In this document: positions 1 through 64,000 of the stretch, one piece after another | Position numbering within the stretch: the first letter of the stretch is position 1 | How the letters are laid out: every line of letters begins with the position of its first letter | Assembly (NCBI RefSeq): GCF_025698545.1 | Contig: NC_068577.1 | Span: forward strand, 2,389,501 to 2,453,500 | Direction of reading: 5' to 3' | Source: Gossypium raimondii | Lineage: Eukaryota; Streptophyta; Magnoliopsida; Malvales; Malvaceae | DNA: 64,000 nt | Translations under genes and position numbers: made by a program | Notes under the pieces: generated by a model | What the model saw: the letters and a program-made list of their open reading frames with translations, nothing else | Told to the model about the DNA's origin: nothing | The model's database searches: none

Positions 1-1099
1 TCATCGCACACTCTAACCTCACCAACCTGACAATTTAATCTAGATGGTGAATGAGCTAATTTATTACAATCCCTTTTCATATAATTAAAAATAACCTTAC
101 GACAATCGAGGACTATATCATGAAGATCAAGAACCAAAGTACCCCTGTCCCAGCATGGTTCGTCCCTTTTCTCAATTTCCTGTTTTGCTAGCTGTTAGAG
201 TATTCAATGAATGTGACTAAAAGCACGTGTTAAAAAGTTGTTAAGTAGTTAAGCAGTTAGTTTGGTGTCAGTTACAGCTCATGCTACACTGCTACGTGTT
301 TGTATAAATACCTAGCCATTCTGCATGGCTAAACGCAAGATATATGAAAGGAATTATTTTTCTCATTTCTTGTTCTTTGTATAAGTCTAATACTAGCAAG
401 GAATCCGATTCTACCTATAAGCTGGTAAAACATTTAAAAACAGCCACCTCTAATCCCTCCTGAATAGAACAAACTGCTACATTTCCAACTTTCGGAACAG
501 CCGCACAAGTTACACAACCATGGTCAGCTCGTATAAATATTCCTAAGTCAGTCTCTTGCTTCCTTCTATCAAAACCGGCATCCACATTTAGCTTGAAAAA
601 GCTTCTCTATGTGGCTGTATCCATCTCTCCTGCTAATGCAGTCCTTGTCGAGACCGTGTTTCTTCTGAATGACCAAACACCTGCCTAAAAAGTTTTATTT
701 CTATTGAACCAACGGTGGCATAGGATAATCATGCTCCTCTCAACCCATTTCAAATTACGAATCAGCAGTCACCTGCATAAAGTTATCCCAAAATTTAGAC
801 TCACCAGTAACTAAGTCAAATTCACCGGCAAGTTAGGACAGATGCAATTCCAAAGTCTTCTTCTCAAGCAACATTCAAACAACACATGCCATCCCAAAGT
901 TGCTCGGAAGAATCCCTTTGAATAACCTCCAATGAAACACTTTAATCATTGGTATAACTTTGGATGGCCACAATAGTTTCCAAAGATCTCTACCCCGATT
1001 CTGATCCTCTACCAACTGGCCATTAATCTTTCTTGCCACAAAGAATGTTGATTTCACGGTGAAAATACTCCTACGTAGATGTAGAAATTTTCGGATCAA
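1..1099 (-). pseudogene. LINE-type retrotransposon ORF2 remnant (zinc-binding RT tail plus RNase H-like domain)
   Basis: On the minus strand, 1099-875 encodes a block typical of the zf-RVT region of plant non-LTR retrotransposons: LWKLLWPSKVIPMIKVFHWR followed by KGILPSNFG. Further downstream on the same strand (about 600-400) is the start of an RVT_3/RNase H-like domain (KLNVDAGFD, then VESDSLL). Its C-terminal part (FNYMKRDCNKLAHSPSR) continues at about 185-1. The two halves of the RNase H domain are separated by the solo LTR at 193-392. Stops and frame changes lie between the zf-RVT and RNase H parts, so this is a dead copy, cut off by the left window edge. A domesticated RNase H gene is an alternative I cannot exclude, but the zf-RVT neighbour favours a LINE. 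Confidence 0.7.
193..392. mobile_element. Solo LTR, Ty1/copia-like, 200 bp
   Basis: The element begins TGTTAG and ends CTAATA, one base away from the perfect inverted terminus CTAACA. It is flanked on both sides by CTAGC (188-192 and 393-397), a 5-bp target-site duplication. A TATAAATA box lies near 302. No internal retrotransposon sequence is present, so it is a recombined solo LTR. Deleting it together with one duplication rejoins the RNase H reading frame on the minus strand without a shift, which independently confirms both borders. Confidence 0.85.
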
Positions 1100-2006
1100 T
1101 TATAAAAACTTCTTATTCAATTTTGAAGTTGCTCTCTTATCTTATTCAGCCAATTTAAAAAAGACAAAACTCATTTTTGAATTGAGAATAACACCGCAAC
1201 CATCAGCTAGTTGCTCTCTAATCTTGTTCAACCAGACATAAAAAAAAGGTAAACACATTTTTAAGATAAAATCTAAAAGACCTTTGAAGTGTAATTATCC
1301 ATCCAATATCATGTCTCAAAGACCATAATTGGATCAAAACTATCCCAATCCTTTTGTATATAAAGGTGATAAAATATGTTTTCAACATTAAATTTGACAA
1401 CCCTTAAAGCGGACTTAACTACTCTAAAATCAAGTTTTGAAGATTTTTGGATTCTCCAAACTCGCTTTTAGGATCAAGCCTAAAAACTTTTGAATCAAAC
1501 CTCATTGATTCAAGAGTAAGTTTTGAAGACCCTTGAGTCTAAAGAAAATCAAAATTTTCAAGCAAACATCTCTACAAATCTAGTTTCAAGATCAAATCTC
1601 AAAGACACTTGAAGCGTAATCATTCATACATAATTTAAAATTACATGTTGAAAATTTAAACATTGAAAACTTAAGTACTGAATTTAAGTTATAAAATTTA
1701 TTTGTATATTACTTAAAATTAGGTACACAATATAATTATATTGTTTGATGGATGTAAATTTTAATTATAATAATTTTTAAGTTAAAATTTAAACTTCAAT
1801 TTTTAAAGGGTAATATAAGTTTAAAATAAAAAATTTATGTAAAGGATAATATAATTAAAATAATTAATTTTTTGTATTAATTAATCCATCTATAATTTTC
1901 TATATTTTTATAGAAAAATTTTATATATTTTTATAGATTATGAAATATTTTTTTTATTTTTAACAAATTTAATTATTTCAATGTGTTATTAAATAAGACT
2001 TAAGTC
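1100..2006. other. AT-rich intergenic DNA, no gene seen
   Basis: The short ORFs here (about 60 codons) show no family resemblance, and composition is strongly AT-rich. Phrases such as 'aaatctcaaaga' recur loosely between 1265 and 1625, suggesting an old degenerate repeat. I see nothing else. Confidence 0.6.
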
Positions 2007-2012
2007 TCAAAG

Positions 2013-2276
2013 CAGGGGCGGAGCCAAGGGGTTGCAAGGGCCCTGGCCCCCCCTAAAATAGAAAATTTTACCTTTACTCCTTCTATAATTTTTAAAATTT
2101 TAAATTAATATATAGTAAAATCACACTTTGGCCCCCTAAGAATGAGAAAAAATTGATTTAATCCTTCAAAAATTATAAAGATATATACTATTAAAATGGT
2201 AAAATTTTATTTTTACTATTATAAAAATATATAACTTTATTCCGACCCCTCAAAAAATTTTCTGGCTCCACCCATG
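2013..2276. mobile_element. MITE-like element with GGGCGGAGCCA terminal inverted repeats
   Basis: The left end is caggggcggagccaa. The right end, read in reverse, is catgggtggagccag, matching 12 of 15 positions. TCAAAG flanks both sides (2007-2012 and 2277-2282), consistent with a target-site duplication. The 264-bp interior is AT-rich and non-coding. A shorter relative with the same termini and similar interior phrases is at 17015-17203. The superfamily is uncertain. Confidence 0.7.
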
Positions 2277-2529
2277 TCAAAGACCATTGGAGCATAGCTT
2301 CAATTTATTATCTAAATATTTTCAAAATAAGTAGTGAATCAATATTTAAAAGAGTTTCTTGAAGGGGAAGATTTGGTTGGTCTACTCTTACCGTGTTCAA
2401 AGTTACTTCGGCGTCAATGTTTATTTATTTTTGTCCATGAGGTACCTTTACTTGCGTTTACACTAACTGCAGCGAAAGAACCCAAATAATGGGTTGACGA
2501 CCAAGAAATAAAATAGTTGTCATAGTACT

Positions 2530-2536
2530 TATAAAT
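2530..2536 (+). promoter_or_regulatory. TATA box of the 2659 peptide gene
   Basis: TATAAAT lies about 120 bases before the ATG at 2659, a usual distance for a plant gene with a leader of about 100 bases. No other strong TATA lies between it and the start codon. Confidence 0.5.
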
Positions 2537-2658
2537 GGCAGAGCTGTGATGAGAACAAACATACTAATTACCATAGCCGAAACAATAATAGTGTTTGTTG
2601 TTTTGAGAATTGGGAGAAATTGAACATCCAATCCAGAATATTAGCAGAGAAGCAAATT

Positions 2659-3163
2659 ATGGTAACCATCAAATCTCCATTGCCTCTCATCCTTTGCTGC
2701 TACCTCTTGGTATCTTTCGTCTTCTTCCCACATGGAGCACTCTCTCGTCAACTACAGGGGGAAGGTAAAAATGTATTCAATTTTCTGTATGTATTTTAAT
2801 CATTTTCATTTCTTTTTTTTAAAACCCTTTACAAACTCATTAAGGAAGCCTTGTCCTGGTTTATGTGTATGATGTCCATTGCATTGAATTGCAGGTGGTG
2901 GCAATAAACGAAGCAAAGCGGACGTAAAAAGAAGTACATCACGATCAGCACCATCTTGGGTTGGCCAGGATTCACATCCACCACCGTCTAGCCAGGTTTC
3001 AAGGACAAGTTCAAGTTCAAGTCAATCTACGGTCGTGGAGTATTCTCGTCAGGATTCCAACAGCCCCACAGGCCCGGGATGGAATTGCCAAACCACAACT
3101 ACTAGTAATGGTTACGCGAGATCGTGTTCGAAGACCACTTATCAATCCTCCACCAGCCCATAA
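2659..3163 (+). CDS. Small secreted peptide precursor, SRSAPSWVG family, copy 1
   Basis: Two exons are proposed: 2659-2764 and 2895-3163, with a GT-AG intron of phase 1, giving 124 aa. Residues 1-29 form a clear signal peptide (hydrophobic LPLILCCYLLVSFVFF, then HGALS). A basic stretch (KADVKR, 43-48) precedes the conserved block STSRSAPSWVGQDSHPPP (49-66). The tail is Ser/Thr-rich with only two cysteines. The copy at 10704-11106 has the same exon structure, signal peptide, basic dipeptide and core, and even the leader before the ATG is similar (ATTAGCAGA-AAGCAA). I do not recognise the family. The architecture of signal peptide, variable pro-region, dibasic site and short conserved Ser/Pro block resembles plant peptide-hormone precursors. 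A SCOOP-like (S-x-S) relationship is possible but weak. Function is unknown. Confidence 0.7.
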
Positions 3164-3228
3164 AGTTTATGTTTCGTTCTGAGATAAAGCTTGGTGTGTA
3201 TTCTGTTGTTGTTTGGTATGTTTCGCCC

Positions 3229-3260
3229 ATACCAGCCAAAATGATATTCATGGCTGGTAT
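3229..3260 (+). other. Perfect hairpin in the 3' region of the 2659 gene
   Basis: ATACCAGCCA (3229-3238) and TGGCTGGTAT (3251-3260) are perfect complements: a 10-bp stem with a 12-base loop, about 65 bases after the stop codon. An AATAAA-like stretch (gaaataaatg) follows at about 3280, so the hairpin probably lies in the 3' UTR. Confidence 0.6.
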
Positions 3261-3263
3261 ATT

Positions 3264-4870
3264 AACTGTGTACTACGAATGAAATAAATGATAAAAGAAG
3301 GATATATAATAAAGTTAAACCTTAATCTTTTTTTTATCAAATTAGGGGTCTTCATAATTTGGTTAAAACTGAATTAACTAATCGAACTGATTTAATTAGG
3401 TTAATCGGTTCGTGATCGAATTTAGTTCGATTAGAAATCGGTTAATAATTTTTGAGATTTCAATTATCGATTAATACGGTTCTGAATTAAGTAATATATT
3501 ATATATAATATATTTTTATATTAACAATGCATGTTTTTAAAGATTTTAAAAGCCTCAAGTTTAGTATGACTTGAGGAAACCTTGAGTTTACATTTAAAAA
3601 TAACCCAAATTTCTTTGATTGCTTAAATATATATTGATTGTCAACTCAAAGATAAAGTTTTGTAATATATGTTCTCTTTAAATAAATAATATATTGAGAC
3701 GTACGTTTAGAAGTTCACCTTTTAATTGGTAGAATAATAATTGCAGTTTTTAATTTTTATATTTTTATTAATTCGACCCTAGTTCTATATAAAAATCATA
3801 AAAATTTAAATTTATTTTAAAAATAGAAACTTCTATATAAAATTTCTAGAAAAATAAAATCTCAAAAATGTTGTTGAAGAATTAATACGTATGGAAAAAA
3901 ATTATCATTCAATAGAATCCAATAATAAATTAAAAACAAAACAAAACCAAAAAAAAAGGTTAGATCATTGCATGCTTCCTCAACGTTTTACAAAACTAAA
4001 TTAGTAATATTTTCAAGTCAGGTTCCATGCCCTTGAAGAACATCAAGAATTGATAGTACAGAGGCTTGTGAAATCGATTTTGATGTCATTCTTTTAGCAA
4101 AACATATCACAAATTTTCTTTTTCAAACTCAATTCAGAATTTCATTTCATTTAAATTATTTTTCAAAACAGAAATTGTAAAAACAAATTATATTCTAGTT
4201 TCTTTTCTTTTCTTATAACGAAAAAAATATGTCAAGAAACAAAAAGTTAAAAATAGAACCAATAATTTTGCTTAATATATTTTTTTATTTTTCTATGTTT
4301 TATTTAAAAGAATGGGCATTAGATATTACCATACAAATAATACAAAGAAAAAAATTAGAGGATTTAAAATAATTCTCCTCATTTTCTCCCTTTATCTATT
4401 TTTGAAATTTTCATTTACTTTTATTTTATTTTAATTTTAATTTTAAAATGTTCTAATTTTTTAAAAAATTCAATTTTCATCATTTTATACTAAAGAATAA
4501 AATTATTATTATACCAATTAAAAGGTGTTGCTCAATGATCAGGTGACAAAGAAAAACATTTGAAAAGCTTAATGATCAAATTATAATTTTTCTTAAACTA
4601 AATGACCAAAAAATTTTACCCATAATTTAGTGACCAATAGCGTAACTTACTCAAAAAATTAATCACAATTGAGCTTTGACACTCGTAATTAATTTTAAAA
4701 ATTTATACGTTTAATTTATTTTATTTTTTAATATTTTCTTAAAAGTACGTGCCACTTTACAATGAATGAAATAACTTTAATAAATTTTGTTACGAAAAAC
4801 AATTACATAAGTCATGGAGTATCCTCTTTCGATTGGTCCAACTATTTATTGTATTTAGACTTACATCATA
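3264..4870. other. Intergenic, AT-rich; fragment of an AATCGGTT-type repeat
   Basis: 3355-3505 holds repeated TTAATCGGTT / GATCGAATT / TAGTTCGATTA phrases on both strands, resembling degenerate inverted-repeat elements in plant genomes. The rest is homopolymer-rich AT sequence without coding potential. Confidence 0.45.
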
Positions 4871-4956
4871 GAGAGCATATGCTGCTATATATATCGAAAA
4901 TCTTGAGAATAGGGCTTCAATAAAATTTACTGTCAACATCGGTAGCAACCAAGTCA

Positions 4957-5330
4957 ATGACTGTTCATTTAGCTTTCCTTTTCCTGGTGTTTGCTTCTCT
5001 TGTAGCCCTTCATGAATGTACGTGTACTCAATTACAATTTACACAGTTGTTTTTCTTCTAATTGTTGATATACCCTTTTGATGTTTCATTTTGATTTGAT
5101 CAGGCACCAATGACGATGAGCTTGATCGGAGCATACCAACAGGCAACGAAATAATACTAGGACCATGCAGTCATTCAACATGCGGTGTAGAATCAGCATC
5201 GGAGAACGACAGCATATTCCGAAATTGTTGGTGCTGTTTATTACTAAAATCACATCTTTGTTATACCTATAGAATTGTCTGCGAAAACAATTGCGCACCC
5301 GGACCACCTCCTGATCTTGCAATTCCTTGA
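4957..5330 (+). CDS. ESF1-like cysteine-rich secreted peptide, copy A
   Basis: Exons 4957-5017 and 5104-5330 (GT-AG intron, phase 1) give 95 aa. Residues 1-18 are a signal peptide (AFLFLVFASLVAL). The mature part has eight core cysteines at about 42, 47, 62, 64, 65, 73, 80 and 84, including the CWCC signature, and ends in APGPPPDLAIP. The pattern fits the EMBRYO SURROUNDING FACTOR 1-like family, in which Arabidopsis ESF1 peptides are made in the central cell or endosperm and act in early suspensor development; a role for this copy is inference. In the other two copies translation starts at an ATG six codons further upstream. Here that ATG has changed (TCGGTAGCA), so the next in-frame ATG is the start. 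A TATATATA box lies near 4885. The alternative is a divergent cysteine-rich peptide outside ESF1. Confidence 0.72.
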
Positions 5331-7846
5331 CTGGATCACCTTGCTTTTGCAAGGCTGAGATGACCCTCTAGTTGTTGAAACCAACATGTCACTTGTTTCC
5401 AATAATCATGAATAAGAAGTGGCCAAAATAAATTTTATTATTCGATTGTGGTATCCATCCTAAGGCTCTAGCTTAGAAATTTATATGGGTAATTACAGTT
5501 ACCAAAATATTAAATACTCTTCTAACCATAAATACATGAAAATATTAGCATTTTATCCCTGCTAAATAATATTTTTGTCCCTTCCAAAATCCTATAAATA
5601 TGAGGCATTTTACTAAAAACAAATCTTCTTCTACTCTCTCTCTCTCATTCTTTCTGAAACTTTAGAATTTTTCTTAAATTGCATTAGAGAAAATTTAGTC
5701 TAGGAGTTTAGGTTTCAAGGAGAACCGTTTGTGACTCCTTCAAACTTTCCTGTGAATTTATCCTAGTCCAATTGAGTTCTACCTTCCTTATTTGAGTGTA
5801 CAAATATCGAAAAACTGTGTTAACCTTGAAAAACTACAACAAGCAGGGTAAATTCATTTTTAAGACAGTAGTTCTTCCACGGTACAGTAATACTTTATTT
5901 ATTTCCAGCAGACATTTGGTATAATGAAAAGTTATCACTTACGAAAAAACTTAATTAGTTAAATGTTATTTCAACTTTGGATATGCAAAAATTGATTCAC
6001 AAGTTGCATATCTTCATAATCTTAAATCAATATGAAAGTTGTTTTTCAAATGTGTTCACGTAATGTATTAAATCAAAATATGAGAAAAACAGTAAACACA
6101 ACTAGCATGACTTGAACCCAAGTCACATTTAAGGTAATGAACACATTTGACCATCAAACCATCATATAAAATTCTAATATTAAATATTTAATTTATATAT
6201 TTATTAACAATAAAATTATTAAAAAAATTAAAATATATAAATATTATCTTTTATTTATAATGATAATTTTTTAAAATAACATCACATTTTTTTTTAAAAG
6301 TGTTGAATGTACCAAAAATATAATTATAACTTTTTCAAAATTTTAATCAATATTTTTTAATATACGACAAACGTTATAAAGTAACTTTTCACACCTCCAT
6401 AATAAACCACGTTTCAATTATGAGATGAAAAAGCACCAAACACCCTGCTTGAATGCATCCACGTGCTTTTCAGAAATTGAGATAACTTCAATCTGATCCT
6501 TCAAACTTCATATATTTAATTTCATCCCTTATTAAGTTTTAATTGCTTCGATTCAATCCCAATTTAATTCTAATTGCACTCAATATATATATATATATTT
6601 ATTTATTTATTTATTTATTTATATGTTTATATATGATTTTTAATTTGATTATTTAACTTTATACTTTACCATTAATTTAATATACTTGATTTATTTTATA
6701 AAAATAAAATAGAATTTTTAATAAAATGGATTATTTTAAAAGATATTTATTAAAAATATAAAAACATAATTTATAATTTTTAGAACCCTAAAACAAGATC
6801 TAATATAAGCTGGAAGCCTAAAAATAATAGCCAAATACATGCATAAATCAAGAATCAAATAAATTATAGTCTTTAATCTTTCATTGAATCGCATATTCAA
6901 ATATTAATCCAACCTATATTTATAACATAAACTTAAAGGGTTTCAATCAATATTTTCAACATGCAAAATTGATGGACAAAATATTTATTAGTCGATACAC
7001 CAAATCAATATTTTAAATCCTTAAAATTCTAAAACAAATCGAAACCTAAATAATTTAACATAAATCCAAAAGATTTGGCATGTATGATAAGAAGAACACT
7101 GAATCCAAATATCAAGTTCATAAAATTTAAAAAAAAACGAATAAAACCCAAAAATAATAGAGAATCAATTCGTTCTAAATGATTTAACATGACGAGACTC
7201 GGATGCCACTTGTTAGAACCGTAAAAACAAGATCTAATATAAACTTAAAATTATAAACCAGAATCTATCATGTCAAATCATTAAGAATAAATCAAAAATA
7301 AAACTAGATGCAGAAACATACTTGAATTGATCGATTTCTTGAAATCTACGAATCTTGGGGTTTTGATATTTCAAATTAGTACACAAGTAATCTAGAGAAT
7401 GTGGCTCTCTTTTTTCTAAAGATGGGATATTAGAAAAGTTACGTTGTGTGTAATTTGGAAACCATAACCCTAATATATAATTTTGGCACATTAGCCCTAA
7501 TTTTTAATCAACCCATCATCAATTAGAAATTAGTTACTAGAGTTATTTGACCCATACTTTATTTAATAATTAAAGCCCAACAAACATTAAACAAATTAGA
7601 TCCCTTTTAATTTGGGCTAACATATTATGATGGCAAATAATAACATGTTATATAGATGTTTATATTTTCCAACAATTTTATGTTGCAATCTTTTAAATAA
7701 TAATATTATTTGTAGAGTTTTATAAAAACTTTTAAGAAATAATTAAATATAATTAAATTAATACATATAATTAACCCTAAACCCGAAATTTATTTAAGAA
7801 TATACTTAATCAACCAACCTATACATTGTACGGGATAATCAAACTA

Positions 7847-7884
<38 letters not shown>

Positions 7885-8410
7885 TGTGCAATGAACGAGA
7901 CAGAATTTTGCAGTCTTATAAATTTATCAGAAATTTCAATTATATTTAAATTATTATATATTTATATAAATATATTTAAATTATCAAAATTGAATAATAT
8001 ATTAATATTTATTCTTTGTCATATTAAAAAATCACCTTTATTGTATAATTCAACATCGCGTGCATGGCGTTAAGGAAAAGGCAGTCCGTCAACAGCGTAT
8101 CTCTGTGTTTTTATACGTGGAAGTCAGCCAATTCCCACTAGTTGTCCCTGCATGCATTACCGTATTCAAGGCTCCCCTTGGCAAATTCAAGCCAATCAAT
8201 TTTTGGGATAAAAATCATTTGTAGCCCTCCCATTTTGATTCAACAACATGCATGTTTTCAATTATTTTTATTCATAAGGATTTTAATATTGTTTTTAAAA
8301 ATTATTATATAATCATATTTTCGTTAATTCATTAACGGGTGTTGATTAGTATGGAGAGGTGATTAAAATTCTTGTTAAACATCCGTTTGGTATAAATTCA
8401 AACTGTGTTA
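5331..8410. other. Intergenic, AT-rich, with a (TA)n microsatellite
   Basis: About 34 bp of (TA)n is at 7848-7881, and a TTTA run at 6595-6620. A patch at 6105-6175 (tgacttgaacccaagtcaca) resembles tRNA- or retroelement-derived debris. No coding sequence is supported: the 60-88 codon ORFs have no recognisable features. Confidence 0.5.
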
Positions 8411-8418
8411 CTCTTATC

Positions 8419-9020
8419 TAGATCTAATCATGGGTCGAACTATTGGGAGAGCTTGGGCAAAAATATAAGCTCGAAAAATGGGCTTGGAAAATAATAATGC
8501 CCGTTTTCTAAATGGACTAAGCCTCGGGTATTATTTTTTTGGATTGGGCCCGCTCCAAATAAATTGTTTTATTGTTGTTTTACTGCTATTTTGTTGTCAT
8601 TTTTTTGTTGTTTTGCTAACATTTCGCTATTGTATTGTTACTATTTTGTTATTATTGTTTGGATATTGTATAATTCTTATTTTATTATTAATTTTGTTAC
8701 TATTTTAAAAGCACTTGCTTGTTAAGTTGCAACTATCTTAGTGTTATTTAAGTATAAAGAATTTTTTTAAAATGTATTTTTAATTTGTTGAGAAACATTT
8801 ATTTTACTATTTTTAGTGTATTTGACGTATTTTATTTTTTAAATTAGTTTTTATATAAAAATAATTTAAAAAAATTAATATGGGCGAGTTGAGTTAAGCT
8901 CGGGTTTAGCATTTTAATCTGAGCCAAGCTTGGGCAGAAATTTAAGCTCATTTTTTCGGCCGAGCCCTAGCTTAAAATTTTGTATCGGCACAATCCGAAT
9001 ACGACACATGATCAAGTCTA
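8419..9020. mobile_element. Degenerate Mutator-type non-autonomous element
   Basis: The left end (tagatctaatcatgggtcg) and the right end read in reverse (tagacttgatcatgtgtcg) match over most of 19 bases. Flanking octamers CTCTTATC (8411-8418) and CTCCCATC (9021-9028) agree at 6 of 8 positions, as expected of an old duplication. GC-richer ends (gagcttgggc, gcctcggg, gagcccta) enclose an AT-rich centre, like the better preserved element at 32037-32517. Confidence 0.55.
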
Positions 9021-9028
9021 CTCCCATC

Positions 9029-10060
9029 CTACCCTAATACTATATCTAAAAAAAACTTTAAATATTGTTTTAATTGACTTTTTTTTTATAGATTCACCAC
9101 TTCTATTCTTATTCTTTTTAACCCGAAAAAAAAAAGTCCAACCCATCTTGTGTTTTTAGTGAATAACAGAAACGCGACTAGCGTGACTCATATTCAGATC
9201 ACACTTGGAGCGATAAACACTACCATAAGTTAAATGCACAATTTTCTATCCAACCCATCTCTTTTTCTTTTTTTCTTTTTTTGATGAAAAATAATACAAA
9301 ATTACATGAGATCAAATGCCCAAACCTATCCGAACCATCTTTTTAATTGATGCAATATCGATTTGTCCTAACTAAACTTAAAGTCCTGTAGTTTTTGTTT
9401 TATACATAGAAACCTAAAAGTCTTACAATATTGACAAATAAAATGAACCAACCCAAATTTTGGGTTGATTGAGATAATTAATTGAAGGCATAGTCAAGGG
9501 CGTAATTAAGGCCACTGAATTTTATAAGTGTTTTAATATTACATATTATCATTCAAGAAAAGTGTATATTTATATCTAACCCCTAAATTTTAAGACTTTC
9601 TGAAGTGCATGCCTTATAATATTTAAGGTATATTTAACGTTTGATCCCTTAATTTTCTTTTAATTTTGATCCATTTTAAATATTTAGCTTGAAATTATAA
9701 ATTTTGATAACACTTCTGGTCTAGATCTCATTTATTAATTTTAATTTAATTATCTCTATTTTACTTTAATAAATCAAGCAAACATATTCATGTTAACTGG
9801 TAAAATAACATTACATAATTTTATGCATAATTAAGTTAAATTTTTTAACATAAGGTATTAATTCTTATTAAATTTTCTACACACGTAATGTGATGACACT
9901 AATTTATTAGTTAATAATGTCATTATTATTATTTGAATAGTTAAAGAGGACACAAGATTAATCCCAACCATCCCAAATCAGGCTTAATAAAAAAAATAGG
10001 TAAACTACACTCAAGGTTATTAAATTATTAGTAGGTTTACAATTTGATCATTTGACTTTA
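9029..10060. other. Intergenic, AT-rich, nothing recognised
   Basis: There are no ORFs with family features. Segments such as 9180-9240 resemble scattered repeat sequence, but no borders could be drawn. Confidence 0.4.
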
Positions 10061-10066
10061 AAAAGT

Positions 10067-10490
10067 TACAAAATAGTCATTGAATTACCTGAGAGTTTTC
10101 ATTTAAGCCATTGAACTATTCAAAAGTTTTTATTTAAGTCACTGGGATATTAAGTTTTTTTTTTTTTTAGTTCAGCCAGCGAGCTCCAAATGACGATTCG
10201 ACGATGGTATGGTGGATCAATACCCATTGACGAGAAAAAGAATATTCCTTAAATCCAAGTTGATCTAACGATCAGTGTTGAAGATCGGGGAAGAAAACTA
10301 TTTCAATTTTGGTTTGCAGATTCGTGACATTTAAAGTTGCTTCATGAGAAAAATTGAATTGTAGAAGAGAATGAGAATGAGAGCTTTCGATTGTTGCAGA
10401 GGTTGCAAGTAGAGAATGTCATACAACATCGATTTTAACAACTCAATAACTTAAATTAAAATTTTTAAATAATTTAATAACTATTTTATA
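10067..10490. repeat. Fold-back repeat with long imperfect inverted arms
   Basis: The left arm (about 10067-10145: 'aaaatagtcattgaattacc', 'catttaagccattgaac') resembles the reverse complement of the right arm (about 10424-10490: 'aaatagttattaaattattt', 'aatttaagttattgag'). A GC-richer centre lies between them. This looks like an inverted-repeat DNA element. No target duplication was established. Confidence 0.5.
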
Positions 10491-10703
10491 ATTTTTTAAA
10501 AAAATTACGTGATAAAAACGTAAATTGAATTTCATATTTTTGTCACCAAAAAGTTAAACTAAAAATATTCTAAATTTGAAGTACCTTTAATCTTGACCCC
10601 TTATATAGCCTCCTTGGCATTGTATTTATAAGAAGGACGTCTGCCAAATGATTAAAAAGGAGACACCCACGCAAGTTACAAGATATTAGCAGATAAGCAA
10701 CTT

Positions 10704-11106
10704 ATGGAAACCAAACCTTCATTGCTTCTTATCCTCTACTGCTTTCTCTTGGCATCGTTTCTCTTCTTCCCACATGGAGCAGACTCTCGTAAACTACTGC
10801 AGGGGGAAGAAGGTATTATTTAAGCTTTATAATTCAATCATTTTCAGTATAAATAAATATAATATCTTATATCCAATTCTTGGATTTGCAGAAGATGGCA
10901 ATGGACCAAAAAAAGCGGGAGTAAGAAGAAGTCCTTCAAGATCAGCACCATCTTGGGTAGGCCATGATTCTCCTCCCAATTCTCCTCCCTCGCCGCCTTC
11001 ACAGCAGTCATTTGAAAATCAAGTGCGCAGTGAAGCGGAACAAGAAGCCCAACGTGAAGCTTGCGAGTATTCCCGTAGTTATACTAATGCTTATTGTTCT
11101 CCTTAA
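10704..11106 (+). CDS. Small secreted peptide precursor, SRSAPSWVG family, copy 2
   Basis: Exons 10704-10812 and 10892-11106 (GT-AG, phase 1) give 107 aa. Residues 1-27 are a signal peptide (SLLLILYCFLLASFLFF). A dibasic RR (48-49) precedes the conserved block SPSRSAPSWVGHDSPPNSPP (50-69). The tail is acidic/Gln-rich (SEAEQEAQREACEYSRSYTN) and ends YCSP. Compared with copy 1 (2659-3163), the signal peptide and core are strongly conserved and the tail is not, which points to the core as the functional unit. The Pro-rich SPPNSPPSPP part could carry hydroxyproline and arabinose. A TATTTATAAG box is near 10628. The gene forms a unit with the EG45 pseudogene downstream on the other strand, and the same unit is duplicated at 13.8-14.9 kb. 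Product function is unknown. Confidence 0.75.
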
Positions 11107-11783
11107 TTTTAAAAGCCTTAAAGCCGCCACACCCAACAATTAAGAGTCTGTCTTGCGCTTTCGATCCTTCCGGACCTGGGTATAGATGTTATCTACTTTG
11201 TTTGTGTACCGAGTACTGTGTGTTTTTATATGAGAAATTAGAGTGCCACAAACTAAAAAAAAAAAGAACTTCAATGTTGAAAGTTCAAGTATTAGTTGTT
11301 GGCGGATACATGCAACATTAAACATCAGTTCCAGGTTAGTTAAAGAACTGTTTAATCTCTGTTAAGTGTATACTCTTTCTAATTACTTAGATTACAAGCT
11401 TTTGTTATGTATGCTAAACTATAAAAATAGTTACTTTTGTTTGTCTCATATTATATTTTAATCACTTATGTTTAAAATGTTACGTTTTAGTCACTTACAT
11501 TATCGTTTTGTTATGAAGTAGCCATTTTGCCGTTAAGCTCCATTACCTCCCTTACAAAAGTCCTATATGTCAGTCAAATGAGTTTTAAATGCCAACTTAA
11601 ATGTCCAATTGGGACAGGAATAGGTTTTTAATTAATTGAAAATTTTAAATTAATTGAGGGGTAAAGTGCAATTTCATCATAGATTAACTTATAATTTTAT
11701 TATTTATAAAGGCCCTCATTGGTGACAGATATGATTCAAAGCTACATCCATTTGCTTGATTATGGTAGAAAACCCATAGTTCG

Positions 11784-12403
11784 ATGCATATCCACAAGGT
11801 AGATGTCATATTCCTGTAGGCAATACTTCAAAGCCTGCATTAGAAGAAAAAAAAAATTGATGAGCTACAGCATACAGTTGGAGACTAGAGCAACGGCAAT
11901 AATATTTCAATTTTCCCGGCATCAGGATTGGCTATGGCAGCGAAAGCTTCTTGGGATAAATCAATGGTGCCTTGACAACCAGATGGGCAATAATCAACTA
12001 TTTTCACAACCATATAATCCTGTCCTCTACATGGATTAGGGTCACCTTGGTTGGTTGCTCCTCTGCCTTCAACTTTGTAATTTCTCCCGCAAGCTGATCC
12101 CCCGTCCCAAAAAGCATCACTGGCAGCAGCAATCATCACTCCATCATTTTGGTATCCATTACAAGCAGATGCTGCAATTCCAACCCCCAAAATATTCATT
12201 AGTCATCATACAATCAGCTTGTCGCTCTTAGATACATAGCTATTGAAGTATTTTAAAGAATGAAAGTGAGTGCAAAGGGGGGCTTACGAACTTATGGAGG
12301 AGTGTAAAAGGTGGCAGTCCCTGTATCTGCAACAACTTCCCAGGAAGGAGAAGGTAAGGATAAATGCAAGGGCTATGCAGAAAAGGATGCTAAGTTCCCT
12401 CAT
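11784..12403 (-). pseudogene. EG45-like / plant natriuretic peptide pseudogene
   Basis: This is the paralogue of the intact gene at 14277-14900. Exon 1 (12403-12288) still has the signal-peptide start, but it carries a one-base insertion near 12345 relative to the intact copy and a TAC to TAA change turning the Tyr of TPPY into a stop. Exon 2 (from 12171) is open and nearly complete: SACNGYQNDGVMIAAASDAF, then CGRNYKV, VDYCPSGCQGTIDLSQEAFA and DAGKIE. It runs through the expected donor to a stop at 11885. The 3' exon equivalent (about 11830-11784) is still alignable. The clean exon 2 means the loss may be recent; use of a downstream ATG in exon 2 would give a protein without a signal peptide. 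Confidence 0.85.
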
Positions 12404-12532
12404 TTTTGTTAGAAAGGGCAGAATTAAGTTTAATGAAAGGAATGATAGGCAATGGTGAAAGAAAGGAGAGGTATAAATATCCGGTTTGGGAAAATTAATT
12501 TATACATAATGAATGATTGTATTGTTGCTGAT

Positions 12533-12660
12533 TCAGCCTTAGCTCGATTAGCATCGTTATTATTGGCCGTGTAGGAGGACGTGAGTTCGAGTGTATTGAA
12601 AGGATTATCCTCCTATTTTAAACCATAATGTAGACAATTTTAAACAATATTTTTTTTATA
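12533..12660 (+). repeat. tRNA-derived SINE copy (S1)
   Basis: An A-box-like TTAGCTCGATTAGC is followed about 45 bases later by a B-box-like GAGTTCGAGTG and then 'aggattatcctcctatttt', the shared body of the family. Other copies are at 12919, 15379, 30526, 40275, 54922, 57770, 58985 and 61968. Confidence 0.65.
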
Positions 12661-12918
12661 TAATTGGGTAGGATAATGAAATTATTTGGGATCAAACTCA
12701 AACTCTTACGCATACAATACAATGCTTTTACAAGTGGATTAAAAAATTATTTAAAAGTTATAATTACATAACTATTTTATTCAAATAAATAACAAAATTT
12801 GTCATACTAATTACATCTTTATTTTCAAAAGTAAGTATTAAGTATTAACTAAATCAATTGATGAATTTGCAAGTTTATTAATTTTATTTTTTTTATGTAA
12901 AACAAATATTTGTACTGC

Positions 12919-13030
12919 CAATTAAGTTTTAGCTCGGTTGACATTGATATGGACATTGTTGCTAGTGCAGGAGGATGTGGGTTTGAGTGCCCTAAAGCAC
13001 ATTATCTTTTTAGACATTGTATCAGAAAAT
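12919..13030 (+). repeat. tRNA-derived SINE copy (S2)
   Basis: It contains TTAGCTCGGTTGACATTG, then GGGTTTGAGTGCCC and 'cacattatctttttagacattgtatcag'. This is one of the clearest A-box/B-box pairs of the family in the window; the 3' part is shortened. Confidence 0.7.
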
Positions 13031-13827
13031 ATATATTTGTTAATCTTAAATGAGATGCTATGTAAATTTCTAAAAAGCTAGAGGAACAGTAACCCCATCT
13101 ACCCTTATATCCGCCAATGCTCATATGGATGTATGTATATATTTTTGCGTATTTGAATTCTTTAAATATATTATATGTGCATAATTTCCTCTATTTTGTA
13201 TACTTTTAAGAAATCATTCGTAACAACAAATATTTATGTCCGTTTTATATTTTTATAATTATTTGAAAAATCACATTCGGGATGAACATATACTAATGGT
13301 TGTCTATGTTTTGGGTTTTGGGTTTTGGGTTTATTTGTCAGTATCATCATGAATGTAGTTTTTAAATAATTATAAAAAAGTTATTTAAAAATTTTTATTT
13401 TTGAAAAATAATCACATCAATATGAGGCACATGTGGTACTATTTAGTTACTTTATGAATCATGTCAACATTTAACAATAGAAATAGATAGAATTTTTAAT
13501 AGAAATGTCAATTTTCTCTTTGGTCTTACGTAAAAGGTTTAATTTGTTTAGTTTTTAGCAGAGGGACAAAATGCAATCTGACTCCTAGTATGGGGATATT
13601 CATGCTACTTTTACTTTTTTGTGTTCAAATAAAAAAATAATTCCAATGTGGATATTGCCCTCCTTATCATCATTTAATGATGAATTTTTAATAAAATAAT
13701 TGATTTGTATTATTTCTAATGTATAAAAGTTAATTTGTTCATTTTTAAATAGCATAAATAAATTGTAATTCGACTCATAAAACAAGTGCCATGAGAAGTT
13801 ACATCTAACCGCATCCAGCCAGTTTTC

Positions 13828-13965
13828 AGAGACAGTATGCTCCTCCAACTGCGACGGTACAGTCATGGGTGTACTCTCCTCCGGCTCTCAGAGTCATGGG
13901 CTGAAGAGCCCAGTGAAGCTTCCAGCTGGACCAGAAATTATGCCCAAACTAATTGTGATACCTGA
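13828..13965 (+). pseudogene. Broken third copy of the SRSAPSWVG peptide gene (exon 2)
   Basis: The sequence keeps a QSWVYSPP block, matching SWVGHDSPP of the copy at 10704, and after a frameshift keeps the tail EEPSEASSWTRNYAQTNCDT followed by a stop. That tail is parallel to EAQREACEYSRSYTNAYCSP. The 3' flank also matches (gctacacccaacaa against ccacacccaacaa). No signal-peptide exon was found upstream, where 13600-13790 is unrelated AT-rich sequence. It lies upstream of the intact EG45-like gene just as the intact 10704 copy lies upstream of the EG45-like pseudogene. Confidence 0.6.
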
Positions 13966-14276
13966 CATTAAAGCTGCTACACCCAACAAAACTAGCTGGA
14001 AGAAATATGAAATGCTATTGCCTTGAACCGATATGGGTGTGTAATAAACATAGCAAGAATTAAAACTTCAAATGAAGATCCTCTTTATTAATTGTTGAAT
14101 TGTTATACAGTTAACTGGAAACTGCATGAGATTCAATTCATTATTTTTCAATATGTTCATCATTTATCATCCACATACATAGGATTCACTTCGAAAGTTA
14201 AAGATGCCAATGAGACCCACTGCCATATTTCGACACATATCCGCAAGGGAGATGTCATGTTCCTGCAGGCAATGCT

Positions 14277-14900
14277 TCAGACCCTACGTTGCAAAACATG
14301 GATAAGTTACAATCTAAAGTTGGAGAAACACCTGAATGCGTAAATTGATTATGAGATTAACATACTGATGAAAGGAAATTTTAATTTTCCCGGCATCTGG
14401 ATCGGCTATGGAAGCGAAAGCTTCTTGCGATAAATCAATGGTGCCTTCACAACCAGATGGGCAATAATCAACTACTTTCACAACCACATACTTCTTTCCT
14501 CTACATGGATGAGGGGATTGGTTGGTTGCCCCTGTGCATTTAACTTTGTATTTTCTCCCGCAAGCTGCTCCATCGTCCCAAATTGCATCACTGGCAGCAG
14601 CAATCATCACCCCATCCTTTTGGTATCCGTTACAAGCAGACGCTGCAATTTTTCAACCTCAAAATATCAACTAGTAATCATACATTAATTTAGCCAGCTA
14701 TTCAGGTTAAATGCATCCGAAATTTTAGGTCTGCATAACCATTGGACTACTGCAAAGAGTAAAAATTAAGGCAAAGGGGGCTTACGAACGTATGGGGGAG
14801 TGTAGAAGGTGGCAGTCCCTGTGTGTGCAACAACTTCCCTCAAGGTGAAGCTGAGCATAAATGCAATGGCTATGCACAAAAGGATGCTAAGCTTCGCCAT
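14277..14900 (-). CDS. EG45-like domain protein / plant natriuretic peptide
   Basis: Three exons (14900-14786, 14642-14366, 14283-14277), GT-AG throughout, give 132 aa. Residues 1-25 are a signal peptide ending VVA. The mature part is a single double-psi beta-barrel domain as in expansin domain 1: GTATFYTPPYVPSACNG, then DGVMIAAASDAIW, CGRKYKVKC, VVKVVDYCPSGCEGTIDLSQ and DPDAGKI, ending FHQV. Six cysteines (42, 66, 74, 85, 99, 103) match the family's three disulfides. There is no C-terminal carbohydrate-binding domain, so it is not a full expansin. Family members are apoplastic and are linked to water/ion balance and stress or pathogen responses. The tiny last coding exon (7 bases) completes the canonical Q-V-stop. 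A TATTTAAAG box lies just upstream (about 14978). It is the surviving copy of a duplicated pair. Confidence 0.88.
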
Positions 14901-15378
14901 TCCTTACTTGCTACAAAAGGTGGAATTGATTTTAATAAAGCGAAGGGATGGGCAAATGCTGAAAGAAAGAAGAACTTTAAATAGCGGCTTCGGAGAATTA
15001 CTGTACGTGAAGCCATAAACAACTGTGTTCTCGGATTTTGCGTACGATACATTCTCTGTAATTTTTCTTTGTGTTTGATTCTAGCAACCAATCAACAAGC
15101 TTTGCGATTTCTTAATATTAGATTTTGTCACACCAACTAAATCAACGATATTACTAATTTTAGATTTTGTCTGGAAAATTAAAATTTATTCAATAATGAA
15201 TATAGATAGATAATAAATTGAATAAATTTACATTTTTTTATCTTTATATTTGTAATTTGTAATTATTTTTATTTAAAGATGATATAAAAGTATGAAAAAG
15301 ACAAATATTAAATTTTATTTTGTTACATACTTGGTTGTTAAAATGAAATATTGTTATAGAAATGATTGATTGCAGTTT

Positions 15379-15472
15379 GTCGATTAAGCTTTAGCTCAAT
15401 TAGCATTGTTGCTATTATAACAAGAAAGACATGGTCTCGAGTGTGCTTAAGCATATTTTTATTCTGATTTAA
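15379..15472 (+). repeat. tRNA-derived SINE copy (S3)
   Basis: It contains TTTAGCTCAATTAGCATTG and GGTCTCGAGTGTGC, with the usual spacing and 'aagcatattttt' after the B box. It directly adjoins a fold-back MITE fragment at 15495. Confidence 0.6.
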
Positions 15473-15494
15473 GGAAGTTAAGGGTAGAAGAAGT

Positions 15495-15660
15495 AGGGAA
15501 GAGATCCACTTACACCGGTATAAAATTAGAATAGTTTTATACTCTTCCATAACTTTTCATACTACTAACATTTTAACAATCCAACCATTGAATTTATTAA
15601 TATATTTTTATTTGTCATGCATGTAAATTAATGAAAAGATTCTATATTCCTCTCATATCA
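15495..15660. mobile_element. Fragment of a fold-back MITE related to 38107-38428
   Basis: Shared phrases with the reverse complement of the right arm at 38.1-38.4 kb include GATCCACTTACAC, 'acattttaacaatccaacc', 'ttgaatttat' and 'catgtaaatt'. The opposite arm is not clear here. AT-rich, non-coding sequence continues to 15865. Confidence 0.5.
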
Positions 15661-15870
15661 ATCTAAAATATTATCTATAATAATATATATTTAATGGTTG
15701 AATTTTTTTTTTACATACAACGAATAATTATAAAATTTTAATTTATGACAAGCTCGACAGGCATAATCTACATGAATAAAACATAAAATATTTATAGTAT
15801 AAAAAATTATGAAATGAAGTAAAACCACTTTAAAAACTTACACCGACATAATCATACCATAAAAAAAATA

Positions 15871-16224
15871 TGTTAGAGATTGTATGACCTGAATCATGTC
15901 ACTTGTTGAAGGAAAAAAATACAGCAGCAAAATAAAGAGATCCATGGGGGCGAAAGGCCGAGGGCCATACAGCACAAGTTAAATTCGTATAGAACTATTA
16001 TTCTTCTATTTGACTTTGATTAGAACATGGTTTTTCAACCATTAAATAGATGTAGTCGAAACTCCTCTTGTATCATTCGTTTTTCAACATTAGTGAATCT
16101 CTTCTCCTCTGCCCGTATTTTTTTTCCCGAAAGGGCTTTCACGTAAAATATGTATGTTATATTATTTTTCTTTTCTTATTGCTTTGCAATCATTCTACTG
16201 CCATTATCGACGTTTATTATAACA
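15871..16224 (+). mobile_element. Solo LTR, Ty1/copia-like, 354 bp
   Basis: It starts TGTTAGAGAT and ends TTATAACA, and is flanked by a perfect AAATA duplication (15866-15870 and 16225-16229). A TATA-like 'ttaaatagatg' lies in its middle, followed by a CCGAAAGGG motif. A truncated relative in opposite orientation is at about 61538-61720 and shares the TCCCGAAAGGG and 'tcaaagtcaaatagaa' segments. No internal region is present. Confidence 0.8.
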
Positions 16225-16229
16225 AAATA

Positions 16230-17014
16230 CATAAAAATTGCAATTGGAAATTAAATTATATTTACACAAGACAACATAAATGTTAAAGAGAAAAAGAATA
16301 TTACTGAATAGTTAACTAGAAATTCAATTTGGTGACAAGAAAGATGAAGTTTAGAAGTGATCGAGGTAAATGGCACAGGAGAGGAAGGCTATTGGGTATG
16401 ATGATTCATATTTTTGTTCTTTTCTTGCCGTCTCATTGGTTAAATTCATTTAACTAAATTAATGGACAGAGAAACACTGGTTGTGTTCGGATGCTCTAAC
16501 AGTGACATAATTGGACCATTTCGGTGCATTTTATGTGCAATATTTACCCATATTGCATATATCAATCAATAAATAATTGGGTGTACTGGTAAAACACATT
16601 GTACTTTCAAAAGAAGGTTTCGGGCTCGAATTTTGAAGACGATATTATTAAAAGAAACAACCATAAACTCCGAACATAATTCGTAAAACGAAAATGAAAA
16701 ATTCTACAAATATAAAATAAGGCTGTAATTCCAAGGTGAACAGCAATAAAAATCAATGGAACGAAAATCCAATGCAAAGGACAATAAATAGGGTAAATCT
16801 TTATTGATGACAAAACTTCAATATTAATTAATTAAATTACTTTCTTTCTAAAGATAGAAATTGCTTAACCCAAGAATATAAAGACAGTTATTGGATCAAG
16901 GACTTAAGTAAAAGGAATAACAAAAAGTTAATACCTAGGCTCAATTGGTAAGATCTATCTAAGTGTGAACTTAAATTTTATTAAAAGATCAAAATATAGG
17001 TTTGAAGCAGTAGC
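16230..17014. other. Intergenic, no gene seen
   Basis: AT-rich. A line at 16925-16965 (aggctcaattggtaagatct) resembles the tRNA-like A box of the SINE family but lacks a clear B box. Nothing else is recognisable. Confidence 0.4.
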
Positions 17015-17203
17015 AGTGGCAGAGCCTGAAAATTTTTTTAGGATCGGAATTAAATTGTATATACTTATAATAGTAAAAATAAAATTTCATCATTTTAATA
17101 GCCTATATCTTTATCATTTTTAAAGGGTTAAATCAAATTTTTATCATTTTTACCATTTTAGGGGAGACTATGATCTTCTAGGTCTCCACTACGCTCCGCC
17201 ACT
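17015..17203. mobile_element. MITE-like element, relative of 2013-2276
   Basis: AGTGGCAGAGCC opens it and GCTCCGCCACT closes it, an inverted repeat. Inside are the same phrases as in the 2013 copy (tagtaaaaataaaattt, attttaatag). No convincing target duplication was seen. Confidence 0.55.
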
Positions 17204-17297
17204 AATATATGAAAAGTCTCATTTGACCATAATTCGTTTCACATGAAAAGAAGAACCCTAATCAACCATGGCATTATTGGCTTTGATAAATAAAGCT

Positions 17298-19735
17298 TGT
17301 CGAAACCGTTTTTTGAAAACAAAAATTTTAGTGTCGACTTAAAAATAAAAACTGGAGTCGCCACCGATCCTTTATTAAGGTGTGATCGGCCCACCTTTAA
17401 AATAATTTTGGTCTGCGAAATTTGAGAAAACAGGCTCGGGAGTCGATTACACGAGGAAGGATTAGCACCTCATGCGCCCAAAATTGGTACCAAATTGATT
17501 TTTTTTAATGCCTTGGTGTCGAAAATTTGAAAAGATTTTAAAAGGAAACTTTTTATTTCATGAATGAATTAAAATAATAAGACATTCTTATTTCAAAGAA
17601 ATAAAACACCACACCCAGTGAGTTAGGGCACAATGTTTTTAAATCTTCAAAATACCCGAATATTGCCTTTTGCTTTTGAAAATTCTTATTTCGAGAAGAA
17701 AATGTCATGACCAGTAAGTTAGGACCCAACATTTTGAATTCCCGAAAATAAGCTTTTATTTAAAATTTGCGAATTTATTGCAAAACAAATACTTGGCTTT
17801 CTAAATTCATCAAAAAAATAATCGCAATCCAGTAAGTTAAGACACGATCTTTCTCGAGAATCATGAGTGCCAAATATTTTGGAAATTATAAAATATAATG
17901 ATTTTAATGCTTTGACGCAACCAAAATACATTTTCTTTAGAAAGTGTAGAAAAATCTAATGTATCACATAAAATCAATATTTTAATTTTAAATTATATGC
18001 ATATATGTATTTTCAAAATATAAGTATGATACATAAATAAATTTTGAAAACATGTATATGCACATATTAAAACAAGTATATATAAGTATACATATAAAAA
18101 TAAAATAATGAATGAGATATGTATAACAAAATAAAAATTATTAAAATTTCTAAAAAAATCATGTATGTATATATGTAATGAAAATTGTAAAATAAAAATA
18201 AAAAATATGCAGATATGTATATATTTACAAAATAAAAATATAAGTATACATGCTTTAGTAAAACAAAAATAATAATAGTATATGAAGAAATTAGGAAAAT
18301 GTGTATATAGATGTACATATATATATATATATAAAATATATTTACAATAATTTTGAAGAAATGCGTGTATATCAATATCTATATATGCATATATATATTA
18401 TAAAATATGAAAAAATATTTAAATATAATGGAAATATAAATGTATATACGTATATATGTAAGTATAATTATAATACTATATAATATAATAATGATATAGT
18501 AATAATAATAATAACAAAAACTAAAAAAATAAACTACAAAAAAGCCTTAAAAAGGACCATTAAGGATTAAACTGAAAGCTAAACGAAGTTAAAAGGCCAA
18601 GTTTAAAAATAGAAAACACCAGGAAGGACCAAATTGATACGCGCGCCATGAGAGGAGGACTTAAAAAGAAATTTTCCCAAGTCACTCAAGCATCACAAGA
18701 CCGATATGGATTAAATCGTCACGCGAGCAAAATATTTGGGCCGAATTTAAAGGAAAAAAAACTTGATTAAACACATCGCAAAATGGGGAGGGCTAGACGC
18801 GCAAATTTTCCCACTCAGGGCCAGAACGCGCGGATTCCCCCCCTCCGGGTCGGGTCGAAGCGCGGGTCATGCCACCCTAAACGGCGACGTTTTGTTCCTT
18901 CTATTTAAACCAAATTTTCTTCTTTATTTTTTTGAAACCTGCAGCAAACAAAAGCTAAAGGAAAAATAAAATAAAATAAAATAAACCCAAGACTCTCTGC
19001 TAGGTTTTTTTAAAAAATCTTTTTCTTTTGCGCCGCCGCTCGTCGGCCTTTCATACCGGAGCTCCGATTCCGGCGGAGAGGAGACACCGCGACAGTACCA
19101 GGTAAGATCCCCTCCCCTTTTTTTTTAAAAACAGTAAAGAAAAAGAAAAAATTGAAAAAAGAAATCGAAAGAAAGAAAAAAAAATAAAGGACCATTCAAG
19201 ATCCTGTTTTTCTGTTCTCTTTTATTATTTTTTTACAACAAAACAGGAAATAAATGAAATAGCAGCAACACAGAACCACGATTTCACCTTTGTATTCTTA
19301 GAATTTCTTCTGTATATTTTTGGATTCCAAAAAACTAGCAGATATCCCCCCATTACACTGAATTCCCCATCGGTTTTTATAACCGAAAACAAAGAAAAAA
19401 TAAACCAATCAAAATCCCACAAAAATACAAAGAAAATCATTATTTCTGTTATTGTTGCCTCTACTCTGGTGTTGGTTCCGCTTTTCTCGCAGGTACGGGA
19501 GTCGTGGAAGAGGCGCACGTGCACGGAGGGTCGTGTGGCGACATTCACGGCGGCGTGCAAAGGTGAAATTGTTGCGACGGCTACTAGGGTTTTTAATTTT
19601 TGATTTGGCTGAAAATTTGTTAAGTTTTGGGCTTGTTGGGCTGTTAGTATTTTGGGCTTGTAATTAGGGTTAATATTTGGGCTATTGGATTGGGACTTTG
19701 GTTTGTACAAGCCCGGGTAAATTGGGCTTATTACA
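17298..19735. mobile_element. Large solo LTR, about 2.4 kb, Ty3/gypsy-like
   Basis: TGTCGAAACCG opens the element and GGGCTTATTACA closes it. AAGCT is duplicated exactly on both sides (17293-17297 and 19736-19740). Its first 250 bases (GGAGTCGCCACCGATCC, GGAAGGATTAGCACCTC) match a type of LTR I know from many plant gypsy elements. 17950-18500 is microsatellite-like 'atgtatata' sequence. 18620-19110 is a GC-rich promoter-like stretch with a 'ctatttaaacc' TATA candidate near 18900. No gag-pol or primer-binding site is present. The roughly 60-160 codon ORFs inside it are chance products of this sequence. Confidence 0.88.
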
Positions 19736-19740
19736 AAGCT

Positions 19741-21138
19741 TTTATCATCTTATTTATTTGAAGTGCACATCAGTTGTTCTTTTTATGATGATTATATATC
19801 AACATCAACTCAATTGATGTTCCCACTTATCACTTAGGGCAACATTAATTTAAAAGAAACCTTTCATGTAGAATGCTCTTAGATAGTGCACAAATATATG
19901 TTCATGTTTGTTCATCTTTTTGAGAGAATTTACTTTAAATATAAAAGAATTTGAAGGTTCAAAAAGCCAGACTTTATGAAGCCCAAGAGGGTATTTTGGA
20001 TGGAAGGTTCTAATAAGCTTCCAATGGTCTAATTTGATACCTCGTAATTACATAAATTTCATATATCATCAGTGAATAATAACACGATATATTATCATTA
20101 ACTTAAATAAAACAAATTATAAAAGACTTGTAAATAATTGTTAATAATTTTATTTAAACATTAATTGAACAACTAAATAAATATTAATGAGTCTTAGATT
20201 TAGTATCTTGAGTTTTAGTGTTTAAGGTTTTAACATAATTAAGCATCGTAATATGATGATAAATTTATATTTTAACTCATTTATAAATTAATAGTCTAGA
20301 GTAAAAAGTCGAAGTAATAAATATAAATGAGACAATTTAGTTAAAGGTTTGAATATAGTCATTGCAATTTAAATCAAAACTCTCTTAATAAAACACACAG
20401 TTTATCCATGGTTAGTATAGAGGCAAGCGTTTGATCGAATTGAGACGAATCGAATCGAGTGAAAAAATTTCGAGTTAATCGAGTTCACGAGTACTATTTT
20501 ATCATTCTGACTCAATTTGAAATTTTTTCGAATCGAGTCGAATCTAGTCGAATTGAGTGAAATTGTTCGAGTTCAATTAAAAAAATTTAATATTTCAAAT
20601 AAAACTATTGTTATAGTATAACTACTTCCATGTTAGAGCACGTAAATTTGAAACCATATATATTTGAAAATTCTGTCAAAGAAAAATAATCAAAAAAAAA
20701 TACTTGAGTATAATAAATTTGAATCATTAATTAGGTCTCAAAATTATTATTTTAGAAAAATTTTAATTTTTTAGAATTTTATATTTTTTTAAATATAATT
20801 TTTTTAATATTTATAAATATTTTAATTTTTTTTGTATTCTTTGTTAAGAGAGAGACCCATTTGCTTATTTTTAAAGTTGACAAGGACCAAAAGAGTATTT
20901 ACACCAATATGTTATTTGAATCATTCAAGTTATTCGAATTGTGAAATTCAACTCGACTCGAACTCGAAACTCGAATTAAGTTATTCGAGTTGACTCAAAT
21001 AATTTGAATAACTTAATTCGATTAACTCAAAATTTGGTTTTTTTTTTTTTTGCTGAAATTGATCTTTCTTGTCACCAAATTGAATTTCTAGTTAACTATT
21101 CAATAATATTCTTTTTTCTTTAACATTAATCTAGTTCA
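19741..21138. repeat. Intergenic DNA with a degenerate TCGAGT-rich inverted-repeat element
   Basis: Between about 20428 and 21040 the ends are full of cgaatcgagt / actcgaa phrases in opposite orientation ('gaatcgagtcgaatctagtcg' left, 'cgactcgaactcgaaactcg' right) around an AT-rich core, resembling degenerate Mutator-type inverted-repeat elements. 19741-20420 shows nothing recognisable. Confidence 0.45.
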
Positions 21139-21244
21139 AACCGTCTGCTCTGCAATATATAGTTTCATTTTTAAAATTCCCACATTTTGTGGTCGATCTT
21201 ATTCATGATTATTTGAAATATATCAAAAGGCAAGCTAAGTCTAG

Positions 21245-21657
21245 TTATGGAAATGGAAGATCAGGAGGTGGTCCGAGGGGGCAATTCTTTTCGCAATCGG
21301 CTCTCACAGTATAACACTCTGATTTTCTTGATATGCAGCACCAACAGCTGCGGAATATGCCATCGCCGGAAGCTGGCCCCGATGTAGGACAAGGTCTATG
21401 ATATGGTCCTAGTGTTATTTTGCTGCCTGGGTCAAGTTCATTGCCATGGATGCTGCTGCTTCTACTACCTGCAATTCAAATGAAATTTGCCATTAAAGAA
21501 AGAATCATTTCAATGTATGAAAAGTTGATAAAATATGAGAAGATCAAACCAGAGTAAACTAAAAATCAGTATACGCACATTCATGAAAAGCTGGAAGAGA
21601 GGTGAAGAGCAGTAAAAGGAAGGCCAAACGAATAGCCATGAACTTGGTTGCTACCAT
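21245..21657 (-). CDS. ESF1-like cysteine-rich secreted peptide, copy B (lacks one core Cys)
   Basis: Exons 21657-21579 and 21468-21245 (GT-AG, phase 1) give 100 aa. A signal peptide (about 1-24) is followed by the same mature domain as its inverted twin at 22186-22601. The exon 2 sequences are identical except next to the splice site, where the encoded residues read CS rather than SC, and at one place near 21400. There CTGC has become T, so the Cys-Ser of GPCSHR is replaced by a single Tyr (GPYHR) with the frame kept. This removes the first of the eight core cysteines, leaving an odd seven plus the N-terminal Cys next to the cleavage region. The peptide may fold with an altered disulfide set or be non-functional. 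Its promoter is unrelated to that of the twin. Confidence 0.68.
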
Positions 21658-22185
21658 TGTTCAATTTATAATTAGAAAGAATTGTTCCATATTAGAATTA
21701 AAAGTAATTCAAAATTTAGCTCTTAACGTTTACATATTTGGTCAATTTTACATTTATTCTCTTTTTAATTAAAATCGGCCATTGATCTTTTTAAAATATC
21801 GAATTTGACTATCAATTTTTCAAAAAGAGCCAAATTTATGTTTTTTTAACAAAAATACTGAATAAAACATTAAATTTTTTAACATGGTAGCTCACATAGC
21901 AATCCACAAAAAATATATGTGCATATAAGATAAATAGTGACATATCAACATGTGCACTATCACACAAGTTACCACGCAAACATCATTAAAAAAAATTAAT
22001 GTTTTAGGATTTCTTTCCTTTCCGGTAAAAGCCAAATATTGAATAACAACCCTATGCAATTTTTAGCAGCGAATCCTCTCAAATAAATGTAAACATCTTT
22101 TGATTAGTCTTAACTATTTATAGAATATATATATATATATATTCAAACCTCACGTAAAGAACTTCAATCATATTTCACATCAACA

Positions 22186-22601
22186 ATGGTAGCAACCAAG
22201 CTCATGGCTACTCGTTTGGCCTTCCTTTTACTGCTCTTCTCCTCTCTTCCAGCTTTTCATGAAAGTGCGTATACTGATTTTTAGTTTACCCTGGTTTGAT
22301 CTTCTCATATTTTATCAACTTTTCATACATTGAAATGATTCTTTCTTTAATGGCAAATTTCATTTGAATTGCAGGTTGTAGAAGCAGCAGCATCCATGGC
22401 AATGAACTTGACCCAGGCAGCAAAATAACACTAGGACCATGCAGTCATAGACCTTGTCCTACATCGGGGCCAGCTTCCGGCGATGGCATATTCCGCAGCT
22501 GTTGGTGCTGCATATCAAGAAAATCAGAGTGTTATACTGTGAGAGCCGATTGCGAAAAGAATTGCCCCCTCGGACCACCTCCTGATCTTCCATTTCCATA
22601 A
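22186..22601 (+). CDS. ESF1-like cysteine-rich secreted peptide, copy C
   Basis: Exons 22186-22264 and 22375-22601 (GT-AG, phase 1) give 101 aa. The signal peptide covers about residues 1-24 (LAFLLLLFSSLPAF). All eight core cysteines are present (49, 54, 69, 71, 72, 79, 86, 90) with the CWCC signature and a GPPPDLPFP end. A TATA-rich stretch (gaatatatata) ends about 45 bases before the ATG. The protein should be a small apoplastic signal of the ESF1-like type; the family link rests on the cysteine spacing, not on a search. This is the best preserved of the three copies (also 4957-5330 and 21245-21657). Confidence 0.75.
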
Positions 22602-22701
22602 CTAGACTTAGCTTTTGATATATTTCAAATAATCATGAATAAGATCGACCACAAAATGTGGGAATTTTAAAATGAAACTATATATTGCAGAGCAGACTGT
22701 T

Positions 22702-23122
22702 TTATACTTGTTAGCTACCTCTTTCTGATATTTGAAACTCAATAACAAAAAGTTTACAGCAAAATTTAGAAGAAAAAAAACATGGCACAAAGGCCTATTC
22801 CAAAGAAAGTTCCAAAGTTTAGAGAGAATGAGATTTACACCTTTTGACTCTAATATGAAGATCTATACAAACAGTCGGGGATGGAGTCATTGTGGTAGTA
22901 TACATGTACTAAGATACTAATCAGGTTAAAATTGAAGTTGGTTAGAAATGAATGCAAGAACATGCATGTTTTTTCTATTGGAGAGGTCAAGAATCCTCAG
23001 AAATCCAAGCAAACCATTCAGTGATTAAACCCAAATGCACCAGCAGGACGGGGAAAATTGCTGGCGATGTCCAACCAGCATATAATTCAAGGTTTTGCTT
23101 TTGGATGATGTAGGAGGTGTTG
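22702..23122. other. Spacer and probable 3' UTR of the cytokinin receptor gene
   Basis: The stretch lies between the outer end of the inverted duplication and the receptor stop codon. Its right part is probably receptor 3' UTR. No coding features are seen. Confidence 0.4.
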
Positions 23123-26100
23123 CTATGAGTCCGAGATGGGTTTCGTTTTGAAGAACTTTGCTACAGCCAGGTAAAGATTTTCCTCCTCAAAGGGCTTTGA
23201 GACGTATCCGTCCATCCCACATTTCAGGCACTCATCATAGGTGGCGTGAATTACATCAGCTGTCATGGCTAATATCGGGATATGCCACTCACCAGTCCTG
23301 ATAGACCCTTCTTCAGTCCCTCTGTTCATCTGTTCATTTGCCTGACTCTCCATCATTCGAATTCGACGAGTTGCCTCAAACCTGAAATAATAGTCCATGA
23401 TATTAAAATTCACACCCTATCTTTACAAAATGATTAAAATTCATATATATTTGTATAAGATTTAAAGGAGGATTATCTGACAAAATCACAAGCTAACCAT
23501 GGGCAACATTTAAATAATGCACTACAACAAAATAATGATTATCAAGTTCTCACTCAAATGAGAAATTTGGTATCTAGTGGAGACAAAACCATAAGGCTAA
23601 TCAAAGGAATTTGGTCCACAAATGAAGTGTAACTGTGAAGAAATAATGTGCCAACAGCCATGTGATGTTTAGACCGGACCGGACCATAGATATGTCTAAA
23701 AACAACATACAGACTTTGCTTTCTTTTTCCTGTATTTGGTGTTTAGATTGTCAACTGCCCAATGTTAAATATATGGTATACATACCCGTCCATTTCGGGC
23801 ATCTGAATATCCATGAAGCAAGCGTCAAAACTGTGTGGAAGTTGAAGCAATTTAAGTGCAGCTTTTCCACTTTCAGCACATTCCACGGCAGCTCCAAACT
23901 TTTTCAATGCGCCAGCAGCAACTCTCCGGTTTACCATATTGTCATCAACTACTAATATTTTCTTACCACAAAGAAGACTCCCAAGGACAGATGATCCATT
24001 CAGCATGCCTCTTCCAGGCTGCCTCTTCTTCCCTGTCCCAAGCACCTGCTGAAGACATGCAGCCACCATACTTGCCCTCAAAGGTTTCATAATTGTAGTA
24101 TCTGCAAAACCTGCTGCCCTTGCTTTCTCGAGTTCAGCATTAGTAATATTTGTCGCAAGAAGAATCATCTTTGGCGACTTAAACACGTGTCCGTTTTGCT
24201 GCCTGTCCAACGTTCGTAAGCTCAAACCGCCATCCTCACCAGAAAGCCATGAATCCTTCTCAACAAGAACTATATCCGGTTGAGTTTTACTTCTGCGACG
24301 TTCAAAGATATAATTCAACAAAGTTAACATCATAAGATGAATAGAAAGCACAAATGGTCTTTTTTTTCCCAGTGATCATAACAAAGGCATCAGAAAAGGT
24401 ACTGAAGAAACTACAAATTGTGTTAAAAATGAGTAATTGTTGACAAGATCTTGTCAAATGTGATTAAATCATCAACCAAACATAGGGCAAATTCCCCAAA
24501 TGCAAACTATAGTTTTACTGAATTTACTATCTCTCAAATATGATAATTCTAAACTAAAACGTACCCGCATGAAGAACCATTTTTACCACAAGCAGAAGCA
24601 GCTATTTTGACACTATTCGCAAATTCAACCAGCATGCCAAGCCTCTTCAAGTGGTACCGAGTTACAGCAGCTCTAACTGGTTTTCCGTCAACTACCACAG
24701 CTTTCAATCCTCTGAAACCAGATGGAAGATCTTCAGCATTGGGTTTTTTTGTATCACTAAAGGAAGCTCTTTTACACCTCCCAAAGACTGTGGTGAATGA
24801 GAATGTGCTTCCAACTTGTGGTCTGCTGATGAAGCTTATGTGACCACCCATTAGCTCAACCAAACACTTAGTAATGCTCAGGCCTATGCCAGTCCCACCA
24901 TAATTTCTAGAGGTTGAGCTATCCGCCTGCATAAAGGGCATGAAAACCCTGTCCTGGGCAATCAAAGGGATCCCAATGCCAGTATCTTCCACAGATACCA
25001 TCAAAGTGACACTCTGAGAAGCTTCATCTGCAGCTTTCATTTTTACTGAGGCATCATATCGCAATTCTTCGTCGGCAACTAAATGCTTGAAGGAATCCCA
25101 ACTGTTCCGCTCATCAGCAGCTTCATAACCACTCAAGGTTTTAAACTGGCGAGCACCTGATACCAATGCATCTTCATCTGACCCTCCATTCAAACAAGTT
25201 TCAGCTTTAGGATCTTCCATAGGCTTCGGGTTTTCAGCTAGATGGACTTTAACAAATATGTGCCCCCGTTCTGTAAACTGTCAAACACTCATTTTTAAGT
25301 CATTATCAATTTATTAAATGAAATTTTATATACAATAATCAGTCAAATAGCAGAAACTAAACTCAATAATGCAATCTACTAATAAGATCAAAACTTCCAT
25401 CAATTAAGTAGATAGCAATCTACCTACAAAATTGGCAAAAGGAGAGAAGGTTGAGCACCCACTTACTTTAACAGAGTTCCCAACAAGATTCGTAATTATC
25501 TGTCTAAATCTCCCTGGATCCCCCATAACCATTTCAGGAACTTTATCAGAAACAAACACTGCCAGCTTCAGTTCCCAAACAATTACAACGAGTTTGAGTC
25601 ATTGTAATGTATCACAAGTAACACCATTTATTGACATCACCAACGCCACCAAGACATGGAAAGGAAAAGGGAAAAGAGAAGGCAAATTAGTTCAAGCATT
25701 ATAGGAACTGTCTAAAATGAAGAAGCATATTGAACAATGCACTGTGTTTTCTATTAATTTTATCCAGACTTACCTCAACACCTTTGTTTCTAGACTTCTC
25801 AGAAAATAAAGAGAGCACATCATCTAGGATAGACCGAAGGTCAAAGGGGACAGTTTCCAGCTCCAACTTTCCAGCTTCAATTTTAGCACGGTCAAGCACT
25901 TCATTTATCAATGTTATCAGTGCCTTTCCACACACTTGAGCAGTTTGAGCATAATCCCTTTGTGTTGAACTTAAATCAGTATCTAAAAGCAAAGCAAGCA
26001 TCCCTGCAACCATTCAAGATTTCATCAGAACATTGCTGATTAAAATTATTTGATGTCCTTGAATGTATATTTCACAAAGAAAACCTTAAGGAGCAATCTG

Positions 26101-28627
26101 GAACATACCAAGGATGCCATTCATGGGAGTCCTGATTTCATGAGAAACTGTTGCCAAAAACTGCAACAAGAACGCATCACAATTAGTTTTAGCTTGGAAG
26201 TGGGTGGTCAACCATGTGTTGATAGATATATCTTGAAATACATACCTGTGATTTGGCCACATCAGCAGCTTCTGCTCGAACCTTAAGCTCTTCCATTTCA
26301 TGGAAATCATCTTCAACTTTAACAATGTGTATTGCTGCACCATATAAGATATAGCCAACCAATAAGCAGATCACGAAGAATAAGAAGGCCGTGGTCAGCG
26401 CAGTCCATGATGTGGGTGCCTTCTGATGATATCTGCTCAGAAGGCCCAAATAGTAAGTGCTTGCAAAAATAAATGCAGTCATTCCATCAACCTTGTGAAT
26501 ATGTAGCCAGTTATACACTTACCTACATATCATCTGATGCTTCCTGAATGGATCTCCAAAATCAAGCTTGCTTTCATGCAATAAAGCCAGGTCACCATCT
26601 TGATTTTGGTGACCATACATGATCAAGTGATCAGAAGAATTAGTAATATCATATACATTCACTAGGATTGCCTGATTTCCAGCAAGTTGCCCAAGTAAAT
26701 TCTCCACAAGTGACTCCACATCAAATGCACCACCAAGGTATCTGTGTTTATTTAAAAGCTTTTTTATGCATAAGAAAATCTAAGATGCAAAAATAAAGAA
26801 GCGTAGTAACTGAAGCAATCCCCCTTGGGATGTATTTCTATCCATTGTAATAACTGGAAGTCTAGTTAGCCAGAAAAATAGTAGCACAAAGAAAATGTTA
26901 TGAATGTCAAACTCAAATTTACGGAGAAACTAGAAATGTCCAGTGCCAGGAACAAGTGATGTAAAGATGGTAAAGGTGCTTATGTGGCACCAACAGAAGT
27001 ACTGGCAACTGTATCTGGTCAAGGAGCACCAAATTGCTGGTGTTGATCACAATGAAACAATAAATGTCAGTGGAAGCAAAAATGCTGATATCAGCAGCAT
27101 AACCATGATTAGGTCATAAAGTAGCAAATACCCTAGAAATATATTGAGGTGGTCGTATGAGTCACTTTGGACCATCTGGTGTCAATGGTCTTGCTCTCCA
27201 GACTCTCGATAGGAAAAAGGAGATGAAGGTTTCTGATTGTCCACTAAATGAAGAATAGAATCTTTTCGGCTAACTTATATACGATCAAATAAACTTCAAC
27301 AGAAATCACATAAAAGTCTAAACCTTTTTCCCCTTGACATGTGCACTCTAATACAACTGCAGTTGCTATAGACTCCAAACTCTCATCATCAACACTCTCA
27401 AACTATCTAGTGCCAAATACATTCGCTAACTTTCAAAAGCAAAAGCTTAAAAGAAAATACCAAGCACAAAAAGGGTTTCAAACAAAAAAAAAACTTGGAT
27501 TTCCAATTAGAAAGACAAGCTGGAGTACTTACCCAGCAGTTGCTTCAATGCGCTCTTGCTCAGTAGGACTCGGTGGGAGCTTGGATTTGTAAACAGGGAA
27601 TGTCAACACAACACCAAGATGATGAGAGCCCAGTAACCTGAAGGGGCTAGTTAGGACAGCTTTCCCGGTAGCCCTAGCCCTTAATATGTTTTCTCGATCC
27701 TCCTGCACATTGGAACATGGATATTACCACTCCAATCTAATCCTGAACCAAATATCAGACCAAAGGTAAAGATAAAACTTATAAGCAGATTGTAGGTAAC
27801 AGCATACCTCCCCCGACATCATGTCAAGCGATTCGATGTAAGAAACAGTTTCTTGAGAGAAAATTACAGGGGCATATTCATCTCGAATAGGAGAAGGTTC
27901 CCTCTTCATTGTCTTTATTGTCCACCCATGCTGCCTCTCAAATTTCTCCCTCTCAGAATGAACTACTCTTTCCGCATAGGCCACCCCACTAAGCAATGGC
28001 CTCTCAAATGCTGTTCTAGCAGTGTACTCCGCAAAAGTCTCCTGCATTTCTTGCAAAGAACAAAAATAGCCCAAAGTGCACAATCAGAAACTCACACAAA
28101 AGATGAACAAGAAAAATATTTCACCATTGGATGTCAACATCAACCAAACTCAGATTTTCAGAGGCTATATGTCTAACGAAAAAACAACAAATGTAAAACT
28201 TTAAATTAAATAGAAATTTCAAAATATCAGGACTCCATAAATTCCACAGAAAAGAAGGAAAACAAGATCAAACTTCAGGAACAACCTGATCAATAGCAGA
28301 TGGATCCTTGTAGTAATGAAAAGTGGAGACAAGAATGGCCAGGGCATGAACATGGTTAACACTAACACTGAATTGATCCTGCAACATCCTTGCCCTTTGA
28401 TCACACATGGTACTCAACACCTCCTTCCTCCTTACTTTGTTGTCAGCATCCATCTTTTTGTAGATCCAAGTGCTGAGAAAAGCCATCACCATTACCCAAA
28501 GCAACAAAAATTTTGGTAACCAAGCCCTGTTAGCTTGAATAAATGTGTACCCTCTTTTGGTCCCCATTTGTTCATTCACTTTCACAGTCACTGAGTGGTG
28601 GTAGCTCTGTTGCAACTTAAGACCCAT
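23123..28627 (-). CDS. AHK4: Cytokinin receptor hybrid histidine kinase, CRE1/WOL/AHK4 type
   Basis: Eleven exons, all GT-AG: 28627-28286, 28041-27808, 27702-27533, 26741-26523, 26432-26246, 26160-26109, 26003-25774, 25565-25467, 25277-24565, 24292-23786, 23381-23123. They sum to 1003 codons plus stop with no frame break. Order: membrane segment about 40-56; extracellular (ER-lumenal) CHASE domain binding cytokinin, with D194, T210, L216 and T226 at the places I equate with D262, T278 (the wol site), L284 and T294 of AHK4; membrane segment 332-353; HisKA with phospho-acceptor H391 (SHEIRTPMNG); ATPase N box (N504/N508), DTGIGIP (609-615) and GGTGIGL (638-644); a degenerate receiver (about 700-830); and a true receiver with D865/D866, phospho-acceptor D910 and K980. 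It starts a phosphorelay to HPt proteins and B-type response regulators. The closest match is AHK4 rather than AHK2/3: it shares the KPISDS-like end and the short N-terminus. The ATG at 28627 is the first in frame after a stop at 28651-28649. Confidence 0.97.
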
Positions 28628-28665
28628 CAGCAAAAGAACAAGATCGGCTCAACTTGTTTCTCCAT
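28627..28665 (-). promoter_or_regulatory. Upstream ORF 2 overlapping the receptor start codon
   Basis: ATG at 28665 opens 12 codons (MEKQVEPILFFC). Its TGA shares its last base with the receptor ATG (TGATG). If transcribed in this leader, ribosomes terminating there sit exactly on the receptor start, an arrangement associated with reinitiation. Confidence 0.6.
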
Positions 28666-28671
28666 GTCTTC

Positions 28672-28707
28672 TTACTTTTCTTCTTTCTTTGATACTACCC
28701 CCTTCAT
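28672..28707 (-). promoter_or_regulatory. Upstream ORF 1 of the receptor leader
   Basis: ATG at 28707 opens an 11-codon ORF (MKGVVSKKEEK) ending TAA at 28672, six bases before uORF2. A good acceptor (cttgctcag) ends at 28710, so a leader exon may begin at 28709, just two bases before this ATG. The donor of that leader intron could not be fixed. Confidence 0.5.
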
Positions 28708-28710
28708 ATC

Positions 28711-30525
28711 TGAGCAAGAAAAAATCCCCCAAGAAAACATGCATACACCATAACTAAGGTAACTTTCTTGTAAGTACAGGCCATTTCAACAAATACCCTT
28801 TTTTCCTGCACTGGAACATGATGAGCTAAAACTTCAAGTTTTATGTATCATCATAGCATTGTTTTGCGTGATAAAGAACCAAAAAGTTGGAAAAATAATT
28901 ACAAGCTAGCACGAAGAAATGGACCAAAGAAATAAATTTTTCACATCACAAGAAGAAGAGAAGAAAAGGAGAAGGGAGACTCAGAACTCAAGAAAGAGAA
29001 AAACTTTTCAACTCTCAAGAGACAAGCATGGCTCTCAAAAGATGTAAAACAGCTCAAATTCCCAAGATATCTCACTATCTCCCTCTACAAAAAATTGGCT
29101 TCTTTTCTCTGTTTTATCTCTTGCAATATAAAAAAATTGGAAATTTCAAGGAGGAAAAATACACTAATCATGTTCTCTTCAAAGCGTGAGAGTGTTGTTT
29201 TAGTTTAAAAGACTGAAAGACAAAGAAGAGCACGTTCACTGTATTTCCCCCTATATTAAAATCACATTCTGCAGATTGACCAGCAAACACTCACTCACTC
29301 TCACAGCAAAGCACAACAAGGCAAAGACCAAATACATTAAAACCCAAAAAATAAAGAACAAAAAAAGTAAGATCTTTGGAGTGAGAAATGGGGTTATTTG
29401 AAAGATAACAATATTTACCTACACACCTAGTACATAAATCATTTTCTTTCTTTTAGAAAAAATACAGAACCAATGTTATTCTTTGGTTCTCCTTTGTTCT
29501 ATGCTTTTCTTTTAATTTATTATTGTTGTAATGGTAATGAAATTTTTCAAAGTTTTCAACTTTCTTCTTTTCTTTTTAAAGTGAAGTGAATCGAAGTTGT
29601 AGGATTTTTGCACATATGCTGCTGTCTCCCTCTACACTAAACCCACATTAGCTACAACACTTACTCAAGGTATTATTTAAAGCGGAGTTCAAAAATTAAT
29701 CTTTCACATTCAATAAATCAAAAGTTCAGTAATTAATTTTTCGTATTTAGTAGATTCATTAAATGATAGATATAGGTCACGAGTTTTAAAGCTATTCCAT
29801 ACTTAAAGTAAGGATCAAATCACTATTATCATCTCACCCTAACTCTCGTAATTTAAAGAAACTTTTATAATGCTAATAAAATAATCTTCCTCATCCTAAA
29901 CTTTATATTAAAAAAAATTGGTGAAATGGGATTTACTTTATAGGGAAGTCCAAAGGGTTTCATTCAACTTGCGATATGATTTTGTTTTTGATTCCTTCTT
30001 ATGGGTTTACTTTTCTCCTTTGACGTATGCGAAAGAAGGAAAATAAAGAAAAATAATAACTTAATAATTTAAAAAATACTAAAAATAATATTATAATAAT
30101 TAATATATTAAAATTTATTATAAATATAGAATATTTTAAATTATTACATTACAAAATAAAAATAAAAGTACATTAACTATATATTTAGAAATAAATATAA
30201 AAAATATAAATAAGTGTAGTAAAATAAAAATAAAAAGAATATGAGGGAGAGGGTCCAAAAATCACAATCACATATCTTAGAGATAATGACATGGCGACAA
30301 GCCAAAGGATCTCCCGTTTCTTTTTCTTTTTTCTTTTTTCATTCACGTCCAAATAAAAATACATTAAATATCTTAAATTTTTATAATATCTGAATTTAAA
30401 TTAGCATATTTTTCATATTAAACCTTTTTATTATTGCCTAAATCCATTTTTTATAATATTAATCACTTAATTCCGTTATCAACTTTGCTCAAAAAAACTA
30501 CTTGAAAATGAAATAATATATCAAT
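28711..30525. other. Receptor leader/promoter region and intergenic DNA
   Basis: 28711-29700 probably contains leader intron, leader exon and promoter of the receptor gene (minus strand), with pyrimidine-rich and GAGA-type tracts. One possible leader donor (GTAAATATTG) is near 29419. 29700-30525 is AT-rich without recognisable content. Confidence 0.4.
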
Positions 30526-30690
30526 TAAGTCTTAGTTCGATTGGCATAGGCATTATTGTCAATGCAGAAGGATACGGGTTTGACTGTGTTGAAACATATT
30601 ATCCTCCTATTTATGGGTTGGGGAGGGATTATGGGTAGTTCTAGGTATTGTGTCAAAAAGAACAGATATGATCACAACCTATAATTAGAT
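30526..30690 (+). repeat. tRNA-derived SINE copy (S4), near full length
   Basis: It contains TTAGTTCGATTGGCATAGG, GGGTTTGACTGTG, 'acatattatcctcctattta', then 'gggattatgggtagttctagg' and 'tcaaaaagaacagatatgat'. The whole body is shared with S6 and S8, which defines a unit of about 165-170 bp. Confidence 0.72.
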
Positions 30691-32027
30691 CGTTTAAAAA
30701 AATGAAAATGAAAGAATACTAAAAATGTTAAATTATATTTTAAAACTTGTCATTTGATCATCGTCGCTAAAGCATAGTTAAATTATTTTAAAACTTTAAT
30801 TTAGTTATTTTTAGTCCTTATATTTTTAATTTTTTAAAATTTTAGTTTTCACCAAATGGTGGAGACTAAATTGATTAAGTTAAGTTCTGCTATTTTTAAA
30901 ATCTGAAGCGGCAAACATAGTATCGCACATGTAATATCATGTCAGCTTTCTATTTTCACATATTACTCACAAAAAAATCAGTTAATAGATTTAATTATTG
31001 TCATTTGTATTAAGATTAAAATTTCAAAAATTGAAAAAGTATACAACTAAAAATGATCCAGCTGGGGAATATAGACTAAATTTACAACTTTGTGCATGAT
31101 ATAAGACTAACAGCAAAATTAAACCAAATAAATTTAACTACCACCATTGAGTCAGGACTAAAATTTCAAAATTCGAAAAGTATAAGGACTAAAATTGACC
31201 AATTCGAAAAATATAAAGATTAAAATTCATCAAATTAAAGTACAGGTACTAAATCCACCACTTAAGCAAAGTTAAGGATCTAATAACAATTTTTGACCTA
31301 TTTTTAATTTTTTACTTATACCATGCAACATCACTGTTATATTTATCTTTACTCATTTAAAGCGATTTGAGACGAGTTCAAACCGTTTGATCTTAACCTC
31401 ATCCTAATATAATATAAAATAAAAATATCACAGATACATTTAACAAGATAAAATAATACAAAATTCACACATGTTTTTTTTTTTAATTTGATATTTAAAA
31501 TTTTATTATTTGAAATACTACTTTATTTTTGATAGCTGTACCTAAAACCCCATTTTCCAAAGAATCAAATATACATGCTAAGCTGGCTTTGATTTCACAT
31601 GTATTAAACAAGATTTGATTTTAATCATGACCATAGTTAGGACAAATTTCTTAATTATATGTTATGTTGATGCTTGCCACATAGCATGTTTGCTCTTTGT
31701 GCTTTTCCTTTTTTTTCTCTTCATAAAATTTCTGGTTGGATAAAGTAGAAAAGAAGAAAATATTCTGGTGAAGAGGAAGATAAAAAGTATCATTCCTAAC
31801 TTTATTGGGCTTTTAAAAATGTATATAAGGTGACTTCTTCCGAATCGAATTTCGGGTTGGATCCCGGATCGAGTTAAAATATATAGTTTATAACACTTTC
31901 TTTCTCTATTATTATTAATTAAAAAAAATTTTAGTTTTGAAAAGTATTCAAAGTTGTCCTTTGGATGTGCTAAAATTTCCCAATGAGGAACCATCACAAT
32001 TAACTTTTAATCATTTATTTAAAGGAG
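30691..32027. other. Intergenic, AT-rich, with degenerate retroelement-like phrases
   Basis: 'ggactaaaattgaccaa' and 'aaatttcaaaattcgaaaagtat' recur at 31020-31260, and similar phrases recur at 41030-41350 and 42230-42430. This indicates a dispersed non-coding repeat. No gene was found. Confidence 0.45.
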
Positions 32028-32036
32028 GTTCCACTT

Positions 32037-32517
32037 AGAGGTGTTCATGGGCCGGGTCGGGCCTAGAAAAAAATTTTGGCCCGGGTCCTAGGCCCGGCCC
32101 GAAATATGGGCCTATAATTTTGCCCAGGTCCAGGCCCGGCTCGGGAAAAAATTCATAAGCCCGGGCCCAGCCCGGCCCGTTTTTTAATAAATACCAAAAA
32201 TTTATTTTAAAATTTAAAATAAAAATTAAAAAAGTATTTTAAAAAATTTTAAAATTAAAAAAATTAAAAAAAAGTATTTTAAAAAAATTTTAAAATTAAA
32301 AAAATTTAAAAAAGTATTTTAAAAATAAAAAAATAAAAATATTTATTATTCGGGCCGGGCCCGGGCCAAAAAAGTGGTGTCCGAGGCCCGGCCCGTTTTT
32401 AAACCGGGCCTCGGTTTTTTTGCCCAAGCCCATATTTCGGGCCTATATTTTTACCCAAACCCTCCCATATTTCGGGCGGGCCGTCGGGTCGGGCCGCCCG
32501 ACCCATGAACACCTCTA
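32037..32517. mobile_element. Mutator-type MITE with GC-rich palindromic ends
   Basis: The ends are AGAGGTGTTCATGGGCCGGG and, inverted, CCCATGAACACCTCTA. GTTCCACTT is duplicated exactly on both sides (32028-32036 and 32518-32526), the 9-bp target duplication expected of Mutator elements. Each side carries several ggcccgg / ccgggcc repeats around a poly-A/T core. Non-coding. Confidence 0.9.
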
Positions 32518-33251
32518 GTTCCACTTGACATGGAATTAGGATGGATATTGACCAAATTTAGTTTCATGTGAAATTTTTAGTTATTGCTTTTTAATTTTAA
32601 AATAAAGGTATACCGATGTTGTAAAATGCAAAAAGATTCAAACTCATCTGATTCAATCAGTTTAATTGTGTAACAAAATTAAAAAAATATTTTTTTATAA
32701 AATTTATAAAAAATTAAAAGGAAAGTTACACAAGTAAACACAATTCATGTTATAAATTCTAACAACAAAATTAAGATTTTAAATTAGCTTCAATCCAATT
32801 TAGACGAATTTTTAATTAATTTGATTTTTTATTTAATTATTTTTGATTTTATAATATTAATTAGACCATCAATTTTTATCCAATTGATCCGATGCGATAT
32901 TTTATTAAATACCAAAACTCAATGAACTGCATCATGTCACTCAAGAAGATGGAAATAAAAGATAGTGGAATAGGGAAGAAATTAGCAATAAATTGTTAAT
33001 TTAAATGAAGTACAAGAAGTTTAGTTTTCCGTAGTCAAATCTTAATTAAGCACATTTATGAAACTTACCTAGATGTATTGCTTGATATGGATAAGATTGG
33101 CTTAGCTATGGTCAAATAACCCATAGTTTGCCATCTACCTCCTTTAACTATATCTTAATTATCATTTAAAATTTTGATTATTTTTCGGTAAAAATTAACC
33201 ATTTTTAAGCGATTACACTATTATTTAAAACATTACGTCACTGTAGACTTA

Positions 33252-33401
33252 GGGTGGGTTTGGATGGGCGATTGGGTGCGTTGCAGTGCGTTTAGTTTAC
33301 TTTTTATCTCACGTTACAGTATCACTACAGTGTCTAATCTCACCGCCACCGTTATTTTTACACTAACCGCAGGTAAATGCACCGTCCATCCAAATTCACC
33401 C
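33252..33401. mobile_element. Tourist-like MITE, copy 1 (best preserved)
   Basis: GGGTGGGTTTGGATGGGCG and, inverted, CGTCCATCCAAATTCACCC form the ends. TTA flanks both sides, as for PIF/Harbinger. The interior has 'ctcaccgccaccg' and 'cactacagt'. I recognise this element type as abundant in cotton. Further copies are at 35202, 41536, 51712 and 52932. Confidence 0.85.
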
Positions 33402-34948
33402 TTAATATTATTATTTAATAACACACTTTATACAAAGTTTGGAGATGCATCAAACAATTGTAAAGTCACAAGTCTCGTGTTCGCATACTTAACCATACAT
33501 ACTCGTACTTTCCAACTACACCTTAACCATTGATGTAAATATTAAAAAAAAATGTATCATTTAAAAATTTGATTATTTTTTGTTTTGATTATCAAATGAT
33601 TAAATAATCCTATGTTACAAAAATTTGACTGGGCAGTGAAAGGTGTGGGTGAGTAGCATGTGGGGGTGGGTGGGTAGTGAATAGAGAATCCCCACAAAAA
33701 CCCATAACTTTCCATGAGAGAGAGAGAGAAAAGAGGCATATATTTGGTTGAATAAATGAATGAAAATGATGATAATACTCACATGGGGCAGGTGGTTGCT
33801 TCCTCCAACAGCATCCCTGGGGTCTGTACATCACCTCTGCCTAATTGGTTGAATTTGGATTTTGCAATGCAATTGGCCTTCCCCTGCCCCTGCCCTGCCC
33901 TGCACCCTACCTATTCATCTTATGCACTCTGATGTGGTCCCAATATCTCCTTTTCTTTGCCTTTCATCCAACCAAGTGATGCTCCTCTCATGTGGAAATA
34001 TATTTCCCCCACTCCCATCCTTCCTTCCTTCATTAATTATCTTTTCACTCCCATTTTTACCTTACTCTAATTAATATTCCATGATTTTGTCTTCACAAAT
34101 AATTTCATGAGTTGGATTAAATTCGGATAGAGCAATTATACATCATTATTATAATTTAAGCTACGATTGTATTATTAAACACAATTTATAAAAAATAGAT
34201 TGATTTTCCGAAAGAATTAATATTTTCGATGTTTAGATGCTTTTATATAAAACATTTCTCGTTATGTGGTAATTTAAACACAAACATAAAATATGTATAA
34301 CCGTGAGTTGATTTCACAAAAAAATTGAAAATAAAATTGTTTTATAAAATAAATTATTTTATATAAAATGAATTAATATTTTTCATTACTAAAACCCAAA
34401 ACTTCTTATTTTTTAACACTCGCCGCTTTTCTCTCAAATTTCTCTTATTCTCCCTCACACACACTTTCTAAAATTTTTACTAGTGATCAATCTTTCAATA
34501 CCTTCAAGTAGGTTTCCTTAATTTAGTAACAATTCTTCTTTTCTTTTTAGTTTTCTTAATTAATTTCTAGAAAATTAGGATTGTGACTAATCCCTAAAAA
34601 ATTAAAATTGTGGTTTTTTTGTAATAGAATAAGATTTTTATGTAAATTTTAGTTTTCTATTTATTGAATAAGTTTAGGTTATTGATTTTGTACGTTATTC
34701 CTAACATCTTGAGTGGGTCATAGTTTTTAGAGGTTTATTAATACAAATCATTGAAAAATAGGATCGATTGTAGTTATAGTCTTGAATTTCTTAATGTTGA
34801 TTAAAATTTAACATTTTTATTCGAAATAGTTGTTGCCAATGTGATTATTGTGAATCATATATTCGAAAATTTGACATATTGTATTCTCATTACACCATGA
34901 TTTTTATTTTGAAATAATATTACTTGTATACTAGCTTCGTGAAAACCC
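33402..34948. other. Intergenic, with a GC- and CT-rich island at 33620-34060
   Basis: The island stands out from the AT-rich surroundings: (GA)n at 33717-33729, a Pro/Cys-coding 17-codon start on the minus strand at 33831 followed by a GTGAGT donor-like site, and CCCTGCCCCTGCCCTG at 33879. It could be a promoter or an unrecognised short transcript. No family match was seen. 34090-34948 is AT-rich. Confidence 0.35.
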
Positions 34949-35160
34949 TTGTGTTTAAAGCCTAGATTTGTTTGTTCTAAGTTTTTTATTTTCATTGGTC
35001 GCAAGTGTGAAAATAATATTTTTTTAGCAACTGAAATTGTGGAAAATTGTTTGTGGGATCAAATTGAAGATCAATGGATGAGTAATTGTTTAATTACATA
35101 TGTTGAGAAAGATATTTTTAACAACATCGACGAGAAAAAGATAATTCAATGATTTTAACA
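34949..35160 (+). pseudogene. hAT transposase C-terminal remnant
   Basis: The fragment EDQWMSNCLITYVEKDIFNN followed by IDEKKIIQ, then stops and HMRK, resembles the extreme C-terminus after the hAT dimerisation domain in plant TTF-type transposase-like proteins (consensus like QWLNDxLVxYIEKDIF-x-x-ID-x-x-x-I-x-x-F). The rest of the transposase is absent, so this is a dead tail. Confidence 0.5.
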
Positions 35161-35201
35161 TATGAGAAAATTGTTTGAGGGATCAAATTGAAGATCAATA
35201 T

Positions 35202-35305
35202 ATGAGTGTTTGCTTTTAGTGCAGTGCTTTTAGTCATACCACACCTTATCTAATTTCACCGCTATACCATATGTAAATGTACCAGTCATCCAAAACGAGC
35301 GTTAG
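35202..35305. mobile_element. Tourist-like MITE, copy 2 (degenerate)
   Basis: 'gtgcagtgcttttag', 'ctaatttcaccgctat', 'gtaaatgtacc' and 'catccaaaacg' follow the order of the copy at 33252; the left terminus is lost. Confidence 0.55.
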
Positions 35306-35883
35306 CACACAATTAAGAAAGAAAAGGGAAGAAAATCCCACCGTCCTAGTGTTGGAATAGCTTGAAAATCATGTGTTAAAAACTCCCACAATATGTTTGG
35401 GGATTGGTTTGGCATTGGGCGTCTGAACACGACATAGTTGTGTGCTATTCTAGTCTCGATAATCTCGAAAATGTCAAAAAGCAATCTTAATCAAATCTTG
35501 GGTGCAATCTCCTCTACTATCTAACATATCTATAATGTTTGATGTAATGGTCAACTTTTCCATACCCAATGCGTATTTAAGTTTCCCAAACTCTTTAAAT
35601 TTTCATTACAACGCTACCAAAAGGAATCATGTCTATGTCATACCCACACCCTCTTCCATTTCTATTCTTAATTCAATGCTACAACTTTTCCCCTCATCCA
35701 CTTGTATTCCACAGTTATCATTGCTTCTTTTTCCTTTTTGAAAACATAATTTCATCAACGTTTGGTAGTAATTAAATTAAAGACTCATTTAACTCGTCTT
35801 CGATATATAAAAATGTGTGTAACTTTTTGGTTTATAATGAAATGACTAAACTTCATAGGAAAAATCTCAAACATTTGAATGAC
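35306..35883. other. Intergenic, nothing recognised
   Basis: Mixed composition with no repeats or genes that I can name. Confidence 0.35.
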
Positions 35884-36087
35884 TCAATATCCTATTCTTA
35901 ATAAAAACTGGTGAATTTTTCTAACTAAAGTTGAATCCAAATCATTACAAGTCCAGTCTTGAATTACTAGGACTGCCTCCATACTATCAGTCTGAATTAT
36001 CACATTATTATAACCCCGCTCCAAAAGAAGTGATAATCCATCTATGATGCCCCACAACTCAGTCTCAATAACAAAACAAAATCCCAA
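35884..36087 (-). pseudogene. RNase H-like (RVT_3) fragment of a LINE-type element
   Basis: The minus-strand peptide TELWGIIDGLSLLLERGYNN then VIIQTDSMEAVLVI matches the middle of the plant RVT_3 domain (AELWAxxxGL...GxxxVxxESDSxxxV). The start and end of the domain are missing, so it is a truncated copy unrelated in position to the one at 1-1099. Confidence 0.65.
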
Positions 36088-38106
36088 ATACCGATTATAA
36101 CTTAGGATCTATTTTTCATTTCGGTCCCGCAAAACTCCCCCAACTTATTGAGAAAGCCCAAATACAACAAATTAAAGATATGATGACCATTTTGTAATCA
36201 ATCCATTCCTTAGATTATCATTATCCTTTTTCACTCTTTCCTCCAAGGGCTACAACAATGGAAGGACCTTTTTTCCCGACTACCCTTCTTTGACTCTAAA
36301 ATCATTTTTTTTTTCACCTTTTAGCCGCTACCAAAATCTCAATAACCAACCAAGTGAGCCTTGACTTTAAACAAATTAATAATTTTTTTATTTAATCCTT
36401 TAAAATAGTAAAATAATATTTTAATACTCGTAAAAATATACAATTTAACTATATCCTCGTATCAAATATACATGTGGGTCTAGTGTGAAAAGCAAGTTGG
36501 GAAGATGGAATAAAATATGTTGTGGCAAAAGGGAATGGGTCCAAGCCCAAAAATGACAAGGTTTTTTAACCTCATATAATTGCACCTTCCAACTTTTTAA
36601 TTTCACTCATTGGAAACCCTTTTCTCTGTTCTTATGAACTTTATTCTTTAAATTACAAGCATCCATTTCTTTAATCTTGCAAGTTGAAAACCTAATCATG
36701 AATGGTGAGACTTATAATTGAATTTTGCAATGGACTTTTACCACTTACCAAGATTCCCTATATCTTCCTAATCATTGCCCATACTTGGGTTCATGAACTT
36801 TTCTACTGATTTTCTTCTTCTTCTTGAGACATGGAAGAAGACTTTGTTAAGACTAACATAGAAATGTGGGGTTTGGGTTTGTAAGTGAGTAGGTAAAACA
36901 AAAGCATGTGTGGTTGGAGCTGAGGCATACAGTTCCCAAATTGTTGAAGGTGACACAACAGTTGGGACAACCCAGAAATATTATGTTACCAGCCTACCAG
37001 TTTGGTAGAAACCATGACAACATATTTGAACCCATAGATCAAATCATTTATACTTTGTACTTTAGCGGAATAAGTTGTGTGAGTTCCATTAATACAAAAA
37101 AAAAGAACAGATGACAGGACAGAGAAGATATATGTTCCATTTGGACATTATCTTAGATCAATGTACCAAATTGAAATAGATGAGATAGAACCCAAGCAAT
37201 GCAACTGGATCCATGGACCAGATAATGGGCTAAATCCTAAACCATTGATAGAGCCACTCTTCTGTTCTATTCTAAAGGGATTTCCATGAAGAAAGTTGAA
37301 ATATGCTGCTGACGATTGGACCAAAGATAAGACCGGAATTCCTTTTTTATCTCCTTTCTGTTTTCTTTTATATAGAATTTAATTTATTAATAATTTTAGG
37401 ATAAATATGAAAATTATAAATAAATTTTGGTTAAATTTACAATTTTTGTGTTTTTATATACATCAAATTTTAATTTAATTTAATCTAATCTAATTTTTAC
37501 GTACCACTAATACTATTATCTATGTAACGCTCTTTTCCATTTAGTAACGTGAAAATGATAATTTAGTATTTTAATAAAGTAAAAGATAAATTAATAAAAT
37601 TAAGTCACATAAACACAGACTAACAATGTTAGTGTAGCTGAAATTGTAAAGTTGAGATGTTAAAAGATCATAATGTTTCGGGTTTGAATCTCATCATGTG
37701 TAAATATTTTTCTAGATTTTTATGAAAAGACAAAACTGACATTAAAATAATATCTATTGCTTTGTAAAAATAAGGGACTTTTCGTAACTTTACGACTAAG
37801 TTGGAATCCAATTGGTGACTGATACAAACTCGATTAAAATATTAAATACGATACTAGATTATGACACACCCACCCATGTGGGTGAAAAACACAACCATGT
37901 AACAAATCTATTTTTACAAAATTAATATAAATAACAAATGAAAATTTGGTTTGATGGAAAAGTATAAATGTTGAAAATATAGAGTTTCGGGTTCCAACTT
38001 TATTACGTGTATAGGTTTTGCTATTTTTTTTAGGTAAAAGATATAAAATGACAAAAACACACTTAAAATAATATAATTTTGACACCAACTCCGTCAAGTG
38101 TTACAA
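36088..38106. other. Intergenic, no gene seen
   Basis: Only chance ORFs of 60-90 codons are present. Around 37630-38040 two segments with 'gtttcgggtt(tgaa/cca)' and 'tttttatgaaaaga/taggtaaaag' look like a loose duplication of repeat sequence. Confidence 0.4.
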
Positions 38107-38428
38107 GGGAGGGACCCACAAAGTAATTTTACACTCTTAATATCTTTTTATACCATTAATATTTTGACAATCCAACCGTCATATTTTATATTTCATTCAT
38201 ATGGATCATGTATGTCAAATTTGAGTAAATTAAAATTTTCTTACTAGTTTTATGTAAGCCACTTTCAATCGCTTTAATATATATCTCTATGATAAAGATG
38301 TTAGTTCGGTTCAAATTTACATGCGTGACATGTATAATTATATTGATAAATTCAATGTTTGAATCATTAAAATATTAATTGTATAAAAATGTACAAAATT
38401 ACACCATTGTGTAAGTGGATCCCTCCCC
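38107..38428. mobile_element. Fold-back MITE with inverted arms of about 75 bp
   Basis: The left arm begins GGGAGGGACCCAC and continues 'taattttacac...ttttataccattaatattttgacaatcc'. The right arm, read in reverse, begins GGGGAGGGATCCAC and continues with the same order of phrases. The interior of about 170 bp is AT-rich. No target duplication was confirmed. A fragment of the same family is at 15495. Confidence 0.72.
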
Positions 38429-38454
38429 ATATCTATATATCCATGCCATATATT

Positions 38455-38950
38455 TAGGGGCTAACTAAGTTGGTGTCACCCTTAATTAGTCCACAACTTA
38501 GTTAAGAAATTACCAAAAGTTTATTTATTTTACAAAGTAGCAATTACTATTTTGAGGGTGTTTATGTCTTCTTATATTTTGATAAATATATAGTATACAT
38601 TAAGAGATTGGCTAGATTGGTGTCACTCTTTAATTTGGTCTCAACTCAGTTAGGAAATTTCCAAAATTTCATTTATTTTATAAAGTAATAAATTTTATTT
38701 TGAGGCAATTTCTATCTTTTTATATTTTTAAAAATATTTTTATAAGAATTTTTTTATAAATTTGTTACATAAATATTTTCACCCACACCATTGGTGTGAC
38801 AAAATCTAGTTATATTTAAGCCTTTGATTGAGTTAGTGTCATGAGTCAATCGAACACCAACTCAATAGAAAATGATTAATTTTTTACATAGTAACAAAAT
38901 ATTTCTATAATGATGTTTTTTTTATTTTATATTTTTATATAAAATCTATA
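38455..38950. repeat. Tandem repeat of a GTTGGTGTCA unit (two units of about 157-160 bp plus a third part)
   Basis: 'taagttggtgtcacccttaattagtc' (38467) recurs as 'tagattggtgtcactctttaatttggtc' (38614) and as 'tgagttagtgtcatgagtcaatcg' (38828). Each is followed by 'ttattttac/taaagtaa' and 'attttgagg'. The same motif reappears at 60805, 62690 and 63000. Confidence 0.6.
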
Positions 38951-39173
38951 AAATAAATTTAAATCCAAAATAAAATTTAAAAATATTTACATACGATCAA
39001 ACTTAAATTTACTAGGATTTTCAAATCCTCAACTTTACGATTTCAACCAAATCTCGTTTATTTTTACATAATTTTTATCCATGAGCCATATCTTTTAAAT
39101 AATTAGTTTTAGTTTAATAGTGTAAAATATCTTATAATTTATTTACTAACACAATTTTAGTATGTATAATATA

Positions 39174-39887
39174 TGTTGACGCTGAATGAGCTGAGTAGCA
39201 CTCAACAGTGTCCACTACAAACTGCCACTAAGGCAGTGAAATTATTTGTTATATTTGAGTTGACAATTTAATAAAGAAAATATTTGGATTAGTTAATGTG
39301 TTGTTATTTTGAAGATACCATGGTCAATGTATGAAAACCAATCATTGGCTATTGAAGATTGGGATTGGATTCGAGTGGATCAATTCAATCCTTGAAATGT
39401 GAAGATTCAATCGAGATTGTGTTGTTGATTTCTGGAATTCATATCTTCGATTGATTATGCTTTGCATGCTTATGTTGTAATAGCTATTTTCAAGGAATTA
39501 CTTTGTATTCACTTAGATTCTATGTTAGCAAACCCAAATTTGATATATGCTTTGAGATTTGTCTAAGTTATGTAATGAGAGTTTATTGAAAGCACTTGTA
39601 TCTGTTCATTGAGGAACTGTTTTATTAGTAAGTGCAAATTGAATTGTAAACATCGAGTGTTTATTGACCAAGTTCTTAGGGAGATGATTTGGAGGTGAAT
39701 GTTCTAATCTTTAGATAAAAATGTGAAATCTCTATACTTGGAGAGTGATAGAGTGCGCATCACTTGTTATATTTGTAATTAAAGATAGTGAAATTACTCA
39801 CTGAGCTAGGCTCCATAAACGTAGAGAAACCGAATTGCATAAGCAAACTTTTGATATTCTTTATTTTTATTTGCGCAGTTTTCAACA
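39174..39887 (+). mobile_element. Probable solo LTR, copia-like, 714 bp
   Basis: Termini TGTTGA and TCAACA are perfect inverted hexamers. The 3' third (agtgaaattactcactgagc, 'aggctccataaacgtagag') is shared with the inverted segment at 55310-55960. The flanking pentamers do not match, so the borders are less certain than for the other solo LTRs. Confidence 0.5.
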
Positions 39888-40274
39888 ATGTCAAGCCATA
39901 ATGATCATTGCAGTCAAGACTTTCATTATTTATTTTAAATTTCGTAAACAACACAATATACATATATAAAATATAAATAACATTTGCGATCTTATATCTA
40001 ATTTATTAAATATATATATAAACTATTTCGAAGGGTAAAAATATAATTGTAAAATGTGAGGTTTCAAGTGGAATAAACTAGACCAAAACTATCCTGCTCC
40101 ATCACTCACCTGCATTTTTTTTTCATTCGAAGTGAATCAATGCAAAATCTGTGAATAGATTGAGTTTGACATCATTAATCTATTCATCTTAAATGATTAT
40201 AAAATTATAATATTTTGTTATTTTTTTAATAATTTTATTATAAGTTTCGTTTCAATTATATTTATTTTTTTTAT

Positions 40275-40408
40275 AATAATATCTAAAATTATCCATAACC
40301 CCTCCCTAACCCATAAATAATAAGATAATCTACTTCTGCGCACTTGAACCCATGTCCTCCAGTAGTGATAACAATACCCATACTAATCGAGTTAAGACTC
40401 GACCGACC
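40275..40408 (-). repeat. tRNA-derived SINE copy (S7)
   Basis: Read on the minus strand: CTTAACTCGATTAGTATGG, then ACATGGGTTCAAGTGCGC, 'agattatcttattatttatgg' and 'gggaggggttatggataatt'. It follows the layout of S4 and S6. Confidence 0.65.
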
Positions 40409-41535
40409 ATTTCGTTCCTTTTTAAATGAGAAAAAGAAAAATAAATAAATATATACATTGACAACTACACAACGTATCCCATCAAAAGAAAAGAAATATA
40501 TACAACGTGGACATAAAAATTGAATATATACATAAGAAAAAGGGTATGGAATATAATTAAAGAAAATGGGAATGGACCATCTTCATTTCTTTTAGCAGCA
40601 ACACATGAATTGAGATGGTGACTAGACCAGATAATATTTAAAAGGAAGTCCCAGTGACACGTACGTACTATAGTACTTGAATATCATACCAAAAATATTT
40701 AAAATTCTATTCATGAATCGAGTTATATAAAGTGTGAAGGTTTACTTAAAATGTGAGATGATTTGAACAAAAGTACGAGGATCAAAAAATAGGATTAAGC
40801 AAAATAAACTTAAGTTAGTCAATATGTGGATAAGTTTGAAAAAAAAATTAGGTTCATATTTTAGGTTAGGTTAGATCTGGGCGAACCTAAATATAGTAAT
40901 ATTTCACATGGGTTCGGCTCAGCTCATGAAAACCTTTAGTCATAAGTCATAACCCGAATAGTAATAGTTAAATTTGCTAGGTCAAATTCCCGTACTATGC
41001 ATAATTTATAGATTTAGTCTTTGTTCTCTAATTAGACCATTTTTAGTTTCTATACTTTTCAAATTTTAAAAATTTAATCTTAACTCAAACGGTAGTTGTT
41101 AAATCTATTGGCTAAAATGATGTGTATTTTTTTTCCCCTTTGTGAATATTATGTGGAAATATCAAGTTGGCGTGGCATTCCACGTGCCACAAAACGTATT
41201 CTACATAAGATTTTGAAAATAGCAAAATTTAGCTTTACGAATTTAATGACACTATTTAATCAAGACTAAATTTCAAAAATAAAATTGAAAAGTACAACAA
41301 CGAAAAACAATCAAATTAAAGTACAGAAATTAAATACACAACTTATATATAGTACAAGGACTAGTATCAAAATTTGACCTATGAATTTCTTTTTATATAT
41401 TGTCATTGAATTTTTTAAGTATTAAAAAGAGACGCGTATCCCATTTAGAGTATAATAAAACATAAATATATTATATATTAAAAATAAAACACGTGACAAA
41501 ATCTACTTACAATAATGACGTGTATCAAATATTAA
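40409..41535. other. Intergenic with dispersed repeat sequence
   Basis: 41020-41350 carries the same retroelement-like phrases ('ttaaatctattgg', 'cgtggcattccacgtgcc') as 30780-31260 and 41880-42430. There is no coding content. Confidence 0.4.
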
Positions 41536-41659
41536 GGGTGGTTTAGATAGGCGGTAGGGTTAAGCTTACTTCTTGTCTCATGCTATATTATTTAATTTTA
41601 TCGCCACCACTATTTTTACACTAACTACAAATAAACGCATTGTCTATCCAAACCAACCC
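41536..41659. mobile_element. Tourist-like MITE, copy 3
   Basis: GGGTGGTTTAGATAGGCGG and, inverted, 'attgtctatccaaaccaaccc' form the ends, and TAA precedes the left end. The interior has 'atcgccaccac' in the same order as at 33252. Confidence 0.75.
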
Positions 41660-42474
41660 AATCCTCCTTATAAATAAATACATATAAAATAACAACTTAG
41701 TGAAGTTTGACTCATTTACTTTTTAGCACAACAATGATTATAATTGGAATCCAGCTCAATTCAACTTAGGTAGATAATATCTTTTTATGTATTAGTGGCA
41801 TCTTTTGATAGATGTTAATTTTTAAATTTTGTGATCACAATTTACTTTTTAATAATATAAAAATTATATTCCATTTTTATCATAGTTTTAGATCCCCATA
41901 TTTTCAAATTGGGTTTAATTCATGTTAATTTCGTTTTTTATATTCTATTTTTAAAATTTGAAATTTCAATTATGATTAAATAATAATTATTAAATTCGTT
42001 AAGATTGTCATTTTTAATTTTCATATTTTTAAAATTGTGAAATTTCAATCGACCAAACGATAGTTATTAATTTTGTCAAGTTAAATTATATTATTTCTAA
42101 AATATTATGCAACAAACCTATCGTTACATGTGTAATACAATGTCAACTTGTTATTTCATATAATACTCGCAGAAAACCCATATTATTTTAGTTAATGGAT
42201 TTAATGACTATTGTTTTAGTTAGGATTGAAATTTCAAATTTTAAAAACACAGGACCTAAAATGATAAAATTAAAACAAAGATTAAAATGGCAACTTATGA
42301 AACCAATTGCGAATTAAACATAATGGATTTAGCTATTACTATTTGGTTTAAGATTAAAATATCAATCGAAAAGTATAGGTACTAAAACTGATCAAATTAC
42401 AGTAAAATTATTAAATCCACAATTTATGGATAGTAAAATAAATATATACAGTTAATAAATAAAATTAAATAAGA
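41660..42474. other. Intergenic, AT-rich repeat-like DNA
   Basis: The same 'gactaaaattgatcaaatta' type phrases as at 31.0-31.3 kb. No gene. Confidence 0.4.
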
Positions 42475-44510
42475 AATAAGCTTCAGGCTTAATGGTTAAG
42501 AGATAGCTTCCCTCCTTTGTGATCCCAAGTTTGAACCCCTCTTTTCTTTTTTTATTTCATAATTCTGCCAAAACAGGAATAAAAACTAATAAGAAATAGG
42601 CGACAACCCAATGGTTAAGCACTAGTTTCCCCATTGAGAACTTGAGTTTGAGCCTCCTCCCTTTTCATTTTAATTTCAAATTTCGGCAAAATATTGATAA
42701 AATTGCAAGTGCAACCCCTAGGGTTCACAAACCCTAGGAATTGACCCAATTCTTTCCTAAATAAAATTCATATCTTGCCCTTCCTAAAAATTTAAATAGA
42801 ATTAGAATTCTACCATCTTTTTCTCTTTTTTTCCTAATTAGATTTTCATATTGCCCCTTTTCAAATCCTAATAGAATTTGCTCTCCATCTTTTTATTTAT
42901 TCTCTATTTATTTTCTTTCCCTTTTCTTTACACCATATTTTCATCTTCATTATTGATAATTATTTTGCTTTCTCGAATCAAATCGTCCTCCATACGATTA
43001 TTCTTTCTATCAGTTTTGGTACTTGCAGTCAATAGCATCCCTATTATTGCCAATAATCGATAAGTACATCTCATTCTCGATGTTTAGATCCCGATTTTTT
43101 TTGTAGAATTTCTATTTGACGATAATCTTTAAATTCAATTACTCAATCTTTTATGGTTCTTGACAAATCTTTCGATAATCTTGATAAATCTTGAAATCAA
43201 TCGTTAATACATGTGTAAATGTCGTTTGAAGGACCTAATTTAGGTGCGTCAGGCCAAAATCGAGCATAAGGAATGTCAATCAAACTCTTTGTGAAAGGTG
43301 TGTGTTTTTTTACAAGTGAATCGGGATAAATATGTCTAAAATTAGGGCCACACAGGCATATGGACCACACGACCCTCCACACAACCATGTACCCTGCAAA
43401 CCCTAGGCTAGTTCAAATCTCACGCGGCTAAAAACCTTCCACACGGCCTGCCACAGAGTTGTGTCTCCCCTGTAGGTTAATTTTTGCATTTGCCACACGG
43501 TCACAGTATGTTATAGGGTCTAGCCACACGACTGTGTGACCCTTGTTTTACAATTTTGCCCAGAATTTTATGAATTGTTCAGTTTAGTCCCTGTATAATC
43601 CCTAAACTATTTTTAAAAATTTTATTCACATGATTGAGTCCTTGATATTATAAGCATGCTAGATTATGTGATTTGATAATTGAACTGCTACTGTTTAATG
43701 TTGATATGTGAATATTTCAAGTCTATTGTCACTGTCTTTCTAATGAACTGATATTGTTATTATTGCCACTGTAGTACTGGTTGCATGCTTACCGTTATTG
43801 TTAAACTGAATACATGTTAAACATGCCTACTGTTACTATTGAACTAAATACATGATAATCATGCCTTTTGTTAATGTTAATCTGATCCATGCTAAGCATG
43901 TCTACTATTTCTGAACTGTACTGTACTATTATTAGCATGTCATACTACATTACATGGGGTGAGACGCTTTGAAAGGAGGAAGTACAGACAGTTTATCTGC
44001 AAACACTGGTGGTTTATCCACAAACTTATTGGCAACTTTTATATGCAAACCCGTTTTATATTTACAATTACTAGCAGTGTATTAACCTACAACACTGGTG
44101 GTTCATCTATAATGTTTACTGGCAGATTTTGTCTACAAACCCATTGTGTATTCACAACTACTGGCAGCGTATTAACTTGAAACACTTGGTTCATCCATAA
44201 ACTAGAGTGTCCAGGATATAAGAGTTTTGGGGAACTCTTACTATGAAGTGTAGCGATAGGGTAGGACCTTTCTTTTCTATTAAATTGAAATTGTATTACA
44301 TTGACACTTATAAGCATACTCGAATGAATTGTCAATTTTTTGCTATACTATATGATTGTTATTGTACTGAAAACTATTATTATGAATGTTTGGTTTATTA
44401 TTTTGCACTGATTCTCTTGTGATAGAACTCACACTGAGCTTCATAGTCCACCCCCTTAATTTCCATCCTTACAAATAACCCATCAAGTTAGGATGCGGAC
44501 ATGACACCTG
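42475..44510. repeat. Older retroelement-like block with two tandem duplications
   Basis: 42475-42710 is an imperfect direct repeat of about 110-117 bp ('ttaatggttaagagatagcttcc' against 'ccaatggttaagcactagtttcc'). 43330-43550 has several CACACGG/CCACACGAC phrases that I associate with cotton gypsy LTRs. 44003-44205 is a tandem repeat of 89-90 bp (two units plus a short third) opening ACACTGGTGGTT. No protein-coding part was found. It appears to be interrupted by the element at 44513. Confidence 0.55.
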
Positions 44511-44512
44511 TA

Positions 44513-47106
44513 ACACCCCTAACCCTTATCCGTCACTAGAACAGGATTACAGAGCATTACCGAACCTTACGGATTAAATACGAACATTTCACAACTTTTA
44601 TTATACATATCAAGAATTAGTTATAAAACACTCATATTGTCTCTTAGATGGACCCTCGAGGCCCAATATACACCTTAGAAGTGAATCGAGACTAAACCAG
44701 GTACTCAGGAAATTTTTCCCAAAATCTCAATAAAATTTTCTTAGGAGCAGGGGACACATGCCCATGTGGCCGGCCGTGTCATGTCTTAGGTCGTGTGGGC
44801 ATTCGATATGAGGCATACAGCCGTGTCTTTACCCGTGTAACTCTCTGACTTGGGTCACATGGCCAACCACATGCCCGTGTGCTAGGCCGTGTGCAAGGGC
44901 AGGTCGTGTCTCTACTTGTGTGGACGAAAATAGGCCATTTTAAGGCCACTTTTCTTACCCTTTTTGATATCAACCTATACACAACATTTCAATACATCAA
45001 ATAGGCCCAATCAAGTAATCAACACAAGTCAAAACTCATGTTTTAAACATAATATATCATCACAAAACTCAATTGCCTAAGCTTACCAAAATAACTTCAT
45101 TCATCGATTTACCAAAACCTACTACTAAATACATGCATACAAACATATATATATATAAGTCATTCATAATCATACTTCAAATTTAACTCTTTTCCAATCC
45201 AGCCCTATACATTCCATATAAACCATAAAATGTATAACAAAATCTACCGGAGCAAACTGGATAGTGTGGTTCAATGTGTTGATCTGATCCTCCGAACTTC
45301 TTGAAAATCTATAAAGAACATTAAACGACACAGTAAGCTTAATGAAGCTTAGTAAGTTCGTTGGCTTTAAATATAAATCTTACCAAACATACTATAATAA
45401 TTCATTTAGGTAACTCATTTCACAAACATTTTCTGCCAATCACAACTTCGGTTGATGAATTCACTTATTTGAGCTCAATATTAATAATAACTTAAATTCT
45501 TCCACAGTAATTCCATATGGCACTTACCAGTCCTTGTCAAATCAGAGAACATCTTACGGATTTGATTACATCGTAAACAGAAGCCCGAAGGCTGCACAGA
45601 AGCACATAAGTGCTAAACGAAAACCCGTAAGGGTTTAACGGAAGCACATAGAAGCTAAACGAAAACCCATTAGGGTTAAACGAAAACATATATGAGTTAA
45701 TTGAAGCTCATTAGAGCTAAACGAAAAGCAAACATGAAAGTTCGCAACAAACGCTGAACCTCGGTTTACTTGGGTAATTTTCTGTCAATTCCTCATTTGC
45801 ACTGAACGACTGTACTCAATCACGCGTTCCATTCGTTCCGAACATTCAATTCAATTTCATAACTTTAATAATAAATTTATTTTCAACAAATGATATGAAT
45901 AAATAAATAATATCATTCACCAATTAGCATATAACATTAAAATTTAACCATACGAATTTACCTGGATTTGATGTAAGTTTGTTGTAGTTCAATGATTATT
46001 CAATTAATTTCCTTTTTCACATTGATCTACGGGATCTTTATTTAAAATGTAAAATTATTCATTCATTAGCACATATTTCAATTCTAATTCATTTCACAAT
46101 TTATAGCCCTCAATTTTGAAATTGCACAATTACCCTAACTTTTATAATTTTTTACAATTTAGTCCCTCACCAATTAGCCCATCAAATAAGCTAATTTTCT
46201 CAATTAACACTTTATCTAAATATTATAAGCTATTACACAGCCTTTGATAAATATAATTTAATACCAAACCCTAAGATTTAATATTTTCACAATTTGGTCC
46301 TAAAATCAAATTCTATTGAAATTACTTGATAAAATCATCATATAACAAAATTAAAGCTTCAATTCCATGTTAATTCATCATAAACATCCAGAAATAATCA
46401 ATCTTAACTTTCAAAATTACCCATAAAATCAAAAACTAATGAATTGATAGTTGGACCTAATTGCAAAAGTCTTAAAAACACAAAAATTTCAAGAAAAGAG
46501 CAAGAATTAAAATCACTTGTAGAAAAATATGAAAAACCAGCTTTTTAAGGGTTCTTCAATGGTGTTTTTGGCTAAGAATTATGAAGAAATGTCTAGATAT
46601 TCAATTAAATCCCATTTTTAACTATTAAGTTTTATTTCATTTCCAATTTTACCCCTTGTTCACAATAATTTCATGATTTTTTTTGCACTCATGCCGTCCA
46701 ACCTCTTATTTTAGGTTTATTTACCCTTGAAGTCCCTCCTCATTTAACATTTAGGCTATTTTATCACGTTAGCAAGTTTTGCACATTTTTCAATTTAGTT
46801 TTTTTAATTAATTAACTATCGAAACATTAAAATTTTCTAATGAAACTTTAATACTAACTTAATAACACTCCATAAATATTTATAAAAATATTTACGGCTC
46901 GATTTATTAAATCGAGATCTCGATACCTCGTTTTTGAAACTAATTAATCTAATAAATACTTCTAAATCAAAAATTACTAATTCAAAAGTCTTCTAAAATC
47001 ATACTTGACTCATAAATAATAATTAATAAAATTTTCAAACTCACTCGTCGGATTTAGTGACCTCGAATCACTGTTTTCGACACTACTAAAAATTGAGTTG
47101 TTATAA
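44513..47106 (-). mobile_element. LTR-like element of about 2.6 kb, gypsy type, inserted in older repeat
   Basis: On the plus strand it begins TGTAACACCCC and ends GTTGTTATAACA. Read on the minus strand the order resembles a cotton gypsy LTR: 'gattcgaggtcactaaatcc', 'gagtgttattaagttagtat', 'tttcgatagttaattaatta', then CCGTGTG-rich and CCTAACTT parts. It has a 21-bp tandem array inside (45581-45727). The flanks (ATGACA left, ATAACA at the right edge) suggest but do not prove a duplication, so the exact border is uncertain. No internal gag-pol. Confidence 0.65.
45581..45727. repeat. 21-bp tandem array of mini-hairpins, seven units
   Basis: Units follow AARCNCNTNAGNGCTTAAACG, for example aagcacataagtgctaaacga then aaacccgtaagggtttaacgg. 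Each unit holds its own short palindrome (GCACATAAGTGC, ACCCGTAAGGGT). The palindrome arms change together, so pairing is kept while the sequence differs. Confidence 0.75.
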
Positions 47107-48800
47107 CATCTGGAGGGTCTCGGCTCGGTTTTGTTTGTTAAGATATTTTTATTATTTAGAGACTATATTATTTTATTTTGAAATGTGACATGAGACATAG
47201 GATTTGAGATTTTATTTATTTATTTATAGCTTGCATGACATTTAATTTGATTTAGGATATCGAATTATGAATATGAATTAGTTATGCAAGAATTCGATTT
47301 TATTAAAAATATAAATAGATATCATTTTTCTGTTGCTAAACTATAATTAAAATATTGGGTAATAAGTAATTTGGTAATTAACTAGGTTTTCAAAAAGTAG
47401 TCACCGTTACATAGGTTAATTAAATTTAAATCGATTATTGACAACTCATAAATTTTTCTGAAAATGACTAAATTTTCTTCTAGAATAAACAAATATTTTA
47501 AAATAAGCACTATTTATTATTAAAACTAATGTAAGATATTAATTATTATAAAATTTAATCATTATAAAATAAATTCCATCTACGAATTTTATGATAAATA
47601 TAATTTATGTTGTATTATTTTACTAAAATATTTTTTTAAATGAAATTTTTATTAAATAACACAAAATATTTTATATAGAACCATTCAACACAAAAAATTA
47701 TTTTTCAAAAATAAATAAATTTTAATGAAACAAATATAGCTAAAGAAAGTAGATATTGTAACCATTGAAGCCACACAGACATGGATATTGTGCTTTAAAT
47801 ATTTTACTGAAAATTGGCTAAAAAATATTTATTGAAAAAAAAATTACAAGAAAAAGTATGGGCCCGACTTTACCACTTGCTTTGCAAATGAGCTCTTGTT
47901 CTGGTCCTTGTCCCCCATTGCTGAATGGCAACATCAAGCAACCTCAAATTATTATCTTATAGATTTGATTCATTCCAATCCGATTAATGATTCATATATG
48001 CCCCTCCCATAAACAAAGGATATAGTATTGTTAATTTCTTTACAACCCCTCATTGACTCTTTTACCATTCAATTTTAGTCCATATTGCTGCAATTCATAT
48101 GTATATAGATAACCCTTGTTTATTTTCTGGGTATAAAAGTTGAAGCAGGAGAGAAGCATAAAGGTATAAAGGCAAATGCTTGGGCTAGATTGGTATGATA
48201 AGCTCAAGTCCATGCAAATTCCATAAGTGAGCATGGGAATGAATCTGACAAATGTTGGTGAGTAATACTGGAAAGAAGAATCTGACCACAACCACCTTTC
48301 TAAAGGGAGAAAAAAAAATTTTACAATAAAGTTTAAAGGATGATATGTAACCGTATTCATAAAATTAATATCATATATTGGTAAGTGTGGTAGTCTATTA
48401 TGATGATAATATATAGTATTATCTGCAGGTTGAGGAGCAATGAGACACAGCACTTGAACAGTATCTTTTGATGTTATTGTGGGACTTACAGTAAGTACTA
48501 TTTGCTTGCCTCTTTGTGTCCTCTAATGGTATCTCTCCCTTTCTCTCTCCACTCATTGATTTGTAGCTATTGAAACACCGGAAGAGCCCAAAAATCAACA
48601 AACACTTGTTACTGTATTATCTTTTTCTTGCTTTTTTGGTTTGCTGAATTCTCTGACTTTGCACCCTCATACCCATCTCTCTAAACCTCTGCTTTCCCAT
48701 AATTGTACACCTCCTCTTCCATCTTATCTCCTCCTTTTTCATCTTTAACACTCGCTGTACTATTTGTGGTAGAAAAATAGCAGAAAAACACAAAAACACC
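47107..48800. other. Intergenic; right part probably ZFP promoter region
   Basis: 47107-47250 continues the older repeat block interrupted at 44513. The rest is AT-rich up to the zinc-finger gene. ORFs of up to about 137 codons on the minus strand (48040-48453) have no domain and look accidental. Confidence 0.4.
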
Positions 48801-48806
48801 CACAGG

Positions 48807-48815
48807 TTTATATAC
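48807..48815 (+). promoter_or_regulatory. TATA box of the zinc-finger gene
   Basis: TTTATATAC lies about 90 bases upstream of the leader donor at 48903, followed by a pyrimidine-rich stretch suited to a transcription start near 48835-48845. Confidence 0.45.
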
Positions 48816-48836
48816 TTCTTTGTCTCTTCATACTTC

Positions 48837-50481
48837 ATCTCATAGCTTACAGAAGTATTAAACCACTCGAACCTTTGTTTGTTGCTTCGAAAGATATTCC
48901 AAGTAAGAATCTTTTTCACCATCTTATATAGTTTATGGATTTGGTTTTTCTTTTTTTTTGTTAGCTTTTGTTTTGTGTTACTGATTTGAAGCTGCTGTTT
49001 TGCACTGTTGTGTTAAGCCTTTTTGAATTTTCAGCTTGATTTGGTTTCATCTTCTCTCTTTTTTTTAATGACTTTTAGAGTGATTTTGTTTGCATTTTGC
49101 TGCTATTAGTTTGTGAAAAATGGTTCTTTCATTCCACTGTTTCTGATAGAGATTTGGAGATGAAATTAACTTAACATGAATCTGATGAAGCACTTGAACA
49201 GACTTTTAGGGTTATGAAAAAAAAGCACCTTCTTAGGCAATTCTGAATAGCTTTCATCTGTTTCATGCATGTCAGCTGATTCCTCAAACCCTCATTTCTT
49301 TAGTATCTGAATTTGACACCTATTTGGTCATATATGAACAGCTATTTATACTTTAATCATGATTTTGAGCCAAAAAGTGAAACGAAAATAAAATTTGAGT
49401 GTGTTTGGTAAAGAAGGAAAAGTAGAAGGAAATGAAAATGAGAGAGATGGCTATTTCAGTGCATGAAACTTAATGAGAGAAAATTCGTGGGAAAAAAGTT
49501 ACCAAGCACACCAATACGAATCCTTACTTATTAGACAGCTAGTTCTACGATTAGCTTGAACCCATTGTATTAATGTAGCCTACAGGAAAATTCTAAATCC
49601 AGTTTCATTCAATGTCATGCTCTAGAAGGGAATGGATATCATGTCAATTTTGTTTCTTCCTTAATGTTTACTCTTTGCACCGTGATTGGTTCTCTTTTTT
49701 TTCAATTCCATTAGCTTGAAGATCAACAGTTTTGTCGCTCGTTGATCCGTTAGTGGATAATTGGATCCTTTTTGTCCTCATTTTTAGGATTTTCTCATTT
49801 CAAATAAGAGAAGTTGGAGATAAATCATAGATACCCTTCATCATGTTAGCCGGAAGTAAGACCTATTTACCATTGGTTAGCATTATGAACTTTTATGGCT
49901 GCATGATGCGTGTGATTGTTTAATGTTTACGGACTTGTATTTATGGAGATTATTACATGTATCACTTAGTTAAACCATACTGTCCATGTTTCCAAGGTTG
50001 GATTTTTTTTCTTCAAATGGAAGTTAGCATGCTCATAATGACGGATTACATATGACAAGCTTGAGAGGCCAGAATATACTGTTAAAATGATGTGTATCGC
50101 AAACACATCGGTTAAATCTTGAATTGCTTGTTGTCTTATAATCAAATTGGATTTTTCAACCAATTTGAATTGATGTTAAATTATGCATGTTACTCATGTC
50201 TATTAGTCCGCCGTGCTTGCCGTTAAATCCTGGATTGCTTATGGTTTTATGTTTGAGTTCGGTCTCTGCGCCTATTTCTATTTGATTTTACATTGAATGC
50301 TTAACATATAGTACGTGCATGACAACTTCGGGCAATTGCATCTTTCTTGCTCACTTAAACTTTAGCCAATGATTCATTTCTTTTGGTATGTGCAGGTGTT
50401 GAAGAGCTATATAATTAGTACTGCAGCAATCCGTACCGGGTATCAAAAGGAACAAGCACAAAACTTGCTGCTTTACCGAGA
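48837..50481 (+). other. 5' UTR with a leader intron of about 1.5 kb (48903-50395)
   Basis: Leader exon to 48902 (attccaa|GTAAGAATC), intron 48903-50395 ending 'tatgtgcag', then leader exon 50396-50481. The intron opens with a T-rich stretch (48940-49080), usual for plant leader introns, some of which raise expression. No ORF inside it looks real. Confidence 0.65.
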
Positions 50482-51234
50482 ATGACACTGCCGAATCTTG
50501 GGTTAGAATCTGAAAACGATTCCAAAGCAAGTAGCCAAGTGGCTTCCAACATATCTGCACAAGAGGCATCCACTGATCCCTCGAAGGATACCACAACCAC
50601 TACTTCATGCCTCTCGAATCCTGTAAAGGTTCAACCAGATCCAGGGTCTGTTTCCCTTGACCTGACTCTGCACTTCAGTGCCAATGATGCTGAGATGAAG
50701 GGTGCCACTGGTGAGACTATGGGGATCAACACTTTGTCAACACCGAGGGTTTTCTCTTGTAATTACTGCAGGCGCAAGTTCTATAGTTCACAAGCACTGG
50801 GTGGACACCAGAATGCTCACAAGAGGGAGAGAACAATGGCAAAGCGTGCGATGCGGATGGGGTTATTATCCGATAGGTATACAAGCTTAGCATCTCTGCC
50901 TCTCCATGGTTCGGCATTTCGGTCCCTTGGGGTCAAAGCTCATTCCGCTATGCACCAAGGAATGTTGCCATCATCCCAAAGACCTGTAGATACAAGAAGT
51001 GGAGCACGGTTCGATCAAGGGTGTTTCGGGATGCCGATATTCATGGAAGATGAGGAGGTAGACTTGTATTGGCCAGGGAGTTTCAGGCAGGTGAATGAAG
51101 AAAGAGTTGGGAGTAACCAAGCTATGGAATTGAGTCAAAATCCAACTCAAAGTTCAAATATAGGTTTTATAGCAATGGCAACACTACCAAGAGCAGATGC
51201 ATCATCTCAACTGGATCTCACTTTGAAGCTCTAA
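50482..51234 (+). CDS. ZFP4: C2H2 single-zinc-finger transcriptional repressor, ZFP4-type
   Basis: Single coding exon, 250 aa. One plant-type EPF finger at about 93-113 (CNYCRRKF, then QALGGHQNAH) with zinc ligands C93, C96, H109, H113 and the QALGGH DNA-contact motif. A basic stretch (KRERTMAKRAMR, 114-125) follows and may be the nuclear signal. There are two EAR-type repression motifs, LDLTL at 59-63 and LDLTLKL as the last seven residues. Further family blocks are SLGVKAHSA, ARFDQGCFG, FMEDEEVDLYWPGSFRQ. The order matches Arabidopsis ZFP4 (and relatives ZFP1/3/7), nuclear repressors tied to ABA/light and development; assignment to ZFP4 rather than ZFP3 is by remembered alignment. An ORF on the opposite strand at the 5' end is a shadow. 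Confidence 0.93.
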   Translation: MTLPNLGLESENDSKASSQVASNISAQEASTDPSKDTTTTTSCLSNPVKVQPDPGSVSLDLTLHFSANDAEMKGATGETMGINTLSTPRVFSCNYCRRKFYSSQALGGHQNAHKRERTMAKRAMRMGLLSDRYTSLASLPLHGSAFRSLGVKAHSAMHQGMLPSSQRPVDTRSGARFDQGCFGMPIFMEDEEVDLYWPGSFRQVNEERVGSNQAMELSQNPTQSSNIGFIAMATLPRADASSQLDLTLKL

Positions 51235-51711
51235 TAATTTTTGAAGTTTACTTGTCAATTTCATCCGAACCTGATACTGATTATGTTAGCTCACTCTTGT
51301 ACAGTGAGGTGCATTAGCAATAGCTGCTACCTCCTATCATTATTTTTGCTAGATTCCTTTAATTTAATAACTTTTTCTTTTTTAAACCTTTATCTGTGCC
51401 CATGTTCGCTGCCGATCAGCTACGTTTGGTTATGAAATGAAAGATATAGCCTTTCCCTGTAGCATCATTTTACTATTCTGACAAGGTGAACTTACTTACC
51501 CCAACACTCCAACCCTTGCATTAGCAAAGGAGAGACTAAATTAGATGAAATGAGCTGATTGACCAGATCGGATTTTCAAACATTGAATGGTTCAACTTAG
51601 ATTGAATTTCTTGTTTTTCAAATTATTGAAATTCAATTTGTATGACTTGAAACGTTGAACATTGTTTGAAGACCAAGGTTGGATGAATGATGACTCGGTG
51701 TTGGATATCTA

Positions 51712-51855
51712 AGAGTGCTTTTGGATGGACAGTGCTTTTATTTTCTGTAAGGTTAAAAACAACAATGGCGATTGTGAGATTAGTTACTGTAGTTATGAGT
51801 TAAAATATTTTACAGCATCATAGCTACTGCCCATGCAAAGGCACCTACACTAAAA
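51712..51855. mobile_element. Tourist-like MITE, copy 4 (diverged)
   Basis: 'agagtgcttttggatggacagtgc' opens it, 'gcgattgtgagattagttactgtag' lies inside and 'ctactgcccatgcaaaggcac' closes it: the same plan as the 33252 copy. It lies about 480 bp after the zinc-finger stop codon. Confidence 0.6.
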
Positions 51856-52931
51856 GTGAATTAAGTGTAGTTTTATCGATATTATTATAATGTTTTTGAC
51901 ATAAACTGGAAAATTAAGTGTTGAATTTAAGTTAAAAAATATGTTTGGTGTATTATTTAAAATTAAATATTGAATATATTTAGATGGTTTGATAAAAGGA
52001 TAATATAATCCAAAATAAAATAAAAACAATTGCACGTACTCTCTATTAAGTGATAAGTAGGTCTTTATTTACTTATCATTTTCCATATTTTTTGTAGAAA
52101 AAAATCTATTTAATTGTTTTCATTGTAGGTTATCAAAGGTGTTTTTAAATGTAATTTAGCAAAAATATTAATTTAGGCCGTCAACCTTTAAAAAGTCGAA
52201 TTTGACCGTCAACCTTTCAAAAAAAAGTTGAATTATTATTTTTTAATAGAAATATTGGCTAAAAAGTTAAGTTTTTAAGCATGTCAGCCCACATGGAAAT
52301 ACTCATGTACTTCATGCTAAATTCTTTTTTTTTAAATTATTTTCTTTTTATTTTTATAATATTTATTTATGTGACATATGAGACATATAATGACATGTCA
52401 AAATAAAATTCACATGGATTGTCACACGGATTCTCATGCCGACATTATAAAAAACCAATATTTTAGTCAATATTTTATTTTAAAAAATAATTTAATTCTT
52501 TTTAAAACGTTAATAGTCCAATCTAACTAAAAAATAAAGGTTAAATGACAAAAAATGTAAGATTTAAAGGATAAATTTATCATCATACAAATAATTATAA
52601 GATTATAATAATTTGATTTAAAAAATTAAAATTATCAAAAATTAATCTATTCTTGTCATCAACTATTTCAAAAACTGTAAATATTTTATAGAAAAACATT
52701 TATAATTTCAGTCACGGACTGAGCATGCACAAGAGAACGCAATTTGATATAAAAAAATGAAAAATAAAACTCTTAAATCACGAGATATTGATTTTATGGA
52801 TTGAGCCAATATATATCATTCAAAATTACACGTTAGAAATATATATATATATATATACCTTTAAGGTCAATTGCCAACTTGTTGCATCAATGTAACAACA
52901 ATACCGTGTTGACACTTCACATTCATATCTT
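51856..52931. other. Intergenic, AT-rich
   Basis: 52140-52520 has phrases ('gaccgtcaacctttcaaaa', 'tagtcaatattttattttaaaa') that also occur near 21775-21890, so it is a dispersed non-coding repeat. A short (AT)n lies at 52838-52857. Confidence 0.4.
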
Positions 52932-53080
52932 CTTGAATTTGGATTAGTGATGTGTTTATCTGTAATTGGTGTTAAAATAGTAATAAATGTAAGATTAAAT
53001 ACTATAGTGATACTATAACGTGAAGCAAAAAATAAGCTAAACGCACCACACTACATCTTACCGCCTAACCAAACTCACCC
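52932..53080. mobile_element. Tourist-like MITE, copy 5
   Basis: 'taagctaaacgcaccacac' and the right terminus 'ccgcctaaccaaactcaccc' followed by TTA (53081-53083) are canonical. The left end has decayed to 'gaatttggattagtgatg'. Confidence 0.7.
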
Positions 53081-53279
53081 TTAATTCTTAAACAAAACCA
53101 GGTTATTTGTTCATATATATATATATATATGGAGGTACCTCTTAATATATCTAAATTTATTTTAGACTTAACAGGTACTTAAATTTAGAAAGAATAAGTT
53201 AATTTGGTAATTTTTTAAGTACTTAATTAATATCGTTAAAATACATTGATATAACACTAACTATCAATAGAATGGTGAC

Positions 53280-54725
53280 TGATGGGTGTTGAAACCACCA
53301 AATAAAATAATTCCTACAATAAAATAACTCTAAACACTAGTAAAGAGTAGTAAGGTCGAGTTCACAGGGATTGAATATTATGATCAACTTCTGTGTTTTT
53401 CTTGTGAACAAAATTTCGGTCGAGCTGATAATCATGGTAATAGTCGTGCCCATAACTCTAAATGGACTTGCTGAAAAATAAATAAAATAAATTAGGGGAG
53501 TTGGAAATGTCTAGAAATTAAATTATTGAGATAGCAAAAATAAGCAATTAAAGAAATCGAAAGTAAAATTAAATTAGAAAATGAATTTGGGTTTTGCAAA
53601 CAGAATTATAAAGCCTTAGCCTTAGACTCGGTGAAGTCTGGTTTCTGAATCGATCTTCGAAAATTAGTTTTCTTCTTAAATAATAAGTTGGTTATAGCGG
53701 CTAAGAACGTCCTAACCGCCAATTCTTCCTCTCGTAGTTGATTCCAGTATGACCTGCAAACCAACCCTTACTGATTATCTAACTGCGATATCGCATTTGC
53801 GATTCAAGACTTTGGTAGCCTTGCGTTTTGAAGAACCAAACTCGGATTAACGGCCTCAACCGTGCGGGTCGTTTAAATCAGATCACTATCTCCATTGACG
53901 AAAATCTCACTAGTATGACCCCGCTAGGACACGTCAATTTGTTCGCAATAATCCAAACATAGCACGACCAACTCGTCTTCCCAACTATAAGCTAAAACGA
54001 CTCCAACCCAACACGCACTTTGTGTTAAAATCGAGTTAACTTTAAGGGATAAATTTGTCAATCCCAATATTCCGGAGAGGCAGTGAATACCATTATGAAA
54101 GATTTTTAGTGCGGGTATATTTCTCACGATTCTTAACCGAAAAGAATACCAGCCTAAAGCTAAGTAAAGATTTAGTGAAACATGAAATTAGTCATGCTTT
54201 TGTTGGTTTAAGGAAATGATTTTTAAGGAAATGGTGAAAGTTGAAAAGAAAAGGGACTCAGAAAGCAATTAAACAATTTTGCAAAGAAACAAGGAAATGG
54301 AAATGGAATGACAGTATGCTACTCACGCGTGAAATTGGAAGGGAAAATTCAATTCCAACTGAATTCAAATGTGTCTTTTCAAGTGTACCATACCACTTAA
54401 TTTATACATAAATCATATACTAAAATTAGGCTAATTCCACCTACTAACTAATTACATGAAAAATATAATATTATGTTTTCTAAATTTGGCTTTTACAAAG
54501 TCAAAAAAAAAATCTGATCAGCCCTTTAATATCTCTAAATTTCTAATTTGGCCACTCTTCTATTGTTCATGCTCCAATTGAATCCTTTTCTACTCGTTTT
54601 TTGCATTAAAGTATCCGAATTTCGTTCCTGACAATATTTAGACATAAAATTCACTAATTAGCAAGAGTTAATTCAAGAACAAGTTGATTTGAGCACGTAA
54701 AATATGCAAAATAAACATGCTATCA
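53280..54725. mobile_element. Solo LTR, 1446 bp
   Basis: It begins TGATGGGTG, ends TGCTATCA, and is flanked by an exact GTGAC duplication (53275-53279 and 54726-54730). The early phrase 'aaggtcgagttcacagggattg' is typical of a widespread plant LTR type. 53600-54130 is less AT-rich than the surroundings. No gag-pol, primer site or second LTR is in the window. Confidence 0.85.
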
Positions 54726-54921
54726 GTGACACGTAACATCCTCTAGTAAAAATAAAAATAATTAAAATTAAAAAAATATATTTTGTTATACATGGGGAAT
54801 GAACTTAGACAAATAGTTGTCCAGATTCAGATGAACTAGACAACCATCGGTCCAAGTTCTTTTAGATATATATATATTTTTAAAATTTTTTATAACATAT
54901 CAAAAAAAAAAATTATACTTG

Positions 54922-55030
54922 ATTGAGTTTTAGCTTAGTTGGTATTGGTAAATGTTACCAATGGAAGAGGACATGAATTGAATGCATTGAAATGCGTTTA
55001 TCTTCTTATTTATCAATTTTATTACCACAT
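54922..55030 (+). repeat. tRNA-derived SINE copy (S5)
   Basis: TTTTAGCTTAGTTGGTATTGG, then 'gacatgaattgaatgcattg', 'aaatgcgtttatcttctta'. The B box is degraded. Confidence 0.55.
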
Positions 55031-55309
55031 TATTATTTTAAAATTAAAATATATAAAAAATAGAAATTTATAAAATATTAGAAATGTTGTTTCACCCATT
55101 TATAATATAAACACCAAATTTAAACCAATTTTTTCAACTTAAGGAGAACTTAATTCTATATTATAGTCTACAAAGAAGTTGTTTTCTTTTATTCGAAAAT
55201 TTAATTAATTTGAACCCAATTTAAATTTATTATATCAGTGCTAGATAGTTCAAATATAACTCTAGTTACAACCTGGTTTGTATATGATAAATTAATGTAA
55301 TTTGTTTTA

Positions 55310-55960
55310 TTAGTTACACTTGGCACTTGGACAATAGATAAACAAATAGGGGACACAAGGTCTGTTTACGCAATTCAATTTCCCTATGTTTACGGAGCCT
55401 AACTCAGTGAGACATATTCACTATCTTCCATGCTTACAACAAGTGATCCTAAATCTATCACACACTCGTGACAATTTCTTTACTTTTGCACCTTGAAGAC
55501 TAATACTGTCACCGCTAAATTTACCCTTTTGAATTCAGCAAGTAAAATCACAACACAATAGGTTTTGCTATCACAATGCACTCATAAAATAAAGTTCCTC
55601 ACTTGAACAAATTAAATGTTATCTCTCTCTCTCTATACAATAACTTATACAAGTCTCTCAATTATATAGAATATTTCGAGACTTACTTACATAAAAAAGA
55701 TCTATCACAATCCCTATAAAACAACAATAAGATAAGCTGAATATAATAAAATAATAATAAACGTTCAATCCATTCCAATATCCATGATCCAAGCAATTAG
55801 ATAAGGGTGATCTGATCCGATCCACTCTTCCAAATATGTTTCCCCAAGTGATATGATCTTTAATGATGGGATAAATGCAATCCACATAATCAACATAACC
55901 CATAATTTCGATTCAATAAATTGCCAACAACACAAACATGAAAACTGCACACGATGTCGC
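55310..55960 (-). mobile_element. LTR-like fragment, inverted relative of 39174-39887
   Basis: On the minus strand: 'agatagtgaatatgtctcac', 'tgagttaggctccgtaaaca', 'gaaattgaattgcgtaaaca', matching 39775-39845. The upstream order is also similar ('tggatcggatc', 'ttcaagtgagg'). Borders are not defined. Confidence 0.5.
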
Positions 55961-57769
55961 TATTATTCAGGGAGTGGGCACTCCCTCAGGCACTCCTTTA
56001 TACTTCCCATATTTTTCAACAAAAGATATTTAATTTGTCGAGGATATTATATAGAAAAGATCTTTGTTGATTTAACTCTATGTTGAAGACTTGTATTGAG
56101 TTGAATTAAATGAATTAGAGATTTACATTAATTGTAATTGAGAGAGCACTTATTTGTTTTGGTGAGGAGTTTGTTTTTAGTGCAAAATTAGTATAAGCAA
56201 GTTGCTCGTGTTGTTCAGTTTGTAACTAAACTTTAAAGGAAGAAAGTCTTAGCGGGAGAGTGACTTAGACGTTGTATAGGAGTGAGGTTGTAACTTGGTG
56301 AGTAAATTAAATTCATATAAATTTTAAAAAAATATATCTTTATATAAAAATTTTAAATTATTTTTACTAATTTAAATATAAAATATTTAATTTTACATTC
56401 CGCCCTAAAAAGTACAATTGATTGCGCAAAGAATATTAATTAATTTTTGGTTTTAGGGTTTTTCGAGGTAGTTTACGAATTTAGAGGAAAAGCAATGTAA
56501 TACTTTACAACAAAGCACACTTTGTCATAAGATTCTCGTTTTAAATGATGCCTTTCTTCACGAATATATATATATACTTTCATTACAATATTCAATAAGT
56601 AATCCTTGTTCATTGGTGGGAAAAAAAGTAATCCTTGTTCATTGATGAATTTTTAAAACTTAAATTAGATTAAGTTCAAATTTAAAATAAAAAATTAATT
56701 ATGTCAATCAGTTTAAATTATGATCTAATTACTAAATATCTTATTTAAATTTAATAATAAAATTTAAATAATTTTGAATTGTAAAATTAACTTTGGAAAA
56801 TAATTATTAACTTTAGTAAATTTTTTAACTGATTTGGACATAAATAGAGGATTGTGTAGTCAAATCCTTTAATTGGAGTGTTTGTCGAACAGAGATTTGT
56901 AAGCGTTTAATGAGTTAAAACCTCTAACACAAAAAAAACGCAGGGATGAGCAACTTTTTTCATAGTTAATTGGGAGTGAGATATGTGGAATGACATATCT
57001 GATCATGCGTACTAAAAAATTACTCCATTTGCCACATGCTCTCGAACCTAATATGGGTGTCAATATATCAGTAGCCTCTGTTCTAAAAAAATATTTACTA
57101 CTTAATTTATGTTTTCTTAATTTATTTTCAAATTACTTGTGTAAAATGATTTCTTATGCAACTTAAGAAATTTGCAAATAAGAAACTTGAGAATTTTGTT
57201 TTAATTCCTATAACGAATGTTTTAATTCCTTGGTAATAGTATTTTATTTTAACAATTTCACCCAATAAAATTAAAGTATTATAAACAAATAAATACATAT
57301 AAATAAAATGTATCATGCCCTTATTTGCCATTTTACACATGTTAACTTTCAGTTACCGATTAAGTTTTACCGAATACATTTAAATAAATAGTTTATAAAA
57401 TCAGTTGATCAAACCAACCACTGTAACCAACAATCAGCAAATTACCAAAAAAAAATATTATATTTGAGTTGCTTGTTCGTGACCTAACCTAATCTAAGAT
57501 TGTGCTTGTTTTTGGTTGCCCAATATTAAATAAATATAGCATCTTCCTTAATCCTTAAAGTCAATCAACATTAACAGTTAATTAAATAATTAATAATATA
57601 AAATTGTATCTGACAGATAGACAGGACAGCTAAGTTAATTTGAAATTTTCGAAGCATATCTTATTTGGTAATATGGTCCAAACCAAATATCTTTTGCCGG
57701 CATTAGCTCTTGGTGAAGCAAATAAAATATCCTTAATCTTTATTTTATTCTATTTTTTCGACATTAATC
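55961..57769. other. Intergenic, no gene seen
   Basis: AT-rich, with a short (AT)n at 56564-56575 and a duplicated 'gtaatccttgttcattg' at 56599 and 56628. The ORFs are chance. Confidence 0.4.
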
Positions 57770-57938
57770 TCGTTATAGGTTTTTGTCATATATGTTCTCT
57801 TCTATGTAACGTCTAGAACTACTCATAGCTTTTCTCCAACTCTTAAATAGGAGGATAATGCGCTTCAACGCACTCGAACCCACTTCCTACTGCGCCGACA
57901 ATAATACCGATGTCAATCGAGCTAAAACTCAATTGACA
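57770..57938 (-). repeat. tRNA-derived SINE copy (S6), near full length
   Basis: Minus strand: TTTTAGCTCGATTGACATCGG, GTGGGTTCGAGTGCG, 'cgcattatcctcctatttaa', 'gagtagttctagacgttaca', 'catatatgacaaaaacctat'. This is the best B box of the set. Confidence 0.78.
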
Positions 57939-58984
57939 TGTTTATTTTATTTGGTGAATTATATAACGAGTTTTCTCATTTCATAATTCACACTAATTCT
58001 TAATTCCATATTGTTTTTTTAAACTTCACTTTGAAAAATGTTAAATCTTACAATTAAATTTTACGATTAAAATTAATCATTATAAAATACGTCCAGATTG
58101 ATAATTGGAATAATATTTATACAATACTTGCACATAATAAAACTTAAACTAAAATAAAATCTGAATTAAAATCCACACGTACATTATATTTAGAAATGGT
58201 GGATTCAAACTTAAGATTTCAAAATTATCAAAATCTCAATCTTATCGTTAAACTAAAGCCCCATTGACACCACTTTTAATAAATAAAATATTAGAATATG
58301 TTTTAGGTCCTTATACTCTTTAGATATTTAGAATTTAGTCTCTTTACTTTTCTCAAATTTCAAAATTCTTTTGTTAAACTCACTAATGTGACACTTTAAC
58401 ATAAATAAATAAAAATGTTATAATGAACTTGCATTTAATAAAAGAATTTTAATGATGTTAATAATTGAAATTGCATTTTAAAATTCTAAAAATAGAGGGA
58501 CTGAATTTCTTAAAGAAAAAATAGATGGATTAAATTTCAAATGTATAATGACTACAAGGACTTGAATCATAGTTTAACCAAAATAAAACCAAAAGCATGT
58601 AGTTAAAAAAACATAGTGAGTGAAGCAGAAAGAAGACATAAATAAAGTATGATTCAAATTTGAATGATTTTCTAAGATAATTAAATAAATAAATGTGTGG
58701 ACATCAATTTTGTTGCACTTTATTGTGTTGGGTGAATGTGGGTCATGCTTTCATCTTTGCCAAATTTCAATGGGAAACAATAAGAAACAAAACTTTGGGG
58801 GAATGGGGGGAAGTTTATTGGACCAATGCAAATTGTCAAGTAGAGTGCAACTTGACATGGAATAGCATGTCATATTATCCTTTTCAAACACCATATTCAA
58901 TTTATTTATTAAATCTGTATTATTTGAATCGATATATCAATTTAAATAAAGAGATTAAATTGATCCTTAAATGAATGGTTCGAA
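57939..58984. other. Intergenic
   Basis: A 93-codon plus-strand ORF at 58693-58974 starts MCGHQFCCTLLCWVNVGHAF but has no recognisable domain or splice partners, and I do not call it a gene. The rest is AT-rich. Confidence 0.35.
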
Positions 58985-59045
58985 ATTTATAAGAGGATAC
59001 ATGTGTTTCAACACGCTTGAATCAACTGAATTAAAACTCAGTCGA
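58985..59045 (-). repeat. tRNA-derived SINE fragment (S9)
   Basis: Minus strand: GAGTTTTAATTCAGTTGATTC leads straight into 'caagcgtgttgaaacacatg' and 'tatcctcttat', so the part between A and B boxes is deleted. Confidence 0.5.
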
Positions 59046-59395
59046 CGCTTTTTCAAAAGTAAGCTCTAGCTAGTTAATTAATTTGTAAACAAGATATTGA
59101 TTAAATTGATAAATATATGCCATAAAGGGTATAAACATATTTTTTTAAGATACGATTGCATATGCAATTATAATTAACACATTCATATCATTAGAATCAG
59201 TAAATTACTACAGAACTCATACATGATAGACTTAAACCAGAATAAACTTTAAATTAAGAACTTACCCATGATATTTATGTGTAACGAGACTTGAGTCTAA
59301 GATTTCAAAAATCATCCGACCTTAACATTCTATTAAATCAAAAGTTCATTGGCTTAGAGAGCACAAATATTTAATATCAAAGAGAAAACACTAAG

Positions 59396-60732
59396 GGTTT
59401 ATTTGGACGACACAGAGTAGTTGAATGATTGTAATTATAAAAAATTATGATTCCCTTTACGTGTTTAGCTGATAGAGTGTAATTACATTGTAATTCCCTA
59501 TAATTACATAGTTCCATAATTCATATTTAAAAAATATTAATTACTATAAAAATTATTATCACGATAAAAATTTCTAAATAGGTAACAAAATTAATTTCAA
59601 ATCATTGTATGTATTATGTTAGTCCAAAAAAGTAGTTGATAATACAATTACTAATAAAATAACAAGATAAATAAACATCATATGTAATTTTATCTAATTG
59701 TTCTAGTGTTCCATATTTATTGGGTTATTCTTTTTTTAATATCTGAATCTATATTATTAAAATTATCAAGATCTCTTCCTTCCATGCACTCTTTGAAGTA
59801 TGGTTCATCACAAACCCACATTATGGATGAAGCTATGAAGTATGCAACATGCTAGTATGATCCAACTCTTTTTTTATGCTATACTGAGTTGATTTGTTAA
59901 TATGAGAAATATTTTTTTAAAACAACAAATGTTCTCTCAATCACATTTCGAAACCAAATGTCTCAAATTAAAAAGTTTGCAAGCCGTCTTTGGTGCTTGC
60001 GTGTTTAGCTCCGTTCTTTCAAATGGTATCATACCCCACGATATGGTGTAAGAAAACATTTTGTATTTGCATAATTAACATCTACCATATAATATTGAGT
60101 TCACCGTGCAAATGATATCTATAGCTTTAATCATAAAAACTTATATAAATTTAATTCTTTTGTATTACACAACGATGACCGTGCAAATAGTCTATAGCCA
60201 TTATAATATAAACTTTTATGAATAATCATATTATTTTATAATATATAGTATGGACACGTAAATAAATTATGTCCATACTATTAGCAGTAACTTTTATAAA
60301 TAAATATATTATAATACTTTTATAACATATATATTTTTATAATAAGCTTTTTTATCATAACTTTTAAAAAGTTTAAATAATATATTTTTGTTATAACTTT
60401 ATAAAATATACATAAATTAATTTTATAATATAAGTTTTAGAATTTATAATATAATAATTCTTTGGCAATAACCATCCCAAATATTTATACATGTTCATGT
60501 TTATAATATAAAATTTATAACTTAAATTTGCATAAAAATAATTTTTTAAAATTAAATTTGGATGTAATTACCTCTGAAACTACTGTAATTCTCATCCCCA
60601 TAAGAATTGGAAAGTGTAATTGGGATGCTCTAATTACATTCAATTTAGTAGAACCCACAAATTACAATAGCTACCCAAATATATTATCATTGTGTAATTA
60701 CAAGCAATTACACCCAAATCCAATCATTAGGT
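59396..60732. mobile_element. Degenerate PIF/Harbinger element
   Basis: TAA and TTA lie at the left and right edges. The left end (gggtttatttggacgac) is loosely inverse to the right end (acccaaatccaatca). Both subterminal regions are rich in TGTAATTAC. It encloses the transposase remnant at 59806-60094. Borders are estimated. Confidence 0.55.
59806..60094 (-). pseudogene. HARBI1-like transposase remnant
   Basis: Minus-strand fragments in family order: YYMVDVNYANTKCFLTPYRG then a stop where an Arg is expected, YHLKE, KLFNLRH, then in another frame FRNVIERTFVVLKK, and finally LACCILHSFI. These match the C-terminal half of PIF/Harbinger DDE nucleases (YYLVDAGY..., APYRG..YHL, LFN.RH.S.RNVIER.FGVLK, ACCALHNFI). 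It has at least two stops and one frameshift and no N-terminal half. Confidence 0.8.
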
Positions 60733-61537
60733 GATTTTCCAAATGCTACCTAATAAGGAAGTTAACATTATTTTGTATTATCTCTATTAATATTAAACGT
60801 GTTATTGAGTTTGGTGTCACAAGTAAAATAGGCACCAACTCAATTGGATGATAAAAAAACTCTTATTTTACAAAGTAAATTATATTATTTTAAGGGTATT
60901 TTATAATTTCTTATTGATGAATATACGCAATAGAGTTTGAATTAAAGAGAAAATATCTAATACATTGCTAATGAGATTTAAAAGTACCACAAGTTGGGTT
61001 GTGGTGACGACAAGTGTATATAAGGTATAATAAAATTTTAAAAATAAATATATTGAAAAGGACAAGTGACAAATATATAACTCAGTTTGTGGAGTTAAAA
61101 ATTGCATCGTTAGTATACCAAATACTCACATTTCAATTCAGACCTTCATAGTTTTCAACATTTGTATTTTACCATTCAACTAAAATCTTATTTGTTTGAG
61201 AATTACATAAGTTTTATAAATATGTTTATTACATAATTTTGTTTTTCACCTAAATTATGCGTGTTTCATAATCTAGTTTACATAAAATATCGTTAACTTT
61301 TTTTACTATTAAAATTTATGGAAAATATATATTTTAGTAAAATAAGTTTAAAAAAATAAGAATATAAAATTTGTAATTGAGTATTATTTATTTTATAAAT
61401 TTTGAAAAACCCTTATTTTATTGTTATTATGACGATGAGCTTCACTTGAGTCACAACACCAAAGGCATATCTTGTTTTATTTTTAAAAATAATTTTATAT
61501 AAAATCAATAAAATTTCAATCATGATTAAATTGTGGA
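60733..61537. other. Intergenic with a hairpin of the GAGTTGGTGTCA family
   Basis: 60806-60848: 'ttgagtttggtgtcacaag' and 'ggcaccaactcaattgg' form an inverted pair. The rest is AT-rich. Confidence 0.4.
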
Positions 61538-61720
61538 AACCCTTTCGGGAAAAAATCATATGTAGAGGAGGAAAATTTCACTAATGTTGACAAACGGATA
61601 ATACAAGATGAGTTTCGACTACATATATTTAAAGGTTGAAAAATTATATTCTAATCAAAGTCAAATAGAAGAAGTATAGTTCTATACGGATTCGATTCAT
61701 GTCATAAAATCTCTAATAAT
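61538..61720 (-). mobile_element. Truncated copia LTR, inverted relative of 15871-16224
   Basis: Minus strand: TATTAGAGATTTTATGAC, 'atcgaatccgtatagaactatact', 'ctatttgactttgattagaa', 'tgtagtcgaaactc', TCCCGAAAGGG. The same segments occur in the same order at 15871-16140. The 3' end is missing. Confidence 0.7.
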
Positions 61721-61967
61721 TGTTATCAACTCATTATTATTATTATGAAAAGGACATCATGTTATTAAATCATAGACGTGTACAACATTAAATAGGAACT
61801 TTCCTTTGTCCCTCTCACATATTTTCTTTTGACCATTTTATTGGAAATTTATTGTTATGTACCATTGACTTAAATTCAACACTTGATTAATTAGGAAAAA
61901 ATCATATCAAAACATATCTTAAATAATTTTTTTAAATTTTTTTATACATTCAAATTCAACACTATTA

Positions 61968-62134
61968 GTCGATCGAGTATTAGTTCGGTTGATATCAGTA
62001 TTATTGTTAGCGTAAGAGGTCGTGGGTTTAAGTGCGTTGAAACGCATTATCCTCTTATTTAAGAGTTGAGAGGAATTATGGATAGTTTTAAACATTATAT
62101 CAAAAAGAGAATATATGATAAAAACCTATATATA
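61968..62134 (+). repeat. tRNA-derived SINE copy (S8), near full length
   Basis: TATTAGTTCGGTTGATATCAG, GTGGGTTTAAGTGCG, 'cgcattatcctcttatttaa', 'gaattatggatagttttaaa', 'tcaaaaagagaatatatgat' then 'aaaaacctata'. Collinear with S4 and S6. Confidence 0.72.
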
Positions 62135-62444
62135 TATTTATAATTATATCAATAATTACCATTAAAATTAATCATTTCGAAGACTTATTGTGAAGGCTTA
62201 AAATCCTAAAGTTTAATAATGCGATTTCAGCCTGACCCTTTGCTTTAATTGAAAAAAAAAGTTTGAATGTTTCCATCTGTGAAATTATATTTTAAACAAG
62301 ACATTAAAATATACTTACTTTTAAAATGTAATTAATTATATGTTACATAAAAATAAAAAAAATTAGCATAATTTCACAATATGTACGATATTAAAATGAT
62401 AAAAGTTTAGATTAAATTGTGAATAAAATGAAACCTCTAGGTAT

Positions 62445-63056
62445 TAACAACATTATTAATACTAGAAATTCTATCACACGCGTAATGCTGCGTGTGAAAA
62501 CTATGTACTTAGAATACATGTGTTAGTTTAACAATAACATACAACAAATAATGAAACGTATGACTTAAAATTAATAAATAAAAACACATGAAATATTTAT
62601 GATATTAAAATGACATTTAAATACTCAAATACATCATATTAAGAATTCTAAGCGCATTGCAATTATTTTTCATAGTGTTGTCATTAATCTCGAGTTAGTG
62701 TCGAGTTGACTTATGGCACTAACTCAATCAACAATATTATCAATACATAAATTTTATCACATGCATATGCATGTGGAAACTACGTATTTGGGATACGAGA
62801 GTGTGTTTAAAAATAACATGCAATAAATAATAAAACATGTGGTTTGAAACTAATTAATAATAAAGACACATGCAAAATGTATGATGTTAAAATGAAAAAA
62901 TAGATTAAATTGTGCGTAAAACAAAATTTAAAGACGTAAATATTTCAGATTAAGAGTATTAAATGCATTACAATTGTTTATCATGGTGTCATCATCAATC
63001 TTAAGTTGATGCCGAGTTAACTTGTGACACCAACTCAATCAATAATATTATCGAAT
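62445..63056. repeat. Tandem duplication of about 300 bp ending in an inverted GAGTTGGTGTCA motif
   Basis: Unit 1 (about 62445-62745) and unit 2 (about 62746-63056) share 'aatattatta/tc', 'atcacatgcatatgc', 'ctacgtatttgggatac', 'aataacatgcaataaataat', 'gcattacaattgtttatcat' and end with 'gtgacaccaactcaatcaataatattatc'. Both units end in the same hairpin. Confidence 0.75.
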
Positions 63057-63600
63057 ATATATATAATTGATGGAGGTAATAAAATATGCATAATACAATT
63101 AAAATGTAAATATTACATTAAAATTAAAATAAACCTATGGTTTAGTGATAAAGCTAATGTTTTATTGACGTAAATAGCACATGCTCAAATGTAACCGCAT
63201 TGCAAATTTTTATTGGTTTTAAAAAATAAAAGACTAAAATTTATTTGAATAATATAATTTATTTTAATTATATAAGTACATTTTATAATTTTACTAATTA
63301 AGTTGGTGCACACAATTGATTCGTAATAAAATGCGCATTATAAAATTAACATGTAAAAAATATTTTAAAATTTCGAATCTTGGAAGTAACATTGTTGAAG
63401 GGGCAGTCACGAACCTCAAACATAAACAGTAAAACGGAGAAGTAACAAAATTAATTGTAGTTTAAGTAAAAAAAAGAAAAAGAAAATTTAAATACTTAAG
63501 TAAAAAAAGAGTAAAATTTGAGGGGTACTAAGCGAAAATTAAAATCCAATTATCTAGTCAATGGTGTAAACGCTTTGAAGTTTCCAGCCTTAGTTGCAGG
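63057..63600. other. Intergenic/promoter of the right-edge gene
   Basis: AT-rich to about 63580. From 63600 composition changes to leader-like, pyrimidine-rich sequence. Confidence 0.4.
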
Positions 63601-63721
63601 GTATTATGGCGTGCTAAATCAGAAGGCAAAAACAAAAAGCATCCCTCAGATTCTTTTAAAAAATTTCCATTTTGACCCTCCATCTCTACTTCTCTAATCG
63701 CTATCCCTCTCTTTCTCTCTG

Positions 63722-63783
63722 GTAAGTTAAGTTTCTCTTTGTTTTTTGATCTCTGTTCGTGTGTGTGTTGCTTTTCATATAAG
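63722..63783 (+). other. Possible short leader intron of the right-edge gene
   Basis: ctctg|GTAAGTTAAG at 63722 and 'cttttcatataag' ending at 63783 would remove 62 bases, T-rich as plant introns are. That is near the lower size limit for plant introns, so the region could also simply be leader. Confidence 0.4.
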
Positions 63784-63786
63784 GCG

Positions 63787-64000
63787 ATGTTTGGAGAGAA
63801 AGATCTCTCAAGTAATCTCCCTTGTGTAGGAGATGAAAGCTCTCAAAGCAAGCTTTCACGTTTGTTTCAAAACAAGGAGAGTTCAGTTGAGAAAGTGAGT
63901 TTTGTACAGAAGGGTATTGATTTTCTTAGAGAATCAAAGGTGGGTCTTGATGGAGGTTACCCTTTACCAAGATCTTCCAAGCCTGGGATTTCTGGCTCCC
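63787..64000 (+). CDS. N-terminal part of an unrecognised protein (cut by window edge)
   Basis: An ATG in good context (aggcgATGttt) opens 71 codons without a stop to the window end. The peptide begins MFGEKDLSSNLPCVGDESSQ and continues with hydrophilic, Ser-rich sequence (SRLFQNKESSVEKVSFVQ, then KGIDFLRESKVGLDGGYPLP). Codon use is even and coding-like, and the upstream 120 bases are pyrimidine-rich leader with a possible intron. There is no signal peptide and no membrane segment. I do not recognise the family; a nuclear or cytosolic protein is a guess from composition. The real first exon may extend beyond the edge. Confidence 0.6.
   Translation, partial: MFGEKDLSSNLPCVGDESSQSKLSRLFQNKESSVEKVSFVQKGIDFLRESKVGLDGGYPLPRSSKPGISGS

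Follow-up and report, generated by a model that had tools for sequence, protein, structure and literature searches.

A tandem array of putative secreted peptide precursors with a conserved SxS block in Gossypium raimondii

The window analysed here, a 64,000-nucleotide stretch of Gossypium raimondii DNA (NC_068577.1, positions 2,389,501 to 2,453,500), carries two small genes on its forward strand, referred to below as gene 1 and gene 2. Both are intact, and their products are 124 aa and 107 aa long, respectively. The features of the two genes, in window coordinates, are as follows.

2659..2764, + strand: gene 1 exon 1, signal peptide (aa 1-29) followed by RQLQGE, from the open reading frame and splice model
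2765..2894, + strand: gene 1 intron, GT-AG, phase 1, 130 nt
2895..3163, + strand: gene 1 exon 2, with linker, block, tail and stop
2927..2965, + strand: gene 1 block KRSTSRSAPSWVG, with basic site, SxS and WxG
3083..3130, + strand: gene 1 tail module N-C-x12-C-S, also present outside the window in array copies B (twice), D and E
10704..10812, + strand: gene 2 exon 1, signal peptide (aa 1-28, by inspection) followed by RKLLQGE
10813..10891, + strand: gene 2 intron, GT-AG, phase 1, 79 nt, with a NAGNAG acceptor
10892..11106, + strand: gene 2 exon 2, with linker, block, a tail unlike those of the other copies, and stop
10924..10962, + strand: gene 2 block RRSPSRSAPSWVG

The first-pass annotation of this DNA had proposed two intact two-exon genes of these lengths, and the exons, the GT-AG introns and their phase were all confirmed. 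The signal peptide of gene 1 was recognized by inspection, from a hydrophobic run and the -3/-1 rule, with cleavage predicted after A-L-S. The NAGNAG acceptor of gene 2 allows splicing at either 10891 or 10894, so that its product would be 107 or 106 aa. An alignment of the two loci spans 345 nt at 68% identity and takes in the intron edges and the 5' leader (E = 4e-34). The near-identical block that had been claimed for both genes is indeed present (KRSTSRSAPSWVGQDS in gene 1 and RRSPSRSAPSWVGHDS in gene 2), and the proposal that both products are small precursors, secreted and bearing a basic site ahead of this block, is supported.

Genes 1 and 2 are the last two members (copies F and G) of a seven-copy tandem array on contig C13 that spans approximately 43 kb, the other five copies (A to E) lying upstream of the window. 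Six copies are intact and encode proteins of 103-138 aa. The seventh, copy C, is 5'-truncated, which means that the array is in part decaying. The intact copies have a common layout, in which a hydrophobic N-terminus is followed by a phase-1 intron, the conserved block and a variable tail; the intron lies directly behind the signal peptide in all six, and each has R-[KQ]-[LP] following the signal peptide. Coding gaps are multiples of three throughout, both in the N-terminal part across all 15 pairs (21/21, the pairs not being independent) and in the full coding sequences of four chosen pairs, EF, BD, BE and DE (10/10). For contrast, the intron gaps in EF and BD include lengths of 1, 25, 20, 2, 5, 7, 46 and 11 nt. 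A comparison of copies E and F over 75 codons gave no significant excess of amino-acid change (p = 0.25). A TATA-like hexamer lies 80-129 bp upstream of each of the six start codons, in AT-rich DNA and counted without a chance control. W-box counts near the array genes ranged from 0 to 4 per 600 bp, likewise without a control. The two-gene view of the first-pass annotation had missed the array, the tail modules common to several copies and the RALF-related tail of copies A and C.

The array motif can be written [KR][KR]-S-x-S-x-x-A-[PS]-S-W-x-G, within a longer conserved block, G-N-x3-K-A-x-V-[KR][KR]-S-x-S-x2-A-x-S-W-x-G. The S-x-S, A, S, W and G positions and the basic pair (KR, RK or RR) are kept in all six intact copies, and the block ends in GG in copies B, D and E only, with a single G in A, F and G. 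Between genes 1 and 2, the 9-aa core has no nonsynonymous changes over 19.0 sites, compared with 20 changes over 102.8 sites in signal plus linker, and conservation had been described as confined to signal and core. This description does not hold across the array, where the core has a pN of 0.196 and signal plus linker one of 0.205 (permutation p = 0.46; copies A, B, E, F and G, with the near-duplicate D left out). The apparent confinement is therefore an artefact of comparing only two genes. Omega is 0.86 in the core and 0.63 in signal plus linker, ranging from 0.51 to 0.86 over the regions tested, and dS among the copies reaches 0.61.

The tails are Ser-rich and contain at least two cysteines in every intact copy. 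Four genes (B, D, E and gene 1) carry the N-C-x12-C-S module, doubled in B; copies A and C end in a RALF-related cysteine module; and the tail of gene 2 is its own. The tails of genes 1 and 2 had been called unrelated, which is largely correct for that pair, as forced alignment gives a pS of 0.86 and the best protein and DNA alignments have shuffle p values of 0.015 and 0.125, but the gene 1 tail is common to copies B, D and E. By sequence, the tails are exchangeable between copies of the array.

Neither gene 1 nor gene 2 had a match in Pfam, and no credible match was found in NCBIfam (best E = 0.24), in agreement with the earlier failure to place the two genes in a known family. Sequence searches of the PDB returned a single chance match for gene 2 (E = 0.28) and no match for one protein of a chromosome-7 (C7) family that is discussed below. 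Searches for microbial mimics of the gene 2 protein confirmed no relatives among 134 pattern matches in bacterial and 22 in viral collections. The core strings had no exact occurrence in the literature text searched. Among the matches listed, no PROSCOOP was found in literature on Malvaceae, cotton or cacao, and no title in the cotton phytocytokine and SCOOP literature named such a family.

With moderate confidence, we regard the locus as a tandem array of secreted peptide precursors that is young and restricted to its lineage, the homologues having been sought within this plant genome. The best reading of the sequences is that these precursors are probably cleaved and function like a phytocytokine family, without assignment to SCOOP, PIP/IDA or RALF. 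The precursor would enter the secretory pathway, where subtilase-type proteases may cleave it at the basic pair, close to the R-[KQ]-[LP] that follows the signal peptide, or at both places. Cleavage would release a short Ser-rich SxS...WxG peptide, and copy A might also yield a separate RALF-related cysteine peptide. A receptor at the cell surface may perceive the released peptide, as part of signalling in stress or reproduction. This reading is favoured by the seven copies, six of them with the same phase-1 intron, by coding gaps that are in frame only, by the invariant S-x-S, A, S, W, G and basic pair, by the TATA-like hexamers and by an anatomy that is the same as that reported for PROSCOOPs. 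Against it, the core is no more constrained than its surroundings (omega of 0.86 vs. 0.63), its likeness to known ligands is on a par with that of shuffled sequences, and copy C is truncated.

An unlikely alternative, though the best placed of those considered, is that the array is a divergent RALF-related (clade IV) branch. Activity would then reside in the C-terminal cysteine module, which survives in A and C and has eroded in the other copies, and the SxS block would be no more than a prodomain. The copy A tail matches the C7 family (E = 4.4e-6), and a reverse genome search with one C7 protein recovered copies A (E = 0.004) and C (E = 0.001). An HMM of six C7 proteins gave copy A 61.5 bits, a score biased in its favour because these proteins were chosen as matches found by copy A. 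Among the C7 proteins, one matches Pfam RALF below threshold (E = 0.0057, 18.1 of 22 bits). Copies A and C resemble the RALF-related proteins in the C-G-R-G-x2-Y-x-S-C stretch of most C7 proteins and in a G-[IVT]-Y-x-R end, and the tail cysteines and R-[KQ]-[LP] site of every intact copy fit as well. However, Pfam RALF matches neither the six intact array proteins nor the copy A tail alone, and the tails of B, D, E, F and G score -0.7 to 4.9 bits against the C7 HMM, within the range of 1200 shuffled tails (maximum 12.6 bits). Profile-profile comparison of the C-x12-C tails with the C7 module gave a probability of 0.3%, and common descent of the two modules is unsupported. Gene structure differs too, as a single exon covers signal peptide to cysteine module in most C7 proteins listed, which is not so in the array genes with their intron, and the window genes do not contain that module; conversely, the C7 proteins do not contain the SxS block. 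By inspection, the YISY motif and the RRxL site are absent from all six array proteins, but the available text on clade IV RALFs describes them as mostly without both and as typically having a short or no acidic region (PMC5258720).

It is also improbable, slightly more so, that the products are non-signalling secreted proteins (antimicrobial or cell-wall proteins, for example) or that the array is decaying and has little function. Omega values of 0.51-0.86, one truncated copy and Ser-rich tails are what such an account would expect, but the frame is kept in six copies with in-frame gaps only, even at a dS of up to 0.61, and the S, S, A, S, W and G positions are invariant.

The S-x-S pattern had been said to recall SCOOP only faintly. 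The available text of the SCOOP papers describes PROSCOOPs as having two coding exons, a dibasic cleavage site, an internal motif and tandem arrays (PMC9784617, PMC8448819, PMC6382344), the signal peptide being in exon 1 and the motif in exon 2 in the large majority (PMC9784617) and SCOOP12 being cleaved at RR (PMC8448819). All six intact array copies likewise have the signal peptide in exon 1, an internal motif in exon 2, a basic site of predicted cleavage ahead of it, and SxS, within a tandem cluster. The anatomical likeness is therefore more than faint, but there is no detectable likeness in sequence. Four SCOOP peptides against six cores (24 tests) gave shuffle p values of 0.09-0.97, none above chance, and the SxS likeness is weak because 37-84% of shuffled 14-mers of the same composition also hold SxS. 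The array proteins have 103-138 aa, and the first 14 Arabidopsis PROSCOOPs are reported to have 72-117 aa. Where the SCOOP motif is described in the available text as having a glycine-rich C-terminal end (PMC7846792), the array block has W-x-G, which extends to GG in B, D and E and has a single G in A, F and G. The array proteins also belong to a different plant order.

Only a small chance, close to that of the non-signalling account, is given to the idea that SxS-type phytocytokines arose independently a second time, outside the Brassicales, with precursors that swap their tails. Copy A would then be a chimeric prohormone whose single signal peptide serves two kinds of ligand, an SxS peptide and a cysteine peptide related to RALF. 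Less probable again is true homology, with PROSCOOP older than the Brassicales and the array its Malvaceae branch. Malvales and Brassicales are close orders, and the shared anatomy and invariant SxS would be explained. However, SCOOP12 gives shuffle p values of 0.15-0.55 against the six cores, and its scrambled version outscores the real peptide on four of them. Moreover, every array tail contains cysteine, whereas PROSCOOPs are described as without it in the available text of PMC6382344, and 32 HMMs run on 350 proteomes are reported to find PROSCOOPs in Brassicales only, with no MIK2 reported outside that order in the portion available (PMC11331138).

Finally, a PIP/IDA-type SGPS peptide, suggested by SAPSWVGH in gene 2 (S[GAV]PS, then a G-H end), by the arginine behind the signal peptide and by StPIP1_1 against gene 2 (uncorrected shuffle p = 0.015, the lowest among the 18 PIP tests and also among all 60 comparisons), is very improbable. 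Copies A, B, D and E already go most of the way to refuting it, since their blocks do not contain the S[GAV]PS found in the two window genes. The intron in all six models also counts against it, as IDA/PIP genes are described in the available text as intronless with a motif at or near the C-terminus (PMC4526919). At the family level, the earlier exclusion of IDA, PIP and RALF stands.

The array precursors match none of the family libraries searched and, judged from sequence, probably give rise to peptides that carry signals between cells. According to the available text of PMC11331138, SCOOPs occur in the Brassicales alone, and so does their receptor. A family with the SCOOP anatomy and a fixed SxS in a further order of rosids would make it possible to ask if SxS signalling has an older origin or evolved repeatedly. 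The exchange of tails, a RALF-related one among them, would illustrate how plants put together new peptide precursors. Even if the peptides are inactive, the array would still offer a clean natural series in which to follow how small secreted genes arise and decay.

The first-pass annotation described two intact two-exon genes of 124 and 107 aa in the window, and both are borne out, with GT-AG introns that share phase 1. Both belong to a larger tandem array. When 69.5 kb of upstream DNA was considered together with the window (C13:2389501-2453500; the assembly has 281 contigs and totals 750.8 Mb), seven copies were found, all on the forward strand of C13.

Copies of the array (A to E in C13 coordinates, F and G in window coordinates)
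Copy A: 2357587-2359484, +, intact
Copy B: 2364748-2367166, +, intact
Copy C: +, 5'-truncated recent duplicate of A
Copy D: 2376781-2379065, +, intact
Copy E: 2384602-2385071, +, intact
Copy F (gene 1): exons 2659-2764 and 2895-3163, +, intact, 124 aa, GT-AG intron of 130 nt
Copy G (gene 2): exons 10704-10812 and 10892-11106, +, intact, 107 aa, GT-AG intron of 79 nt

The phase-1 intron is present in all six intact copies, and in genes 1 and 2 it lies directly behind the hydrophobic N-terminus (signal peptides were assigned by inspection). Because gene 2 has two adjacent acceptor sites, its product is 107 or 106 aa. Copy C is 98.5% identical to A across 652 aligned bases (its second exon and flank), and a 6.5-kb segment that includes most of B shares 90.7% identity with another that includes most of D. 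In genome searches with gene 2, copy A and copy E, relatives were confined to this array, together with matches on C7 to the copy A tail; other off-array matches had a best E of at least 0.31. The upstream neighbor is an LRR receptor-kinase gene (C13 ~2325.8-2328.7 kb; reading frames with Pfam kinase and LRR), which we take to be TMK-like, and the other flank holds a multi-exon AHK4/CRE1-type cytokinin receptor histidine kinase (window ~23123-28648, -; PF24896 Receiver_CRE1). Reading frames at C13 ~2350.5-2353.9 kb, upstream of the array, resemble LTR retrotransposon parts by eye.

Other genes in the window, among them a second family of small secreted cysteine-rich proteins (three copies)
5100-5330 (signal exon ~4957), +: cysteine-rich copy 1, Pfam ESF1 (embryo surrounding factor 1), 25.3 bits against a cut-off of 24.1
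11885-12202 and 14314-14652, -: tandem double-psi beta-barrel genes, PF03330 (58 and 72 bits), presumably EG45/plant-natriuretic-peptide-like
21245-21475, -: cysteine-rich copy 2, family member
22368-22601, +: cysteine-rich copy 3, sub-threshold Meg match only; inverted pair with copy 2 (~0.9 kb apart, 96% identity across 77 aa)
50419-51234, +: C2H2 zinc-finger ORF, sub-threshold in Pfam (20.6 of 25 bits), with an LDLTLKL end

Alignment gaps point to coding sequence. In the N-terminal part, all 21 internal gaps among the 15 pairs are 3 or 6 nt. Across the full CDS of four pairs of our choosing, 10 of 10 are multiples of three (EF 12 and 3; BD 3 and 102; BE 42, 3 and 6; DE 3, 57 and 6 nt), the pairs in these counts not being independent; gaps in the EF and BD introns include 1, 25, 20, 2, 5, 7, 46 and 11 nt. 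The first-pass annotation argued mainly from conservation confined to the signal peptide and the core, the S-x-S to W-x-G part of the exon 2 block. Among five genes (D excluded as a near-duplicate of B), core pN was 0.196 versus 0.205 for signal plus linker, the stretch up to the block (permutation p 0.46), and therefore that argument fails; omega came to 0.86 in the core (11 aa), compared with 0.63 in signal plus linker. A pattern remains: across six genes, 6 of the 11 positions of S-x-S-x-x-A-x-S-W-x-G never vary, compared with 16 of the 46 positions of signal plus linker, and G-N-x3-K-A-x-V, immediately N-terminal of the basic pair, is also invariant.

Genes 1 and 2 are homologous through the 5' leader, exon 1, the edges of the intron and exon 2 to just past the block, where the homology ends. 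Their signal peptide and linker differ by a dS of 0.26, whereas forced alignment of the tails gave a pS of 0.86, with synonymous sites saturated. A weak protein alignment of the tails around E-Y-S-R had a shuffle p of 0.015, and the DNA alignment 0.125. An N-C-x12-C-S module is common to the tails of B (twice), D, E and F, and the 102-nt in-frame gap between B and D explains one of them. The copy A tail instead matched a family on C7 (E 4.4e-6). Copy A scored 61.5 bits with a six-protein C7 profile, compared with a maximum of 4.9 among the other five intact copies and of 12.6 among 1200 shuffled tails, although the profile favours A because its proteins were found with A as query; a reverse genome search with one C7 protein, free of that bias, recovered A (E 0.004) and C (E 0.001). 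In the array, then, the front is constant and the tails, which bear cysteines, are exchangeable. Proteins of the C7 family resemble RALF-related (clade IV) peptides, a placement that is our reading of part of a published description (PMC5258720). Among 11 family proteins (ten from C7, one from C11), Pfam gave one sub-threshold RALF match (E 0.0057), to one of the ten from C7, and no match in the other 10. The reverse search located two clusters of apparently RALF-related secreted proteins on C7 (~10.32-10.63 and 43.34-43.49 Mb), with 13 places at E up to 1.

Pfam had no match for copies A, D, E, F and G and two implausible sub-threshold matches for B; NCBIfam, scanned with F and G, gave chance matches only. 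As PROSCOOP anatomy is described in portions of PMC9784617, PMC6382344 and PMC8448819, the array genes share its exon structure, basic site, internal motif and tandem arrangement. SxS is likewise invariant in the array, yet present in 37-84% of shuffles. None of 24 ungapped 13-mer comparisons of four SCOOP peptides with six cores rose above shuffles (p 0.09-0.97), and scrambled SCOOP12 outscored the real peptide on four of six cores. Excerpts of Snoeck et al. (PMC11331138) report PROSCOOPs and MIK2 from Brassicales only; cacao has a kinase at the MIK2 locus, but its similarity is given there as just 61%. PIP/IDA genes are intronless in the portion of PMC4526919 concerned, their core S[GAV]PS occurs in only two of six blocks, and the lowest of 18 PIP tests was p 0.015, uncorrected. 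Because of these comparisons, we file the family under neither SCOOP nor PIP/IDA.

Within the literature, Pfam and NCBIfam searches the family is new, and plant orthologues labelled 'uncharacterized protein' may exist. The array genes are real, coding, young and tandem, and their products are probably secreted. From their anatomy, our best guess is a role in peptide signalling, to which we give roughly an even chance.
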